From positions 248,905-312,904 of the forward strand of contig NZ_BMJM01000003.1 in assembly GCF_014643455.1 (NCBI RefSeq): a stretch of 64,000 bases of DNA. Reading direction: 5' to 3'. The position numbers were made by a program, and so were the translations under genes. The notes under the pieces were generated by a model. That model saw only the letters and a list, made by a program, of their open reading frames with translations. It searched no databases and was not told the DNA's origin. Source of the DNA: Sandarakinorhabdus glacialis. Lineage in GTDB: Bacteria; Pseudomonadota; Alphaproteobacteria; Sphingomonadales; Sphingomonadaceae. Positions 1 to 64,000 of this stretch are shown piece after piece. Each line of letters begins with the position of its first letter. Positions within the stretch are counted from its first letter, which is position 1.

Positions 1-50
1 CGACTTGGCGCCAGCCGAGCGGGGTGGGGGTTCCGGTTTTTTGCTGTGAA

Positions 51-111
51 AGGGGACCCCCACCCCGCTCGCGCAAGGGCGCGAGTCGCCCTCCCCGCAG
101 GGGGGAGGGAG
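51..111. repeat. GC-rich 3'-end repeat, family 1, copy A
   Basis: A run of CCCCCACCCCG, a short stem built on CGCGC/GCGCG, then CTCCCCGCAGGGGGGAG. It lies just 3' of the minus-strand ureD gene. The same two-part layout occurs at about 1061, 36084, 37894 and 57200, always directly downstream of a minus-strand stop codon. On the transcript it would fold into one or two GC-rich hairpins, so a terminator or mRNA 3'-end role is inferred. Confidence 0.7.
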
Positions 112-128
112 TTTGGTGGGGGGTGATA

Positions 129-980
129 TCAGCAATGCCAGACATTTGGCATGGCGGCGAGATAGCCGCCGGCAAGGTGGCGGAGGCCGGCGACGATGCG
201 GATGACCGATCGGCGGAGCGCGGCGGCGTCGGCGGAGAGGAGGCGGACGATGAGCAGGCCGTCGAAAATTGTGGCTCCGCCTTGCGCGCCATCGATAAGG
301 GTGCGGACGGCGGTAAGGTGGTCGGCGGCGTCGGGGCCGACGTAGAGGATGGTGGCAGTGGAGTTGGCGTCTCCGAACGCGAAAGGCGCGGCCATTTGTG
401 CGGCGATGTCGCCTTCCAGATGGAGCGCGTCGACCCAGACGAGGCGGCCGTTTCGGCGGATATGCCAGCTGTCGTGAATGCGGCCGGTGCGGATGGTCTC
501 GCCCATCGCGGTGCGGCCGAAGACGAGGCTCTCGACTGCGAGCATGCGGCCGGAGGCTGCAACATCTGCTTGAAAGCGTCGGCGGACGCGGGTGCCGTCG
601 TAGAGGATGGCCTCCTGGGCGAGCCATTCGCCCCAGCCGCGGTCGCCGATCGTGAGGACCGTGTCGATCAGGATGTCGGGGTCGCCGGGGTGGACGCGGT
701 AGAGGCGCTCGGCGGCCTGGGTGGTGAGGGTGGCGGCTGCATCGGCGGCGATGTCGAGCTCGAAGGCGATGCGGTCGCCGCCGGTGAGGCCGCCGGTTGT
801 CGTGAGGGACACGGCTTGCAGGGGTTCACCGGGTTCGGTGTCGGGGAAAAGCAGGCGGCATGGGGCGCGTTGGTAGAGGTCGGTTAGGCCGTTTTTGCCA
901 ACCGCGAGTCTGGCCGCGCCGTCGACGCGCTGGTGGCGTGGTGGCGGCAGGCTCTCCCCGGCGGCGGATTGCGATTTCAT
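129..980 (-). CDS. ureD: Urease accessory protein UreD (UreH)
   Basis: UreD is part of the UreDFG chaperone complex that delivers nickel to the urease apoenzyme in the cytoplasm. The 283-residue product has the usual family length and features: an early 'LYQRAPCRLLFP' segment, the 'TTGGLTGGDRIAFELDI' block, 'TTQAAERLYR', and a C-terminal arm ending in an 'RxxxxxxAGLRHLAGG'-type helix. I chose ATG at 980 because residues upstream of it are low-complexity Pro/Arg sequence unlike the family; a longer open frame runs to 1076. The gene points out of the window, so the urease subunits probably lie before position 1. Two ureohydrolases sit upstream on the same strand, which would supply urea. Confidence 0.9.
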   Translation of the reverse strand: MKSQSAAGESLPPPRHQRVDGAARLAVGKNGLTDLYQRAPCRLLFPDTEPGEPLQAVSLTTTGGLTGGDRIAFELDIAADAAATLTTQAAERLYRVHPGDPDILIDTVLTIGDRGWGEWLAQEAILYDGTRVRRRFQADVAASGRMLAVESLVFGRTAMGETIRTGRIHDSWHIRRNGRLVWVDALHLEGDIAAQMAAPFAFGDANSTATILYVGPDAADHLTAVRTLIDGAQGGATIFDGLLIVRLLSADAAALRRSVIRIVAGLRHLAGGYLAAMPNVWHC

Positions 981-1008
981 GCGCGGAGGATTGGCGGGTG
1001 TGGGGGGT

Positions 1009-1042
1009 TCGTCAACATGGGGTGTTTGACGTAGTGACGTGG
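1009..1042. promoter_or_regulatory. Candidate operator shared with the ureohydrolase operon
   Basis: The inverted repeat CGTCAACA-TGGGG-TGTTTGACG lies about 30-60 bases before the ureD start. Its right half, ACATGGGGTGTTTGACGTAG, recurs with one or two changes at 4115-4136 upstream of the ureohydrolase pair. No regulator is identified; this is a shared-sequence observation. Confidence 0.35.
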
Positions 1043-1060
1043 TGGCGGCTTTGTTCGGGG

Positions 1061-1124
1061 CGGGAGACACCCCCACCCGGGACGCGAAGCCGCGTCTCTC
1101 GCCTCCCCCCTCTAGGGGGAGGGG
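1061..1124. repeat. GC-rich 3'-end repeat, family 1, copy B
   Basis: Same family as copy A: ACCCCCACCCGG, a CGCGAAGCCGCG stem, then CCTCCCCCCTCTAGGGGGAGG. The terminal hairpin contains the TAG stop codon (1112-1114) of the ureohydrolase gene and encodes its last residues FPSP. The repeat therefore overlaps the end of the coding region. Confidence 0.75.
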
Positions 1125-2572
1125 AAGATGGTTTTTACGGGAGTTTCGGGTTTGTAGCGTTTCTTGCCTGCCGGTGTGTCGGCGCCGTGTTCGGCGGTGA
1201 CGTCGCTGAGGTAGCCGACTTGCTTGATGCCCTTCTTGCGCATGGCGACGCCGGTCAGGCAGGCGTGCATGATGAAGTTGGCGTTGAGCGGCGTGCGGTA
1301 GGAGACGTCGAGCTGGGGCGCGACCTCGACGATCTCGAAGCCGATGAGTTCGTTTTCGGCGCAGAGGCGCCGGACGATCGGGAGCGCCTCGCGCATGGTG
1401 AGACCGCCGGGGACGGGGGTGCCGGTGCCGGTGATGAAGGCCGGATCAAGGACGTCGACGTCGAAGCTGACGTAGAGCTTCTTGCCGCTGTCGCGGGCTT
1501 CCTTGAGCGCGCGTTCCATGACGACCGCCCAGCCGGATTTTTCGACCTCGGGCATGGCGTGGTAGCGGACGCCGTTCTGGCGCATCCATTCGAAGCCCTC
1601 GGGGCCAGGCCAGGGTCCGCGCAGGCCAACCTGGATGTAGTTCTTGCCGAGGACATGGCCTTCCTTGACGGCGCGGTAGACCGGTTGGCCGTGGGTGATG
1701 AAATGCACGCCGCCCTTGCCGGCGTCGTAGTGGCTGTCGAAGTGGACGACGCCGAAGCTGCCCTTGCCATGGACGTCGGCGAGCCCGGCGACATCGGCAT
1801 ATTCGAGGCTGTGGTCGCCGCCGACGATGAACGGGATGGCGCCGGTGCGGGCGATCTCGGCGACCATCTCGCGGACATGGCCCATGGTCATTTCGGTGCT
1901 CATGTTGTCGACGGCAATGTCGCCGTAGTCGACGATGTTGAGCTCGTCCGACGGATCGACCATGGTGTTCATGTCGATGCCGCCGGCGCCGTAGGTCATT
2001 CGCATGGCGGCGGGACCGCCCTTGGCGCCGCGATAGCCCGAGCCCATGTCGAGCGGCGCGCCGACGATGGCGACATCGACCTTGCCGGCGACGAGATCCT
2101 CCGGCGTCAGTGCGACGGGGGCGTTGGCGAAGGTCTTGATGCCGTTTTCCCAGGCGCCGAGGTAGCGTTCCAGAAAGATCGGGCCGGCTTCGCGTTTCGG
2201 GTTCATCGATTGCGGACGCTTGGTCTTCCACGCGTTGAAGCGCTCGTCGGAGGTGTCGAGCGGGATCGATGCCATGTCGGTGCCGGGCTTGTATTTATAG
2301 GCCTCGACGACCTGCATCATGCCGTCGATATAGGCTTCGATCTCGGCCGGGGTCTTGGTTTCAAAACGCTTGAAGAGCAGCTCGGGGCGGGCGGCGAAGT
2401 TGGCGGTTTTTTTCGACAGGAGGAAGTCGCGCTTGGCCTTGGACAACCCGGCGATCTTGGGCTCGAGCCATGCCGGTACCTCGACTTTCTTGTCGTCCGC
2501 CAGCACCATCGCACCACTGGCGACGCCGAGCAAAAGGATGGCGGCGAGACCGGCCTTGCGCAGCTTTATCAT
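1112..2572 (-). CDS. Exported agmatinase/arginase-family ureohydrolase, paralogue 1
   Basis: Manganese-type ureohydrolases cleave a guanidino group to urea plus an amine. The catalytic core starts near residue 160 and carries the metal-binding motifs GGDHS, FDSHYDA (the D-x-H-x-D site) and SFDVDVLDP. Unlike ordinary agmatinases of about 300-320 residues, this one has 486. It begins with a Sec-type signal peptide (KAGLAAILLLGVASGAMVLA) and has an extra N-terminal helical region of about 120 residues. Its ATG overlaps the stop of the upstream paralogue (ATGA), so the two are co-transcribed and probably translationally coupled. Downstream lies ureD, suggesting that released urea feeds urease. 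The substrate (agmatine, guanidinobutyrate, guanidine or another compound) cannot be told from sequence. Confidence 0.85.
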   Translation of the reverse strand: MIKLRKAGLAAILLLGVASGAMVLADDKKVEVPAWLEPKIAGLSKAKRDFLLSKKTANFAARPELLFKRFETKTPAEIEAYIDGMMQVVEAYKYKPGTDMASIPLDTSDERFNAWKTKRPQSMNPKREAGPIFLERYLGAWENGIKTFANAPVALTPEDLVAGKVDVAIVGAPLDMGSGYRGAKGGPAAMRMTYGAGGIDMNTMVDPSDELNIVDYGDIAVDNMSTEMTMGHVREMVAEIARTGAIPFIVGGDHSLEYADVAGLADVHGKGSFGVVHFDSHYDAGKGGVHFITHGQPVYRAVKEGHVLGKNYIQVGLRGPWPGPEGFEWMRQNGVRYHAMPEVEKSGWAVVMERALKEARDSGKKLYVSFDVDVLDPAFITGTGTPVPGGLTMREALPIVRRLCAENELIGFEIVEVAPQLDVSYRTPLNANFIMHACLTGVAMRKKGIKQVGYLSDVTAEHGADTPAGKKRYKPETPVKTIFPSP

Positions 2573-4044
2573 GTCGTTACGCGGCGTTCCGGAGTTTTGT
2601 CCTCATCCTTCTTTTTGTCGAGCGGCGGCACCGGGTTCTTCGTAAAGTCGCGCTTGTCCTGGTTGTGCTCCGAACTGAGCGGGCTGAGGAATTTCGCCGA
2701 CTTTATGCCCTGCTTGCGCATTGCGACGCCGGTCATGCAGGCGTGGATGATGTATTTCGAGTTGAGCGCCGACTGGTAGGTCGGGTCCATGGTCGGGTCG
2801 AGCTCGACGAGTTCGAAGCCGACCATGTTGGTTTCGCTGCACAGGCGGCGGATCATCGGGACGACCTCGCGCATCGTCAGGCCGTTCGAGACGGGGGTGC
2901 CGGTGCCCGACATGTAAACCGGGTCGAGCACGTCGATGTCGAAGGAGATATAGATCTTGCGGCCGTCTTCGCTGGCTTCGGCGAGGACGCGCTTCATCAC
3001 GGTTTCCCAGCCGGATTTCTCGACCTCGACCATGGTGTGATAGCGAAAGCCCTGCTCGCGCATCCATTCGAAGGTTTCCTCGTCGGGCGACTGCGAGCGC
3101 AGGCCGACCTGGATATAGCCGCGGCCGCGGACATGACCTTCCTTGAGCAGGCGATAGACCGGCTGGCCGTGGCTGATCAGATGGGCACCGCCGCGGCCGG
3201 CGTCGTAGTGGCTGTCGAAGTGGATGACGCTGAGCTTGTTCTTGCCATAGACGTCGGCCATGCCGGCGACGTCGGAATATTCGAGGCTGTGGTCGCCGCC
3301 GATGATGAACGGCATGGCGCCGGTGGCAGCGATCTTGCGGACTTCCTCCCGGATATGTTCCATCGAGCGCTCGGTGCTCAAGTTGTCGACGGCGATGTCG
3401 CCGTAGTCGACCATGTTGAGGATCTTGTTGGGGGCGACCATGGTGTACATGTCGAGCCCGGCGCCGAGGCGGCCGACGGTGCGGATGGCGTTGGGGCCGA
3501 GTTGGGCGCCGCGGGTGCCCGAGCCCATGTTGAGCGGGATGCCGACCATGGCGATATCGACGGCGCCGGCCTTCAGATCCTCGGGCGTGATGGCGACGGG
3601 CAGGTTGAAGAAGGTCGGGATGCCGCCGCGGTTGCCCATGTAGCGGCTGAGATTGAACGGTCCGGGTTCACGCTGCGGCTCGAGTTCGCGCGGGCGCAGG
3701 GTTTTCCACGAATTGAAGCCTGGCGTGGTGGTATCGAGCGGGATCGAGGCCATGTCGGTCTTGGGGTTGAACTTGTTCTGCTCGACGACCGACATCATCG
3801 CTTCGACATAGGCGGTGACCTGCTCGGGGGTCTTGGTGGCGACGCGCCGGAACATTTCGGCGTGGTTCGGGACGAAGGCGTTGACCTTACTGGACAGCAG
3901 GAATTCGCGTTGCTCCGGACTGAGCCCGGCAAGCTTGGGCGCGATCTCGGGCGGGACGGCGACTTGCGATTGGGCGGCAAGGCTGAGCGACAGGCCGGTA
4001 ACGAGCGTCGCAGCGGTGAAGATTTGCTTCCACGACCTGGCCAT
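2569..4044 (-). CDS. Exported agmatinase/arginase-family ureohydrolase, paralogue 2
   Basis: Close paralogue of the gene just downstream, with the same layout: signal peptide (QIFTAATLVTGLSLSLAA), a helical extension beginning 'PPEIAPKLAGLSPEQREFLL', then the ureohydrolase core with GGDHS, FDSHYDA and SFDIDVLDP. All five expected metal ligands are present. The open frame runs to 4266, but ATG 4044 is preferred: it starts the signal peptide, lies behind a purine-rich GGAGGGCAGGGG stretch, and gives a 491-residue protein matching the 486-residue paralogue. The C-terminal 30 residues are Lys/Asp-rich. The extension is so similar in both copies that it must predate the duplication. First gene of the pair; the candidate operator is at 4115-4136. 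Confidence 0.85.
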   Translation of the reverse strand: MARSWKQIFTAATLVTGLSLSLAAQSQVAVPPEIAPKLAGLSPEQREFLLSSKVNAFVPNHAEMFRRVATKTPEQVTAYVEAMMSVVEQNKFNPKTDMASIPLDTTTPGFNSWKTLRPRELEPQREPGPFNLSRYMGNRGGIPTFFNLPVAITPEDLKAGAVDIAMVGIPLNMGSGTRGAQLGPNAIRTVGRLGAGLDMYTMVAPNKILNMVDYGDIAVDNLSTERSMEHIREEVRKIAATGAMPFIIGGDHSLEYSDVAGMADVYGKNKLSVIHFDSHYDAGRGGAHLISHGQPVYRLLKEGHVRGRGYIQVGLRSQSPDEETFEWMREQGFRYHTMVEVEKSGWETVMKRVLAEASEDGRKIYISFDIDVLDPVYMSGTGTPVSNGLTMREVVPMIRRLCSETNMVGFELVELDPTMDPTYQSALNSKYIIHACMTGVAMRKQGIKSAKFLSPLSSEHNQDKRDFTKNPVPPLDKKKDEDKTPERRVTT

Positions 4045-4523
4045 GATGATCTGCTTCCCCTGCCCTCCCGAAATCCGGGCCGCGCCCTGTGGTAGGAAGG
4101 CGGGACGTGATGGGACATGGGGAGTTTGACGTAGCGGTTGCAGAAGGGTCGCCGGGCTGGGTGCCCCCCAAGGTTCGGCGTGATGAGCCGTATCGAGGTG
4201 ACGAGGCGTAGTCGCTACCGGTTGTATTGTCGGCGCCGTAAACTTCATTGGTAATACGCGTGGCAACTACATTCAGTTCAACTGCGCAACGTCGCGATTC
4301 CCTACCAGTTGGTCGCAGCTTTCGTTTGTCATTAATTCGTCCAATGTGAAGGGCTTGAACCGGATCTAGACAATTTCGGATTCGTCAGAAATATTGCAAC
4401 GTAAGGTTTTCAAGGCGTTATTACGTTGTTTGAAAGTGAGACATTGACTCAAGCCACAAAAGCATTCATGGGTGATGTGTTAACTTGGGTTTGACAATTT
4501 GGCTCGGTAACAGGGGTTGGGTG
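4045..4523. other. Intergenic region between divergent ureohydrolase and TadE-like genes
   Basis: About 480 bases without a convincing gene. It holds the ACATGGGGAGTTTGACGTAG element (4115-4136) also found before ureD. The part from about 4270 to 4500 is clearly more AT-rich than its surroundings, as expected for promoters of the divergent genes. A TTGACA at 4491 has no fitting -10 box. No guanidine-type riboswitch could be recognised. Confidence 0.5.
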
Positions 4524-4958
4524 GTGGCAAAGCGCCTGAAGTCTGGCCTTTTCAGCTTGCCATCGAACCGCCGTGGTTCAGTGGCGGTCGAATTCGCCAT
4601 GATTTCTCCACTGTTGATGGCGCTGTTTTTCGGCGCGCTTGAATATAGTTTTATTCTTTTCTCGTTCAGTTCGATGCAATTTGGTGCCAACGTGGTTTCG
4701 CGCCGGCTTTCAGTCAACAAGGTGACGATCGCCAACGTACCGGCCCGTGTGAAGACCTATCTTCCGGGGTGGTTTGCAAGCCGTGCGACGGTTTCAGTGA
4801 CGCAGAGCGATCCGGCCAATCCACGGACCAATGTGATCAAGGTGCGGGTGACGCTGCCTGCCACCGCGGCAACGCCGATCGCACTCTTTACCCGCAACGC
4901 GTCCTGGACGCTGATTGCGGACGCGTCGCTGAACCAAGAAATCCCATACGAGGACTAG
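4524..4958 (+). CDS. TadE-like pseudopilin/assembly protein
   Basis: TadE-family proteins are minor pseudopilins of Flp/Tad type IVc pili, anchored by one N-terminal membrane segment. The family hallmark is visible: a basic stretch then 'RRGSVAVEFAMISPLLMALF', in which the Glu follows the processing-type Gly, and a hydrophobic helix (about residues 25-45). The rest (VSRRLSVNKVT... to the end) is a small periplasmic domain. I chose GTG 4524 because AGGGG (4512-4516) lies seven bases upstream; an in-frame ATG at 4485 is possible. Three bases separate it from the TadG-like gene. No other tad genes are in the window, so this is an isolated TadE/TadG pair. Confidence 0.75.
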   Translation: MAKRLKSGLFSLPSNRRGSVAVEFAMISPLLMALFFGALEYSFILFSFSSMQFGANVVSRRLSVNKVTIANVPARVKTYLPGWFASRATVSVTQSDPANPRTNVIKVRVTLPATAATPIALFTRNASWTLIADASLNQEIPYED

Positions 4959-4961
4959 GTC

Positions 4962-6113
4962 GTGAAAAAGATGATCTTGAAAAAATGCGCCGTGATGCGT
5001 GACAAGAACGGCGCGGTTGCCTTTGTCGTGGCGGCCGCCCTGCCCGTCCTGATCGGCGGACTGGCACTCGCCATCGATGTGGCAAGCTATCGGATCGTCC
5101 ATGGCCAGATGCAGGCTGCGGCCGATGCAGGGGCGCTGGCAGGCTTGATGCAGCTCGACACGGGGGGCAACATCGCGGCGAAAGCCAAGGACATCGTGAC
5201 GCGGAACGTGCCTGCGAATTATGGCGAGATCACACGCACGAGCGATATCACGACCGGCTTCTATAGCAAGGGCGGAGGTTTCGTTCCCAGCAACGGCACC
5301 GACGTGAATGCGGTTCGCGTCGTGGCGATGCGCGACACGGGTCGCGGCAACGGCATCGGCCGCCTTTTTTCGCTGGTCTGGGGATCGAGCGAGATCAACG
5401 CGAGCGTGGTGGCGATCGCGGCGCGGCCGGAGAATTCCTTCTACACGCCCCCCGAGGGCGTTATCCTCGACAACGAAGCCGGCGATTTTAACGAGATGTA
5501 CGCGTATTGCTTCGACCAGCTCGGTGGCGGCACGCCGGCGTCGCGGCGTACCCAGATGACGCGAATTGCCAACAACGTGCCGACGAACCAGAGTATCGCC
5601 TCGATCAGCGGCGGTCGCGAGGTCAATCCGATCGTCCCCATGCAGTGGCCGAACTGCAACGACAAAGGCCAGACGCTCAGTTTCCGGCTGCGCAATGTCC
5701 GGCATGTGAAGAGCAATCCGCAATTGTGGAACAACACCAACGCTGAAATCTCGGGTCGCCGACCCGGACGCCCGGTGTCCGACTATTACACCGATACGAC
5801 CGTGGCGGACGGCGTCGAGACATTCCACATCGCCGCCAGTGAAAAGGTCCTCGAGACGGTTCGCTGCGATACGGCCCAATGCAGGCCGGCGAAGACAGGC
5901 AAGAACCGCACACCGGTGCTCGCGACAGAGCCGTGCCAGCCGGGCAAGTTCATGTATTTCGGTTGGGAGGATCGGCCGCCAGGGCGGTCAGGCGCAAAGG
6001 CCGACTGGCTCGACCCGGCGTGGACCGATACCGACTACGACGATATCGCGATCCGGATGAAATGTCCTGCCAGCGGCAAGCTCGGCGATCCTTCGGTTCG
6101 ACTGGTCGGCTAG
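4962..6113 (+). CDS. TadG-like pilus assembly/von Willebrand-associated protein
   Basis: The N-terminus matches the Flp pilus assembly TadG N-terminal domain: 'DKNGAVAFVVAAALPVLIGG' followed by 'LALAIDVASYRIVHGQMQAA' and 'ADAGALAG', which is a membrane anchor plus the AAADAAALAGA-type motif. The remaining roughly 300 residues are predicted periplasmic, with several Cys (YAYCFDQLG, WPNCNDK, RCDTAQC, EPCQPG, MKCPASG) that could form disulfides. Length 383. It starts at GTG 4962, or ATG 4971, three bases after the TadE-like stop, and is followed by a clear terminator at 6127-6172, so the pair is a two-gene operon. No VWA domain was recognised. The exact partner pilus system is unknown. Confidence 0.75.
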   Translation: MKKMILKKCAVMRDKNGAVAFVVAAALPVLIGGLALAIDVASYRIVHGQMQAAADAGALAGLMQLDTGGNIAAKAKDIVTRNVPANYGEITRTSDITTGFYSKGGGFVPSNGTDVNAVRVVAMRDTGRGNGIGRLFSLVWGSSEINASVVAIAARPENSFYTPPEGVILDNEAGDFNEMYAYCFDQLGGGTPASRRTQMTRIANNVPTNQSIASISGGREVNPIVPMQWPNCNDKGQTLSFRLRNVRHVKSNPQLWNNTNAEISGRRPGRPVSDYYTDTTVADGVETFHIAASEKVLETVRCDTAQCRPAKTGKNRTPVLATEPCQPGKFMYFGWEDRPPGRSGAKADWLDPAWTDTDYDDIAIRMKCPASGKLGDPSVRLVG

Positions 6114-6126
6114 AAATTCGGACGAT

Positions 6127-6172
6127 GGCCCGCCCACGTACTGCTTCTTTGCGGTGCGGGGGCGGGCCTTTT
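6127..6172 (+). terminator. Rho-independent terminator of the TadE/TadG pair
   Basis: GGCCCGCCC (6127-6135) pairs with GGGCGGGCC (6160-6168) and is followed at once by TTTT. It lies 13 bases after the TadG-like stop codon. Confidence 0.85.
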
Positions 6173-6261
6173 CGTGTCGCGTGACTGTCCGGACTTGACC
6201 TTCGAAGCATGGCCCCGTCTGGTCCGCTGGACGCAACCGTGTCGAAGGTGGCCTCAAGAAC

Positions 6262-6686
6262 ATGACTGCGCCTGCCCTTGCTGTTGCCGCGATTAGCCTG
6301 GCGGTGGATTTTTTCTCGTCGCCTGCCGTGCAGCTTGCACCGGCTGCGGCGAGAGCGAAGATCGACATCGATATCGCACAAGGGAACCGGGCGGTCTGCA
6401 GAACCGCTCCTCAAGTGCGCGGCATCTGGCTGCCGATCGCCGGCATCAACTGGTTGTTCGCGATCGGCGCGGCGATCCGGAGCAAATCTGCGCCGCTGCC
6501 CGGCGGTGTCGTCGACGCCCGGAAGCCGGGCGACCTGCTGACATTAGCGCTCGCCGACGTTGTTGCCAGGATTGCGCCGCCCAGAACATCCGCCGCGTCG
6601 AGGCCTTGCGCGTGCCGGCAACCGGCAAGATCGCCCTTGTGACGCCGAACAGCATGATGGTGGCCGACGAGCTGGTGGCCGCATGA
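6262..6686 (+). pseudogene. Unknown small protein, apparent -1 frameshift
   Basis: From ATG 6262 the reading frame has strong G/C third-position bias and reads as a plausible protein (MTAPALAVAAISLAV..., later GIWLPIAGINWLFAIGAAIR and KPGDLLTLALADVVAR). Near 6570 this frame loses its coding character. The frame one base back continues well (DCAAQNIRRVEALRVPATGK, then IALVTPNSMMVADELVAA) and stops at 6684-6686, overlapping the start of the DUF2339 gene as ATGA. One missing G in AGG-AT would restore a protein of about 141 residues. I do not recognise the family. It probably forms an operon with the DUF2339 gene. Either a true lesion or a sequencing indel. Confidence 0.5.
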
Positions 6687-9436
6687 AATCACCGCGATAC
6701 GGCTTGACGATCTGGGGGCTGGTCGTCGGCGCAGTGCTTGGCTGGCTGTCGGCGGATTCCGTCGCCGTCGGTCTCGTGTTCGGCGGGCTCGCCGGCGCGC
6801 TTGCTGCAAAATGGTTGGCGAAGTCCATCCGCGACGTGGTGCGCGCCGAGACCGAAGCGGTGTTCGACGACCTGTCCGCGCAGCTTGCGGTTGTTCAAAT
6901 GGGCGCGGCTGTGCCGCCTGCGCCGAAACCGGTGCCGCCGCCCATGGTGCTCGAACCTGTCGCCATTGGGCGCGATACTGTCACCGACAGCGTTGCCTTG
7001 CCCTTTGCTGCATCCGAACGGACGTTTCGGCCGATGCCCGTGGCGGACGATGGGCCCGGCGTGATGGCGAGTGCACTGGACACCGCGCGGGCGTGGTTAT
7101 TGGGCGGCAATACCATCGTGCGTGTCGGGCTGATCATCCTGTTCGTCGGGCTGTCCTTCCTGGCGCGCTATGCGGCGATGGCGGGCATGTTCCCGATCGA
7201 GGTGCGGCTGGCGCTGGTCGGAGCGGCGGGTGTTGCGCTGCTCGGCGTCGGGCTGTTGCGGCGGGCGGCGCGGCCGGCGTTTGCGCTGGCACTGCAGGGC
7301 GCCGGGGTCGGGGTGATCTACATGACGGTGTTCGCAGCGGCGCGGTTGTTCGAGATCGTCTCGCCGACTGCGGCGCTGGTGCTGATGGTCATCGTCTGCG
7401 CGCTCGGGTGCTGGTTGGCGCTCAGGCAGGACTCGCAAGGGCTGGCGGCGGGATCGTTTGCGGGCGGGTTCGCGGTGCCGGTACTGCTTGGCGGCGAGGG
7501 CAGCAGCATCGGGCTGTTCGGCTATTATGCCGTGCTCAACCTGGCGATCCTGTTCATCGCGCACCGGCGGTCGTGGCGGATGATCAACCTGATCGGGTTC
7601 GTCGCGACCTTCGGCGTCGCGACGGCTTGGGGACTGCTGCGCTACACGCCGGCGACCTACGCCAGCTCGCAGGCGTTTCTGGCGCTGTTTATCGGCATCT
7701 ATGTCGTCGCCGCGATCCTTTATGCGCGCAACACGCCGGGTCGGCTGGGCAACTTCGTCGACAGCACATTGCTCTTCGGGCCGGCGCTGATTGGCTTCGG
7801 CTTGCAGGTCGGGCTGGTGCGATCGTTCGAAAACGGCGACGCGATTTCGGCGGTGGCGTTCGGGGTGTTCTACCTCGGGCTGGCGGCGTTGCTGTGGCGG
7901 CGGACGGGTCCCGGATTTGCCTTGCTCGTCGGCGCGATGACGGCGATCGGCATCGGTTTCGTGACTGCGGCGGTGCCATTGGCGCTCGGCGCGCGCTGGA
8001 CGGCGTCGGCCTGGGCGATCGAGGGGGCCGCGGCGTATTGGGTGGGGCTGCGCCAGTCGCGGTGGCTGCCGCGAGTGTTCGGACTCGCGCTGGTCGGCGT
8101 ATCGGCGCTCATCTATCTCGGCACGATTGGCGACAATGTCGCGGCGCTCGCCGGGCTCGGGCAGCATGTGATCGGCGCGTTGACCATCGCTGCGGCGCTG
8201 CTGGCGATTGCCTGGTGGCTGCGACCAGGGGCGCCGCGGTCGCAACTGCTCTCGGGCGAGCAGGCGCTGCCCGAGGCGGCGTTCATCGCCGGGTTCGGGT
8301 TCGTATGTCTTGCAATCGGGCTCGAGGTGACGCGGCGCGTGCCGGCGGGCGATGCGGCCGTCACACCGGCGTTGCAGAGCCTGTTGTTCCTGCTGGGTGT
8401 CGCGGCAAGCGCTGCGCTGGCGACTTTTGCCGGACGGAAATTCGCCTGGCCGGTTGCGACCTGGCCGGGGCGGGTCTTGCTGGTGCCGGTGGCGATCGTG
8501 CTGGTGGCGCGGCTGGCGCTCGGCGAGCATGTGCTGGCCGGCCCCGACGGGGCGATCTGGCTGGCCGTCGCCGGGCTGCATGTTTCGGTCCTGTGGGCGA
8601 ACGACCATGATGCTGGAACCGCGAGCGGCGGGCTGTTGCGGATCGCTCATGTCGGCAGCGTCTGGGTGGGCACGCTGGTGCTGGCTGATATCATCTGGTT
8701 CGGTATCGACCGCGGCGGGCTTTGGCATACGGCATGGGCGGCGGTCCTGCCGCTGCTCGGCGGGATTGCGGTGCTGGCGATCCTTGCGGCCTGGGGCGGC
8801 AGATCGGGGGCGACCGGGTGGCCGCGCGATCGCCATGCGAATGCTTATTACCGGACGGCAGCGACGCCGATCGCGCTGTGGGTCTATTTTGCGGCGATGG
8901 TCGCCGCCGTGGTGGTGCGCGGTCATGCGGCGCCCCTGCCCTATATTCCACTCCTCAATCCTCTCGAAGTGACGCTCGGGCTGGCGGTCGGCGTGCTGGT
9001 GTTTTGGCAGCGGACGCTCGAAGCGCGGCGACTCGACAGCGCCGGCAACGTGACCGGCAACGGCGTATGGGTGATGCTGGCGGTGCTGGTGTTCGTTGTC
9101 GTCAACACGGCCTGGCTGCGGATCGCGCATCATCTGCTCGGGGTGGAATGGAGCGCCGGTGGCTTGCTGGGCAGCCCCGTGGTGCAGACCGGGATCTCGA
9201 TCTTGTGGACGTTGCTGGCGCTGGCTTCGATGCTGGCTGCGCATCGGCGGGTGTTGCGCGGGCTGTGGCTGACGGGCGCCGGGCTGCTGGGGGCCGTGGT
9301 GGTCAAGCTGTTGCTGCTCGACCTGTCGGCGACGGGCGATGGACAGCGGATCGTGGCGTTCGTCGTGGTGGGCGTGCTGATGCTGGTGGTGGGGTATTTC
9401 GTGCCGTTGCCGCCGCGGGCTGCGGAAGCTGACTAG
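6683..9436 (+). CDS. DUF2339 multi-pass membrane protein
   Basis: A 917-residue inner-membrane protein of the DUF2339 family, whose biochemical role is unknown. After two N-terminal hydrophobic segments comes a soluble Pro-rich linker (about residues 55-130), then the family's recognisable start, 'LLGGNTIVRVGLIILFVGLS' and 'FLARYAAMAGMFPIEVRLAL', followed by roughly 20 or more further transmembrane helices to the C-terminus. I chose ATG 6683 since it overlaps the preceding reading frame (ATGA) and begins just before the first membrane segment; a longer frame reaches 6560 but runs through the preceding gene. A bidirectional hairpin (9478-9498) separates it from the convergent phosphotransferase gene. 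Confidence 0.85.
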   Translation: MKSPRYGLTIWGLVVGAVLGWLSADSVAVGLVFGGLAGALAAKWLAKSIRDVVRAETEAVFDDLSAQLAVVQMGAAVPPAPKPVPPPMVLEPVAIGRDTVTDSVALPFAASERTFRPMPVADDGPGVMASALDTARAWLLGGNTIVRVGLIILFVGLSFLARYAAMAGMFPIEVRLALVGAAGVALLGVGLLRRAARPAFALALQGAGVGVIYMTVFAAARLFEIVSPTAALVLMVIVCALGCWLALRQDSQGLAAGSFAGGFAVPVLLGGEGSSIGLFGYYAVLNLAILFIAHRRSWRMINLIGFVATFGVATAWGLLRYTPATYASSQAFLALFIGIYVVAAILYARNTPGRLGNFVDSTLLFGPALIGFGLQVGLVRSFENGDAISAVAFGVFYLGLAALLWRRTGPGFALLVGAMTAIGIGFVTAAVPLALGARWTASAWAIEGAAAYWVGLRQSRWLPRVFGLALVGVSALIYLGTIGDNVAALAGLGQHVIGALTIAAALLAIAWWLRPGAPRSQLLSGEQALPEAAFIAGFGFVCLAIGLEVTRRVPAGDAAVTPALQSLLFLLGVAASAALATFAGRKFAWPVATWPGRVLLVPVAIVLVARLALGEHVLAGPDGAIWLAVAGLHVSVLWANDHDAGTASGGLLRIAHVGSVWVGTLVLADIIWFGIDRGGLWHTAWAAVLPLLGGIAVLAILAAWGGRSGATGWPRDRHANAYYRTAATPIALWVYFAAMVAAVVVRGHAAPLPYIPLLNPLEVTLGLAVGVLVFWQRTLEARRLDSAGNVTGNGVWVMLAVLVFVVVNTAWLRIAHHLLGVEWSAGGLLGSPVVQTGISILWTLLALASMLAAHRRVLRGLWLTGAGLLGAVVVKLLLLDLSATGDGQRIVAFVVVGVLMLVVGYFVPLPPRAAEAD

Positions 9437-9477
9437 GGCTCGGTGTTTTCGGGGAATGGCAGTGTGCGGCGCGGTGG

Positions 9478-9514
9478 ATGCTGAAACGAGTTCAGCATGA
9501 CGAGTGGATTTTTT
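9478..9514. terminator. Bidirectional hairpin between convergent genes
   Basis: ATGCTGAA-ACGAG-TTCAGCAT forms a perfect eight-base-pair stem (9478-9498), followed by a six-T run at 9509-9514. It lies between the stops of the DUF2339 gene (+) and the phosphotransferase gene (-). Confidence 0.6.
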
Positions 9515-9517
9515 GGG

Positions 9518-10600
9518 TTAGCTGGCGCGTTCGAGGAGGGCGGCGAAGGCGTCGACGTCGATCGCTTGGGCGCATGAGCCGCGGGCCATGGCGAGGAACA
9601 TGGCGTCGCCGCGTTCGGTGCGTTTGGTCGCCGCCGAGGCGAAGATTGCCGTCGAGACACCCTGGAAGACGGTGACGCGATAGCCGCGCCACATCGCGTC
9701 CCAGCCATAGTCGCGGACGCCGTGGCGGCGGAGCTCGTCCATGTAGAGGCGGAGCAGGTCGTCTTCGTGCTTGCGGCGGTCGTCGAGCGAAAGCCCGGCC
9801 CCGAGGAAGTAGGAAATGTCGAGCAGGCCCGACGAGACCGACACCGATTGCCAGTCGAGCACGGCCAGCGGCACCGTGCCGCCGTGGGCGTCGAACAGCA
9901 TGTTGTCGAGGCGGAAATCGAGATGGGTGAGGGTGATCGGGCTGTGCTCGACACTGAAGAAGGTCGCGACGAGGCTGGCGTAGCGATCGGCGACGGCCAT
10001 GTATTCGGGTTCGAGGATGCCATCGTAGCGGCGGTGGAATTCGGCGATGAAGCCGGGCATGCCGTCGATGATCGACTGACCGCTGGCGGCGCGGCCGTTG
10101 ATCCAGGCGATGTCACGCAGGGACGGATCATTCCAGCGCGGGCCGTGGAGGGCGGCGCCCTGGACCATGGCGTGCTCGGCGTCGGCCACCGAGCAGCCGG
10201 TGAGCTGGTTGCCCTGCCGTGCCGGGCCGAGATCCTCGAGCAGGACGACGAAATCGCCGCTGGCTTCGTCGATGGCGGCGAAATAGCAGGCGGGGGCACG
10301 GATGGCGACGGTGGCGGCGATCTCCTGGTAGAAGCGGACTTCGGTCAGATAGAGGCCGTAGTCGATTCCGGTGGCGCGGCTGACGGGGTCGGTCGAGGCG
10401 AATTTGCCGACGACCGATGCCGGGGCATCCTCGTCGCGGTCGTAGCGGAGGTCGAAGCGGATGCTGTCACCGAGCATGCCGGCGCCGACCGCCACCCAGG
10501 TGAAATCGGTGACGCGGGCGGACCGCAGGATGCCGGCATGGCGCAGGACGGCCGTCAGCCAGTCGGTCGTGACCGCCTGCGGCGTGGCTCGAATGTCCAA
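9518..10600 (-). CDS. Phosphotransferase (APH / ecdysteroid-kinase-like family)
   Basis: The 360-residue protein has a kinase-like fold of the aminoglycoside phosphotransferase superfamily. Visible motifs are the catalytic loop 'THLDFRLDNMLFD' (about residues 228-240), where Asp and Asn bind metal and ATP, the following 'LAVLDWQSVS' (metal-binding Asp), and an N-terminal lobe with 'ASVVGKFAS' that probably supplies the ATP-binding Lys. The family also covers small-molecule kinases found beside acyl-CoA and steroid degradation genes, so the substrate is open. Last gene of a four-gene minus-strand operon with flavin monooxygenase, SnoaL-like protein and nitronate monooxygenase; 12 bases separate it from the nitronate monooxygenase. 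Confidence 0.8.
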   Translation of the reverse strand: MDIRATPQAVTTDWLTAVLRHAGILRSARVTDFTWVAVGAGMLGDSIRFDLRYDRDEDAPASVVGKFASTDPVSRATGIDYGLYLTEVRFYQEIAATVAIRAPACYFAAIDEASGDFVVLLEDLGPARQGNQLTGCSVADAEHAMVQGAALHGPRWNDPSLRDIAWINGRAASGQSIIDGMPGFIAEFHRRYDGILEPEYMAVADRYASLVATFFSVEHSPITLTHLDFRLDNMLFDAHGGTVPLAVLDWQSVSVSSGLLDISYFLGAGLSLDDRRKHEDDLLRLYMDELRRHGVRDYGWDAMWRGYRVTVFQGVSTAIFASAATKRTERGDAMFLAMARGSCAQAIDVDAFAALLERAS

Positions 10601-10612
10601 TTCGGCGGGGCC

Positions 10613-11941
<1,329 letters not shown>

Positions 11942-11942
<1 letters not shown>

Positions 11943-12880
11943 CAGGCCCCTGCCCCCAGTACGCGGGCGCGGTGTTCGGCGCCGAAGACTTCGGCGGGCA
12001 CCGCCTCCGGACCTGCCATCACGGCGAAACCGTGCATGCCGAGCGTCGGATCGGCAGCGGCGGCCTCGTGATAGCGGCGGCGGCGTTCGCGGGCGGCGTC
12101 GCCGAATTCCATGTCGAGCCCGGCCTGGAGATCGGCGGCGGCCTTCAACCGGCGCATCCGCTCGGCGCGCTCCTCGGCATAGGGGCGGAAGTCGGGCTGG
12201 GCGCCGGGGGTGGTGTGCTTGAGAATGTCGGAGACTAGCCGCGTGTCGCGATAGGTGATCGACAGGCCGAGGCCGAGGATGGGATCGTTCCAGCCGGCGG
12301 CGTCGCCGACGAGCAGCCCGGCGAACCAGTGGTGGGGCTTGTCCTGGGTGAGCGCGATGCCGGCGGCACGGCGGACGGACGACTGGCGACCGTCGGCGCC
12401 GACGACAAGCGCGGCGCGGGCGGTGTGCTCGGCACCTTCATGAAGGTAGGTCACCGATGGCGATGCGCCGAGTTCGACCGATTGGACGGTGACGCCGCGA
12501 AGTGCCTGCGCTCCGGCGGCGGCGGCGGCGTCGAACAGGGTCTGGCAGTGCACGGGGTGGCGGATGCAGAGTGGGCCGGGGACGCCTTCGGCGAAGATGC
12601 CGAGCGGCAGCGGAGTCGCTTCGGCTTCGGCGGGATCGCGGGTTTCGTCATAGGTGACGTGGCTGGTCAGGTGATGGCCACCGGCGGCGACGAGCGTGTC
12701 GTAGAGGCCGAGCCGGCGGGTTTCGGCGACGCCCCATGGCGCGATCCATTCGCCGCGGACGCGGTCTTCATAGACGGTGGAAAGCTCGAGCAGCAGCACC
12801 GAGCGGCCGGCCTGCGCCATGACGGCAGCGAGCGAAGCGCCGCCGATCCCGCCACCGACGATGATCAGATCGTAAATCAC
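11942..12880 (-). CDS. FAD-dependent monooxygenase, middle domain apparently deleted
   Basis: The N-terminal FAD-binding fold is complete: 'IIVGGGIGGASLAAVMAQAG' (GxGxxG dinucleotide site), the Arg-rich loop 'YEDRVRGEWIAPWG', and 'LVVGADGRQSSVRRAAGI' at about 158-175. In the PHBH-like family the second FAD motif (GDAA..xxPxxGxGl) normally lies 100 or more residues after ADGR, behind a substrate-binding beta-sheet. Here 'GLLVGDAAGWNDPILGLGLS' starts at residue 189, only about 30 residues later, and the whole protein has 312 instead of about 400 residues. An in-frame deletion of the substrate domain is inferred, so activity is doubtful. First gene of the operon leading to the phosphotransferase. 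Confidence 0.75.
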
Positions 12881-13020
12881 GCGACCTCCTGGACCAAGCC
12901 AGTCGTTGAACCCTGATGTTCACTGGACGTTTCCTCCATTCCGCCGGCGTTGTCGAAATGGCAAAGCTGACAGGTGACAAGCGGGGCAAGTAATCCTTGG
13001 CATTCGGTGTAGAAGGCGGA

Positions 13021-13539
13021 ATGATCTCGTCATCCTCGCCGCAAGCCATCGTGCCGCCGTCCGGGAGCGCTTTGGCGCCGGGGTATGCCGGGGCCGACCT
13101 CGTGGATGCCTATGCGATCGCACTGCCGGCGGATGCGACGCGCGATATCGAGGCATTGGCGCGGGCGATACTGACGCATCCGCCGGCGTGGGTCGGCACA
13201 CTCATGCTGCTGCGCGACGCAATCATGGGACGTCTCGGGATCAAGACGGCGGGGCAATTGCGGACACGCGGCGACCGACGCGACCGCATCGATTTCTTCC
13301 CGGTCGTGTCGCGCTCCGACCGCGAGATCCTCGTCGGCGAGGACGACCGGCATCTCGATTTTCGGGCGTCGGTGCTGGTATTTGCCGATGGCGGCCAGGA
13401 CATCGTCAGCATGACGACGGTGGTGCATTGCCACAATCGGCTGGGGCGGTTTTACCTGATGGTGATCGGTCCTTTCCATGTCGTGATCGTCAGGACATTC
13501 ATCCGGAATGCTGCGCGGCGCGGGTGGCCAAAAGTCTAG
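13021..13539 (+). CDS. DUF2867 family protein
   Basis: A 172-residue soluble protein. The layout fits DUF2867: an N-terminal '[13 protein letters not shown]' segment, the central '[20 protein letters not shown]' helix, then '[20 protein letters not shown]' and '[11 protein letters not shown]', ending in '[20 protein letters not shown]'. Function is unknown. ATG 13021 is used; an upstream TTG at 12997 is in frame. The stop codon overlaps that of the convergent adhesin gene (TAG/CTA at 13536-13539), so there is no room for a separate terminator. Confidence 0.75.
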
Positions 13540-14454
13540 AATTCACCGGCGACCCCGACACGCGCGGCGTTGTTGCCCTCGCCGGCAAAGGCGAAGCCGG
13601 CGGTGAGGGCAAACGGCTGTGCGGTACCGAAGCGGTGTGCGACCGAACCGCCGATGGCCTGTTCGCCGCGGAAGGTCGACCCGTTGAGGGTGTAGCTGGT
13701 GCGGCCGGGCGCCGACGGCATCGGGGCATAGCCGATGGCGACGGCGGCGGCGGTGCCCTTGCGCGCATCGCGCTCGACGTTGCGCAGGTCGAAGCCGAGC
13801 GCCGAGATGCGGCTGTCGGTATAGGCGTTGGACGCGGCAAGCCCCGCCGTCAGCCCGGACTGCAACTGCCCGACATTGGCGGCATCGCTGGCGGAGGTGC
13901 CCGGCGCGACATTGGTGATGCGGCGGGTGGCAAACGCCGAGCCGACCGAGACCACGTTGGTCGCACCATCGTCGCGCGAACCGGCGCCGAGGGCGACCGA
14001 GTTGGTGCCGGTGCTGACCGCGCCGGCACCGACGGCGACGGTGTTGGCTGCAACAGCAGCGCTGCCGTTGCCCATGGCGAGCGACTGGCTTCCGGATGCC
14101 ACGGCGCCGGCGCCACCGGCCGAAGCATTTGCGCCGCTTGCCACCGGCCCCAATGCCCCGGCATTGTTGCTGGAAACGAAGCCCAGGCCTTGGCTGACGA
14201 CCAGTGTCGAGAGGTTGACGACGGCGGCGTTGGTGGTAGCCAGTTGCGAGCCGTTGACCGCGTCACGCGATGCGGCGGCGACAAGCCCGTCGGCGACGCC
14301 GGTGACGGTCCGGGCGCCGCCGGTCCCGGTGACGTCGACGACAGTGCCGCCGGTTGCAGCCGCCACGGTGACCGGCGCCGCCGGGCCGGATTGCTGGACG
14401 ATGCCGATGGTACCGGCGTTGATCTGACCGGTGAGATTGGTGACGTTGCCGGCG

Positions 14455-14580
14455 ACGTTGGCGATGCCAGCTGCGTTGGCGGCTACGCCGGCTGTGTTGG
14501 CGGCTATGCCGGCGGTATTAGCGGCGATGCCGGCGGTGTTCGTCGTTGTCTGGCCCTGCAGCGTGGTGATGGCGCCGGTG
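14455..14580 (-). repeat. Heptad-coding tandem repeats, adhesin stalk (distal part)
   Basis: About 21-base units coding for NTAGIAA-type heptads, repeated at least four times, then LQGQT units. They encode the trimeric coiled-coil stalk rather than a separate element. Confidence 0.6.
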
Positions 14581-15284
14581 TTCGTTGCGGTCTAGCCTTG
14601 CAATGTGGTGATCGACCCGGTGTTCGCCGCGGTCTGGCCCTGCAGCGTGCCGATGTCGCTCGAGTTCGTTCCGACCTGGGCGGTCAGGGCAGTGATTGCC
14701 CCGGTGTTGCCGCTGGACTGGCCTTGCAATGCCGTGATGGCGCCGGTGGTGGTCGTCAACTGGGCGTCGATCGCCGTGATGGCGCCGCCGACACTCGATT
14801 GAGCGCTGCCCTGGACGGTGTAGGCAGGTGCCGTTACCGAGCCATCGGCGGACACGACGGCGCCGCCGCCGAGCGCCGAAGCGACGCTTTGCGCGGTGTT
14901 GGCGAGTTGGCTGCCGTTGACCGCCTGCACCGAGCCGGCACCGACCGCGCCGGCTGCAACGCCGACAAGCTGCCGCGCATCGCCGGGATTACCGGTGCCG
15001 GTGCCGGTGAAATCGACTGCCGCACCGTTGGCGGCCGCGCCGGCGCTGATGTTGGCGCCGCTGGCGGGCTGAATCACCAGGCCGATACCGTTCGACGGCG
15101 CGCCCGCGGTCAAGCCGGTGATGGCAGCAGTATTCGAATTGATCTGGGTCTGCTGGCTGCCGTTTTCGACCTGGAGCGAGGTGATGGCACCGGTGTTGGT
15201 CGTTGTCTGCGTCTGCAGTGTGCCGATATCGGTCATGGTGCCCGCAACCTGACCCTGCAGCGCCGTGATGCTGGAGTTGTTGGC

Positions 15285-15420
15285 GCCGATCTGGGTAGTG
15301 TTGGCGGCGATGGCGCCGGTATTGGCAGTTATAGCGCTGGTGTTGGTCGCTATGGCGCTGGTGTTGGTCGCTATGCTGCTGGTGTTGACTGCTATGCCGC
15401 TGGTGTTGGTCGTGACCTCG
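15285..15420 (-). repeat. Heptad-coding tandem repeats, adhesin stalk (proximal part)
   Basis: Consecutive 21-base units coding NTSGIAV, NTSSIAT, NTSAIAT, NTSAITA and NTGAIAA. The unit is diverged at synonymous sites but very regular, a hot spot for slippage-driven length change in the adhesin stalk. Confidence 0.65.
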
Positions 15421-16713
15421 CCATCGAGGGCGGTCAGCGCGGCACCGACGCTCGGTTGGACCACGCCTTGCACGGTGTAGCTGGGCTGGGTCAACACGCC
15501 GGTTGCGGCATCGTACGCCGCGCCGCCGCCGAGTGCCGATGCGGCAGCCGATGCGATAGTATCGGCGCGGACGCTGACCGATTGCAGCTGGCTGACATTG
15601 ACGGCGTCGGTGGCCAGATTGCCCGCGGCGACCCCGGTGACCTGGCGCTGTCCGGCCGCGGTACCGAACGCGACTTCGCCGATCGATGTTTGCGGTAGCG
15701 TCAGCGCAAAGCCTGTATAGCCGGCTTGCGCACCGCGGCTGGCAAGCGAGTTCCGGCCCAGCGCGACGCTGTTGGCCGCGGTTGCCGAGGCAAAGCTGCC
15801 GATCGCCGAGCTGTCGACGGCCGTGGCCGAGGCGCCCTGCCCCAGCGCCGTGGTCCGCACGCTGCCGGCGACGGCGTTGACCCCATAAGCGACTGCCGAA
15901 TTGCCGGCGGTGGCGTTGGTACCGGTAGCGGTCGAATTGGTTCCGGCGCGCGCGCCGTCGCCGAGCGCGGTGCCTTGCGGACCGTCGGCGACGGCGCCAT
16001 CGCCGATCGCCGTCGAATTCTGGGCGCTGGCCACCGCCGCGTTGCCGATCGCGATGGTGTTGACCCGGGTGAGATCAGCGAGAGATCCGGCGGTAGCGAA
16101 GTTGCCGATGGCGATGCTGTTGACGCCGAACGCCGCGGCATCGCGGCCGAGCGCCGTCGTGGAGGCGGCGGTCGCTTGCGCGCCGTTGCCGATGGCGACA
16201 CTGTCGCTGCCGCCCGCGAGCGTCGGCGCTGTCCGATCGTTGCCGATGGCGATACCGCCGTCGGCGGTGACCCGCGCTGCCGGTCTCGTGCCGGCGGGGC
16301 AATCTCCATTGCCGCTGATGGCGACGCCGCCCCTGGGAAGCCCCCCTGCCACGACGGCGGGCGGATTGGCGACGCACGCCGGCGCCGCGGGCGGATCCTG
16401 CGGATTGACCGCGACCTGCGCCAGTGCCGGGCCCGCGAACAACGGCAGCGTCATGGCGCCGGCAAGGCACAATGCGCGGCGGCGGCTTGGTGCAGGCGTG
16501 GCGATCCGGTTGTTGAAGACGCGCATGTTGGTACTCCCCTTGAAAATTCTACTGAATGACTGGCGACAACGTGCCGTCATGACGGCGTGGTGGCGCGGAG
16601 AAATCGACCAGCGGCGTGATCGCTGCGGGCCTGGATGGCCAACCGGTCCTTCCCCGAATCAGCCAATGTCGCCTGATACTGGCCCGGCGGCATGTGATCC
16701 CCCTGGCCGCACC

Positions 16714-17139
16714 CTATCTGAGGCCGACGCTGATCGTGTAGTTGCCGGTTTCATTGCGGCGGGCGGCGCTGGGCAACAGGAAGACGCTGATCTTGTAGTC
16801 GCCGCTGGTCGGCATTTCGCCGCTGAAGCTGTTGCCGCCGGTGGTGCCGTCGAACATGGCCTCGTCGACGCCGGGGGCGGTCACGTTGAAATGATTGGCG
16901 CTGTTCGACGAGCGGAACGCCACCGCCAGTGTTTGGCCGGCCTTCGCGCCGATGACATGGACTTTGGTGGCGAGGCCCCTTACCGCACCGCGGACGATCC
17001 TGGACGAAGTGCCCCGGGCGAACTCTACACGTTCGGTGTGGACGGGGTCCCGTGCGGATGCGGGGGCAATGGCCAATGACGCGGCGACGGTGAATGCCAA
17101 GGCATATCCGGGATCATAGCAGGGCAAGCCAGTCCGCAT
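16714..17139 (-). CDS. Secreted PliG-like (g-type lysozyme inhibitor) protein
   Basis: A 141-residue protein with a signal peptide (YALAFTVAASLAIAPASA). The mature part runs 'VEFARGTSSRIVRGAVRG', then 'VHVIGAKAGQTLAVAF', 'FNVTAPGVDEAMFDG', and 'LPSAARRNETGNYTISVGL'. This order resembles the periplasmic inhibitor of g-type lysozyme (E. coli PliG): an 'F.KG.SS' start, 'AKKGQKV', 'GPGIDDS', 'SGKYELRV' and 'ARKNKTKKY'. It could protect peptidoglycan against animal or phage lysozymes. A generic pre-peptidase C-terminal beta-sandwich is the alternative. It stands alone between the adhesin and the ModE-type gene. Confidence 0.55.
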   Translation of the reverse strand: MRTGLPCYDPGYALAFTVAASLAIAPASARDPVHTERVEFARGTSSRIVRGAVRGLATKVHVIGAKAGQTLAVAFRSSNSANHFNVTAPGVDEAMFDGTTGGNSFSGEMPTSGDYKISVFLLPSAARRNETGNYTISVGLR

Positions 17140-17275
17140 GATTCAACACTCGTGCCGCAAAAATGACTATACCTCCAAGTAGGTAAGCGACCTATAGACA
17201 AAAAATCGGTTTCGTTTCGGTGCCGACATCATCGACCCGGTTGCCTTGCGTGATCCAGAGTACAGCAGCGCATGG

Positions 17276-17677
17276 TCAGTCGATCGGCGCACGGGCTGTC
17301 ATGTCGGCACCGCCAGGAAGGGGGATTTCGCGCAGGCCCGCGGTCAGGCCATCGAGCGCCTCGCCGGGAAGCGCTATTGCCAACTGCTTTTCCAACGCCC
17401 GAAAACTGTCGAGTATTACCCGGCCCTTGGCAGTCAGGCGGGCGCCGCGGCTGGTGCTGCCGCCGGCGGTGGTGTCGACGAGGCGCTCGGTCCAGCAATG
17501 GTTCATGCTGTCGACGAGCAGCCAGGCGCGGCGATAGCTCATGCCGAGCGCGCGGCCGGCGGCCGAGATCGAACCGGTGCGGTCGATCGCTTCGAGGAGA
17601 TCGGCCTTGCCGGGGCCGATCGCCGGTTCGCCGCCGCAAAGCAGTTGCGTACGGATCTTGACGGGCCCGACCTGCAC
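17276..17677 (-). CDS. ModE-type winged helix-turn-helix regulator without Mop domain
   Basis: The 133-residue protein matches the DNA-binding half of ModE: 'LLEAIDRTGSISAAGRALGM' followed by 'SYRRAWLLVDSMNHCW' (LysR-like HTH), then the wing 'TTAGGSTSRGARLTAKGRVI' and a dimerisation helix. Full ModE adds two C-terminal molybdate-binding Mop domains, absent here. A single-Mop protein is encoded four bases upstream, so the two parts are separate proteins. The start is a GTG. It probably controls molybdate or molybdoenzyme genes, but no modABC is in the window; moaC and moeA lie 30 kb away. Confidence 0.82.
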   Translation of the reverse strand: MQVGPVKIRTQLLCGGEPAIGPGKADLLEAIDRTGSISAAGRALGMSYRRAWLLVDSMNHCWTERLVDTTAGGSTSRGARLTAKGRVILDSFRALEKQLAIALPGEALDGLTAGLREIPLPGGADMTARAPID

Positions 17678-17681
17678 CGGA

Positions 17682-17888
17682 CTATTTCCCGATCAGGACG
17701 TCGCTGGCCTTGATGATGACGGTGACCCGGTCGCCGAGCGCCAGCCCGAGGTCGGCGATGGCCTCCTCGGTGATGCTCGAGGTGACGATGTTGCCGCCGC
17801 CGATATCGATCTTGACGATCGCGTTCACGGCGCCCGGTTCGAGACCGGTGACCGTCCCGGAAATCTGGTTGCGCGCACTGATTTTCAT
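17682..17888 (-). CDS. Molbindin: single Mop/TOBE-domain molybdate-binding protein
   Basis: A 68-residue protein that is almost exactly one Mop domain: 'MKISARNQISGTVTGLEPGA' then 'VNAIVKIDIGGGNIVTSSIT' and 'LALGDRVTVIIKASDVLIGK'. The SARNQ..G.V and 'SSIT' anion-binding motifs are typical of molybdate/tungstate-binding molbindins, which assemble as hexamers and store or buffer the oxyanion in the cytoplasm. It is directly upstream of the ModE-type HTH protein in the same operon, so the two may work as a split ModE. Confidence 0.9.
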   Translation of the reverse strand: MKISARNQISGTVTGLEPGAVNAIVKIDIGGGNIVTSSITEEAIADLGLALGDRVTVIIKASDVLIGK

Positions 17889-17976
17889 CTATTCGGTCCC
17901 GATTGCTGCCGGGAGTGTATCGCAGCCGCTGCCCCGCCGCTACAGGCAGCGGCCCTGTCACGCGCCCCGCGCTGCC

Positions 17977-18342
17977 TCAGCGACCCTGAAGCGCACGTCG
18001 CGAGACGATGATGCCAAGCCTGAACAGGCGCCGTTCGATCTGCAGGCTGTTGCGGTCCAGGCCATCGATCATCGCGTCCATTGAGCTGCCCGCCGTCCAC
18101 ATCGACTGCAGCAAGTCATCGTCATCAGGCGACCAGCCGCTTTCGGCCGGGACCGGCGACGGCGTGGGGACGTCGAGCAGGCGCTCGACACGCTCGACCA
18201 GCGCCGACCATTGCGAACGCGTCACGCTGATCCAGCCACCGTCGAGCGTTGCGATCTGCAGGCGATCGTCGGCGTAATGGACGGTGAACTCACGGCGTGA
18301 ACCATGTCGCCGCGGGGGGGCAAAACGCGCCTCGATCTCCAC
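17977..18342 (-). CDS. Hypothetical protein with C-terminal HTH-like segment
   Basis: A 121-residue protein of unknown family. The N-terminal half is a basic region followed by a small beta-rich segment (RREFTVHYADDRLQIATLDG). The C-terminal half, 'GWSPDDDDLLQSMWTAGSSM' then 'DAMIDGLDRNSLQIERRLFR' and 'LGII', resembles SANT/GcrA-type helix-turn-helix repeats (W..eDd.ll..w..G.......l.R....i..RL..LGi). A DNA-binding or protein-contact role is only inferred. Located upstream of the molbindin gene on the same strand, about 90 bases away. Confidence 0.55.
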   Translation of the reverse strand: MEIEARFAPPRRHGSRREFTVHYADDRLQIATLDGGWISVTRSQWSALVERVERLLDVPTPSPVPAESGWSPDDDDLLQSMWTAGSSMDAMIDGLDRNSLQIERRLFRLGIIVSRRALQGR

Positions 18343-18468
18343 ACCACACTCCTGCCCAACAGTATCAGGCCCCGGGGAGCACCGCCGCCAAGCTACGCGC
18401 CGGCGGTGTTTCCGGATGCGGACAATATCACAAAAATGGCGGGCAAGTTACATTGTAAAATCTTGTAG

Positions 18469-19782
18469 TTAAAAGACGCCGAAACTGAAGGGGATACGTA
18501 ATGTGGTGCGTACATCGGCGGCGTCGCGGGTGGCACCTACTTCGACATTCCAGTTGATCGTCGTCGACTGCGAAGCCCGGTAGCTGACGCCGAACAGGAA
18601 GCGGCCAAGCTGGAGATCGCGCAGCTCGGTGGTGAACGGCGTTTCGCCGATGACGGTGCCATTGATGGGATCGCGCGTGGTGGCGCGGCCGGTGGTGGTC
18701 GAGCCGAACGACCAGTTATGGGCATAGCCGAAGCTGACGGCGGTGCGCTGGTTGAGCGAGATGCCGACGCCCGCGCTGAGTTGCAGCGCGTTGCCGGGAT
18801 CGACCAGGTCGATGACGGTATCGGTGTTAATGCGCCGGCCGCCGACTTCGTTGTCGAAGTTGTAGGTGTAGCCAAGCGTGGCGAACAAGACTGCGGGATC
18901 GGTCGGCAGCAACGCGGTTACGCTGGGTGTGACACCCCAGAAGCCCGCGCCGGTGGCGGCTTCGGTGGCGACGCCGGCGCCGTTGCGCGGCACCTCGAAG
19001 GGGTCGGTGCCAGTGGGGGCGACGGCCTGCACGCCGGCGATGAGGAACGGCTTGCCGCCGCGGCCGTCGGTCACCTGGTAGCGAAAGCCGAACTCGACAT
19101 CGCCGATGTTGCGGCCTTCCGCCGAGACGTCGGTGGTGCCGGCGCTTGAGTCCGCCGGGTTGGCGACGATGGGCGCCAGGACCGAGGAATCGCTGCGATA
19201 GACATATGGCAGGCGGCCGTTGATCTCGAACCGCCCGGTGATGCCGAGACGCGCGGTGATTGCGGCGGTCAGGATATCCTGGCGGTTTTCGTTGATGTCG
19301 AAGGTGCCGACGAGCACCGACTGCGGCACTTCGATGCCGCGGAAAATGGCACGGTTGCGATCGGCGCGGGCATATTCGATCGAACCTTCGAGGGTCAGTC
19401 GGCCGGGCTGGGTGATGACGCCGCCCTGATCGGCGAGGACGGCCACTTCGGGCGCGCGGTCCTGGTCCTCGGGGGCCTGGCCGACCGGGCGGCTGACGTC
19501 GGCGGCCGGGGGTGGTGCGGCCGAGGCGACCTGTGTCGGGGCCGGCGACCCGGCCGGAGCGGGCGACTGGGATGCGGCGCCAAGTTGGGTGAGCAGCCGG
19601 CTTTCCAGCGCATCGAGACGGGCTTTCTGGGCCTGCAGCGCCTGGCGTTCGGCGGCGATCTCGGCGCGCAGCTGCTGGAGATCGGACGCTTCGTTCGACT
19701 GCGCCAGTGCCGGCGCGGCCGCGAGCAGGGCCGCAAAAGAGAACGCCCCTGTCCACACCGGCGTCTTCGAAAGAGAAATCAT
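18469..19782 (-). CDS. FapF-like outer-membrane barrel with N-terminal coiled coil
   Basis: A 437-residue protein with a signal peptide (GAFSFAALLAAAPALA). Then comes a heptad coiled coil (about residues 34-66: ASDLQQLRAEIAAERQALQA), a Pro/Ala-rich linker (about 72-105), and a beta-barrel of roughly 320 residues with alternating patterns, ending in 'RTTLRIPFSFGVF' with a terminal aromatic Phe. This is the architecture of FapF, the trimeric channel that exports Fap amyloid subunits in Pseudomonas: coiled coil, linker, barrel. Last gene of a five-gene operon; eight bases separate it from the preceding gene. A generic MetA-pathway/phenol-degradation-type porin is the alternative name for the barrel. 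Confidence 0.7.
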   Translation of the reverse strand: MISLSKTPVWTGAFSFAALLAAAPALAQSNEASDLQQLRAEIAAERQALQAQKARLDALESRLLTQLGAASQSPAPAGSPAPTQVASAAPPPAADVSRPVGQAPEDQDRAPEVAVLADQGGVITQPGRLTLEGSIEYARADRNRAIFRGIEVPQSVLVGTFDINENRQDILTAAITARLGITGRFEINGRLPYVYRSDSSVLAPIVANPADSSAGTTDVSAEGRNIGDVEFGFRYQVTDGRGGKPFLIAGVQAVAPTGTDPFEVPRNGAGVATEAATGAGFWGVTPSVTALLPTDPAVLFATLGYTYNFDNEVGGRRINTDTVIDLVDPGNALQLSAGVGISLNQRTAVSFGYAHNWSFGSTTTGRATTRDPINGTVIGETPFTTELRDLQLGRFLFGVSYRASQSTTINWNVEVGATRDAADVRTTLRIPFSFGVF

Positions 19783-19790
19783 TGCAGGTC

Positions 19791-20477
19791 CTAGTTGCGG
19801 CGGGCGGCCGCCAGCATCGCGGATTCGATCTGGGAGCCGAGGTTGTTGATGATCGTGCCGGCGTTGCTCAGATCGACGTTGACATGGGCGACAGTGTCGA
19901 TGACGCGATTGTCGGCGGTGTTGCCGATGACGACGCCGGTGGCCTGCCCGACCAGTTGCCGGATTTCGATGGTGGGCCCGACCAGCGTGGTGACGAAGCC
20001 GCCGGCGTTGGTGGTGACGCGGGCGTCGCCGAACCGGGTCGGCGCCGAGGGTCCGCCCGGCACCAGTGGCAATGGCGTGCCGTCGCTGGCGGGGGCGCCG
20101 CTGCCGTTGAGCGTGACGACGACGGGCGCGCCCGGGGCCGAGGTGACGGTGGTGCCGGTGCGCGCGCGTTCGGTGATGACCACGGGGGGCTGCCAGGTGG
20201 TGATGCTGACGCGCCGGCCGTCGCCGACGGCGCCGGTGCCGCCGGTCGCGACCATGACGCCGGGGCGCTCGGTTGAGACGCTGGTGCGCAGCGCGAGGAC
20301 GCCGTCGATGCGGGTCTCGATGGTGATGCCGATCGCGACCGACAAGCCGTTGGGTAGCAGGATGCCGCCGCGCATGGATGCGAGTTCAGGATCGGACAGG
20401 GCTTGTTGCGCCGAAAATGTCGACGCAGCGGCGGGAGCCGCGAGCGCGAACGCCATCAGGACAAGAGTGCGGGTCAT
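19791..20477 (-). CDS. Secreted protein with double-glycine-like motif (candidate C39 substrate)
   Basis: A 228-residue secreted protein: signal peptide (TLVLMAFALAAPAAASTF), then 'ALSDPELASMRGG' at residues 26-38, followed by 'ILLPNGLSVAIGITIETRID', a Thr/Val/Gly/Pro-rich middle and a C-terminal 'VAHVNVDLSNAGTIINNLGS'. The LS..EL...GG pattern resembles leader sequences that C39 peptidases cut after Gly-Gly, and a C39 peptidase gene lies 17 bases upstream. It probably fills a FapE-like or minor-subunit role in the amyloid system; this is inference. ATG 20477 is chosen because it begins the signal peptide behind GGGAAG; the open frame runs further to 20933 inside the C39 gene. Confidence 0.65.
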   Translation of the reverse strand: MTRTLVLMAFALAAPAAASTFSAQQALSDPELASMRGGILLPNGLSVAIGITIETRIDGVLALRTSVSTERPGVMVATGGTGAVGDGRRVSITTWQPPVVITERARTGTTVTSAPGAPVVVTLNGSGAPASDGTPLPLVPGGPSAPTRFGDARVTTNAGGFVTTLVGPTIEIRQLVGQATGVVIGNTADNRVIDTVAHVNVDLSNAGTIINNLGSQIESAMLAAARRN

Positions 20478-20494
20478 TTGCGGGCTTCCCATGG

Positions 20495-21199
20495 TCAGAT
20501 GTCGCCAAGGATGGGGCGGGTCAGGCTGAGCGCTGCTTGGCTCAGGGGTTCGGTCGGGGCAAAACTGGGCGCGCCGGGGGCGAGTGCCCATTCGGTGGGC
20601 GAGGCGAAGCTGCCAGTCTTGCTGCCGGCGCGCGCATTGATGACGAAATAGACGCCGTTCCAGATTTTGCTGAACTCGCCGGTCGTGATGCGGCGCAGGC
20701 CAAGCGCCGGGTCGCCGACGAGGACGCGGCCATTGTCGAAACCCTTGACGACGACGAAATGCTTGTAGCCCTGGGTATCGACCAAGGCGATGCCGGGTGA
20801 GCCGACGCGGGCGATCTGTTCGAGGGTGACCTTGTAGCCATCGGCGGCGATGCCGCGGCCGGCGAGGTAGCGTTTCATGTCGAGCAGCGAGAACCCGAGC
20901 CGGCGGATGGCGGCGCGGTCGCCTTCGCGCCACATGCCGAGGAAGACCGATTGCTCGTTCTGGGGGTCGCCATAGTGAAAGCGCAGCAGCGTTGCGAGTG
21001 CGCCGGAGCCGCAGCTGAAATCATATTGCTGCTGGATGACGGTCTGGAACTTGCGCTGCTGGACGCTCGCGACCGGCAGCGCGATATCGACGACGCCGGG
21101 CTGGTACAGGCGCGCGCCATCTAGGCCCGGCTGCGGGGTACAAGCAGCGGTCAGCACGAGGGCACCGATCAAGGCGGTGTTACTGCCGGATAGCGACAT
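20495..21199 (-). CDS. C39-family cysteine peptidase lipoprotein (FapD-like)
   Basis: The 234-residue protein starts with a lipoprotein signal (ALIGALVLTAAC, lipobox LTAAC), so it is probably membrane-anchored in the periplasm. The peptidase domain carries 'VIQQQYDFSCGSGALATLLR' (catalytic Cys, with oxyanion Gln before it), 'YKHFVVVKGFDNGRVLVGDP' (catalytic His and Asp), and the family helix 'AIRRLGFSLLDMKRYL'. FapD of the Pseudomonas Fap amyloid operon is a C39-type protease of this kind. Its start overlaps the stop of the small secreted gene upstream by 20 bases, a sign of translational coupling. It probably trims or licenses export of the amyloid-like proteins. Confidence 0.82.
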   Translation of the reverse strand: MSLSGSNTALIGALVLTAACTPQPGLDGARLYQPGVVDIALPVASVQQRKFQTVIQQQYDFSCGSGALATLLRFHYGDPQNEQSVFLGMWREGDRAAIRRLGFSLLDMKRYLAGRGIAADGYKVTLEQIARVGSPGIALVDTQGYKHFVVVKGFDNGRVLVGDPALGLRRITTGEFSKIWNGVYFVINARAGSKTGSFASPTEWALAPGAPSFAPTEPLSQAALSLTRPILGDI

Positions 21200-21494
21200 T
21201 GACGTTCAATGCGGCATTGATCGAGACGTTGTTGCCGGTGTTGGCGCTGACCACGGCGAGGCCGTTGAGGTTCTGGAAGGCGTTACCGCCAAACGACAGC
21301 GCGCCGGTCGTGGTCTGGCCGCTGACGCTGTTGTTGGAAACGACGCTCGAATTGTCGGCGCGCGCCAGTTGGGAGAGATCGGCCTTGCCGGCGATGCCGC
21401 CAAGGACGGCGTCGGTCACGGGAGCGCCGAAGCTGTCGGCGGCAATAGCGGGTGCCGCCATGACGAGCGCCAGCGCGGCGAGATGGATTTTCAC
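21180..21494 (-). CDS. Small secreted amyloid-subunit-like protein (AFQN..GL motif)
   Basis: A 104-residue protein starting at GTG 21494 behind a perfect AGGAGG seven bases upstream. Signal peptide 'KIHLAALALVMAAPAIAADS', then a helical stretch (AVLGGIAGKADLSQLARADN), then Asn/Ser/Gly-rich sequence. The C-terminus 'GNAFQNLNGLAVVSANTGNN' followed by 'VSINAALNVNVAIRQ' shares the pattern AFQN-[FL]-x-GL...NTG...NAA..V.V with the end of the large Asn/Ser-rich protein encoded just upstream. Fap fibre proteins have comparable Asn-rich motifs (G.N.AAG..NQQ), so a minor or nucleator subunit like FapB is inferred. Family name not established. Confidence 0.65.
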   Translation of the reverse strand: MKIHLAALALVMAAPAIAADSFGAPVTDAVLGGIAGKADLSQLARADNSSVVSNNSVSGQTTTGALSFGGNAFQNLNGLAVVSANTGNNVSINAALNVNVAIRQ

Positions 21495-21554
21495 GATTTG
21501 CCTCCTGAGCCAGGGACGGTGAGGCCGACGCGGATGCGCCGGCCCCGATCGCAC

Positions 21555-21642
21555 CGGCGCGCTGCTGCGTGCCGGCTGCTTGAACGGCGCGCTGCTGCGT
21601 GCCGGTCGTTTTAACCGGCGCGCTACTGCGTGACGCCACCAA
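21555..21642 (-). repeat. 29-base tandem repeat at the end of the amyloid-like gene
   Basis: Three copies of CGGCGCGCTGCTGCGTGCCGG-like sequence at a 29-base spacing, beginning near 21555, 21584 and 21613. The third copy covers the stop codon of the upstream gene (last residues VTQ, stop TAG 21623-21625). The other two copies carry CAG where this one has TAG. Confidence 0.6.
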
Positions 21643-22567
21643 GGCTGATGCCGCCTGCCGAGACCGCGACGCTGACCGCCGCGTTTTGCGACGCTGCGAC
21701 GCCGGTGTTCATGTTGAGCGACTGCAGGCCGGCGAAGTTCTGGAAGGCCGAGCCCGAGACGTTCAGGCTGTTGTCGACCGCGCCGCTGGTGCCGGTGCCG
21801 CCAGTCGACGAACCGCTGGGGGTGCCGCCGCCATCGCCACCGGGGGTGCCGGTGCTGCCACCGCTGCCGCCGCTGCTGCCGTTGTAGGCGACCGAGTTGC
21901 CGGTGACATAACCGGCAAGGCTGGCAGTCGAGACGACCGAGCCGCCGCCGAACTGGTTGCTGACGGCCGAGCTGCCGGGCGTCGTCGTCGTGGCAGCGCC
22001 GGTCTGGGCCAGCGAGCTGTCGGACGAATTGTCGTTGTACGAACCGTCGACCGAATTATCCGAACTGTCGTTGTTCGAATCATTGACCGAGTTGTTGGAA
22101 TTGTCGCTGTTGTCGGTGTTGTCCGTGTTGTCGGTCGTGGAATTGTCGCTGTTGTCGGTGTTGGTGGTGGTGTTGGTCGTCCGCTGGTCGTTCGAATTAT
22201 AAGTCGTCGACGAGCGATCCGAATTGTCGGTCGCGGAGCCGCCATTGTTGGCGCCAACCGTGCCGGCGCCCACCGAACTGTTGTCGGTCGACGAATTGTC
22301 CGAGCTGTCGTTGCCCGAATCATTGGTCGAGCTGTTCGAATTGTCGCTGGCGTCGGTCGTCGTCGTCGAATTGTCGTTGCCCGAATCGGCAACCGTCGCG
22401 CTGTAGGTCGCTGTCGAATTGTCGTTGCCGGAGTCGGCGACCGAAGTCGTCGAATTATTGTTGTAGGAGTTTGTCGTGCGAATAGTGTCGGGCACGACCT
22501 GGGCGGATGCAGCCCCGGACAATACCAGCGCCGCCAGCGACGCCGTGAGTAACAGTGTCTTTTTCAT
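21623..22567 (-). CDS. Asn/Ser/Asp/Thr-rich secreted protein, candidate amyloid fibre subunit
   Basis: A 314-residue secreted protein with signal peptide (TLLLTASLAALVLSGAASAQ). Residues about 30-205 are extreme low complexity built of Asn, Ser, Asp and Thr with Gly spacers (SGNDNSTTTTDASDNSNSST; NTDNSDNSTTDNTDNTDNSD). A hydrophobic/Gly-rich segment follows (about 206-275), then the C-terminal motif 'SGSAFQNFAGLQSLNMNTGV' and 'AASQNAAVSVAVSAGG', shared with the next gene. No Cys. Composition and position match the major fibre subunit of a Fap-like functional amyloid, though there is no direct FapC repeat. Start ATG 22567 with AGGATC upstream. Three palindromes lie in the leader. Alternative: a silk- or adhesin-like extracellular matrix protein. 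Confidence 0.7.
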   Translation of the reverse strand: MKKTLLLTASLAALVLSGAASAQVVPDTIRTTNSYNNNSTTSVADSGNDNSTATYSATVADSGNDNSTTTTDASDNSNSSTNDSGNDSSDNSSTDNSSVGAGTVGANNGGSATDNSDRSSTTYNSNDQRTTNTTTNTDNSDNSTTDNTDNTDNSDNSNNSVNDSNNDSSDNSVDGSYNDNSSDSSLAQTGAATTTTPGSSAVSNQFGGGSVVSTASLAGYVTGNSVAYNGSSGGSGGSTGTPGGDGGGTPSGSSTGGTGTSGAVDNSLNVSGSAFQNFAGLQSLNMNTGVAASQNAAVSVAVSAGGISLGGVTQ

Positions 22568-22591
22568 GATTTGATCCTGTTGCCAAAGTGC

Positions 22592-22669
22592 GATCTGCAG
22601 ATCCCCCCACGAAATCGTGCGATTTCGCGCCCTCCCGAGGATCGGCCGACGTGCTGACTCTCTGGTCAG
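22592..22669. promoter_or_regulatory. Palindrome cluster upstream of the amyloid-like operon
   Basis: Three inverted repeats precede the first gene of the operon: GATCTGCAGATC (22592-22603, perfect), CGAAATCG-TG-CGATTTCG (22610-22627, perfect eight-base arms) and CTGAC-N6-GTCAG (22654-22669). They lie 25-102 bases before the start codon, in the only sizeable gap between the LuxR-type gene and the operon. Operator or leader-hairpin roles are inferred. Confidence 0.45.
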
Positions 22670-22728
22670 TGCGCCGCCCGTGATCACCTGGCGAACGGCC
22701 GCCAAGCCCGTACTGGATAGATAGACGG

Positions 22729-23832
22729 CTAATTCTTTGATGCTCCCCGTTCGGAAAAATCGGCCACCCTGTTTGGGGGGGCAGTTGCCATCCGATCGAC
22801 ATCGCCGGGCACCGGCATCATGCTGAGCAGCATCAGGCGGACAAGATTTGCCTGCCGGTGCACGCCGGTCTTGGAGAAGACCTGCTTGAGATAGACTCGC
22901 GCGGTTTCGTGCTGGACGCGCATTCGCGTCGCCGCCTCGCCAAGGCTGCGGCCGGCGACGAGATGATGGACGAGACGGGTCTCGGTGGGTCTGAAACCAT
23001 AAAGCTGGCAGGCGCCCGCGAGCAGGGGCTGCACGTCGAGCTCAGGATCAACGATATAGAGGATCACCGACGGATCATCGTCATTGCCCGCGCGCTCGAC
23101 CGGCATTGCGGCAACCGCCAGTGGGTGGCGGCCCTGGCGGCGGATTTGCAGCACCGGCGGCATCATGCCGCTCGGCCTTCCGTCCTCGGCGACGCTGCCG
23201 ACGGTGTCGGCCAGTCGCAGCTGGTCCGCGCGCAGGACGGCGCGGACGCGGCGGTCGGCCTGGAGCAGCCCGTCACCGTCGGCAAGCAGGGCGTGGGCAC
23301 TGCGGTTGGCTTCGAACAAGTGACAATCGGCGCCGACCAGCATGATGCCGAAGGGCGACGCCGACATGGCGCTGCGCAAGGCGTGGGCCTGTGACGATTG
23401 CCGCTGGTTCCGGCACCACAGGTCGATCCAGCCAGCAAGCCAGGGGTAAAGACGATTGAGCGCGCGCGCTTCGGTTCGGGTGAAGCGCGACTGGCCGGGA
23501 TCCCTTAACAGGCACAAGGCAAAATGAGCGGCAGGTGTCGGCTCGAAGCCGATCACGAGGGCGTGGGACGAGCATTCGATCTGTTCGAGCAAGGAGTGGC
23601 GGAGCAGGCCGGCAAGCGCCTCGGGCGTGTAGATGCCGGATCTGTCGGCGCGTCCGGCGGCGGCGATCACCGTGCCCAGACCGGCGCCCGGCACGACCGG
23701 ATAAAAGGCGACGGCCGCCGCATTTGCCGCCGACAGGACCAGTTCCAAGATTTTATCTATCTCGCGCGGCGCGGCGCGGTGGGCAGCAACTTCGATAAGT
23801 TCCATCGAGCCGAAACCCACGGACTGCTGCAT
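22729..23832 (-). CDS. LuxR-family (GerE HTH) transcriptional regulator
   Basis: A regulator of about 367 residues. The C-terminal GerE-type helix-turn-helix is visible: 'YGFRPTETRLVHHLVAGRSL' then 'GEAATRMRVQHETARVYLKQ' and 'VFSKTGVHRQANLVRLMLL'. The N-terminal part is a sensory region with a GAF-like start and a PAS-like middle ('ASPFGIMLVGADCHLFEANR'), without an obvious receiver domain. ATG 23832 is used; TTG codons at 23841 and 23871 are in frame, the first behind GGGGAGG. It lies directly upstream of the amyloid-like operon on the same strand, about 160 bases before its first gene, so it is the natural candidate to control it. Confidence 0.82.
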   Translation of the reverse strand: MQQSVGFGSMELIEVAAHRAAPREIDKILELVLSAANAAAVAFYPVVPGAGLGTVIAAAGRADRSGIYTPEALAGLLRHSLLEQIECSSHALVIGFEPTPAAHFALCLLRDPGQSRFTRTEARALNRLYPWLAGWIDLWCRNQRQSSQAHALRSAMSASPFGIMLVGADCHLFEANRSAHALLADGDGLLQADRRVRAVLRADQLRLADTVGSVAEDGRPSGMMPPVLQIRRQGRHPLAVAAMPVERAGNDDDPSVILYIVDPELDVQPLLAGACQLYGFRPTETRLVHHLVAGRSLGEAATRMRVQHETARVYLKQVFSKTGVHRQANLVRLMLLSMMPVPGDVDRMATAPPNRVADFSERGASKN

Positions 23833-24086
23833 CGTCCGCAACTTCAACCTCCCCTGCCGCTTAGTCTCCAAATAACCGATTTTGCATTGTGACGTTCCAT
23901 ACCAATAATGGGTAAGACAACAGGCGCCGCACCCCCGAATTAGTCATCGGGAGCAAGGCACCGGAATGCAGTGTCTTTGTGTACTGACAGCGCGATGATT
24001 GGCGTCTGGCACGACACTGCTGCGCCATGCACACAGCGGCCGGGCGCGGCGCGTGCTACCATCCGATTTCGACATGATGGGTTTTG

Positions 24087-24164
<78 letters not shown>

Positions 24165-24259
24165 ACGAGGGCTCACTAGGGGGAAATTTGCGGCGATGCA
24201 ACAGCGGAGCGGCGGCGAACAGGAATGAAGCGGCGTTATCCCCAGGAATCAGCCGCAAA

Positions 24260-25036
24260 TCAGGCCTTGAGCCGATAGCCGGTCCGGAAGATCCACCAGA
24301 TGGCGACGAGGCAGGCGAGCAGGAAGGCGGCGGTGGCGGCAAGGCTGATGCCGACGGCGACATCGGCGGTGCCGAAGAAGGTCCAGCGGAAGCCGTTGAT
24401 GAGATAGACGACGGGATTGAACAGCGTGATCGTCCGCCACGGTTCGGGGAGCATGTCGATCGAGTAGAAGGCGCCGCCGAGGAAGGTCAGCGGGGTGACG
24501 ATCAGCAGCGGGATGATCTGGAGCTGCTCGAACCCCTTGGCCCAGATGCCGATGATGAAGCCGAACAGGCAGAAGGTGACCGCGACGAGGACGAGATAGG
24601 CGAACATGAGAAACGGATGTTCGACGCGCACGTCGACGAACAGGTTCGCCGTCAGCAGGATGACCAGCGCGACGATCGTGGCCTTGGTTGCGGCGGCGCC
24701 GACGAAGCCAAGCACGGTCTCGAACGCCGACAGAGGCGCCGACAACAATTCGTAGATTGTGCCGGTGAAGCGCGGCATGTGGATGCCGAACGAGGCGTTG
24801 AAGATCGATTCGTTGAACAGTGACAGCATCATCAGCCCGGGGACGATGAAACTGCCATAGTCGATGCCGTTGATCTCGGTCATCCGCGAGCCGATCGCGG
24901 TGCCGAAGACGACGAAATAGAGCGATGTGGTGATCACTGGCACCGCGAGGCCGGTCCACAGGGTGCGTTTGAAGCGGTGCATCTCGAAGCGGTAGATCGA
25001 CCAGATTCCGCGGGCGTTGATGCGTTGGATGTTCAT
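24260..25036 (-). CDS. ABC-2 type transporter permease
   Basis: A 258-residue inner-membrane permease with six predicted helices and the ABC-2 family layout: '[20 protein letters not shown]' at the start, '[20 protein letters not shown]' in the middle, and '[20 protein letters not shown]' followed by '[14 protein letters not shown]' near the end. It overlaps the ATPase gene by four bases (25033-25036), so they form a two-gene exporter similar to YadG/YadH or drug/polysaccharide exporters of the DrrB type. Substrate unknown. Confidence 0.9.
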
Positions 25037-25965
25037 GCCGGCCGCCGATCACTGACCAGGCTGACGAAGATATCCTCGAGCGAACTCTGCCTGGTGTTGA
25101 GATCGGTAAAGGCGATGCCGAGATCGCGCAGGCGCGCCAGCAGCGAGGGGATGCCGGTGCGATCGGCGTGCCGGTCGAAGACATAGCGGAGCTCGCGGCC
25201 GTCGGCGTTGAGCTCGAGCCGCCAGTCGGCAAGTTCGGGCGGCAGCGCGGCCAGCGGTTCGGCGAGCAGGACGGTCAGCTCCTTGGTACCGAGCTTTTTC
25301 ATCAGCGCCGACGTGTCCTCGACGAGGACGAGCTCACCGTTGTTGATGACGCCGACGCGATCGGCCATTTCCTCGGCTTCCTCGATGTAATGTGTCGTCA
25401 GGATGATGGTGACGCCGGTATCGCGGAGCGCGCGGACGAGCCCCCACATGTCGCGGCGCAGCTCGACATCGACGCCGGCGGTGGGCTCGTCGAGGAACAG
25501 GATGCGGGGCTCGTGCGCCAGCGCCTTGGCGATCATGACGCGGCGTTTCATGCCGCCCGACAGTTCCTTGATCTGTGCGTCGCGCTTGTCCCACAGCGTC
25601 AGGTCGCGGAGGATACGCTCGACGAGTGCCGCGTCTGGAGCGTGCCCGAACAGGCCGCGGCTGAACGCCACGGTATCGCGGACACGCTCGAAGGCGTCGG
25701 TGTGGAGTTCCTGCGGGACCAGCCCGATGGTGGCGCGCGCCTGCCGGTAATTGCGGACGATATCATGGCCATCGACGCTGATCGAACCCGCCGTGGCGTT
25801 GACAAGGCCGCAGATGATGCTGATCAGCGTCGTCTTGCCGGCGCCGTTGGGGCCGAGCAACGCAAAGATCTCGCCGCGCCGGATGTCCAGGTCGACGCCC
25901 TTGAGCGCGCGGAAGCCGCCGGCATAGGTCTTCTCGATTCCCTTTATGCTGATGATCGATTGCAT
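25033..25965 (-). CDS. ABC transporter ATP-binding protein
   Basis: A 310-residue ATPase with Walker [10 protein letters not shown] (about residues 39-47), Q-loop '[11 protein letters not shown]', signature 'LSGGMKRRV', Walker B '[13 protein letters not shown]' and H-loop 'TTHYIEEAE'. The roughly 80 residues after the nucleotide-binding domain are typical of ABC-2 exporters (YadG/DrrA-type). It pairs with the overlapping permease gene. It energises export through the inner membrane; the cargo is not evident. Confidence 0.93.
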
Positions 25966-26118
25966 CTGATACTGCCAGGCCGTGAAGCTGGAGACGGCTT
26001 AGCCTAATGCCGGGGGCTTGCAACCGATTGCCTGTCGCGGCGGGGGCACCGGTTGCCAAGACGGTGTAATCTGTCCAGCGTAGGGCATTGGCCCCTGCCC
26101 TGCTCGAAGGATGGTTCG

Positions 26119-26703
26119 ATGAAGTTGTATTTTTCGCCCGGCGCCTGCAGCCTTGCCGCCCATGTTGCCCTGCACGAAGCCGGCGCGGCGTTCGACAGCG
26201 AGAGCGTCGATCTCAAGGCCAAGCGGACGGCTTCCGGCGCCGATTTCAACGCCATCACGGCCGAGGGCTATGTCCCGGTGCTGATCCTCGACAACGGCGA
26301 ACTGCTTACCGAGAACGTCGCCGTGCTCGACTATCTGGCGAGCCAATATCCGCAGCTTGGCCTTGAAGGACCGCTCGGCCGCACCCGGCTGCTGGAAGCG
26401 CTGGCGTTCATTTCCAGCGAGATCCACAAGAGCTTCAAGCCGTTCTTTGGCGGCGGCGGCGATAGCGAAAAGGCCGACGCCGGAGCGTATGTCACCAAGC
26501 GCATGACCTATTTCGCCGAGCGCGTCACGAGCGACTATTTGTTCGGCGACGCGCCGAGTGTCGCCGATTTCTACCTGCTGGTGACGATGCTCTGGGCCGA
26601 GCGTCTTGGCATCGTCATCCCCGGCGCACTTGTCGGCGTGCTGGCGCGGTTGAAGGCGCGGCCGGCGGTGCTGGCGACATTGAAGGCCGAGGGCCTGGCC
26701 TGA
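26119..26703 (+). CDS. Glutathione S-transferase
   Basis: A 194-residue protein of the beta/theta-like GST class. The N-terminal thioredoxin fold starts 'MKLYFSPGACSLAAHVALHE', with the Cys of beta-class GSTs at residue 10, and contains 'GYVPVLILDNGELLTENVAV' (cis-Pro and glutathione-binding E/N). The helical C-terminal domain has the N-capping 'PSVADFYLLVTMLW' motif. Conjugates glutathione to electrophiles or reduces disulfides in the cytoplasm. Its stop overlaps the start of the next gene (TGATG), so both are co-translated. Confidence 0.9.
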   Translation: MKLYFSPGACSLAAHVALHEAGAAFDSESVDLKAKRTASGADFNAITAEGYVPVLILDNGELLTENVAVLDYLASQYPQLGLEGPLGRTRLLEALAFISSEIHKSFKPFFGGGGDSEKADAGAYVTKRMTYFAERVTSDYLFGDAPSVADFYLLVTMLWAERLGIVIPGALVGVLARLKARPAVLATLKAEGLA

Positions 26704-27932
26704 TGCCCACTCGCCCTTTCACCTTTGCCAACGCCGCCGGGCAGCAATTGTCGGGGCGGCTCGAGCTTCCGGTGGGGCGCGCGAGGGCCTGGGCGGTGTT
26801 CGCCCACTGCTTTACCTGCGGCAAGGACAATCTGGCGGCTGTGCGGATCGCGCGGGGGTTGGCGGGCGCGGGCATCGGCGTGCTGCGCTTCGACTTTGCC
26901 GGGCTGGGCGACAGCGACGGCGATTTCGTCGATAGCGGTTTCGGCCTGAACGTCGACGATCTGGTCGCGGCCGCCGGCGCCATGGCGGCCGCCGGAATGC
27001 CGCCGACCCTGCTCGTCGGGCACAGCCTCGGCGGGGCGGCGGCGCTTGCAGCGGCCGGGCACCTGCCCGACATCCGCGCCGTCGCGGTGATCGCGGCGCC
27101 ATTCGATGTCGCCAACGTCCTTCACCAGCTGTCGCCGGCTGCCATCGCCGACATCGAGCGCAGCGGCAGCGCCGGCGTCACCCTTGGTGGGCGACCGTTC
27201 ACCATCGGCCGAAAATTCATCGAGGACGTCCGCCATCAGGACCAGCGGGGGCGCATTGCAGCATTGGGGCGACCGTTGCTGATCCTGCACGCCCCAGGTG
27301 ACGCGGTGGTCGGCATCGACGCCGCCACCGGCATCTATCTCGCCGCGCATCACCCCAAGAGCTTTGTCTCGCTGGAGGGCGCCGACCATCTCCTGTCCCG
27401 TGCGCGCGATGCCGAATTCGTTGCCGACATGATCGGCGTCTGGGCCGGCCGTTACCTCGGCGAACCGGCCAGCGATGACGCGAGCGCGTTCGATGCCGAG
27501 GCCGAGGAAACGGGTGCGAGCAGGTTCGACGTCGCCATGCGCGCCGGCACGGCAGATTTCATCGCCGACGAGCCTGAAAGCATGGGCGGGCTGGGAGCGG
27601 GCGCGACGCCGTATGACCTGTTGTGCGCGGCGCTGGCGGCATGCTCGACCATGACGCTGCGGATGTATGCGGAGAAGAAGGGCTGGCCGATCGGTCGCAT
27701 TCGCACCGGCGTCGCGCACCGGTACGAGGCCGGCACCGCCCAGCCCGACGTGCTGGTGCGGCAGATCACCATCGAAGGCGACATCGACGATGAACAGCGC
27801 GCCGCGCTGGGCCGCGTCGCCGACCGCTGCCCGGTGCATCGCATCCTGGAGCAGGGCACGCGTTTCGACAGCGTCGATGTTCGGGCGGCGCATATGGCCG
27901 ACGCCGGGACGCTCGTTCTTCCCGGGAACTGA
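26703..27932 (+). CDS. Alpha/beta hydrolase-OsmC fusion protein
   Basis: A 409-residue two-domain protein. Residues about 1-250 are an alpha/beta hydrolase: 'FAHCFTCGKDNLAAVRIARG', the nucleophile elbow 'LLVGHSLGGAAAL' (GHSLG), and a late 'LEGADHLLS' supplying the catalytic His. Residues about 270-409 are an OsmC/Ohr-like domain with both redox Cys: 'LCAALAACSTMTLRMYAEKK' and 'RCPVHRILEQ'. OsmC proteins reduce organic hydroperoxides with dithiols, so the fusion may hydrolyse an ester and detoxify its peroxide. This two-domain fusion is recurrent in proteobacteria. Overlaps the GST gene, forming a small detoxification operon. Confidence 0.88.
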   Translation: MPTRPFTFANAAGQQLSGRLELPVGRARAWAVFAHCFTCGKDNLAAVRIARGLAGAGIGVLRFDFAGLGDSDGDFVDSGFGLNVDDLVAAAGAMAAAGMPPTLLVGHSLGGAAALAAAGHLPDIRAVAVIAAPFDVANVLHQLSPAAIADIERSGSAGVTLGGRPFTIGRKFIEDVRHQDQRGRIAALGRPLLILHAPGDAVVGIDAATGIYLAAHHPKSFVSLEGADHLLSRARDAEFVADMIGVWAGRYLGEPASDDASAFDAEAEETGASRFDVAMRAGTADFIADEPESMGGLGAGATPYDLLCAALAACSTMTLRMYAEKKGWPIGRIRTGVAHRYEAGTAQPDVLVRQITIEGDIDDEQRAALGRVADRCPVHRILEQGTRFDSVDVRAAHMADAGTLVLPGN

Positions 27933-27976
27933 CGGGGGACAGGGCCTGACACCCTCAGATCAGAGCTGATTTCGCC

Positions 27977-29160
27977 TCATAGGCCAAGCAGCAGCTTGGC
28001 GATCAGGTTGCGCTGGATTTCATTCGACCCGCCGTAAATCGAGGCTGCGCGGTTGTTGTAGTAGCGCGGCACAGCCGTCAGCGCGCTTTCGGGCCCGACA
28101 TAGGCCATCTGGCTGAGCGCCTGCCGCGCAGCGGTCTGTTCGACGGCGCCGTAGAGGCCGGCCACCTCGACCGCGAGTTCGTCGACTTTCTGCATGGCCT
28201 CGGTGGCCTGGATCTTGAGCAGCGACGACAGCGACCCCGGGTTGCCGCCGCCGACAAAGGCGCTGAGGATGCGCTGCTCGGTCATCTCGATGGCGGCAAT
28301 GGCGACCTTCAGTTCGGCAACGCGCTGCCGGTAGTGCGGTTCGTCCATGAGACCTTCGGCGCGCGCCTGGTCCTCGACGCGCTGGATGCCGACCTTGAGG
28401 CCCGACGAGGCGCGGCCGCCGCGTTCGAACTCGAGCAGCACCTTGGCGACGGTCCAGCCATCGTTTTCAGCGCCGACGCGGTTGGCCTTGGGCACGCGGA
28501 CATTGTCGAAAAAAACCTGGTTGAGCTCATGGTCGCCCGACAGCGAGATGATCGGCCGCACGGTGATGCCGGGGCTGGCCATGTCGATGAGCAGGAAGGT
28601 AATGCCCGCCTGCGGCTTGCCGGTTGTCGAGGTGCGGACAAGGCAGAAGATGCGGTTGGCGAAATGGGCGTGGGTGGTCCAGATCTTGGAGCCGTCGAGC
28701 ACGTAATCGTCGCCGTCGCCGATCGCCGACATCCGCAGCGAGGCGAGATCGGACCCGGCGCCGGGCTCGGAATAGCCCTGGCACCAATAGTCCTCGCCCG
28801 ACAGGATGCGCGGCAGATAATGGCGTTTCTGTTCCTCGGTGCCGTAGCGCATGAGCACCGGGGCGACCATCTTCAGGCCCTGCGGGGCGAGTCCGGGAGC
28901 AGAGGCGGCGGCGCATTCGCCGGCGAATATCCAGCGCTGGGTCTCGCTCCAGCCCGGGCCGCCGTACTCGGTCGGCCAGTCGGGCGCGGCCCAGCCTTTC
29001 TCGTTGAGGATCGCCTGCCAGGCGAGGTTGTAGTCGCGGTCGACGAAGACCGACGTCATCCGCCGGCCGACTTCGCGAAGCTCGGTCGTCAGTCGCTCGG
29101 CGAGAAAGGCCCGGACCTCGTCGCGGAACGCCAGGTCCTCGGGGGAAAGCTGGACGAGCA

Positions 29161-29161
<1 letters not shown>
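27977..29161 (-). CDS. Acyl-CoA dehydrogenase
   Basis: A 394-residue FAD enzyme that introduces a 2,3-double bond in acyl-CoA. Motifs are 'YWCQGYSEPGAGSDLASLRM' (signature 1), 'KIWTTHAHFANRIFCLVRTS' (FAD-contact strand), 'LLEFERGGRASSG' and the C-terminal 'SIYGGSNEIQRNLIAKLLLG'. The start ATG 29161 overlaps the stop of the acyl-CoA ligase gene (TGATG); an upstream extension lies within the ligase gene in another frame and is ignored. Forms a two-gene fatty-acid or branched/steroid-acid activation and oxidation operon. Confidence 0.92.
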
Positions 29162-30774
<1,613 letters not shown>

Positions 30775-30839
30775 CTTCACTCCCTCGCGCCGGTGATCCG
30801 GGCGTCGAGCGGCATGCTAGCGGAGATTCAGGCCGGCTG

Positions 30840-33251
30840 TCAGCCTGTAGGTCTTGCTGGTTCATCGCGGCCGACAAGGGCGTCGGCGACGGCGGCGATT
30901 ATGGCATCGGCGTCGAGGCGGTATTCGCGGTAGAGGTCGGGCAAGTCGCCGGTCTGCCCGAAGCGATCGACGCCAAGGGGCACGACGCGGTGGCCGCGGA
31001 CACCGCCGAGCCATGACAATGCGGCGGGCGAACCATCGAGCAGGGAGACGAGCCTGGCACCGGCGGGCAATGCGCCGAGCAATTCTTCGATGTGCGACAG
31101 TCGGTCATCGCCATTCCATCGGCCAGCACCGGCTGCGCTCCAGCCGCGGTGAAGGAGGTCGGGCGAGGTGACGACAAGCAGGCCGAGGCCGGGGACTTCG
31201 GCACTGAGCTCCTCCCAGGCGGCGAGAGCTTCGCGGATGAGCGCGCCCATGGCGACGATGGCTGCCTGGGCGCCCTGCCCCGGGGTCTTGAGCCAATATC
31301 CGCCGGCGATGCTGCCGGCGCGCCAGTCGTCGTTGTCGCGAGCGATCTGGACGAGGTTGCGGGTGGTCAGGCGGAGGTACACCGAGCCGCCGTCCGGTTC
31401 CTGCAAATGGTTGAAGCTCCAATGCATCAGCGCGGCGAGTTCGTCGGCATAGGCGGGTTCGAACATGGTGAGGCCGGGCTGGCCCATGGCGATGAGCGGC
31501 GGGTTGATCGACTGGTGGGCACCGCCTTCGGGCGCCAGCGTCAGGCCGGACGGCGTCGCGACGAGAAGGAACCGGGCGTCTTGGTAACAGGCGTAATTGA
31601 GTGCATCGAGACCGCGGGCGATGAAGGGATCATAGACCGTACCCACTGGAATCAGGCGGGTGCCGAACAGCGGAGCCGCGAGGCCGGCGGCGGCGAGCAT
31701 GAGGAAAAGATTGTTTTCGGCGATGCCGAGCTCGATGTGCTGGCCGGCGTCGTCGCCGCGCCATTTCTGCGGGCTGGGGATCTTCGCAGCACGGAAAACG
31801 TCTTCGAGCGCGGCGCGGCGGAACAGGCCGCGGGCGTTGACCCAGGGGCCGAGATTGGTCGAGACGGTGACGTCGGGCGAGGTCGTGACGATGCGATCCG
31901 ACAGCGGGCCGCCGGCCTTGGCGATCTCCAGCAGGATGCGGCCGAAGGCGGCCTGGGTCGATTGTTCAACGCCGTCGGGGACGGCGATTCTCGGAACGGA
32001 CACGGCCGAAAAATCCCGGTCCTGCGGCAATGTTGCGGCAGGTGAGGCGGCGACGAACGCCTGCAACGCCTTGACCTGGTTATCGCCGAGGCCGGCCCAG
32101 GGCTGCCATTCGTCGCCTTCGGCGATGCCGAGCGAGGTGCGCAAGGCCGCCATTTGCGGAGCGTTCATCTGGCCGGCGTGGTTGTCCTTGTGGCCCGCCA
32201 GCGGCAGGCCCTTGCCCTTGATCGTGTAGGCGATGATCAATGCCGGGCGGTCGCTTGCGGCGGCTTCCCGCCACGCGCCGAGGAGAGATTCGACACAATG
32301 GCCGCCGAGGTCGGTCATCAACCGGGCCAGTTCGGCATCGTCGCGGCGGGCGAGCAACGCCGGGGTGCCGTTTTTCTGGCCGATATCAGCCAGTAATCGC
32401 GTCCGCCACGCGGCGCCGCCCTGGTAGGTCAGCGCGGCGAAATCGACGTTGGGGCAACCGTCGATCCAGGCTTCGAGGGCGCTGCCGCCGAGTTCCAGGA
32501 AGGCGGCTTTCTGGCGCTTTCCGTGCTTGAGCGTGATGACCCGCCAGCCGCAGGTTTCGAAAATATCGTCGAATCTCCGGAACATGCGGTCGGCGGTGGT
32601 GTGGTCGAGGCTTTGGCGGTTGTAGTCGACGACCCACCAGCAATTGCGAATATTGTGCTTGTAACCCTCGATCAGGCATTCGTAGATATTGCCTTCGTCG
32701 AGTTCGGCGTCGCCCATCAGCGCGATCATGCGGCCGGCCCTGTCGGCGGGGAGCTGACCATGGGCAATGAGATAGTCCTGGACGAGGCTGGCGAAGGCCG
32801 TGACGGCGACGCCGAGGCCGACGCTGCCCGTCGAAAAATCGACGGGGATGCTGTCCTTGGTACGGCTTGGGTAGCTTTGCGCGCCGCCTAATGCGCGAAA
32901 ACCTTTCAGCTTGTCGAGCGACTGGTTGCCGAGGAGATAGTGGATGGCGTGGAGCAGCGGCCCGGCGTGAGGCTTGACGGCGACGCGGTCGTTGGGGCCG
33001 AGGCCAGCGAAATAGAGGCTCGCCATGATCGTCGACATCGAGGCGCAGCTGGCCTGGTGGCCGCCGACCTTGACGCCGTCGCGGCTGGGGCGGAGGTGGT
33101 TGGCGTTGTGGATCGTCCATGCCGAAAGCCAGCGCAGCCGGTCGTCGAGTTGCTCGATCATGGTGATGGTGTCGGTCTGCGTGGCGGTTTCGATCACGGG
33201 GCGATTCCTGGGCTTTTCGGGACGTTTGCGGGGCGGTCGGCGGTCGTTCAT
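30840..33251 (-). CDS. Homodimeric 2-oxoacid dehydrogenase E1 component (AceE/MdeB-like)
   Basis: An 803-residue thiamine-diphosphate enzyme of the fused-type E1 (pyruvate dehydrogenase AceE / MdeB) family, also transketolase-like. The TPP-binding motif is 'MGDAELDEGNIYECLIEGYK' followed by 'NCWWVVDYNRQSLD'. Other marks are 'RDGVKVGGHQASCASMSTIM' with an active-site-type His, 'YTIKGKGLPLAGHKDNH', and 'QHIELGIAENNLFLMLAAAG' in the pyrimidine-binding domain. It is about 80 residues shorter than E. coli AceE. There is no E2 or E3 gene nearby, so it either joins a complex encoded elsewhere or acts as a decarboxylating ligase on its own. The first 30 residues are Arg/Pro-rich; ATG at residue 31 is an alternative start. 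Confidence 0.82.
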   Translation of the reverse strand: MNDRRPPRKRPEKPRNRPVIETATQTDTITMIEQLDDRLRWLSAWTIHNANHLRPSRDGVKVGGHQASCASMSTIMASLYFAGLGPNDRVAVKPHAGPLLHAIHYLLGNQSLDKLKGFRALGGAQSYPSRTKDSIPVDFSTGSVGLGVAVTAFASLVQDYLIAHGQLPADRAGRMIALMGDAELDEGNIYECLIEGYKHNIRNCWWVVDYNRQSLDHTTADRMFRRFDDIFETCGWRVITLKHGKRQKAAFLELGGSALEAWIDGCPNVDFAALTYQGGAAWRTRLLADIGQKNGTPALLARRDDAELARLMTDLGGHCVESLLGAWREAAASDRPALIIAYTIKGKGLPLAGHKDNHAGQMNAPQMAALRTSLGIAEGDEWQPWAGLGDNQVKALQAFVAASPAATLPQDRDFSAVSVPRIAVPDGVEQSTQAAFGRILLEIAKAGGPLSDRIVTTSPDVTVSTNLGPWVNARGLFRRAALEDVFRAAKIPSPQKWRGDDAGQHIELGIAENNLFLMLAAAGLAAPLFGTRLIPVGTVYDPFIARGLDALNYACYQDARFLLVATPSGLTLAPEGGAHQSINPPLIAMGQPGLTMFEPAYADELAALMHWSFNHLQEPDGGSVYLRLTTRNLVQIARDNDDWRAGSIAGGYWLKTPGQGAQAAIVAMGALIREALAAWEELSAEVPGLGLLVVTSPDLLHRGWSAAGAGRWNGDDRLSHIEELLGALPAGARLVSLLDGSPAALSWLGGVRGHRVVPLGVDRFGQTGDLPDLYREYRLDADAIIAAVADALVGRDEPARPTG

Positions 33252-33331
33252 AGCCCTGTCCGGAGCAGTTCAGCGGCCTCGAACCGGTGTTTTCGAGATA
33301 GTGGCGAGCATGTCTGGGGAAAAGGTCGAAA

Positions 33332-34190
33332 TTATCGCGTCGTTTTTGGCTCGGGATCGAAGGTCAGCGCGCCTTTTCCGGTGACGTCGACCGGCATGTA
33401 AAGCCCCTGCCCCACCGGCACCACGGCGCCGTTGATGACGTTGTCGACTTGCGCCTTGACGACAAAATCGCCGACGCGTTTTTGGCTGATGGCCTTGGTC
33501 GCCGCAGTAATGACCTTGGCATAGTCGCGGGCGAAATCCTGCGACAGTGCGCCCTTCAGCTGGGCCATCACCCTGTCCGACTGGGCAACCGCAAGCAGCA
33601 CCCCGAAGGCCGGCGATTCGGGGCGGCCGTCGATACGCAGGTCGGTGACGGTGACACGCTGCGAGCCGGGACTGTTGTGCGGTACGCCCGTCAGCCACAC
33701 GGTGCCCTTGACGTCGACAAGCTGGCGCGGCGTGTCGACCGACATTTCAACGCCGATGGCGAGGCGGTTGGCTTGGGTGGTGGACATGGTGACTTCGCCG
33801 AAGCGCGGCTTGACGGCACCGATGGCGGGCGGTTGCCGACGAAGGTTTCGGTGTTCGCCATCGCGGCCAGTTCGAGGATGACGTCGCCGCCGGCGAAGCG
33901 ATAGCCTTCGTAGCGGAGCCGCTGCGGGGTGACGCGCAGCCACACCGGCGGGTTTTTGCGGTTGAGCAGGACTTCGGTGAAGCCGAGTTTCCAGCCGGCC
34001 TCGAGCCGGGCGCACGAATGCAGCCAGTCGATGTGGCGGGGGATGTCGGCCTCGATCTTTCGGATCAGCCTGTGCAGTTCTGGGTCGGCCTTGCCGGCGA
34101 AGGTGAAGCGGCGACCAGCAGCAACAACAGCACGGCGAAGGCGCGTGCGCCGGTGCCGGCGGCTGGGCAGTTCAGTCGAACTGCTAGCAT
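33332..34190 (-). pseudogene. DUF4403 family protein, truncated and frameshifted
   Basis: The C-terminal part (33332 to about 33827) reads like the end of a DUF4403 lipid-binding-type protein: 'KPRFGEVTMSTTQANRLAIG', 'VKGTVWLTGVPHN', 'VVPVGQGLYMPVDVTGKGAL'. The preceding part ('ELHRLIRKIEADIPRHIDWL', 'VWLRVTPQRLRYEGYRFAGG', 'DVILELAAMANTETFVGNRP') is in another frame, and one extra base near 33827 would join them. Further upstream only a signal peptide-like piece (ATG 34190, MLAVRLNCPAAGTGARAF, then VLLLLLVAAS) remains, in yet another frame. DUF4403 proteins usually have about 450-500 residues, so about half is missing. Likely non-functional. Confidence 0.65.
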
Positions 34191-34373
34191 CGGTTGCGGC
34201 CCCCGTCGCCGAGGTGACATCGGTTCATGGCATGGCGACCGCCAAATGCAAAACGGCGTTCGCTTGACCTTCGATACCATGCGCCGCACAGCGTGATGGC
34301 CGGGTAATTGCAGTGCGGGGGCGTGCAGCGATACCAGGCCGGGGGACGAAGCGGTGACCAGCATGGGCCGGAT

Positions 34374-35939
34374 ATGAGCGGCGACGTCCGGGTGGGGCGT
34401 TGCATGAACGCCGGTCGCTGCGGCCTCGCCGATGCGAAGACCCCGATATCGGTCGCGCCCGGAGCTGGGTTCGAATGTTCGCAGTGCCGCAGTGAATTGA
34501 CCATATTCGGGCCGAGCGTGAAGCTGCCAAAGCCGGAAGTGACCCCGCGCAAGCTGTCCTGGCGCCTGATCGGGTTGACGGCAGGTGTCGCCGTACTGAT
34601 CGTCGCCGGGCTGTTCCTTGGCCTGTTCACCGGGTCGGGGGGATTTCGGGACGACAATGCCGAACAGAGCGCGTTCGGCGCGATGTCGGCGACGATCCTG
34701 CGCGTCGGCGATACCGCCGGCGCCGGCGAGCGGCTGGCATCGGCGTTGGTCGCCGGATATCTGCGCCGCAGCGGCTGTGCCGAGCCGCAGGTCCGCAGCG
34801 ATACCGGCCACCGTGCGGTCTATGGATGTAGTTTCGGCGATCGCGCCGTCAACATCCCGATCGCGGCGCCGGGATCGAGCGTCGCCATCGCCGGGCTGGT
34901 CCAAGACGACGTCGATGTCGCGTTGATGACGCGGCGGTTGAACGACACGGAGGTCGAAAATCTGCGCGCGCGCGGTGGCGATGACATGCTGTCGGCGGTC
35001 AACGAGCAGGTCATCGGTATCGATGCCATTGCCATCATCGTGCATCCGTCCAACCCGATCGCGCGGCTTTCACCGCAGCAGCTGGCGGCGGTGTTCGATG
35101 GCCGGATCGACGATTTCGGCGCGATCGGCGGCCGGCCCGGCCCGATCCGCGTGGTGGCGCCGTTGCCGGGGATGGCCGACGACGACGCACTGGCCGCGAT
35201 GGTCCTGGGCGGCCGCATGTTGACGCGTGATGCCCGGCAATATGGCAGCGCGGCGGAGATCGCAGCGGCGGTGGCCGACGACCCGGCGGCGATCGGCGTC
35301 GTCGACCCGGTCATGCTGCTCGGCACGCGCGCGGTGCCGATCGGGCCGGAGGACGGGTTGGCGGTGCTGCCGACGCCGCTGGCGATCGCGAGCGGTGACT
35401 ATGTCCTCGCGCGGCCGCTGTACCTGTACCGCCAGCCGCACAGCGTGCTGCCCGATGTGCCTGAATTCATGGCCTTTGCCGGGTCGGCCGCGGGCCAGGA
35501 AATCGTTGCGTCGGCGGGGTTCCTGCCGCTGGTGATCCGGCGCTATGCCGACCCGCTGCCGCCGGGGGCGCCGCCGGAATATGTCGGGCTGGTCATCGAT
35601 GCCGAACGACTATCGGCGAATTTCCGGTTCAAGCCGGGAAGTATGGATTTCGAAAGCCGCAGCACCGGGGATCTGGACCGGGTCGCGGCGCGGATGATCG
35701 GCGAGCGGGTAACGGCGGATCGCATCGTGTTGATCGGGTTCGACGATACGCCGCGCGAGGCCGGCATGGACATGACGCGGTCGACCGGGCTCGCGCGGCA
35801 GGTGGCGACGGCGCTGGCCGAACGCGGATTGCGCGTTGGGCTGGTGCGGGGCTTCGGCGGGGCGCTGCCGGTGGCGAGCAATGCGGAAGCGGCGGGACGG
35901 AATTATAACCGGCGGGTGGAGATCTGGGTTCGGCGGTAG
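34374..35939 (+). CDS. Zinc-ribbon / phosphate-binding-like / OmpA-like fusion protein
   Basis: A 521-residue protein with unusual order. Residues 10-38 form a Cys-rich ribbon (C10, C16, C35-x2-C38). A transmembrane helix follows (about 62-86, 'LIGLTAGVAVLIVAGLFLGL'). About 100-375 is a PstS-like periplasmic binding domain ('AMSATILRVGDTAGAGERLA', 'AIIVHPSNPIARLSPQQLAA', 'VFDGRIDDFGAIGGRPGPIR'). About 400-521 is an OmpA-like domain ('RFKPGSMDFESRSTGDLDRV', 'GRNYNRRVEIWVRR') for peptidoglycan binding. It probably senses or binds an anion in the periplasm, with the ribbon in the cytoplasm. ATG 34374 is the likely start; an upstream in-frame start at 34308 adds no recognisable sequence. Confidence 0.75.
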   Translation: MSGDVRVGRCMNAGRCGLADAKTPISVAPGAGFECSQCRSELTIFGPSVKLPKPEVTPRKLSWRLIGLTAGVAVLIVAGLFLGLFTGSGGFRDDNAEQSAFGAMSATILRVGDTAGAGERLASALVAGYLRRSGCAEPQVRSDTGHRAVYGCSFGDRAVNIPIAAPGSSVAIAGLVQDDVDVALMTRRLNDTEVENLRARGGDDMLSAVNEQVIGIDAIAIIVHPSNPIARLSPQQLAAVFDGRIDDFGAIGGRPGPIRVVAPLPGMADDDALAAMVLGGRMLTRDARQYGSAAEIAAAVADDPAAIGVVDPVMLLGTRAVPIGPEDGLAVLPTPLAIASGDYVLARPLYLYRQPHSVLPDVPEFMAFAGSAAGQEIVASAGFLPLVIRRYADPLPPGAPPEYVGLVIDAERLSANFRFKPGSMDFESRSTGDLDRVAARMIGERVTADRIVLIGFDDTPREAGMDMTRSTGLARQVATALAERGLRVGLVRGFGGALPVASNAEAAGRNYNRRVEIWVRR

Positions 35940-36009
35940 GTGTTCGGGGCGATGTCTGCTGCTTGTGGTCGGGGCGGTGGGTCCCTCGACTTCGCTCGGG
36001 ATGAGCGAA

Positions 36010-36033
36010 CTGATCCTGAATGCGCGGGATCAG
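36010..36033 (+). terminator. Hairpin after the binding-protein fusion gene
   Basis: CTGATCC (36010-36016) pairs with GGATCAG (36027-36033), a seven-pair stem with a ten-base loop and no T-run. It lies in a 213-base gap that also holds a CCTCGACTTCGCTCGGG-type imperfect palindrome at about 35984-36005. Confidence 0.4.
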
Positions 36034-36083
36034 CGAAACAGGATCGAGCCGCTGGGGCTTGCGAGCGGGGGCTCTGGCACTGC

Positions 36084-36147
36084 GGGGGACCACCCCCACC
36101 CGGGCCGCGTGAAGACGCGTCTCTCGCCTCCCCCCTCAAGGGGAAGG
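36084..36147. repeat. GC-rich 3'-end repeat, family 1, copy C
   Basis: CCACCCCCACCCGGG, then CGCGTGAAGACGCG, then CCTCCCCCCTCAAGGGGAAGG, six bases 3' of the pyrG stop codon. Same orientation relative to the gene as copies A, B, D and E. Confidence 0.75.
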
Positions 36148-36152
36148 ATAAG

Positions 36153-37787
36153 CTAGACCAGCCGGCTTTGCCGGACTGCCGCGGCGATGAAGCCGGCGAA
36201 CAGGGGGTGGGGGTCGAAGGGCTTGGATTTCAGTTCGGGGTGGAACTGGACGCCGAGAAACCAGGGATGATCCGGCCGCTCGACGATCTCGGGGAGGAGG
36301 CCGTCAGGGGACATGCCGGAGAAGATCAGCCCCGAAGCTTCGAGCTGGTCGCGGTAGTGGACGTTGACCTCGTAGCGGTGACGGTGGCGCTCGGAGATCT
36401 CGGTGCTTCCGTACAGGCTGGCGGCGACGCTGTTGCCGTCGAGTTTCGCGTCATAGGCGCCGAGCCGCATGGTGCCGCCGAGATCGCCGTCGGCGGCGCG
36501 GGTCTGCAGGCCGGCGGCGCTCATCCATTCGGTGATCATGCCAACGACGGGTTCCGCCGTCGGGCCGAATTCGGTGGTGCCGGCGCCCGTGACGCCGGCC
36601 TGGTTGCGCGCTGCCTCGATGCAGGCGAGCTGCATGCCGAGGCAGATGCCGAAATACGGCACTTCGCGATCACGAGCGAAATGCACCGCGGCGATCATGC
36701 CTTCGGTGCCGCGCTCGCCGAAGCCGCCGGGGACGAGAATGCCGTGCATCGGTTCGAGCTGGGCGATGATGTCGGCGTCGGGGCTTTCGAACAATTCGCC
36801 CTCGAGCCAGCGGATGTTGACCTTGACCTGGTTGGCGATGCCGCCGTGGACGAGCGCCTCGGTCAGCGATTTATAGGCGTCCTTCATGCCGGTGTATTTG
36901 CCGACGACGCCGATGGTGACTTCGCCTTCGGGATTGTGGAAACTATGGGTGATCTCCTGCCATTTGGTCAGGTCGGGACGCGGGGCATCGGTGATGCCGA
37001 ACGCCTTGAGGACTTCGTCGTCCAGCCCTTCGGCGTGATACTGCATCGGCACGTCGTAGATGCTGGCGGCATCGAGGGCGGCGATGACGGCTTCCTTGGC
37101 GACGTTGCAGAACAGCGCGATCTTGGCGCGGTCGCTGTCCGGCAGCGGGTGTTCGGAGCGGCAGACCAGCACATGCGGCTGGATGCCGATGCCGCGCAGT
37201 TCGGCGACGCTGTGCTGGGTCGGCTTGGTCTTGAGTTCGCCGGCAGCGGCGAGATAGGGCACCAGCGTGCAGTGGATATAGACGGCGTTGGTGCGGCCGA
37301 CATCGGCGGATAGCTGCCGGATGGCTTCGAGGAAGGGCAGCGATTCGATGTCGCCGACGGTGCCGCCGATCTCGCAGAGGACGAAGTCGAGGCCATCGGT
37401 TTCGGCGAGGGCGAACTGCTTGATGGCGTCGGTGACGTGCGGGATGACCTGGACGGTGGCGCCGAGGAATTCGCCGCGGCGTTCCTTGATGATGATGTCC
37501 TGGTAAACGCGGCCCGAGGTGATGTTGTCGGTCTGCCGCGACGCGACGCCGGTGAAGCGTTCGTAATGGCCGAGATCGAGATCGGTCTCGGCGCCGTCGT
37601 CCGTCACATAGACTTCGCCGTGCTGGTACGGCGACATCGTTCCAGGATCGACGTTGAGATACGGATCGAATTTGCGGATGCGGACAGTGAAGCCGCGTGC
37701 CTGGAGGAGGGCCGCGAGCGAGGCGGCCATCAGGCCTTTACCAAGCGATGAGACCACGCCGCCGGTGATGAAAATAAACCGGGTCAT
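36153..37787 (-). CDS. pyrG: CTP synthase
   Basis: A 544-residue enzyme that aminates UTP to CTP using glutamine and ATP. The N-terminal synthetase domain starts '[20 protein letters not shown]' (P-loop-like) and contains '[20 protein letters not shown]' and '[12 protein letters not shown]'. The C-terminal class I glutaminase domain has '[20 protein letters not shown]' (catalytic Cys) and '[20 protein letters not shown]' (His and Glu). In many alphaproteobacteria pyrG follows secG; here a transporter gene sits between them. Followed by repeat copy C. Confidence 0.98.
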
Positions 37788-37893
37788 GGGAGGATAGCCT
37801 TAGCCGCGGTTGGGGCAGCGTGGCTAGGGGGGGGTGGCGATTTTGGTGGGGATAAGGTGGGATTCTGGGGCGGGGTGGTGCTTGTGTTTGGAC

Positions 37894-37958
37894 GGGGAGA
37901 CACCCCCACCCGGGCCGGCCAAGGGGCCGTCTCTCGCCTCCCCCCTCGAGGGGGAGGA
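37894..37958. repeat. GC-rich 3'-end repeat, family 1, copy D
   Basis: GACACCCCCACCCGGG, a GGCC/GGCC stem, then CCTCCCCCCTCGAGGGGGAGG. It lies four bases 3' of the stop codon of the transporter gene. The final hairpin is nearly perfect. Confidence 0.75.
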
Positions 37959-37962
37959 CAAG

Positions 37963-39234
37963 TCAGGTTTCGATTTTGCTGTGTTTCTTGGTGTCGGGGA
38001 GGAGGTAGGCGGCGGTCAGGGCGACGGCGCACATGATACTGACATACCAGAAGAAGCCGGATTCGTGGCCGGCGGATTTGAAGGCCAGCGCGACATATTC
38101 GGCCGAGCCGCCGAAGATCGCTACGGCGATGCCGTAGGGGAGGCCGACGCCGAGCGCGCGGATGTTGGCGGGGAACATCTCGGCTTTTACCAGGCCGGAG
38201 ATGGCGGTGTAGCAGCTGAGCACTGTCAGCGCGGCCATGATAAGGATGAAGCCCGACAATCTGTCGGTGGCGCCGCCGATGGCGTGCATGGCGGGGACGG
38301 TGAGAATGGTGCCGAGGACGCCGAAAATGATCAGCAAGGGCCGGCGGCCGATGCGGTCGGAAAGCGCGCCGACAAGGGGTTGCAGGCACATGTAGCCGAG
38401 CAGCGCGAACGCCGAGATGCGAGTGGCGTCGATCTTGCTCCAGCCGGCGGAGAGGACGAGGTATTTCTGCATGTAGGTGGTGAAGGTATAGAAGGCGAGG
38501 CTGCCGCCGGCGGTGAGCGCGAGCACGGTTAGCAGCGGGCGCGGGTGGGCGAGGAGCCGACGCATGAGGCCCTTGTGCTCGGCGGCGGTGACGGCCTTGA
38601 AGGCGGCGGTTTCGACGAGGCCGCGGCGCAGGAAGAATACGACGACCGCGCACAGGGCGCCGACGACAAAGGGTACGCGCCAACCCCAGTCCATCAGCTC
38701 GGCCTCGGTCAGCACCGCCTGCATGACGATGAGCAGGCCGAGCGCGAGGAGTTGCCCGGCAATGAGGGTGACGTACTGGAAGCTGGCGAGGAAGCCGCGG
38801 CGGCGTTCCTCGGCGACTTCGGACATGAAGGTTGCGGACGCGCCGTATTCACCGCCGACCGACAGGCCCTGGACCAGCCGGGCGACGAGCAGGATGATCG
38901 GGGCGCCGATGCCGATCTGCGCATAGGTCGGGGCGATGGCGATGAGCAGCGAGCCGGCGCACATCAGGGCGACCGAGAGAGTGAGGGCAGCCTTGCGGCC
39001 TTGCCGATCGGCGTAGAGGCCGAGCAGCCAGCCGCCGATCGGGCGCATCAAAAAGCCGATGAAGAAGATGCCGGCGGTGTTGAGTGCCTGGGCGAGGGTG
39101 TCGCCCTTGGGGAAGAAGGCGGGGGCGAAATAGAGCGCGAAAGCCGAATAGGCGTACCAGTCGAACCATTCGACGAGGTTGCCGGCTGCGCCGCCGGCGA
39201 TCTGCCTGATCTGCGAGGGAGCCCCGTCGGCCAC
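37963..39234 (-). CDS. Metabolite:H+ symporter (KgtP-like MFS transporter)
   Basis: A 423-residue twelve-helix transporter of the MHS subfamily (alpha-ketoglutarate, citrate, proline/betaine). Signs are 'GGAAGNLVEWFDWYAYSAFA' at the N-terminus, 'FFIGFLMRPIGGWLLGLYAD' with 'RQGRKAAL' (GxxxDRxGR), and the second copy 'GALSDRIGRRPLLI' between helices 8 and 9. 'VQGLSVGGEYGASATFMSEV' is also typical. The GTG start directly abuts the secG stop (TAG-GTG), so it is co-transcribed with secG. Cargo is probably a dicarboxylate or similar organic acid. Confidence 0.87.
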   Translation of the reverse strand: MADGAPSQIRQIAGGAAGNLVEWFDWYAYSAFALYFAPAFFPKGDTLAQALNTAGIFFIGFLMRPIGGWLLGLYADRQGRKAALTLSVALMCAGSLLIAIAPTYAQIGIGAPIILLVARLVQGLSVGGEYGASATFMSEVAEERRRGFLASFQYVTLIAGQLLALGLLIVMQAVLTEAELMDWGWRVPFVVGALCAVVVFFLRRGLVETAAFKAVTAAEHKGLMRRLLAHPRPLLTVLALTAGGSLAFYTFTTYMQKYLVLSAGWSKIDATRISAFALLGYMCLQPLVGALSDRIGRRPLLIIFGVLGTILTVPAMHAIGGATDRLSGFILIMAALTVLSCYTAISGLVKAEMFPANIRALGVGLPYGIAVAIFGGSAEYVALAFKSAGHESGFFWYVSIMCAVALTAAYLLPDTKKHSKIET

Positions 39235-39576
39235 CTAGCGGGCGAGCGGGACGCCGGTTTCGACAGGCGGCGCGACTGGGGTCGGCGTCGCGGGCGCGGT
39301 ACGCGTCGGGATCGAACCGGCAAGGCTGGTGTCGACGGCCTTGGGCTTGTTGGTCCCGGCGGCGAGGACGGCGAGAACGATCGACGAGACGATGAACAGA
39401 GCCGCCAAGATGGTGGTCGAGCGGGTCAGCAGGTTGGCTGCGCCGCGCGCCGACATCATGCCGCCACCGGTGCCGCCGCCGATGCCGAGCCCGCCGCCTT
39501 CCGACCGCTGCAGCAGGATGACCGCGACCAGCGCAATGGCGATGAGCGTGTGGACGACGAGCAGGAAGGTGATCAC
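39235..39576 (-). CDS. secG: Protein-export translocase subunit SecG
   Basis: A 113-residue inner-membrane protein with two helices ('ITFLLVVHTLIAIALVAVIL' and 'TTILAALFIVSSIVLAVLAA') separated by the hallmark Gly-rich loop 'LQRSEGGGLGIGGGTGGGMM' and 'SARGAANLLTRST'. The C-terminal tail is Pro/Thr-rich, as in other alphaproteobacterial SecG. It assists SecYE in preprotein export. The start is GTG 39576; the longer frame upstream is Pro-rich and unlike SecG. Flanked by tpiA upstream (after a histidine-kinase gene) and the transporter and pyrG downstream. Confidence 0.95.
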   Translation of the reverse strand: MITFLLVVHTLIAIALVAVILLQRSEGGGLGIGGGTGGGMMSARGAANLLTRSTTILAALFIVSSIVLAVLAAGTNKPKAVDTSLAGSIPTRTAPATPTPVAPPVETGVPLAR

Positions 39577-39679
39577 GGCGGAACTTTCGGGCGCGGAATG
39601 CGGAACTATGGGCGCGATGTAGCGATACGGGGGCGGAAGGGCAACTGCGGGGGGCACAAGCTGATCATATGCCGGTTTA

Positions 39680-40780
39680 TCATTCGAACATTGTTCTGTG
39701 ATCGAATTTTACTACGGTTCGGTAACCGGCGGATGTCATTGTCCTGACAATCGAACCACCCAGTTGTCGGACTGTGGCGTCGATGATGGACTGTCCCAAT
39801 CCATCGCGCTTGTTCGGGATTTTAGGTTCGATAGCCTCGACGCCATTGTCTTGCACCGTAAGCAAATACATGCCCTCGGCGGACAGTTCTCCGGCAATTA
39901 CGATGCTGCCGCTCGTGTCCTTGAACGAGTGCTTTACGGCGTTGGCGATCAGTTCATTGATTATCAGCCCGATAAGGGATGCGACCTTCGCGTTGCTGTC
40001 GACATCCTCGAACCGGCCCGTGACGCCGATGGTCTTTGGCACAACGCCCTTCAGCAGATCGGTAATTTCACCAAGGTAGCGACCGAGATCGATCTGCCCC
40101 GCGTCGTCGCTGTGAGCGAGCAGCTCGTGCAAGGCGGCGATCGTTCCGATCTGCTGCTCGATGCCGCGCAGCGCCGACACGGTCTCCGGGTTGGCCGATG
40201 CCGTTCGTTCGAGACGGACGTACGCGTTGACCGTCTGCAGCGAGTTTTTGACGCGATGGTCTATTTCGCGGCGCAGGATAATTTCGTTCGACAGGGCAGC
40301 ACGAAGATCGAGCTGGGCGACGACCTGGGATGCCAGAACGCGGAGCGCCTGCCGCTGCACCGTGTCGAGAACACGCGGCTGCATGTCGAGAACACAAAGC
40401 GTCCCGACCGGGTAACCGTCATCGCTGCGGAGCTGAATGCCCGCATAAAAGCGCACATGCGGGGGGCCCGTACAAACAGGATTGTCGCGGGTCCGCACAT
40501 CTTCTCGCAGGTCGGCAATTTCGACGTAATCGTCTTCCAGGATGGCATGGGCGCAGATCGAAACGGTGAGCGGCAGCTCCTGCACCCCGACGCCAACCTC
40601 GGCTTTCGACCATTGGCGGACGCTGTCGATAAAGTTGATCTGCGCCGCCGGCGCCGCGCACAATGCGGCCGCGAGCGCGACGATATCGTCGAAGTCCTGC
40701 TCGCGCGGCGTGTCGAGAATGGCGTAGTCCTGCAAAGCGGCAAGTCGTGGATGCTCGCGCGGGTGAACAGGCGCTCTCAT
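39680..40780 (-). CDS. GAF-domain sensor histidine kinase (HisKA_2/HWE type)
   Basis: A 366-residue cytoplasmic kinase. Residues about 10-160 form a GAF domain ('YAILDTPREQDFDDIVALAA', 'SICAHAILEDDYVEIADL', 'FYAGIQLRSDDGYPVGTLCV'). The phospho-acceptor region 'RREIDHRVKNSLQTVNAYVR' has His175 and is of the HisKA_2 type. The ATPase domain follows with 'INELIANAVKHSFKD' (N box) and 'DNGVEAIEPKIPNKRDGLGQ'. Such kinases are common in the alphaproteobacterial general stress and light-response networks. No cognate receiver is adjacent. The gene is inserted between secG and tpiA, which are usually neighbours. Confidence 0.88.
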   Translation of the reverse strand: MRAPVHPREHPRLAALQDYAILDTPREQDFDDIVALAAALCAAPAAQINFIDSVRQWSKAEVGVGVQELPLTVSICAHAILEDDYVEIADLREDVRTRDNPVCTGPPHVRFYAGIQLRSDDGYPVGTLCVLDMQPRVLDTVQRQALRVLASQVVAQLDLRAALSNEIILRREIDHRVKNSLQTVNAYVRLERTASANPETVSALRGIEQQIGTIAALHELLAHSDDAGQIDLGRYLGEITDLLKGVVPKTIGVTGRFEDVDSNAKVASLIGLIINELIANAVKHSFKDTSGSIVIAGELSAEGMYLLTVQDNGVEAIEPKIPNKRDGLGQSIIDATVRQLGGSIVRTMTSAGYRTVVKFDHRTMFE

Positions 40781-41098
40781 CGTCCGGTCAACTCAGATGC
40801 TCTCGTTGACATCATAGACCTTGATCGCCCGCTTCAAGTCAGAATTGCCCAATTTGCGCGCCTGCCATGCACTATCGCCAGCTACTACAGACAGGGAACG
40901 ACGCCGTATACAGCCTCGGTGGCGGCGCGTGGGTCTCTACTGGCGCATGGGGCTTTCCTCGAAGGGTACCGCCAAGCCGGCACGGCCATGGCCTGTCGCG
41001 AGATGAAGGGGATCTCCGGCCCGGCGGGACAGCGTCGACGGGGCAAGCCTTTTCCGCCGTTGACGATCACCTTGAGGCCGAAGGCTGGGAGAGGACGT
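40781..41098. other. Gap of 318 bases between histidine kinase and tpiA genes
   Basis: No gene with a recognisable product. Short open frames exist on both strands but lack clear ribosome-binding sites. Third-position GC is not elevated in any one frame across the whole gap. It may hold the kinase promoter and the remains of a former gene. Confidence 0.4.
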
Positions 41099-41836
41099 TC
41101 AGGCGCTTGCTGCTGCAGCTATGGCGAGGAGGCTGGTGGCGATAAGGCTGGCGCCGCCGACGAGGGCGCCGCCGACGTTGGGCTGGCCGAGCAGGAGTGC
41201 GGCGTTTTCGGGTTTTACCGAGCCGCCGTAGAGGATGCGGGCGCCCTGCCCTGCTTCGCCGAACCGGGCGACGAGGTTGGCGCGGATATGGGCGTGCATG
41301 GCGGCGACGTCTTCCGGGGTCGGGGTGCGGCCGGTGCCGATTGCCCAGACGGGTTCGTAGGCAATGATGATGTCGGTGAGGTCATCCGGGAGCGAGGCGT
41401 CGAGTTGCTCGGTGACGGTGGATTCGTGGGCGCCGGCGTCGCGCTGGGCCTCGGTTTCGCCGACGCAGACGATGACCGTCAGGCCGGCGGCGCGGGCGGC
41501 GATGGTCTTGGCGCGGACTTGGGCGTCGGTTTCGTGATTGTCGGTGCGGCGTTCGCTGTGGCCGGTGATGACGAATTTGGCGCCGCTGTCCGCGAGCATG
41601 GCGGCGGAGATACAGCCGGTGTGGGCGCCCGATGTGGAATGGTGGCAATCCTGGCCGCCGATGGCGATGCGGCCGGCTGCCAGTGAGACAGCGCGGTCGA
41701 TGAGGGTGAACGGCGGGGCGATCCAGATCTCGGTTTCGGGCCTGGCTTGCGACATGCCCCACAATTCACCCAGTGCGGCGACAAGACCGTTCATCTTCCA
41801 GTTTCCGACGATCAGCGGCTGCATTGGGGGGGACAT
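41099..41836 (-). CDS. tpiA: Triosephosphate isomerase
   Basis: A 245-residue glycolytic TIM barrel interconverting dihydroxyacetone phosphate and glyceraldehyde 3-phosphate. Active-site elements are 'LIVGNWKMNG' (Asn, Lys), 'KFVITGHSERR' (His), 'IIIAYEPVWAIGTGRTPTPE' (catalytic Glu and the flexible loop) and 'ARILYGGSVKPENA' (phosphate site). ATG 41836 has GGAG six bases upstream. Divergent from ppiD. Confidence 0.98.
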   Translation of the reverse strand: MSPPMQPLIVGNWKMNGLVAALGELWGMSQARPETEIWIAPPFTLIDRAVSLAAGRIAIGGQDCHHSTSGAHTGCISAAMLADSGAKFVITGHSERRTDNHETDAQVRAKTIAARAAGLTVIVCVGETEAQRDAGAHESTVTEQLDASLPDDLTDIIIAYEPVWAIGTGRTPTPEDVAAMHAHIRANLVARFGEAGQGARILYGGSVKPENAALLLGQPNVGGALVGGASLIATSLLAIAAAASA

Positions 41837-41934
41837 TGAGCGCTCCGGGGGACTATGTTCGCGGTGCCTTGTGACAAGCCCGCGCCGCCGTTACAACCCG
41901 CGCACAGCTTCACTGTCTTTGTGTCCGGATATCC

Positions 41935-43830
41935 ATGATCTCTTTCATTCGCCGCTGGTTGACGAGCTGGCCGGTCATCGTCCTGCTCGGCTTGGTGGTG
42001 GTCGCTTTTGCCGTGACCGGCGTTGGCGATCCCTTTGGCGGCGGGGCGCCGCAGGGTTCGGTCGCCAAGGTCGGCAAGAAGACGATAACCGAGACCGAAT
42101 TGCTGTCGGCGTTCGAGCGGGTGTCGCGGTCGGCGCGTGAACGCAATCCGGCGATCACCCAGGCCGAACTGGCGCAGCAGGGCGGCGTCGATGCCGCCGC
42201 CGGCCAGCTGATCGGCCAGGCCGCAATGGAACAACTGGGCGCGCAGGCAGGCCTTTCGGTGTCGAACCGCGCCGTCGGGGCGCAGATCGCAGCGATTCCG
42301 GCGTTCCAGGTCGGCGGCAAGTTCGACGATGCGACGTATCGCCGGGTGCTGGCGCAGCAGCGGATCACCGACCGCGAATTGAATGACGGCATCCACGGCG
42401 ACCTGGTGCGCCAGCAGTTGCTGACCCCGGTAACAGCGGCGCTCGGCGTGCCGGCGGGGATGGCGCAGCCTTATGCACAGCTGCTCGTCGACGAGCATCG
42501 CGGTGCCGTGGCGCTGGTGCCGCTGGTCGCCGGCCCGGCGCCGACCGAGGCCGAAATCACCAAATTCTATGCCGATAACAAGGGCAAGTTGATGCTGCCC
42601 GAGCGCCGGGGCTTCCGACATGCCTTGATCGACAGCGCCGCTGTTGCCGCCAGTGGCGTAGTAACCGATGCACAGATCGCCGCTGCGTTTGCAAAAGATC
42701 CGGCCAGATACGGCGGCGCCGCGACCCGGCGTCTGCAGCAGGTCGTCGTGCCCGACGAGGCCAAGGCGCGCGCCATCGCGGCGGCGGCGGCAACCGAGGG
42801 TTTTGCCAAGGCGGCCGAGCGGCTGGCGGGTTTCGGCACGGCCGACATCACGCTCGGCGAGCAGTCGCAGTCGGGCTTTGCCCAGGCGACAAGCGCGGCG
42901 GTTGCAGCGGCAGCGTTCGCAGCGCCGGCGGGCGGCATCACGGCGCCGATCAAGAGCGATTTCGGCTGGCACGTCGTTCGCGTCGAAAGCGTCGGCGCGG
43001 CAGGCAAGTCGCTGGCGGCAGCGCGTCCCGCGGTGGAGGCAGAACTGCGGACTCGCGCCGGCGAGGATGCCGTCGCCGCATTGGTCGCAAAGATCGAGGA
43101 CGGGGTCGAGGCGGGCAAGAGCTTTGCCGATCTCGCCAAGGAAAACGGGCTCGTGGTGGTGTCGCAGGCGGCGGTTGCCAAGGACGGCACAGCGACCGGT
43201 GCTGCGCCCCTGGCAGGGCCGTTGGCGCTGCTGGCGGATCGGGCTTTCCGGCATGAGCCGGGCGAGGGCGCCGCGGTCGAGGACCTGGGTGAAGGCCGGT
43301 TGGCGGTGATCGAGACGATGCAGATCCTGCCGTCGGCAGCGCCGCCGCTGGCGCAGGTGCGCGAACTCGTGACTGCGGGCGCGGCGCGCGACAAGGCGTT
43401 GAAGACGGCGCGGGTGAAAGCCGATGCCATCGTCGCCGCGGTGAAAAAGGGCGGCAATTTCGCCGAGGCCGTCGCCGCGCAAGGCCTGCCGCCGGCACAG
43501 CCGTTGGCGGGTCGCCGCATCGACGTGGCGCAGCAGCCGCAGGTGCCGCCGGTCGTGCAGGCGTTCCTGAGCACGCCTGCCGGGACGGTCAACGTGCTGC
43601 CGAGCCCGCAAGGCTGGGTGATGATCCACGCCGATACGGTCACCAAGGGCCAGCTGGCGGCAATCCCGGGGCTGGTCGAAGCCGGCCGCCGCGAGATCGC
43701 CAGCCAGCTGCCCGACGAGTTCGCCAGTGCCTTTGCCGCCGCCGCCGAGCGGACGGTGGGCTCGCGGCGCAACGAAGCGGTGATCGATGCCGTGAAACGA
43801 CGCCTGGCCGGGACCGATGTTGCCCAGTAA
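41935..43830 (+). CDS. ppiD: Periplasmic folding factor PpiD (SurA_N / parvulin domains)
   Basis: A 631-residue protein anchored by one N-terminal helix ('SWPVIVLLGLVVVAFAVTGV') with the rest in the periplasm. The SurA_N-like chaperone region starts 'VGKKTITETELLSAFERVSR'. A parvulin-type PPIase domain is centred at about residues 280-350 ('GITAPIKSDFGWHVVRVESV' is the conserved end). Further chaperone-like sequence follows. PpiD assists outer-membrane and secreted proteins leaving SecYEG. The sequence is Ala-rich. Its end overlaps the trpE start by 14 bases; ppiD upstream of trpE is the usual order in sphingomonads. Confidence 0.9.
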   Translation: MISFIRRWLTSWPVIVLLGLVVVAFAVTGVGDPFGGGAPQGSVAKVGKKTITETELLSAFERVSRSARERNPAITQAELAQQGGVDAAAGQLIGQAAMEQLGAQAGLSVSNRAVGAQIAAIPAFQVGGKFDDATYRRVLAQQRITDRELNDGIHGDLVRQQLLTPVTAALGVPAGMAQPYAQLLVDEHRGAVALVPLVAGPAPTEAEITKFYADNKGKLMLPERRGFRHALIDSAAVAASGVVTDAQIAAAFAKDPARYGGAATRRLQQVVVPDEAKARAIAAAAATEGFAKAAERLAGFGTADITLGEQSQSGFAQATSAAVAAAAFAAPAGGITAPIKSDFGWHVVRVESVGAAGKSLAAARPAVEAELRTRAGEDAVAALVAKIEDGVEAGKSFADLAKENGLVVVSQAAVAKDGTATGAAPLAGPLALLADRAFRHEPGEGAAVEDLGEGRLAVIETMQILPSAAPPLAQVRELVTAGAARDKALKTARVKADAIVAAVKKGGNFAEAVAAQGLPPAQPLAGRRIDVAQQPQVPPVVQAFLSTPAGTVNVLPSPQGWVMIHADTVTKGQLAAIPGLVEAGRREIASQLPDEFASAFAAAAERTVGSRRNEAVIDAVKRRLAGTDVAQ

Positions 43831-45340
43831 ATTCGGCGCGATTTCGCCCGACCGCGCGCATTTTACCGCGGAACTGGCGCAGGGCCGCGCGCAATTGGTG
43901 TGGACGCGGATCGTCGCCGATACCGAGACGCCCGTATCGGCGATGCTCAAGCTGGGCGCTGCCGAAAGCGGCAGCTTCCTGCTCGAATCGGTCGAGGGCG
44001 GGCAGGTTCGCGGGCGACATTCGCTGCTCGGGCTTGATCCCGACCTGGTGTGGCGGGCAGAGGGCGACAGCTCGCAGATCAACCGGCAGTGGCGGCATGA
44101 TCGCGATGCTTTCGAGGACGTGCCAGGCGGGGCGCTGGCGGCCCTGCGCGCGCTCGTTGCCGAGGCGCGTGCCGAGGTGCCGGCCGAGCTGCCACGGGCG
44201 CTGGCGTGCCTCGTCGGCTATATCGGCTATGAGGCGGTGCGGTTGACCGAGGCGTCGGTGCCGGCGAATGCGCCCTCGCCGCTGGGGCTTCCCGACATGG
44301 TGTTCGTGCGGCCGACGCTGATCCTGGTGTTCGACCGGTTGAAAGACGAACTGTTCCTGGTGGCGCCGGTGTTCAGCGGCGGCAGCGACGAATATGACGC
44401 GGCGGTCGAGCGGATCGAAACGGCGCAGGCGCGACTGGCGCAGCAATTGCCGGGCCGCGTCGCCGTTGCAGGTCCCCTGCCCGATGGCGTGCCGGTGCCG
44501 GTTGTCGGCGCCGAACGCTATGCGGCGATGGTGGCGCGCGCCAAGGACTATATCCTTGCCGGCGACGTGTTCCAGGTCGTGCTGGCGCAGCGGTTCAGCG
44601 TCGAATTTCCGTTGCCGCCGTTCGATCTTTATCGGGCGCTGCGGCGGATCAACCCGTCGCCCTTCCTGTATTTCCTCGACTTGCCAGGGTTTGCCATCGT
44701 CGGTTCGAGCCCCGAGATTCTGGTGCGGGTGCGCGATGGCGACGTTACCATCCGGCCGATTGCGGGGACGCGGCCGCGAGGCAAGGACGCCGTGGAGGAT
44801 GCCGCGAACCGGGCGTCGCTGCTTGCCGATGCCAAGGAACAGGCCGAGCATCTGATGCTGCTCGATCTGGGGCGGCACGATACCGGGCGGGTCTCACTAC
44901 CGGGCACGGTGACGGTCACCGACCGGGCGGGAGTCGAATTCTACAGCCATGTCATGCACATCGTCTCGAACGTGCGCGGGCGGCTCGATCCGCGGTTCGA
45001 CGCCGTCGATGCCTTGCTGGCGGGGTTTCCGGCGGGGACGGTCAGCGGCGCGCCCAAGGTGCGGGCGATGCAGGTCATCGCCGAACTCGAGCCGGAGGCG
45101 CGCGGGGCCTATGCCGGAGGGGTGGGCTATTTTTCGCCCGACGGCGCGATGGATTCGTGCATCGTCTTGCGGACGGCGGTGGTCAAGGACGGCGTCATGC
45201 ACGTCCAGGCGGGTGCGGGTATCGTTGCCGACAGCATCGCGGAATATGAGCAGCGCGAGTGCGAGGCCAAGGCGGGAGCCCTGATCGCGGCGGCAAAGGA
45301 AGCGCTGCGCGCGGCGGCGGGGGCCGGGTTCGGGCAATAG
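43817..45340 (+). CDS. trpE: Anthranilate synthase component I
   Basis: A 507-residue chorismate-binding enzyme making anthranilate with TrpG. The N-terminal domain includes the tryptophan feedback motif 'GSFLLESVE'. The catalytic domain has 'VFQVVLAQRFSVEFPLPPFD', 'NPSPFLYFLDLPGFAIVGSS', 'RPIAGTRPRGKD', 'LLDLGRHDTGRVS' and 'GTVSGAPKVRAMQVIAELEP'. It begins within the last codons of ppiD, indicating coupling. TrpG normally follows; here a DUF427 gene and a VapBC module lie between. Confidence 0.97.
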   Translation: MLPSKFGAISPDRAHFTAELAQGRAQLVWTRIVADTETPVSAMLKLGAAESGSFLLESVEGGQVRGRHSLLGLDPDLVWRAEGDSSQINRQWRHDRDAFEDVPGGALAALRALVAEARAEVPAELPRALACLVGYIGYEAVRLTEASVPANAPSPLGLPDMVFVRPTLILVFDRLKDELFLVAPVFSGGSDEYDAAVERIETAQARLAQQLPGRVAVAGPLPDGVPVPVVGAERYAAMVARAKDYILAGDVFQVVLAQRFSVEFPLPPFDLYRALRRINPSPFLYFLDLPGFAIVGSSPEILVRVRDGDVTIRPIAGTRPRGKDAVEDAANRASLLADAKEQAEHLMLLDLGRHDTGRVSLPGTVTVTDRAGVEFYSHVMHIVSNVRGRLDPRFDAVDALLAGFPAGTVSGAPKVRAMQVIAELEPEARGAYAGGVGYFSPDGAMDSCIVLRTAVVKDGVMHVQAGAGIVADSIAEYEQRECEAKAGALIAAAKEALRAAAGAGFGQ

Positions 45341-45429
45341 GGTTTGCTGACGTAAGGGTGCGCTGACGTGGCCGCTGGCCAAGCGGGCGCGGCCGGCGCA
45401 GGAAGGCGTCAAACAAACAGGAGTGCATC

Positions 45430-45711
45430 ATGCCGAAAGCCATCTGGAACGATATCGTGCTGGCCGATACCGACGACACGGTGATCGTCGAGGGTAATCA
45501 TTATTTCCCGGTTTCGGCGGTCGACCCGGCGCTGTTGAAACCGAGCGCGACGACGACGGTTTGCGGCTGGAAGGGTCTCGCCAACTACTACACGATCGTC
45601 GCCGGCGGCGCCGAGAACGTCGATGCGGCGTGGTATTACGCCGAGCCCAAGGACGCCGCGGCCGAGATCAAAGGGCGTCTGGCGTTCTGGAAGGGCGTCA
45701 AGGTCGTCTAG
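45430..45711 (+). CDS. DUF427 domain protein
   Basis: A 93-residue single-domain protein matching DUF427: 'MPKAIWNDIVLADTDDTVIV' then 'EGNHYFPVSAVDPALLKPSA', the invariant 'TVCGWKGLANYYTI' with its Cys, and 'AAWYYAEPKDAAAEIKGRLA'. Function is unknown; the fold is a small beta barrel. AGGAG (45419-45423) precedes the ATG. Its stop overlaps that of the convergent vapC gene by three bases. Confidence 0.9.
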   Translation: MPKAIWNDIVLADTDDTVIVEGNHYFPVSAVDPALLKPSATTTVCGWKGLANYYTIVAGGAENVDAAWYYAEPKDAAAEIKGRLAFWKGVKVV

Positions 45712-46091
45712 GTCTTCGCGAAATAGCGGACGCCGGGCAGGCCGTCGAAATCGGCGTCCTGGGTGTAGAGCATGGCGTCGAATCGCCGGGCGATGGCATA
45801 AATGATGCTATCGGCCATTGGGAGTTTATGGGCCTTCGAGAGGCGTGCCGCCGCCAGTGACAGGTCGATATCGAGTTCGACGACAGTGGCAAGGCGCATA
45901 ACCGAGACGGCCTGAAGCGAAAGATGTTCGCTACGCTGCGCCGACAGTCGTTTGTACACTTCGTAGATCGAAATGGTGGGCACGATAAGCTTCGCGGAAT
46001 TCTCTATCGCCGACGCGAACCGATCACCGCCGGACCCCGTACCGAAATATTCGAGCCAGCCGCTGGAGTCGACGACGTTGAAGTCGGTCAT
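45708..46091 (-). CDS. vapC: VapC-type PIN-domain ribonuclease toxin
   Basis: A 127-residue PIN domain. Acidic residues of the active site are visible: Asp in 'FNVVDSSGWLEYF', Glu in 'ISIYEVYKRL', Asp in 'LPMADSIIYAIAR' and Asp in 'LYTQDADF'. VapC toxins cleave tRNA or rRNA and are neutralised by their antitoxin. The start overlaps the antitoxin stop (ATGA, 46088-46091), the typical toxin-antitoxin layout. Inserted, in reverse orientation, between trpE-DUF427 and trpG. Confidence 0.92.
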   Translation of the reverse strand: MTDFNVVDSSGWLEYFGTGSGGDRFASAIENSAKLIVPTISIYEVYKRLSAQRSEHLSLQAVSVMRLATVVELDIDLSLAAARLSKAHKLPMADSIIYAIARRFDAMLYTQDADFDGLPGVRYFAKT

Positions 46092-46312
46092 ATTTCGCGA
46101 TCTGCCTCGCTGGCGATGTCGGTTTCGATGTTGCCGAGAAAGCCTCGCGCGGCCTTGACCGACAGCACCAAGACGAGCTCGATCACCCCGTCACGCTCAT
46201 ACATGTCGAGGCGCTGCCCCACCTTGATCCCAGCACGCTCGCGAAGGCGTTTGGGGATCACGACCTGGAACTTTGGCGAAACTGTCACGAGCTCGGGTTT
46301 CTGCATGGACAT
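46088..46312 (-). CDS. vapB: AbrB/MazE-family antitoxin (VapB type)
   Basis: A 74-residue antitoxin with a swapped-hairpin AbrB fold: 'ELVTVSPKFQVVIPKRLRER' and 'AGIKVGQRLDMYERDGVIEL', followed by a C-terminal tail (NIETDIASEADREI) that would wrap around the toxin. It binds DNA and represses its own promoter. An inverted repeat TTCGT-AGC-ACGAA at 46336-46348 lies 24 bases upstream. Confidence 0.9.
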   Translation of the reverse strand: MSMQKPELVTVSPKFQVVIPKRLRERAGIKVGQRLDMYERDGVIELVLVLSVKAARGFLGNIETDIASEADREI

Positions 46313-46335
46313 ACTACTTCCTTATCGATAGCCAT

Positions 46336-46348
46336 TTCGTAGCACGAA
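46336..46348. promoter_or_regulatory. Candidate VapBC autoregulatory operator
   Basis: Perfect inverted repeat TTCGT-AGC-ACGAA in the divergent gap between the antitoxin gene and trpG. Because the gap is only 100 bases, binding here could also affect trpG transcription. Confidence 0.4.
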
Positions 46349-46412
46349 TGCGGCGATGCCGCAAATTGCGAGGCGGGTGACGGACGGGCGATCAGGCGCT
46401 AAAGCAGCGCAC

Positions 46413-47027
46413 ATGATCCTCGTCATCGACAATTACGACAGCTTCACCTTCAACCTGGTGCATTACCTGCTCGAGCTCGGCGCCGAGACGGAGGTGGTCC
46501 GCAACGACCAGATCACGGCGGCAGAAGCGATCGCTCTCCGGCCGCAGGCGGTGTTGCTGTCGCCGGGACCGTGCACGCCGAACGAGGCCGGGATTTGCCT
46601 CGACATGATCACGGCTGCGGCAGAGGCGCGCTTGCCGCTGCTGGGCGTTTGCCTGGGGCACCAGGCGCTTGGCCAGGCGTTCGGCGGCACCGTGGTGCGC
46701 GCGGCGCAGGTCATGCACGGCAAGACCAGCGCGATGACCCACGACGGGACGGGGGTTTTCGCGGGGCTGCCATCGCCGTTCGAAGCGACGCGTTACCATT
46801 CGTTGATAGTACGCGAGGATGACCTGCCGGTTTGCTTTGCCGTCAATGCACGCAGCCCCGATGGCATCGTCATGGGCATGCGCCACCGCGACCTGCCGCT
46901 CCACGGGGTGCAATTTCATCCGGAATCGATCGCCACCGAGCATGGCCATGAATTGCTGGCGAATTTCATGCGGATCGCCGGGATGACGCCGAAATCATTG
47001 GCTCCGAAGGTTTCCGCAGCCGCGTGA
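46413..47027 (+). CDS. trpG: Anthranilate synthase component II (glutamine amidotransferase)
   Basis: A 204-residue class I glutaminase supplying ammonia to TrpE. Features are '[20 protein letters not shown]' (family start), '[14 protein letters not shown]', the nucleophile loop '[17 protein letters not shown]' with Cys, and '[20 protein letters not shown]' (His, Glu). ATG 46413 is the family start. Its stop overlaps the GTG of trpD (GTGA). Separated from trpE by DUF427 and the reversed VapBC genes. Confidence 0.97.
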
Positions 47028-48010
47028 ATACTGCCCTGCCCGATCCGTCGGCATCGCTGTCCGCGGATGCCGCCGACGAAGCGTTTGCAGCGATCCTCGA
47101 TGGCCGGGTCGCGGACGATGTGCTGGCGCGGTTCCTGACGGTGATGGCCGATCGCGGCGAGACGGTGGCGGAGATCGTCGCGGCGGCGCGGGCGCTCAGG
47201 ACGCGGCAAAGCTTTGCCCCGCACGCCCCCAATGCGATCGACGTGTGCGGCACCGGCGGCGACGGCCAGCACAGCCTGAACGTGTCGACGGCGGTGTCGC
47301 TGGTGGTCGCGGCGTGCGGGGTGAAGGTCGCCAAGCACGGCAATCGCGCCGCGTCGTCGAGCAGCGGTGCGGCCGATGTGCTGGCGGCGTTGCAGGTCCC
47401 CGAACTGCCGGTCGAGCGACTGGGCGCCTGCCTCGAGGACGTCGGCATCACCTTCCTGCACGCGGCGCGGCATCATCCGGCGATGGCGCGGGTGGCGCCG
47501 GTGCGGCGTGCGCTGGGCCGGCGGACGATCTTCAACCTGCTGGGGCCGCTTGCCAATCCGGCGGGGGTCAAGCGCCAGCTGGTCGGGGTGTTTTCGCCGG
47601 CGTGGACGCGGCCGATGGCGGAGGCGCTGGCAGAGCTCGGGTCGGAGCGTGCAATGGTCGTCCACGGCGATGGTTATGACGAATTGGCCGTTTCGGGCGA
47701 GAGTGGCTTTGCCCTTGCCGAGGACGGCGGCGTGACGACGGGTACGGTTACCCCGGATGCGGCCGGCGGCGGGATGCACCCATCGGAGGCGCTGCGGGGC
47801 GGCGACGCTGCCTATAATGCCGGGCGATTGCGGGCGTTGCTGGCGGGTGAAACCGGCGCCTATCATGATATAGTGGTGCTCAACGCGGCGGCGGCGCTGC
47901 GCGTCGCCGATCCGGCGCTGGGCTGGCCGGCGGCGGCGGCGCGGGCGCGGACGGCGCTGGCGCAAGGCGGGGCGGCGGATATCCTGGCGCGTTGGAGCGA
48001 TTTTCGATGA
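47024..48010 (+). CDS. trpD: Anthranilate phosphoribosyltransferase
   Basis: A 328-residue enzyme transferring phosphoribosyl from PRPP to anthranilate. Key motifs are '[20 protein letters not shown]' (PRPP loop), '[20 protein letters not shown]' and '[20 protein letters not shown]' (anthranilate site and conserved RT.FN.LGPL.NP). The start is GTG 47024, overlapping the trpG stop. Confidence 0.97.
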
Positions 48011-48023
48011 GCGATACACAGCG

Positions 48024-48815
48024 ATGAGCGACACACTGGCTGAAATCATTGCCTACAAACGTGAAGTCGTCGCGGCGGCGCGGGCGCAGCGCAGCCTCGG
48101 CGATCTCGAGGCTGCAGCAGCGGCGGCATCCCCGGTCCGCGGCTTTGTCCGCGCCATCGATGCGGCGCACGCGGCGGGCAGGTTCGCGCTGATCGCCGAG
48201 ATAAAGAAGGCCAGCCCATCGAAGGGCCTGATCCGCGCCGATTTCGTGCCGGCGACGCTGGCGCGGGCCTATGCCGCCGGCGGTGCGACGTGCCTGTCGG
48301 TGCTGACCGAGGATCGCTGGTTCCTGGGGTCGGACGCCTATCTGGCCGAGGCGCGCGCGGCGTGTGCCCTGCCGGTATTGCGCAAGGATTTCATCATCGA
48401 TCCATGGCAGGTGATCGAGGCGCGGGCGATCGGGGCCGACGCGATCCTGCTGATCATGGCGGCGCTTTCGGACGGACAGGCGGCGGAACTCGAGGCCGTG
48501 GCGGAAACGCTGGGGCTCGATGTGCTCGTCGAGGTGCATGACACCGAGGAGCGTGATCGCGCCCTCAAGCTGCGGACGCCGTTGCTGGGCATCAACAATC
48601 GCAATCTCAAGACCCTCCAAGTCGACCTGAAGGCGTCGTTCGAGATGGCCGACACGCCGGGGCGGACCTTGGTGGCGGAAAGCGGCTTGTCCGATCCCGA
48701 TGACCTCACACGGTTGGCGGCTGTCGGAATTCGCACCTTCCTGGTGGGGGAATCGCTGATGCGGCAGGCCGATGTGACGCGGGCAACGCTCGACCTGCTG
48801 GGAGCGGCGGGGTGA
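48024..48815 (+). CDS. trpC: Indole-3-glycerol phosphate synthase
   Basis: A 263-residue TIM barrel without a fused TrpF domain. Motifs are '[20 protein letters not shown]' (catalytic Lys), '[13 protein letters not shown]', '[19 protein letters not shown]', '[16 protein letters not shown]' and '[16 protein letters not shown]'. 13 bases after trpD; the stop overlaps the moaC start. A TrpF-like gene starts separately at 63758. Confidence 0.97.
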
Positions 48816-49279
48816 GCCTGACCCATCTCGACCAGGCCGGCGCAGCGCGAATGGTTGACATTTCGGCCAAGGCGGCGACGCGGCGCGAGGCGGTTGCGGA
48901 AGGGTATATCGCCATCGGCAGCGCGGCGCTGACGGCGATCCGCGAGCAGGCTGTGGCGAAGGGCGACGTGCTTGCGGTGGCGCGGATCGCCGGCATCATG
49001 GCGGCCAAGCGCACCGCGGACCTGATCCCGCTATGCCATCCCCTGCCCATCGATGCGGTAACGGTCGACCTGGTCATCGAGGACGCCGGCGTACGGGTGA
49101 CCGCCATGGTGGCGACGACCCACGGCACGGGCGTCGAGATGGAGGCACTGACTGCGGTCACCACGGCGCTGCTGACGATCTATGACATGGCCAAGGCGAT
49201 GGACCGCGGCATGGTGATCTCGGGCGTGCGGCTGCTGCGCAAATCGGGCGGGCGCTCGGGCGAATGGGTCGCCGGGTAA
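48812..49279 (+). CDS. moaC: Cyclic pyranopterin monophosphate synthase MoaC
   Basis: A 155-residue enzyme of molybdenum cofactor biosynthesis, forming cyclic pyranopterin monophosphate after MoaA. Motifs are '[20 protein letters not shown]', '[20 protein letters not shown]' (conserved K.T.d.IPLCHP) and '[20 protein letters not shown]' with 'CDMCKA'-like '[11 protein letters not shown]'. It overlaps trpC upstream and moeA downstream (TAATG), extending the trp operon into cofactor synthesis. Confidence 0.97.
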
Positions 49280-50478
49280 TGGCCGGGCTGCTCGATGTCG
49301 ACGTCGCCCTGGCGCGATTGCTCGACGGCGAGGTGTCGTTGCCGGCGGAGACTGTCGATCTCGGCGCGGCACGGGGCCGGGTGCTTGCCGGCGATCTTGC
49401 GGCGTTACTGACCCAGCCGCCGTTCGCCGCGTCGGCGATGGATGGATATGCGGTGCGCTGGGACGATCTGCCTGGGCCATGGCGCGTGGTCGGCGAATCG
49501 GCGGCCGGGCGCGGCTGGAGCGGGACGGTCGAGGCGGGCGAAGCGCTGCGGATCTTCACCGGGGCGCCGTTGCCGGTGGGTGCGGATACCGTCGTCGTGC
49601 AGGAGGAAATCGAGCGCAGCGGCGACACGGCTCGACTGTCGGGCGAAGGGCCGCCCCGGCTCGGCGCAAATATTCGCAGGGCCGCCCAGGACTTTTCCAT
49701 GGGCGATGTGCTGGCGGCGACGGGCGAACGGTTGACCCCGGCGCGGATCGGCTTGCTGGCGGCAGGCGGACACGGCTCGGCGCGGGTCGTGCAGCGGCCA
49801 CGGGTGACACTGATCGCCACGGGCGACGAACTGGTGCCGCCGGGGACGATGCCGGGTGCCCACCAGATCGTCAGCTCGAACGGCGTCATGCTGCGGGCCC
49901 TGTTCGAAAGTGTCGGCGGGGCGGTCGATGATCCGGGGATCGTGCCGGACCGGCGCGAAGCGTTGGCGGCGGCGTTGTCGAAGGCGCGGGGCGACGTGGT
50001 GGTGACGATCGGCGGCGCTTCGGTGGGTGACCATGACCTGGTCGTGCCGGTGCTCCGCGATCTGGGCGCCGAGATGGATTTCTGGAAGCTGGCACTGCGG
50101 CCTGGCAAGCCGATGCTGGCGGGGCGGCTGGGGTCGAAGCGGGTGATCGGCCTGCCGGGAAACCCGGTGTCGGCGTATGTGTGCGCGCTGTTGTTCGTGG
50201 TGCCGCTGCTATGCCGCATGGGCGGGCGCGCCGAAGGTTTGCCGACGCGGCGACTGCCGTTGGGCAGCGCGTTGCCGGCCAATGGGATGCGACGTGACTA
50301 TATGCGCGGGCAGGTTACCGATGGCCGGGCGGACGCATTCTCGTCGCAGGATTCGGCATTGCTTGGGCGGCTTGCGGCTGCACAGGTATTGATCGTGCGA
50401 TTGCCCGGCGCGCCGGCAGCGGAACCCGGTGAAATAGTTGATTGCATTGCGCTTGACAGTATCGGAGACGTTCCCTAG
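49279..50478 (+). CDS. moeA: Molybdopterin molybdenumtransferase MoeA
   Basis: A 399-residue enzyme inserting molybdate into adenylylated molybdopterin. Features are '[20 protein letters not shown]' (family motif pPf..SamDGyAv), '[17 protein letters not shown]', the MPT-binding domain '[20 protein letters not shown]' with '[13 protein letters not shown]', and '[14 protein letters not shown]' then '[11 protein letters not shown]', '[11 protein letters not shown]'. ATG 49279 overlaps the moaC stop. Its stop codon lies within the tandem LexA-box array that precedes lexA. Confidence 0.96.
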
Positions 50479-50495
50479 ACGTTCTGCATGTGTTC
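50470..50495 (+). promoter_or_regulatory. Triple LexA (SOS) box upstream of lexA
   Basis: GTTC-CCTAGAC-GTTC-TGCATGT-GTTC: three GTTC direct repeats with exact seven-base spacers (50470, 50481, 50492). GTTC-N7-GTTC is the alphaproteobacterial LexA operator, so two overlapping boxes exist. They cover the moeA stop codon (50476-50478) and lie 19-44 bases before the lexA start. Confidence 0.85.
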
Positions 50496-50513
50496 CCTGA
50501 CGGAAGGACCGCG

Positions 50514-51209
50514 ATGCTGACGCGCAAGCAACAGGAACTGCTTAGTTTCATCGACACGCGGCTGCGCACCGATGGTGTCTCGCCGTCCTTCGAGGAAATG
50601 AAGGACGCGCTGCAGCTGCGTTCCAAGTCGGGCGTCCACCGGCTCATCAATGCCCTCGAGGAACGCAATTTCATTCGCCGCCTGCCCAACCGGGCGCGCG
50701 CACTCGAGGTGCTGCACCTGCCCGAAGCGATGCGCGGCAAGCCGGCGCTCAAGCTGGTGCCGCCTGCTGCTGCGCATGCGGCAGCAGCGCCGCGCCCTCC
50801 GGTGCAGGCGATGATTGCCGCCAACGACACAATCATCGTGCCGCTGCACGGGCGGATCGCGGCAGGCCTGCCCGTCGAAGCGCTCGAAAGCGATCGCTCG
50901 CTGTCGGTACCGGCGGCATTGCTTGGGCCGGGCGATCACTACGCGCTCGAGGTATCCGGGGACTCGATGATCGAAGCTGGCATCTTCGACGGCGACTATG
51001 CCCTCATCAAACGCTGCGAGGACGCCCGGGACGGCGACATCGTCGTGGCGCTTATCGACGAGCAGGAAGCGACGCTGAAGTATCTGCGCCGCGAGAAGAA
51101 CATCGTGCGGCTCGATCCAGCCAATTCGGCGTATGAGCCGCAGCGGTATCCGGCCAATCGGGTGCGGGTGCAAGGCAAGCTGGCGGGGCTGCTGCGGCGG
51201 TATCATTGA
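50514..51209 (+). CDS. lexA: SOS response repressor LexA
   Basis: A 231-residue repressor-protease. The N-terminal winged HTH starts '[20 protein letters not shown]' with '[20 protein letters not shown]' as the recognition region. The S24 domain has the Ala-Gly self-cleavage site in '[12 protein letters not shown]', the nucleophile Ser in '[19 protein letters not shown]', and the general-base Lys in 'EATLKYL'. ATG 50514 follows GGAAGGACC; the GTTC boxes upstream show autoregulation. Confidence 0.97.
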
Positions 51210-51283
51210 GGGACACGGGCTGGTCGAGCCTCAGCGCCAGAATTTGGCCGCGCCTTGGGTCGAGCCTAGTTACACTGCTGCAA

Positions 51284-51322
51284 AATGGGGTCTGGGGCCA
51301 AGGCCCCAGCCGTCCGAGGCCC
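51284..51322. repeat. GC-rich 3'-end repeat, family 2, copy 1
   Basis: Contains the stem-loop TGGGGCC-AA-GGCCCCA (51293-51308) in a 39-base block that is the reverse complement of the block at 57084-57124 with few changes. It lies between the convergent lexA and DUF2490 genes and probably terminates both. Confidence 0.7.
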
Positions 51323-51327
51323 TGCCC

Positions 51328-52032
51328 TCAACGCCGTATGAAAAGCGCAATCGAGAGAACATGGTTCACGCGCAGGTCGGCGTTGGGGCGGTTGATGGCC
51401 TGGTTGAGGTAGCCGGCTTCGATGGTGGATCTGCCCTGGATGGGGATTTCGACGCCGACGAAGCTGCGAAGCTGATCGAAGCCGCTGCGGGCGCCCCAGT
51501 CGGTGGTGTTGAGGTTGGCGAACACTTCGACCGTGGCCAGGGCCTTGATCGGGCGCGGGTTGGACTGGATGGGGACGACGGTCCGCAGCAGTTGGCGAAA
51601 GCGCCAGCCGGTGTCGCTGCCATCGGAGCGGAAGCGTTGTTCGAGGCGCGAGCGGGACGAGAGTTCGCCGATAGCAGTCTTGCCGAAAGACCAACCGAGC
51701 TGCTGGTAGACGCGGTTTTCCGTGTTGGCGCGGTTGTCGTTGATGTCGGTGGGAACATAGACATAGCCGAGATAGGCGCTGACCTGGCTGTTGATGCGCC
51801 AGCCGACTGCCGGCCGGACGTTGAGCTGGCGATAGGCGTCGTCACCGATGCCGCCGCGGGCCTGGAATTCGGCGAAATAGAGAAGGTTGCCGCTGACCGG
51901 ACCCATCGCGGTGACGTTGAGCCAGATTTGTTCGTCGTCGCGCGCGGCAGCGGGGCTTGCGGCAAGGGCAAGCCCGCACGCGAGCAAGCGCGCGAGGTGC
52001 CGTAGGGTTTTTGGTGTCCGAGAGTCGTTCAT
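51328..52032 (-). CDS. DUF2490 outer-membrane-type protein
   Basis: A 234-residue exported protein with signal peptide (RLLACGLALAASPAAARDDE). The mature part fits DUF2490: 'QIWLNVTAMGPVSGNLLYFA', 'YRQLNVRPAVGWRINSQVSA', 'TENRVYQQLGW', 'LSSRSRLEQRFRSDGSDTGW' and alternating strands to the end ('SIALFIRR'). It is thought to be a small beta-barrel of unknown function. ATG 52032 starts the signal peptide; the frame runs further upstream to 52152 into comEC. Confidence 0.8.
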   Translation of the reverse strand: MNDSRTPKTLRHLARLLACGLALAASPAAARDDEQIWLNVTAMGPVSGNLLYFAEFQARGGIGDDAYRQLNVRPAVGWRINSQVSAYLGYVYVPTDINDNRANTENRVYQQLGWSFGKTAIGELSSRSRLEQRFRSDGSDTGWRFRQLLRTVVPIQSNPRPIKALATVEVFANLNTTDWGARSGFDQLRSFVGVEIPIQGRSTIEAGYLNQAINRPNADLRVNHVLSIALFIRR

Positions 52033-52079
52033 CGCGCTGGCTATGGCGTATCGGGCGGCCTCGCGAAAGCATTGCGGCG

Positions 52080-54286
52080 TTACTGCAAGTCCGGCTGTGC
52101 ATCGACCGAAGGGCGTTTCGTGTAGCGCCGCGGCGCCGGATGGGGTCGCCACGGATGGTCGCCGATACGGTCATGAACGGTATCGACGCGCGCCGGATAG
52201 AGCCAGACGGCGACGGCCCCCGTGGTCCCCAGCACCGTGCGGTCGAACATTCGCCAGCGCGGCTTGCACCACTTCGGCATCCGCCGGTCGCTGATGACGA
52301 TGTCGGCGGCGGCGCAGGCGGGCTCGAATTTCTCGCGGTCGACATAATCGCGCGACAGGGTGGCGAGCAGCCGCCATTGCCGGCCATCGGCGGCGCGGAC
52401 GAGGCTGATGCAGGTGTCGGGGCTGCACGCCATGCCGGGCATATCGGCGAAACTGGCGGCATCGCCCTCGGCCGCCACCGCCTCGCCCCACATGCCGCGC
52501 AGGAAATCGCCGGTGCGGGGGCGCAGGAATGCCAGCCGCCCATCGGCAAGGCGGACAGCGGCGTTGCGGCCGTCGCTGCTGATGATGAGGTCGGGCGGCA
52601 CCGAAAGATGCGCGATGACCAGCCCCAGCCCGGCGACCCCAGCCCCCCACCAGCGCAGCCGGGTCCGCCACAACGCCAGCCAGAGCCCCCCGGCGATGAC
52701 CAGCGCGAACGCTGCCACGGGCATGGCCGGCATGCCGATGACGGCGCCGGGCAGCGCGGCGGTGGCGCCCGCGAGGGCGATCACCTGGGCGATGCTCCAG
52801 CCGACAAGCGGCCAGACCAGCGCGGCGATGCCAAGCAGTTCGGCGAGGAGCGCCAGCATCAGCAGCGGGATGATGACGAAGCTTGTCCATGGAATGGCGA
52901 TGACGTTGGCGATGACACCGTACAGCCCGGCGCGGTTGAAGTGGAACAGCCCGATCGAGGACAAGGCAAGTTCGGCGACCAGTCCGGTGGCAAGCAGGGC
53001 GGCGGCGTGGCGGCCGAAGCGGCGGAGCCAGCGCTCGTTTTCGGATGGCATCGAGAACCAGCGCCCCAAGGGCGATTCATAGAGCGCGACGATGGCGATG
53101 ACGGCGGCGAAACTGAGCTGGAAACTGGGTCCGAGCAGCGCCTCGGGACGAACCGCGAGGATGATCATCGCGGCGGCGGCGAGCAGGCGGAGGGACAAGG
53201 CCTCGCGGCCGATGACCATGCCGAAAAGGACGATCAGCGTCGCCAGGATCGACCGGACGACGGGAACTTCGCCGCCGGCAAGCAGCGTATAGGCGATGCC
53301 GACGAGCGCGGCGACGGCGACGGCGATGGTCTTGACGGGACAGCGGAGCGCGATGAACGGCGACAGCGCCAGCAGGCGGCGGGTCAGGAAGATGGCGCCG
53401 CCGACGACGACCGCGATATGCAAGCCCGAGATCGAGATGAGGTGCGCCAGCCCCGAATCGCGCATGACCTGGTTGGTTTCCAGCGGGATCGCGCCTTGAT
53501 CGCCGGTAACAAGCGCGGCGGCCATCGCCCCGGCTTCTCCCGGAACGGCGGCGATGATCCGCGCCGACAGCGCAGCGCGGGCGGCGGTGAGCCACGCCAG
53601 CACGCCCGATGGCCGCGGCGCCGGCGACACGATGTGGACCGTCCCCATCGGAAAACCGGTTGCACCGATGACGTCGAACCAGGCGCGGCGGGCAAAATCA
53701 TAGCCGCCGGGGATGGCCGCGGCGGCGGGCGGGGACAGCATGGCACGCAGTCGCACGCCGGCACCTGGGGCAAGGCCGGGCGGCAGCGCGCCGCGCAGCG
53801 TAATGCGAACGCGGGGCGGCAGGCCAGACGCCGCATCGGGAGCGATGATCAGCCGGACCTGGCCGCGACCGGCGCGGATTTCCGTCGTTTTGACGACGCC
53901 GGCGAATTCAAGAACCTGCCGTTCGACAAGGATCGGATGCGCTACACGCGCCGATCGCCATTCGGCAGCCCCCATCCCGGCAAGGGCGAGCACCGCCGCC
54001 GCCGCGAGTGGTCGCCAACGACCGACAAGCGCGGCGCCGCCGATGTGCCGGCAAGGCCAACAGCGACGGCAATACGCTGGCCCTGCCACGGCAGGAGAAA
54101 CCACGCAGCGATCCCGGCGGCAAAGGCCACGGGCAGCCATAGCGGGAGCGAATCGCGCTCGTTGTCGACAAACGTCCACCAATGTCGCCGCGCGCGAGTC
54201 TGCAGCGCCGCCAATTCCCATGGCGACGGCGCGGTTTGAACCGCTCCGATGCTTCTGCTAGGCACCGCCGAACCTGGCCCCGCCAT
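52080..54286 (-). CDS. comEC: DNA-uptake channel protein ComEC/Rec2, apparent frameshift near the N-terminus
   Basis: ComEC forms the inner-membrane channel for incoming single-stranded DNA. The DUF4131-type start (ATG 54286, MAGPGSAVPSRSIGAVQTAP; then 'ERDSLPLWLPVAFAAGIAAW') is in one frame. From about 54040 the protein continues in another ('GGAALVGRWRPLAAAAVLAL'), so one extra base there would give a normal protein of about 735 residues. Core competence domain: 'TGDQGAIPLETNQVMRDSGL', then 'AHLISISGLHIAVVVG', and many helices. The C-terminal metallo-beta-lactamase-like part is reduced, ending in a region with 'DIVISDRRMPKWCKPRWRMF'. If the lesion is real the protein would lack its first segment. 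Confidence 0.85.
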
Positions 54287-54335
54287 CCTGGTGTAACGCC
54301 CCCGTAACCGACGAAGAGCATTGGACAGATTGACG

Positions 54336-55796
54336 ATGGGCGCAAGCCGGCCGACCGAAGCGTCCGACACGGAAGTGGTGACGCGCTTTGCCCCCTCCCC
54401 GACCGGTTTCCTCCATATCGGCGGGGCGCGGACGGCGCTGTTCAACTATTTGTTCGCGAGGGCGAATGGCGGCCAGTTCCGGTTGCGGATCGAGGATACC
54501 GACCGGGCTCGGTCGACCGAGCCGGCGGTCGCGGCCATCATCGACGGCATGAGCTGGCTCGATTTCGAGTGGGACAGCGAGATCGTCTATCAATTCGCCC
54601 GCAGCGCGCGGCACGCCGAGGTTGCAAATTCGCTGCTCGAGAACGGGCATGGCTATCGCTGCTATGCGACCGCCGAGGAGCTTGAAACGATGCGTGCCGA
54701 ACAGCGCGCCGCCAAGCTGCCGATGCGGTATGATGGCCGGTGGCGCGATCGCCCGGCCAGCGATGCGCCCGAGGAGGCACCGTTCGTCATCCGGCTGAAG
54801 GCGCCGCGCGAGGGCAGCGTGACCATCGCCGACCTCGTGCAGGGACCGGTAACTGTCGCCAATGCCGAGCTCGACGACATGGTGCTGCTGCGCTCGGACG
54901 GAACGCCGACCTATATGCTCGCAGTCGTCGTCGACGATCACGACATGGGGGTTACCCATGTCATTCGCGGCGACGACCATCTCAACAACGCCTTCCGCCA
55001 GCTGGCGCTGATCCGCGCGTTGGGGTGGCCCGAGCCCGCCTATGCGCACATCCCGCTGATCCATGGCGCCGACGGGGCCAAGCTTTCGAAACGTCACGGC
55101 GCGCTGGGAGTCGATGCGTACCGGGACGAGATGGGCTTGCTCCCCGAGGCGGTCGAGAACTATTTGCTGCGGCTCGGTTGGGGACACGGCGACGACGAGA
55201 TCATCTCGCGCCCGCAGGCGATCGAGTGGTTCGACCTGGCGGCGGTCAATCGCGGGCCGTCGCGGTTCGACATGAAGAAGCTGGAGTCCGTCAACGGGCA
55301 TTACCTCAGGGCGGCCGACGATGCCCGGCTGGTGGTGCTGATTTCACCGCGCATCGCGGCCGAACTGGACCGGCCGGTGACCGATGGCGACCGTGACATC
55401 TTGCAGCGCAGCATGGCCGAACTGAAGAAGCGCGCCAGCAATCTTAATGACTTGGCGATGGCGTCGTTGTTCTACCTTCGCAGTCGCCCAATTCCGATGG
55501 ACGATGGCGCGGCCAAGCTGCTAGCAATGGCCGCGCCGGGCGTGCTGGCACGGGCGCGGGCGCTGTTTGGCAGCGTCAACGACTGGTCGGCGGCCGCCCT
55601 GGAGGAACAGGCACGGGCATTGGCAGAGGCCGAAGGGCTGAAGCTGGGCGCGGTTGCCCAGCCGCTGCGTGCCGCGGTAACAGGGTCGGCACAGTCGCCG
55701 GGGCTGTTCGAGGTGATGGCGGCGTTGGGCCGCGACGAGACATTGGGGCGCATCGACGACGCCCTCGCAACCGATACAGAAAGGGCCACTGCATGA
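54336..55796 (+). CDS. gltX: Glutamyl-tRNA synthetase
   Basis: A 486-residue class I synthetase charging tRNA-Glu. The HIGH motif is in '[20 protein letters not shown]' and the KMSKS-equivalent in '[20 protein letters not shown]'. '[19 protein letters not shown]' and the anticodon-binding alpha-helical cage at the C-terminus ('[20 protein letters not shown]') are typical of bacterial GltX. Alphaproteobacteria often carry two paralogues, one possibly discriminating; this one could be either. The start ATG 54336 lies 49 bases from the divergent comEC start; the stop overlaps gltA (ATGA). Confidence 0.96.
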
Positions 55797-57079
55797 CTGA
55801 AACGGCGCAGATTTCCATCGACAAGAACAGCCGCGACTACCCGGTCCTGGCCGGCACAGTCGGCCCCGAAGTCATCGATATCCGCAAGTTATACGGCAAT
55901 ACGGGGCGCTTCACCTTCGATCCGGGCTTCACCAGTACCGCATCGTGCGAATCGAAGATCACCTATATCGACGGTGACGCCGGCATCCTCCTGTATCGCG
56001 GCTATCCGATCGACCAGCTTGCCGAAAAGTCGAGCTTTCTTGAGGTCGCCCACCTGCTGCTCAACGGCAATCTGCCGAATGCCGCCGAGAACGACGAGTT
56101 CACCAAGAACATCACCCGCCACACGATGATCCACGAGCAGCTGGCGCAGTTCTACCGCGGTTTCCGCCGCGACGCGCATCCGATGGCGATCATGTGCGGC
56201 ATCGTCGGCGCGATGGCGGCTTTCTATCACGATTCGACCGACATTCATGATCCCAAGCAGCGGATGATCGCCTCGCACCGGTTGATCGCCAAGATGCCGA
56301 CCCTTGCCGCGATGGCGTATAAATACTCGATCGGGCAGCCCTTCCTGTACCCCGACAACAGCCTGTCGTTCGCCGGCAACTTCCTGCGCATGACCTTCGG
56401 CGTCCCCGCCGAACCCTATATCATCGACCCGGTCGTCGAGGATGCCATGGAGAAGCTGCTGATTCTGCAGGCCGATCACGAACAGAACGCCTCGACGTCG
56501 ACCGTCCGCCTGGCCGGTTCGTCGGGCGCCAACCCGTTCGCCTGCATCTCCGCCGGCATCGCCTGCCTGTGGGGCCCGGCGCACGGCGGCGCCAACGAGG
56601 CGGCGCTCAACATGCTGCGCGAGATCGGCACCCCCGACCGGATCCCCGAATTCATCGCCCGCGCCAAGAACAAGGACGATCCGTTCCGCCTGATGGGCTT
56701 CGGCCACCGCGTCTACAAGAACTACGACCCACGCGCCAAGGTCATGGCCACAGTCGCCAAGAACGTGCTCGACAAGCTCAACATCAAGGACCCGATCTTC
56801 GATGTCGCCCGCGAGCTCGAGCGCATTGCCCTGAGCGATCCGTATTTCATCGACAAGAAGCTGTATCCGAACGTCGATTTCTACTCGGGCGTCGTCATGT
56901 CGGCGATCGGCTTCCCGACATCGATGTTCACAGTGCTGTTCGCTATCTCGCGGACAGTCGGCTGGATCGCCCAGTGGACCGAAATGATGGAAGACCCGGA
57001 ACAGAAGATCGGCCGCCCGCGGCAGCTTTACACCGGTCCGACGCAGCGGGATTTCGTGCCTTTGTCGAACCGGCCTTAA
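55793..57079 (+). CDS. gltA: Citrate synthase (type II)
   Basis: A 428-residue TCA-cycle entry enzyme of the hexameric Gram-negative type. N-terminal marks are '[20 protein letters not shown]' and '[18 protein letters not shown]'. Active-site residues are in '[20 protein letters not shown]', '[20 protein letters not shown]' (His), '[20 protein letters not shown]' (His and Arg) and '[16 protein letters not shown]' (catalytic Asp). Codon third positions are strongly C-biased compared with its neighbours, as expected for a highly expressed gene. Confidence 0.98.
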
Positions 57080-57083
57080 TTTA

Positions 57084-57124
57084 AGGGCCTCCGGCGGCTG
57101 GGGCCTTGGCCCCAGACCCCAATT
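57084..57124. repeat. GC-rich 3'-end repeat, family 2, copy 2
   Basis: GGGCCTCCGGCGGC, then the stem-loop TGGGGCC-TT-GGCCCCA (57099-57114), then GACCCCAATT, five bases after the gltA stop. Oriented the same way relative to its gene as copy 1 at 51284. Confidence 0.7.
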
Positions 57125-57199
57125 GGTTGAATGCGCCTCATTCCCGGATCAGGGAGTGGGGCGTAGCTTTTTTAGGTTGGAGAGCGCTTTTGCGTCGGC

Positions 57200-57259
57200 G
57201 GGGGGCCACCCCCACCCGCTCGCGAAGACGCGAGTCGCCTCCCCCCTTGAGGGGGAGGA
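57200..57259. repeat. GC-rich 3'-end repeat, family 1, copy E
   Basis: GGGCCACCCCCACCC, a CTCGCGAAGACGCGAG stem, then CCTCCCCCCTTGAGGGGGAGG, five bases 3' of the stop of the nucleotidyltransferase gene. Both stems are nearly perfect. Confidence 0.75.
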
Positions 57260-57263
57260 AAAC

Positions 57264-57941
57264 TTAGGCGACCCAGGCCTCGGCCAACGACAAAGCGCGC
57301 GGGTCGTCGATGTCGATCCAGTCATGGGCCGAGATGTCCACGACATGGGCGCGGCCCTTGGCGGCGAGGGCGCGGACGCCGTCGGACAGGCCGGGGGACG
57401 GCAGCGGCGCCAGCGCGGCCATGAGTTCGGGAGTGATGAGAAATACGCCGCAATCGTGCGCGTCATAGGTGTTCAGTTGCTTGCCGATTGCAGTGATACG
57501 GCCCTGCCGGGTCGCAACGCGGGTGACATCGGCTTCATCGGCCCAAGGATGTCCCATGCGTCGGTCGATGCCGAGAACGAGGCCGGCATCGGGCGTGCCG
57601 GCGGCGGCGACGGTGGCATAGACGCCGGGGCTGGCGAGATGGTCGGCCATCAGCAGCAGCGATTGCGCCTCCAGCCGGGGCGCGGCGGCAAGAACGGAGA
57701 CGCCGTTCGGCTCGGCCCAATCAGGATTGTGGAGCGTTTCGGCACCGGCGGCCTGCGCCACGGCAGCGACCTCGTCGCCGCGATAGCCGGTGATCACCAG
57801 CGGGCAGGTGACGCCGGCCGCGCGCAAATTGTCGAGGATGCGGTGGAGCAGCGGCTTGCCGGCAACCATGGTCAGCGGCTTCGACGGGGACACCGATCGA
57901 AGCCGGGTGCCCTGCCCCGCTGCCAATATGATTGCCTGCAT
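57264..57941 (-). CDS. NTP-transferase, probable inositol-1-phosphate cytidylyltransferase
   Basis: A 225-residue sugar-nucleotidyltransferase fold: 'MQAIILAAGQGTRLRSVSPS' followed by 'KPLTMVAGKPLLHRILDNLR' (the GxGTRL...KPL pyrophosphorylase signature), 'LLLMADHLASPGVYATVAAA' (metal Asp) and 'DWIDIDDPRALSLAE' at the end, the last resembling the IPCT domain of archaeal/bacterial IPCT-DIPPS enzymes. With the inositol-phosphate synthase gene 42 bases upstream and two CDP-alcohol transferases beyond, activation of inositol 1-phosphate to CDP-inositol is the best guess. Another polyol-phosphate or sugar-1-phosphate remains possible. Confidence 0.7.
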   Translation of the reverse strand: MQAIILAAGQGTRLRSVSPSKPLTMVAGKPLLHRILDNLRAAGVTCPLVITGYRGDEVAAVAQAAGAETLHNPDWAEPNGVSVLAAAPRLEAQSLLLMADHLASPGVYATVAAAGTPDAGLVLGIDRRMGHPWADEADVTRVATRQGRITAIGKQLNTYDAHDCGVFLITPELMAALAPLPSPGLSDGVRALAAKGRAHVVDISAHDWIDIDDPRALSLAEAWVA

Positions 57942-57983
57942 GCGATCAGGGACCGGGGACGCCGCCCCCGGTCGCCAGAGGCT

Positions 57984-59087
57984 CTAGTGCTTGGACGTGC
58001 CGGCGATAAAGGCTTCGAGCGCGGTGAAGGCTTCGTCGTCGGTCGTCTGCACCGGTGGGTGCTTGCAGAAATAGGAGGATGGCACGAGGATCGGGCCACC
58101 TTCGCCGCGGTCGAGCGCGACCTTGGCGCAGCGGATCATGTCGATGGCGACACCGGCGCTGTTCGGGCTGTCTTCGACCGACAGGCGAAGCTCGAGGTTG
58201 AGCGGCACGCCGCCGAACATGCGGCCTTCCATGCGCAGGAAGCAGACCTTGTTGTCGTTCTGCCATGCGACATAATCGGACGGGCCGACATGAATGTTGT
58301 CGTCGTCGAGGCGGCTGTGCGCGACCGACTGGACGGCTTCGGTCTTCGATTCCTTCTTCGACGCAAGGCGATCCTTGTTGGTCATGTTGAGGAAGTCGGT
58401 GTTGCCGCCGGTGTTGAGCTGGTATGTGCGATCGAGCGTCACGCCGCGCTTGGCGAACAGGTCGGTCAGCGTGCGGTGGACGATAGTGGCGCCAAGCTGG
58501 GCCTTGATGTCGTCACCCAGGATCGGCACGCCGGCGGCGCGGAAGCGTTCGGCCCAGACCGGGTTCGACGCGATGAAAACCGGGATGTTGTTGACGAAGG
58601 CGACGCCAGCGGTGATCGCGGCATCGGCGTAGAATTCCGTGGCTTCCTGCGAGCCGACAGGCAGGTAATTGGTCATCACCTGGGCGCCCGAGCGCTTCAG
58701 TTCCTCGACGACCGAAGCCTTGGTAGCCTGCGGCATGTCGGCGAGAACGAAGCGGCGATCTTCGTGATAGGTATTCATGTGATCGGACACGCCGTCGAGA
58801 ATTCGGCCCATCGAGACCTTGGCGCCGGTCGGGCCGACATGGTCACAGAAAATCGCGGTGCAGTTCGGCTTGGCGAAAATGGCTTCGCTGACGTCCTTGC
58901 CGACCTTGCGCGCATCGACGTCCCACGCCGCGACGACCTGGATGTCCTTGGGGCGATAGCCAGCCAGGTCCCAGTGCATCAGGCCCTGCTCGTCGTTCGA
59001 CCCGCCGTTCGAATAATACGACAAGCCCTGAACCAGCGAGGATGCGCAATTTCCAACGCCAATGATGGCGACGGGGATGGACGTCAT
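57984..59087 (-). CDS. Inositol-3-phosphate synthase
   Basis: A 367-residue NAD-dependent enzyme converting glucose 6-phosphate to inositol 3-phosphate. It has the short prokaryotic form: 'TSIPVAIIGVGNCASSLVQG' (Rossmann GxGxxxS), 'LAGYRPKDIQVVAAWDVDAR', 'TNYLPVGSQEATEFYADAAI', 'VGDD'-like 'PILGDDIKAQLGATIVHRTL' and 'YQLNTGGNTDFLNMT' with 'RLASKKESKTEAV', the family's active-site Lys region. ATG 59087 is behind AAAGGAAC; upstream residues are not conserved. It supplies the inositol for the neighbouring cytidylyl- and phosphatidyl-transferases. Confidence 0.93.
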   Translation of the reverse strand: MTSIPVAIIGVGNCASSLVQGLSYYSNGGSNDEQGLMHWDLAGYRPKDIQVVAAWDVDARKVGKDVSEAIFAKPNCTAIFCDHVGPTGAKVSMGRILDGVSDHMNTYHEDRRFVLADMPQATKASVVEELKRSGAQVMTNYLPVGSQEATEFYADAAITAGVAFVNNIPVFIASNPVWAERFRAAGVPILGDDIKAQLGATIVHRTLTDLFAKRGVTLDRTYQLNTGGNTDFLNMTNKDRLASKKESKTEAVQSVAHSRLDDDNIHVGPSDYVAWQNDNKVCFLRMEGRMFGGVPLNLELRLSVEDSPNSAGVAIDMIRCAKVALDRGEGGPILVPSSYFCKHPPVQTTDDEAFTALEAFIAGTSKH

Positions 59088-59153
59088 AGTCAATAGTTCC
59101 TTTCGGGCGGCCCAATTATGGCCGCGACCCAAGTTTGTTTTGTTGCAGTTAGA

Positions 59154-60590
59154 CTACAGACCGGTCGGGGGCAAGAAGGTGTATGCCGTCGCGCGGTAGT
59201 TTGCGGCGATTCGATCGCCGTGGGCGCGGCCATATGCCGACAAGCGCTTGTAAAAGCGCCATTGTGCGACGCCGGTGGTGAAGACGCTATAGACGGCCAT
59301 TGCGACGAAACCCTCGAACCACAGGCCGAAGATGGCAAATGGCAGCCAGGTCCACAGGAACGTATTGCGGCGTCCGGCAATGAGGCGAATACGGCGCTCG
59401 GCCGCGCCGGCATCGTCGAGCTGCACCCCGGTCAGGCGCCGGAAGAACTCGCCCTGGACCGCTTCGGCGATAGCCGGCAGGATGATGAAACCGGCGATCG
59501 CGAACGGCAATGCCGACCCGGAGACGCTGGTGAAATGCCACGCGATCGCGAGATACCAGCCATATTCCAGAAGCTTGTCGACAAGGTGTTCGAGATCGCC
59601 CCACTTGGAAAATTCGACGCGGGTGCGGGCCAGCTTGCCATCGACGCCGTCGAGCGGGCCGGTGATCAGCGCCAGGACCAGCCCGAGCCAGAGGTAGCCA
59701 AAGCCGAATGCGAAGCCGGCGGCGATGCCGATGATGCCGGTGCCGAGCGTGACCATGTTGGGGGTGATGCGGGTCGGCGCGAGCAGCTTGACCAACATGT
59801 CCTCGGGCCACGGATGGATGAACCGCGCCGGCCAGTCGAGGCAGCCCTTTTGCGCTGCCGAGACCAGGATATCGGTAGCGGCGCGGGCTTCGTCGGGCGA
59901 TTGCGGCTGCGCCCAGATAAGCGCGACATCGCGCCGGCGCGCCGGCGCATAGAGCGGAAGGCTGGCAAAATCGATACGCTGGGTGGCTGGATCGAGCCAG
60001 GCAGCGCGAATCAGCGTCGAGCCCAGGTCCCATTCGCCGATGGTGGCAGCCGTGCCGCGCACGATCTTGCCGGGCAATGCCATCATGCCGGCAGCGAAGG
60101 TCGCGGCATCGAGGCGCTCGACGCCGACCGCGCCGGGCCTCGCCGCATCGGCGACCAGCAGCGCCGGGCCGGTAGCCGCGAGGACGGCGGCGATGGCGCG
60201 CTCATCGAGGATAACGCCGGCCGCGATGATGACGACGCGGTCCTCGGCGCTGACATGGCCGGGAAGCGCCGCCGCGGTGATCGCCTTGACGCCGGCGGGA
60301 ACCGGGGTCAGCGGCACCAGGTCGACAGCATAAAGTTCATCGATCCCGGCGCGGCGCAGTTGCCTGGCCTGGCGTTCGAGCACGCCGATACCGCCGGCAA
60401 CCAGCATGGCCTGGTGTTCGAGCGGCGAAAAAAGCAGTCCAACGGTTCGCATCATACCCCATCGGGCATGTGCCCCAACATCGGATACGCTGGAACGAGA
60501 CTCCTCGGAACTTTCCAGGGCCGGCGGGATTTCCACGACAGGCGGCAGGCCGTTCAAGACATCTTCGGACGGGAGCGCAAGCCGCTTCAT
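59154..60590 (-). CDS. CDP-alcohol phosphatidyltransferase with degenerate N-terminal NTP-transferase-like domain
   Basis: A 478-residue two-part protein. Residues about 47-250 look like a sugar-nucleotidyltransferase fold without the GxGTR signature, so probably inactive. From about 250 it resembles the DIPPS half of IPCT-DIPPS enzymes ('FIHPWPEDMLVKLLAPTRIT', 'PNMVTLGTGIIGIAAGFAFG'), with membrane helices to the end. The CDP-alcohol motif is D314-x2-DG-x2-AR-x8-G331, but the next ligand positions read 'GDLEHLVDKLLEY': His335 where the third Asp is expected, and Asp338 out of register. ATG 60590 follows AGAGG; the frame upstream lacks family features. It probably uses CDP-inositol or another CDP-alcohol. 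Confidence 0.72.
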   Translation of the reverse strand: MKRLALPSEDVLNGLPPVVEIPPALESSEESRSSVSDVGAHARWGMMRTVGLLFSPLEHQAMLVAGGIGVLERQARQLRRAGIDELYAVDLVPLTPVPAGVKAITAAALPGHVSAEDRVVIIAAGVILDERAIAAVLAATGPALLVADAARPGAVGVERLDAATFAAGMMALPGKIVRGTAATIGEWDLGSTLIRAAWLDPATQRIDFASLPLYAPARRRDVALIWAQPQSPDEARAATDILVSAAQKGCLDWPARFIHPWPEDMLVKLLAPTRITPNMVTLGTGIIGIAAGFAFGFGYLWLGLVLALITGPLDGVDGKLARTRVEFSKWGDLEHLVDKLLEYGWYLAIAWHFTSVSGSALPFAIAGFIILPAIAEAVQGEFFRRLTGVQLDDAGAAERRIRLIAGRRNTFLWTWLPFAIFGLWFEGFVAMAVYSVFTTGVAQWRFYKRLSAYGRAHGDRIAANYRATAYTFLPPTGL

Positions 60591-60760
60591 AAACTGCCTC
60601 TTAGTGTCCGGACTGGTTAATTCCAAGCCCCGTGAACGCATGAACACATCAAAAAGGGCCTTGTGGAGACGCCAGGTGAATTGCAGAAACAATGCCGGCC
60701 GTTCTTGTCGCAATGCACTGGCGCTTGCCAAGACCGCCGACTCCGGACTAGCGCCAAGGC

Positions 60761-61609
60761 GTGATTGATTTGACGACAACTGCCGCCCGCCCCCCGGTGA
60801 TCGAGGACCCGACCAACCTGTGGATCGTGCATCCGCTTTCGGAGCGGTTGCTGCCGGCTGCGCTACGGGCCGGCATCCACCCCAATGCGGTGTCGTTCGC
60901 CGGCATGGGGCTGGGGATGCTGTCGGGATATTGCTACTGGCACTGGCAGCAAGGCCCGTTGTGGATCCTCGCCGGTTTCGTGCTGATGATCGGCTGGCAC
61001 ATCATGGATGGCCTTGATGGCAAGCTGGCGCGCGCCAGTGGCAAGACCAGTCCGCTGGGCCGTGTCATCGATGGCGTCTGCGACTATCTCGCGTTTTTCT
61101 TCGTGCTGGTCCCGATCGTCCTGACCTTGCCGAATTGGCCGGCGGTGCTGGCGCTGGCGACGGTGTCGGGCGTCTTCCACGCCGTGCAATCGGCCTGGTA
61201 CGAAGGCGAGCGCGAAGCCTGGAAGCGGCGCGCCCGGGGCATTTTCACCACCGAAGCGCGTCCGCCGTCGGGCGCCGGCATCGAAGGCATCTACAATCTG
61301 GTCGAATCGCGGCTGGGCAATGCGGCGCGGCCGATCGACGGGGCGCTGGCCGCCGACCCGCGCCGATTGCCGGCGTATCTGGCGGCGACGGCGCCGCTGG
61401 TGCGAAGATTATCGGTGCTTTCGGCCAACAATCGCACAATTGTCATCGCGCTCGCTTGCTTCGCCGGGAATCCCCGGCTTTATTGGTATTGGGAGATCAT
61501 CGGGCTGACTGTCATCGCGGCAGTGATGGCGTGGAATTTGCGGCGGCGTGAAGCCGAGGTTGCCGGCGCCATGACCAGACAGCCCGAATCTGCCAGGGTC
61601 GGGGGATGA
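60761..61609 (+). CDS. CDP-alcohol phosphatidyltransferase (canonical motif)
   Basis: A 282-residue membrane enzyme with the full active-site motif D83-x2-D86-G-x2-A-R-x8-G100-x3-D104-x3-D108 ('IMDGLDGKLARASGKTSPLG', 'RVIDGVCDYLAFF'), which transfers a phospho-alcohol from CDP to a lipid or soluble acceptor. Helices follow ('LAFFFVLVPIVLTL', 'LYWYWEIIGLTVIAAVMAW'). It starts at GTG 60761 and is divergent from the other transferase. It overlaps the next gene (ATGA). Together with inositol-3-phosphate synthase it may make phosphatidylinositol phosphate, an inositol phospholipid or, in sphingomonads, an inositol sphingolipid. Confidence 0.82.
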   Translation: MIDLTTTAARPPVIEDPTNLWIVHPLSERLLPAALRAGIHPNAVSFAGMGLGMLSGYCYWHWQQGPLWILAGFVLMIGWHIMDGLDGKLARASGKTSPLGRVIDGVCDYLAFFFVLVPIVLTLPNWPAVLALATVSGVFHAVQSAWYEGEREAWKRRARGIFTTEARPPSGAGIEGIYNLVESRLGNAARPIDGALAADPRRLPAYLAATAPLVRRLSVLSANNRTIVIALACFAGNPRLYWYWEIIGLTVIAAVMAWNLRRREAEVAGAMTRQPESARVGG

Positions 61610-63744
61610 TGACCGAATATTATGAAGTGACGCCGCCGCAGCGCTGGCCTTTCGTGGTGGCAGCCGTGGCCGGGGTCGTGTGGCTCGGGCTGGCGATACT
61701 GGCGGCGATGCCGTTGCTGGGCAATGCTGTGCCACCGGAAGCACGATCGGCAGGATCGGTCGCGGGTGCCGTGCTCGGCATATTGGCGCCGGTCGCGGTC
61801 CTGTGGCTGGCGGCGGCGCAATTGCGCGAGCGGGCCGGTAGCCGGGCGGCGCGGACGTCGTTGATGGAAGAGCATTCGCGGTTGACCGAGCAGCGGATCG
61901 ACCATGGCGCGAGCGCGCTGATCCTGCTCGAGGACCGGATGACGGCACTGGTCTCGCGGATCGAAGCGGTTTCGGCGCCGGTCGAGCGGCAGCACCAGAC
62001 GCTGCTGGCGGCGGTGGCGCAGCTCGAAGGCGCCGGCGTGCGGTTGAGCGAGGCGACCGGGCGCACCGAGGCGGCGACGGTAACGCTGGGCGCGGCGACG
62101 CCGGATGCGACGGCGCAGGCGGAGCGGCTGACGGCGTTGCTGGCGCGCGCCGAGGATGATTTGCAGCGGCAGCTGGTGCAGACCGAGACGATGCTGGTGG
62201 CGCTGGGCGAGCGCGCGGCGGAGGCCGAAATCCAGGCCCGCGCGACGACGGCGGAGACGGTGACCAGCCTGGCGGCGATCAGCGATTCGGCGGTGCGCGC
62301 GACGCAGGCGGTGGCGATGCCGCTGGCGGACCTGGTGGCGGGCGTCCACAATGCATTCGTGCGGACCACCGAGGCGATGGATGCGACGCGCGACGGCGTC
62401 GATGCACAAACCAGCGCCATGCTGGCGAGCATCGAGCAGGCGCGGGTGACGCTCGATCAGATCGGCGGCGAGGCTTCGAGGCAGATCTCCGAGCGGCTCG
62501 AGATGATGCTGGAAACCGCCGGACGGGTCGGCAGCGAGCTCGACGACCATGCGATGCGGTCGACGGCGCTCATCGACGATGTGACACGCGGCTTCGGCGT
62601 GCTCGATGCCAAGCTCGATAATTCGATCACGGTCGGCAACAGCGCGATGGAGAGCGTCACGGCGCGGATGAACGAGGCACGCGATGCCATTCACCGGCTG
62701 GGCGAACCGATCGGCGCGACCGAGGTGGTGCTGGGCCATGTCGAGGTGCGGCTGGCGGAAATCGGCACGGCGGCGGCGGAGACATTGGGGCAGCTGGGCA
62801 CCGCCCTGCCCGCAGCGATTCCGCATCTGGTCGATATGTTGGCGCGGCTGAGCGAGCTCCACGACCGTGCCGACCAATTGAGCTTGCCGTTGACGGCGGG
62901 CGGCGACAGCATCGCGGCGGCGCAGACGCAGCTCGACCGGGCGCGGGAAGCCCTCGATAAGGCGGCGTTGAAGCTGGCGTCGGAGCTGGTGCAGGCCCGC
63001 GATGCGTTGAACGAAATCGAGACGTTAACCGGCAGCACGTCGCTGGCAGCGTCGGCGCAGTTGATCGAGGTGTTCGCACGCGTTCGCGAGATCGCCGTGC
63101 AGACTGCCGGCACGATGCGCGAGACGCTGTCCAACGTGGTGGCCGAGGCCGAGGCAGCGCTCGACCAGGCCGGCACGACGCGCGCCGAACTGGCGTTCGC
63201 GAGCCCGATCCGCAGCCAGTTGGCCGAAGTCGGGGCGCTGCAGGAGCGGGTCGCGGCGGCCGGACAGGCGGCGGGCGAGCGCATCACGCGCCGGCTGCTG
63301 ACGCTGGCGGAATCGGTGGCGACGGTCGAAGCCCGCATCGACGAGGTCGACACGCGGTTTGAAGTCCGGTCGCGCAGCACGTTGGCGAAGCGGTCGAGCA
63401 AGTTGCTCGAATCGATGCAGGCGGCGGCGATCGACATCGCCGGGCTGATGTCGTTCCAGGTCGAGGATACCGCCTGGGATGCCTATCTGAAGGGCGACAA
63501 GAGCATATTTGCCCGGCGGATCGTGGAGCAGCTTGACGGCGACATGACGCGGGCGATCAAGCGGCATTTCGAGCACGATCCCGAATTCCGCGGCCAGGCG
63601 ACACATTATATCGAGGAGTTCGAGGCGCTTATCTCGCAGGTGCTGCCGGATCGCGAAGGCAAGACGCTGGCGGTGACTTTGCTATCGTCCAACATAGGCC
63701 GGGTCTATGTGGCGCTGGCGCAAGCGGCGGGGCACTTTGGCTGA
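61606..63744 (+). CDS. Membrane-anchored coiled-coil protein of unknown function
   Basis: A 712-residue protein. Two N-terminal helices ('WPFVVAAVAGVVWLGLAILA' and 'VAGAVLGILAPVAVLWLAAA') anchor it in the inner membrane. About residues 75-600 are a long, Ala/Glu/Arg-rich coiled coil with many heptads (LTALLARAEDDLQRQLVQTE). The C-terminal 100 residues form a globular domain ('AWDAYLKGDKSIFARRIVEQ', 'GDMTRAIKRHFEHDPEFRGQ', 'LLSSNIGRVYVALAQAAGHF'). No known domain was recognised. It overlaps the phosphatidyltransferase gene by four bases, so it is co-transcribed and could organise lipid synthesis or link to the cell envelope; this is inference. Confidence 0.75.
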   Translation: MMTEYYEVTPPQRWPFVVAAVAGVVWLGLAILAAMPLLGNAVPPEARSAGSVAGAVLGILAPVAVLWLAAAQLRERAGSRAARTSLMEEHSRLTEQRIDHGASALILLEDRMTALVSRIEAVSAPVERQHQTLLAAVAQLEGAGVRLSEATGRTEAATVTLGAATPDATAQAERLTALLARAEDDLQRQLVQTETMLVALGERAAEAEIQARATTAETVTSLAAISDSAVRATQAVAMPLADLVAGVHNAFVRTTEAMDATRDGVDAQTSAMLASIEQARVTLDQIGGEASRQISERLEMMLETAGRVGSELDDHAMRSTALIDDVTRGFGVLDAKLDNSITVGNSAMESVTARMNEARDAIHRLGEPIGATEVVLGHVEVRLAEIGTAAAETLGQLGTALPAAIPHLVDMLARLSELHDRADQLSLPLTAGGDSIAAAQTQLDRAREALDKAALKLASELVQARDALNEIETLTGSTSLAASAQLIEVFARVREIAVQTAGTMRETLSNVVAEAEAALDQAGTTRAELAFASPIRSQLAEVGALQERVAAAGQAAGERITRRLLTLAESVATVEARIDEVDTRFEVRSRSTLAKRSSKLLESMQAAAIDIAGLMSFQVEDTAWDAYLKGDKSIFARRIVEQLDGDMTRAIKRHFEHDPEFRGQATHYIEEFEALISQVLPDREGKTLAVTLLSSNIGRVYVALAQAAGHFG

Positions 63745-63757
63745 GGCCCGCCGAAAA

Positions 63758-64000
63758 ATGCAGATAAAGACGTGCTGCATGGCGTCTGTCGCCGAGATGC
63801 GGCTGGCAGTAGCGGCGGGCGCCGATGCAGTCGGGCTGGTCGGGCGGATGCCTTCGGGGCCAGGGCCGATCGGCGATGACCTCATTGCCGAGATCGCCGC
63901 CGCAGTGCCGCCGCCGGTTGCCGCCTTCCTGCTGACCAGCGAAACCGACGCCGAGGCGATTGCCGATCATGTCCGGCGCACGGGCGTGCCGGTGGTGCAG
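63758..64000 (+). CDS. trpF: Phosphoribosylanthranilate isomerase (TrpF)-like protein, cut by window end
   Basis: The open frame from ATG 63758 runs without stop to the end of the window (81 codons). It reads 'MQIKTCCMASVAEMRLAVAA' then 'GADAVGLVGRMPSGPGPIGD' and 'AAAVPPPVAAFLLTSETDAE'. The K-x-C-C.. start, 'GADA.GLVG..PSGPG' and 'PPPVAAFLLT' are the TrpF TIM-barrel start (K.CG....A.....GAD..G). The missing rest of about 120 residues cannot be checked. It lies apart from trpEGDC, and the second Cys in 'KTCCMAS' replaces the usual Gly, so it may be a diverged TrpF-family protein. Confidence 0.7.
   Translation, partial: MQIKTCCMASVAEMRLAVAAGADAVGLVGRMPSGPGPIGDDLIAEIAAAVPPPVAAFLLTSETDAEAIADHVRRTGVPVVQ

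Follow-up and report, generated by a model that had tools for sequence, protein, structure and literature searches.

A Sec signal followed by a C39-type double-glycine leader in secreted neighbours of a FapD-like peptidase from Sandarakinorhabdus glacialis

Introduction

Two unrelated secreted proteins encoded beside a FapD-like C39 peptidase in Sandarakinorhabdus glacialis carry, behind their Sec signal peptides, a second leader of the type cut by the C39 peptidases of bacteriocin exporters. Judging from the comparison of homologous loci, signal peptidase probably acts first on both proteins (P0002 and P0004), and the FapD-like peptidase (P0003) then cuts their second leader in the periplasm. 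All coordinates refer to the window, the whole stretch of 64,000 nucleotides analysed (positions 248,905 to 312,904 of contig NZ_BMJM01000003.1, assembly GCF_014643455.1).

FapD activity is needed for functional-amyloid secretion, and the leader suggests an answer to the question of what FapD cuts. According to the accessible text of a 2017 paper on Pseudomonas UK4, FapD is periplasmic, and with its C38A substitution FapC was no longer secreted in an E. coli assay; N-terminal peptides of FapE were missing over about 70 residues by mass spectrometry; FapA looked unprocessed; and the FapD target "remains unclear", the Fap proteins being without canonical C39 sequences (PMC5557850). In the excerpts available, a 2018 review calls the FapD substrate undetermined and reports fapD-fapF pairs in five further phyla (PMC6173800), a 2024 paper lists FapD as a putative protease (PMC11787515), and a 2025 review names FapE and FapF as presumed targets of FapD (PMC12822426).

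Results

The genes of the locus are transcribed from the minus strand in the order LuxR-like gene, P0005, P0004, P0003, P0002 and P0001. The presence of a FapF-like pore (P0001), a FapD-like peptidase (P0003) and a protein in the FapE position (P0002) identifies it, by sequence, as a predicted divergent Fap-type amyloid-secretion operon; since the FapB/FapC repeats are absent, it is a Fap-like variant and not canonical Fap. P0001 (18469-19782), an outer-membrane secretion pore with a coiled-coil-like N-terminal stretch, matched the NCBIfam FapF model NF058560 over residues 20-434 (E 2.2e-44; 152 of 700 bits, below the equivalog cut-off). P0003 (20495-21199) matched the FapD model NF058616 (E 9.7e-46; 155.8 bits, equivalog cut-off 330 bits) and FilB (E 3e-36; 125.2 of the 475 bits needed). 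P0002 (19791-20477; 228 aa), with a Sec signal, a C39-type leader and a beta-rich mature domain, matched FapE only over residues 4-55, a stretch made up of signal, leader and 17 further residues (E 0.0022; 17.2 of 250 bits), and its operon position fits FapE. P0004 (21180-21494; 104 aa, GTG start) is a small secreted protein with a Sec signal and a C39-type leader, and P0005 (21623-22567) an N/S/T/D-rich secreted protein and putative fibre subunit, whose C-terminus is similar to that of P0004 (BLASTP E 2e-4). P0006 (22729-23871), directly upstream of the cluster, resembles LuxR/GerE regulators through weak matches only and is a putative operon member.

No NCBIfam match to FapB or FapC was obtained for P0005 at E values up to 1, nor at 0.01 in a second scan; FapB of locus L051 and FapC of locus L044 were recognised in the scan that left P0005 unmatched. 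P0005 and seven other subunits from the GG group of loci (defined below) received no convincing name from NCBIfam, and FapA was not matched among the six proteins scanned. A missing fapA is the commonest deviation of fap operons (6 of 16 genera, in the accessible part of PMC3792158). Near the operon, the neighbouring ORFs 13536-14366 and 14592-16580 (minus strand) contain YadA head/stalk repeats and a weak YadA anchor (21.3 of 22.7 bits), and may be a single trimeric autotransporter adhesin whose gene is split by a frame change; a LysR-type helix-turn-helix protein of 133 aa (PF00126, E 1e-6) is encoded downstream of the operon at 17276-17677 (minus strand).

Translation of 19791-20477 on the minus strand gives ALSDPELASMRGG at residues 26-38 of P0002, the last base of G38 being position 20364; the ELxxxRGG-type block that the initial annotation had placed there, after the signal peptide, is thus exact. 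The Sec-type signal, MTRTLVLMAFALAAPAAA, recognised by eye and by a rule of our own, spans residues 1 to about 18 (20424-20477; cleavage point estimated). It is followed by the leader core (P12-P1, L27 to G38; 20364-20399), which reads L27-S-D-P-E31-L32-A-S-M35-R-G37-G38, and by the predicted mature part from I39 (19794-20363), placed by the conserved domain that begins at the GG and by AF2 strands from residue 46. In the available text of PMC6363468, the C39 consensus drawn from mutational work comprises Leu-12, Glu-8, Leu-7 and the double-glycine motif; the leader in the LahT complex is a two-turn helix whose residues -4, -7 and -12 are held in hydrophobic pockets; and the -2/-1 positions of exporter leaders are quoted as GG, GA or GS. 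P0002 has the expected residue at every consensus position (L-12, E-8, L-7, hydrophobic -4, GG), behind a Sec signal. Its AF2 model (mean pLDDT 76.0), which found no match in the PDB by Foldseek at E 0.001 or better, has a helix at residues 29-36 (P10-P3), like the helical leader bound to LahT in structure 6mpz (PMC6363468, as accessible).

We then compared FapD loci from three sources: a sample of 398 genomes from the phylum, 38 of them positive (46 matches; all but two of those beyond the window's own genome were retrieved at length); the relatives of P0002 among 98 genomes; and a species-genome scan, in which 588 of 594 pattern matches were confirmed among the matches listed and the best 80 were kept. 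The gene caller recovered the C39 gene in 108 of 128 large loci, and the other 20 were searched stop-to-stop. Once near-copies were dropped, 97 distinct FapD genes remained, the window included. A strict leader expression (acid or Gln at P8, plus GG or GA) found only 28 of the 97 loci, being too narrow and missing overlapping genes; the shortfall was partly due to gene-calling misses, the window among them, and the expression was replaced by a mature-domain profile and by position-weight scoring.

In 41 aligned homologues of P0002, G37 is invariant and L32, R36 and G38 are at least 90% conserved; the block is kept behind the signal peptide, contrary to the outcome that the initial annotation would have taken as refutation. 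A profile of the FapE-like mature domain, built from the part behind the GG with the motif left out, detected a FapE-like protein directly downstream of FapD in 87 of the 97 loci. The boundary was anchored on a G[GRKAQS] no more than 8 residues away from where it was expected, with P12, P7 and P3 not used, so that the Gly at P2 is partly by construction, yet no match without it was found. Leaving out L151, which was mis-anchored (motif ASDEELDRMRGG by eye), all 86 boundaries counted read G-[G/R/K] (P1: G 69, R 11, K 6). P7 is L in 81 leaders and M in 5; P3 is R in 82 of 86; P12 is L, I, V, M or F in 79 of 86. An aromatic residue (F or Y) occupies P1' in 76 of the 86, whereas P8 is acidic (E or D) in only 38. 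Not noticed at the outset was that, although P0002 and most of its relatives have the two glycines, residues other than Gly also occur at P1. Grouped at 50% identity, 81 FapE-like proteins make up 65 clusters, and the leader is conserved across two phyla.

Ten loci had no profile match: five have the motif by eye (L114, L119, L131, L133, L138), L132 is cut by a contig edge, L073 has a short FapD and no downstream gene call, and three (L075, L076, L078) belong to the Fil type. The C39 gene was located in 19 of the 20 loci where the gene caller had recovered none (L082 and L150 being copies of one locus), with a FapE-like protein in 16, all bearing the motif (16/16); the three others (L077, L086, L087) are of the Fil type. 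As controls we used all 171 predicted Sec genes among the 665 called in 40 arbitrarily chosen 20-kb stretches. A score of at least 9 on the consensus, within about 140 residues, was reached by 4 of the 171 controls versus 73 of 89 genes downstream of the C39 gene. A control Sec protein unlinked to FapD (L174, 5436, minus strand) has the leader-like string LGELQLSEVVGG, and is possibly an unlinked substrate or a chance case.

The small Sec protein encoded upstream of FapD is, from its sequence, a second candidate substrate family. The leader core of P0004 (P12-P1, V26 to K37; 21384-21419), set by the alignment of 22 members and a weight matrix, has L31 at P7, I34 at P4, G36 at P2 and K37 at P1; across the 22 aligned proteins G36 is invariant and Leu occurs at P7 in at least 90%. 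The "LGG" at residues 31-33 was rejected as cut site, since the alignment sets P2 at G36 and P1 at K37. P0002 and P0004 have no detectable homology (best E 0.12), and the small proteins have a conserved mature domain of their own, with none found in common with P0002. Scored with the matrix of the FapE leaders, 67 of 78 small proteins exceeded the 95th percentile of the control Sec proteins and 54 the 99th, compared with 6 of 390 shuffled small proteins above the 95th. In the reverse direction, 79 of 89 FapE-position genes passed the small-protein matrix (shuffles 44 of 445); this matrix is lax, as it also lets through 44 of the 160 remaining Sec proteins encoded in these operons, some fibre subunits included. 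Three rows were dropped (L040, a spurious ORF; L076 and L078, Fil type), leaving 75, of which nine lie under the control 95th percentile; at 50% identity, 37 of 44 clusters exceed the 95th percentile and 31 the 99th. Four small proteins have Ala at P2 by eye (L127, L139, L153, L156). Pfam and NCBIfam gave no convincing name, the four proteins scanned against NCBIfam (P0004 and three others) having weak matches only; that of L063 to FapE covers residues 1-42, the signal and leader (E 0.013). A related string, LSDGDFASVASG and the like, with Ser at P2 by eye, is seen in canonical FapA (so named by NCBIfam in L040) and in similar proteins. Separately, in locus L061 (genome G234) the unit of subunit, small protein, C39 and RGG-protein is duplicated in tandem.

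The FapE-like profile matched 24 of the 398 genomes, all among the 38 FapD-positive ones and none of the 360 FapD-negative (Fisher 5e-29), and all 26 matches are located no more than about 1 kb from a FapD match; up to seven first-look candidates were scored per genome, so some may have been missed. Among the 14 FapD-positive genomes that the profile did not match are some with Fil-type loci and some with canonical-type loci whose FapE is distant from it. With P0002 as query, 8 of the 98 relatives' genomes matched and the C39 gene adjoins in seven; the eighth match (G028, E 7.9e-4), with no C39 gene nearby, is weak and probably due to chance. Linkage alone cannot separate a protease/substrate relation from a common function.

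P0003 is, as the initial annotation had it, a separate and lipoprotein-like C39 peptidase: it has 234 aa, matches PF03412 (Peptidase_C39, E 2.6e-16), has C39-type families as its only Pfam matches with no ABC-transporter match, and carries a lipobox-like LTAAC, hence its prediction as a periplasmic lipoprotein. All 87 FapD proteins compared keep Q57, C63, H147 and D163. In sequence and modelled fold P0003 matches the double-glycine protease LahT with its leader bound (6mpz), in line with a fitting substrate groove, whose lack the initial annotation would have taken as refutation: the profile E value is 3.8e-15 and the Foldseek rmsd 1.9 A over 135 columns, in a model with mean pLDDT 81.5, where residues 61-190 exceed 90 by block. 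Peptidase structures of PCAT1 or LahT make up the eight best Foldseek matches; PCAT1, LahT and ComA are the closest solved structures, with papain-like toxins lower in the list. A crude pattern finds a lipobox-like string in 23 of 97 FapD proteins, mostly from sphingomonads, indicating that the lipoprotein form is not general.

The tree of the 97 FapD proteins (midpoint-rooted, for drawing only) separates a Fil group, a canonical-type group with R or K at P1 and a large GG group, which includes two Geobacteraceae (Thermodesulfobacteriota). The label canonical-type, or Pseudomonas-like, denotes a FapD above the NCBIfam cut-off (8 of 398) together with FapA, FapB and FapC matches. The nearest FapD relatives of P0003 are from Sphingomonas and kin. 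K occurs separately at P1 in two Sphingomonas loci; for L047 the mature-domain profile gives R. Eleven FapD positions separate the two P1 groups (R/K and GG) and were considered as residues switching with P1; the two Sphingomonas loci contradict this, since their FapD residues are of the GG type, and P1 specificity is thus not explained by these residues.

Some FapD tails look like the leader but offer no site to cut. They are ALxLTRP-like in P0003 and in five near relatives, and DxELxxFGF-like in the canonical type. In P0003 the tail is EPLSQAALSLTRP (20513-20551), where Pro replaces the P2 Gly of the substrates. Tails above the shuffled 95th percentile number 7 of 14 in the canonical type and 22 of 79 in the GG group (four loci excluded), versus 9.5% and 1.7% of the FapD core windows, respectively. 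This is suggestive of a C-terminal leader mimic that could be a built-in inhibitor in some FapD proteins.

FapF-like proteins are present in 92 of the 97 loci, with a recognisable signal in 89. Their pre-barrel stretch exceeds the control 95th percentile in 27 of the 89 and the 99th in 19 (example, ALNDERLDAERGAGA), and GG/GA sites at this junction had been proposed earlier (PMC5557850, as accessible). The FapE matrix also passed 23 of the 160 remaining Sec proteins from these operons, and the 15 strongest, those listed, are 13 of these FapF-like pores, one FapE-like protein and one DUF6160 protein. FapF as a general third substrate was rejected, because only 27 of 89 pass and the window's own P0001 scores -0.1; a leader-like site in about 30% of the homologues is possibly lineage-specific.

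In the Fil-type loci and elsewhere, DUF6160/FilA-type proteins (L076, L078, L234-L253) combine a Sec signal with an LxDxxLxxVTGQ-like leader in 13 of 19 rows, the wrong ORF having been picked in the other six. DUF6160 occurs in nine of the 398 genomes (G100, G155, G159, G210, G234, G242, G270, G286, G357) and a strong FilB (E < 1e-80) in eight, all DUF6160-positive. Several DUF6160 genes are far from filB, for example all seven in G270.

Discussion

The mechanism that we infer, including the cleavage itself, the bond that is cut, the sequence of the steps and the part they play in secretion, would be the following. P0002 and P0004 would be exported by Sec and lose their signal peptides; P0003, probably lipid-anchored in the periplasm, would bind the second leader as a short amphipathic helix with hydrophobic residues at P12, P7 and P4, and would cut after P1 (Gly38 in P0002, Lys37 in P0004). 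The mature domains would thereby be released, either to be secreted through the FapF-like pore P0001 or to be assembled there, with P0005 as the likely fibre subunit. The two-step scheme of the initial annotation, Sec export followed by C39 cleavage, is accordingly favoured by the comparative evidence, to which the analysis adds the Fap-like amyloid-secretion context and P0004 as second bearer of the same leader. Against it count the variable P1, the acidic P8 in only 38 of 86 leaders, the small proteins with Ala at P2, the nine of 75 small proteins under the control 95th percentile, the 28 of 97 loci found by the strict expression and the unprocessed look of FapA in UK4; and the gap of about 70 residues in UK4 FapE, set against a motif end near residue 40 in the FapE of L041, indicates that another cut may exist.

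The RGG block might instead be an uncut structural element at the edge of the mature beta-domain, with the C39 peptidase acting on FapF or the fibre subunit. The block does abut the conserved domain, P3 Arg and the P1' aromatic are conserved along with it, and the FapF of some homologues bears a leader-like site too; we nevertheless consider this improbable, because the same P12/P7/P2 pattern follows the signals of the small proteins, for which no mature domain in common with P0002 was found, because the spacing agrees with the C39 leader consensus, and because UK4 FapE loses N-terminal peptides (PMC5557850, accessible text). Less probable still is that P0003 serves as a leader-binding chaperone or docking platform, like the C39-like domains without the catalytic Cys, and that another enzyme, or none, cuts: a variable P1 and an occasional Ala at P2 are looser than the GG/GA/GS of the exporters, which would suit mere binding, but the catalytic Cys, His and Asp and the Gln before the Cys are kept in all 87 FapD proteins compared, and the C38A substitution of FapD put an end to secretion in the E. 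coli assay (PMC5557850, same text).

That an accidental LSxxELxxxxGG string in a single secreted protein, or lineage inheritance, accounts for the leader is scarcely credible. Double glycines are frequent in Gly-rich secreted proteins, and automatic gene calls gave the strict pattern in just 28 of 97 loci; this reading is already contradicted by the homologue alignments, with conservation over 65 clusters in two phyla and only 4 of 171 control Sec proteins scoring as high. Sequential cleavage by signal peptidase and P0003 remains our preferred explanation.

In broader terms, the stand-alone, Sec-exported C39 peptidases (FapD, those of the GG group, FilB) could be second, periplasmic signal peptidases with several substrates, some with inhibitory mimics as tails, a generalisation to which we give about even chances. 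If true, the substrates would be the FapE-like protein, a small unrelated protein, the FapF linker in some lineages and, for FilB, the unlinked DUF6160 proteins. By keeping the textbook double-glycine leader, the divergent branch exposes the degenerate ..EL..RG[RK] form that canonical FapE has, points to a testable bond and turns the FapD substrate question into one simple test. It also suggests the reuse, as a periplasmic maturation enzyme, of a protease family familiar from bacteriocin export. In the accessible parts of the Fap, Fil and DUF6160 literature, with few subscription papers among them, we found no report of a C39 leader placed after a Sec signal; we take as new the leader motif, the two unrelated neighbours bearing it and the GG-type operon branch without FapB/FapC matches.

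The locus shares with Fap the FapD-like Sec-exported C39 peptidase, the FapF-like pore, the FapE-position protein and the low-complexity secreted subunits, as well as the local order (subunits, C39, FapE-like, pore). Unlike Fap, the window has no FapA, FapB or FapC matches among the proteins scanned and all its matches are below the equivalog cut-offs; its leader ends in GG whereas the canonical type has R or K; and its FapD-like protein has a lipobox. The Fil system (filA-filC, the NCBIfam "putative pilus system") is alike in that FilB is a related C39 peptidase and the FilA/DUF6160 proteins have a Sec signal and then LxDxxLxxVTGQ; it differs in the low FilB score of P0003 (125.2/475), in a P1 that would be Gln and in its separate group in the FapD tree. 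With the AMS/PCAT exporters (LahT, PCAT1, ComA) the window shares the C39 fold, the Q/C/H/D residues and the leader with L-12, E-8, L-7, a hydrophobic -4 and GG, but its C39 peptidase stands alone with a signal peptide and has no ABC or membrane domains; since the substrate is a full-size Sec protein, recognition would follow export across the inner membrane, unlike in AMS/PCAT.
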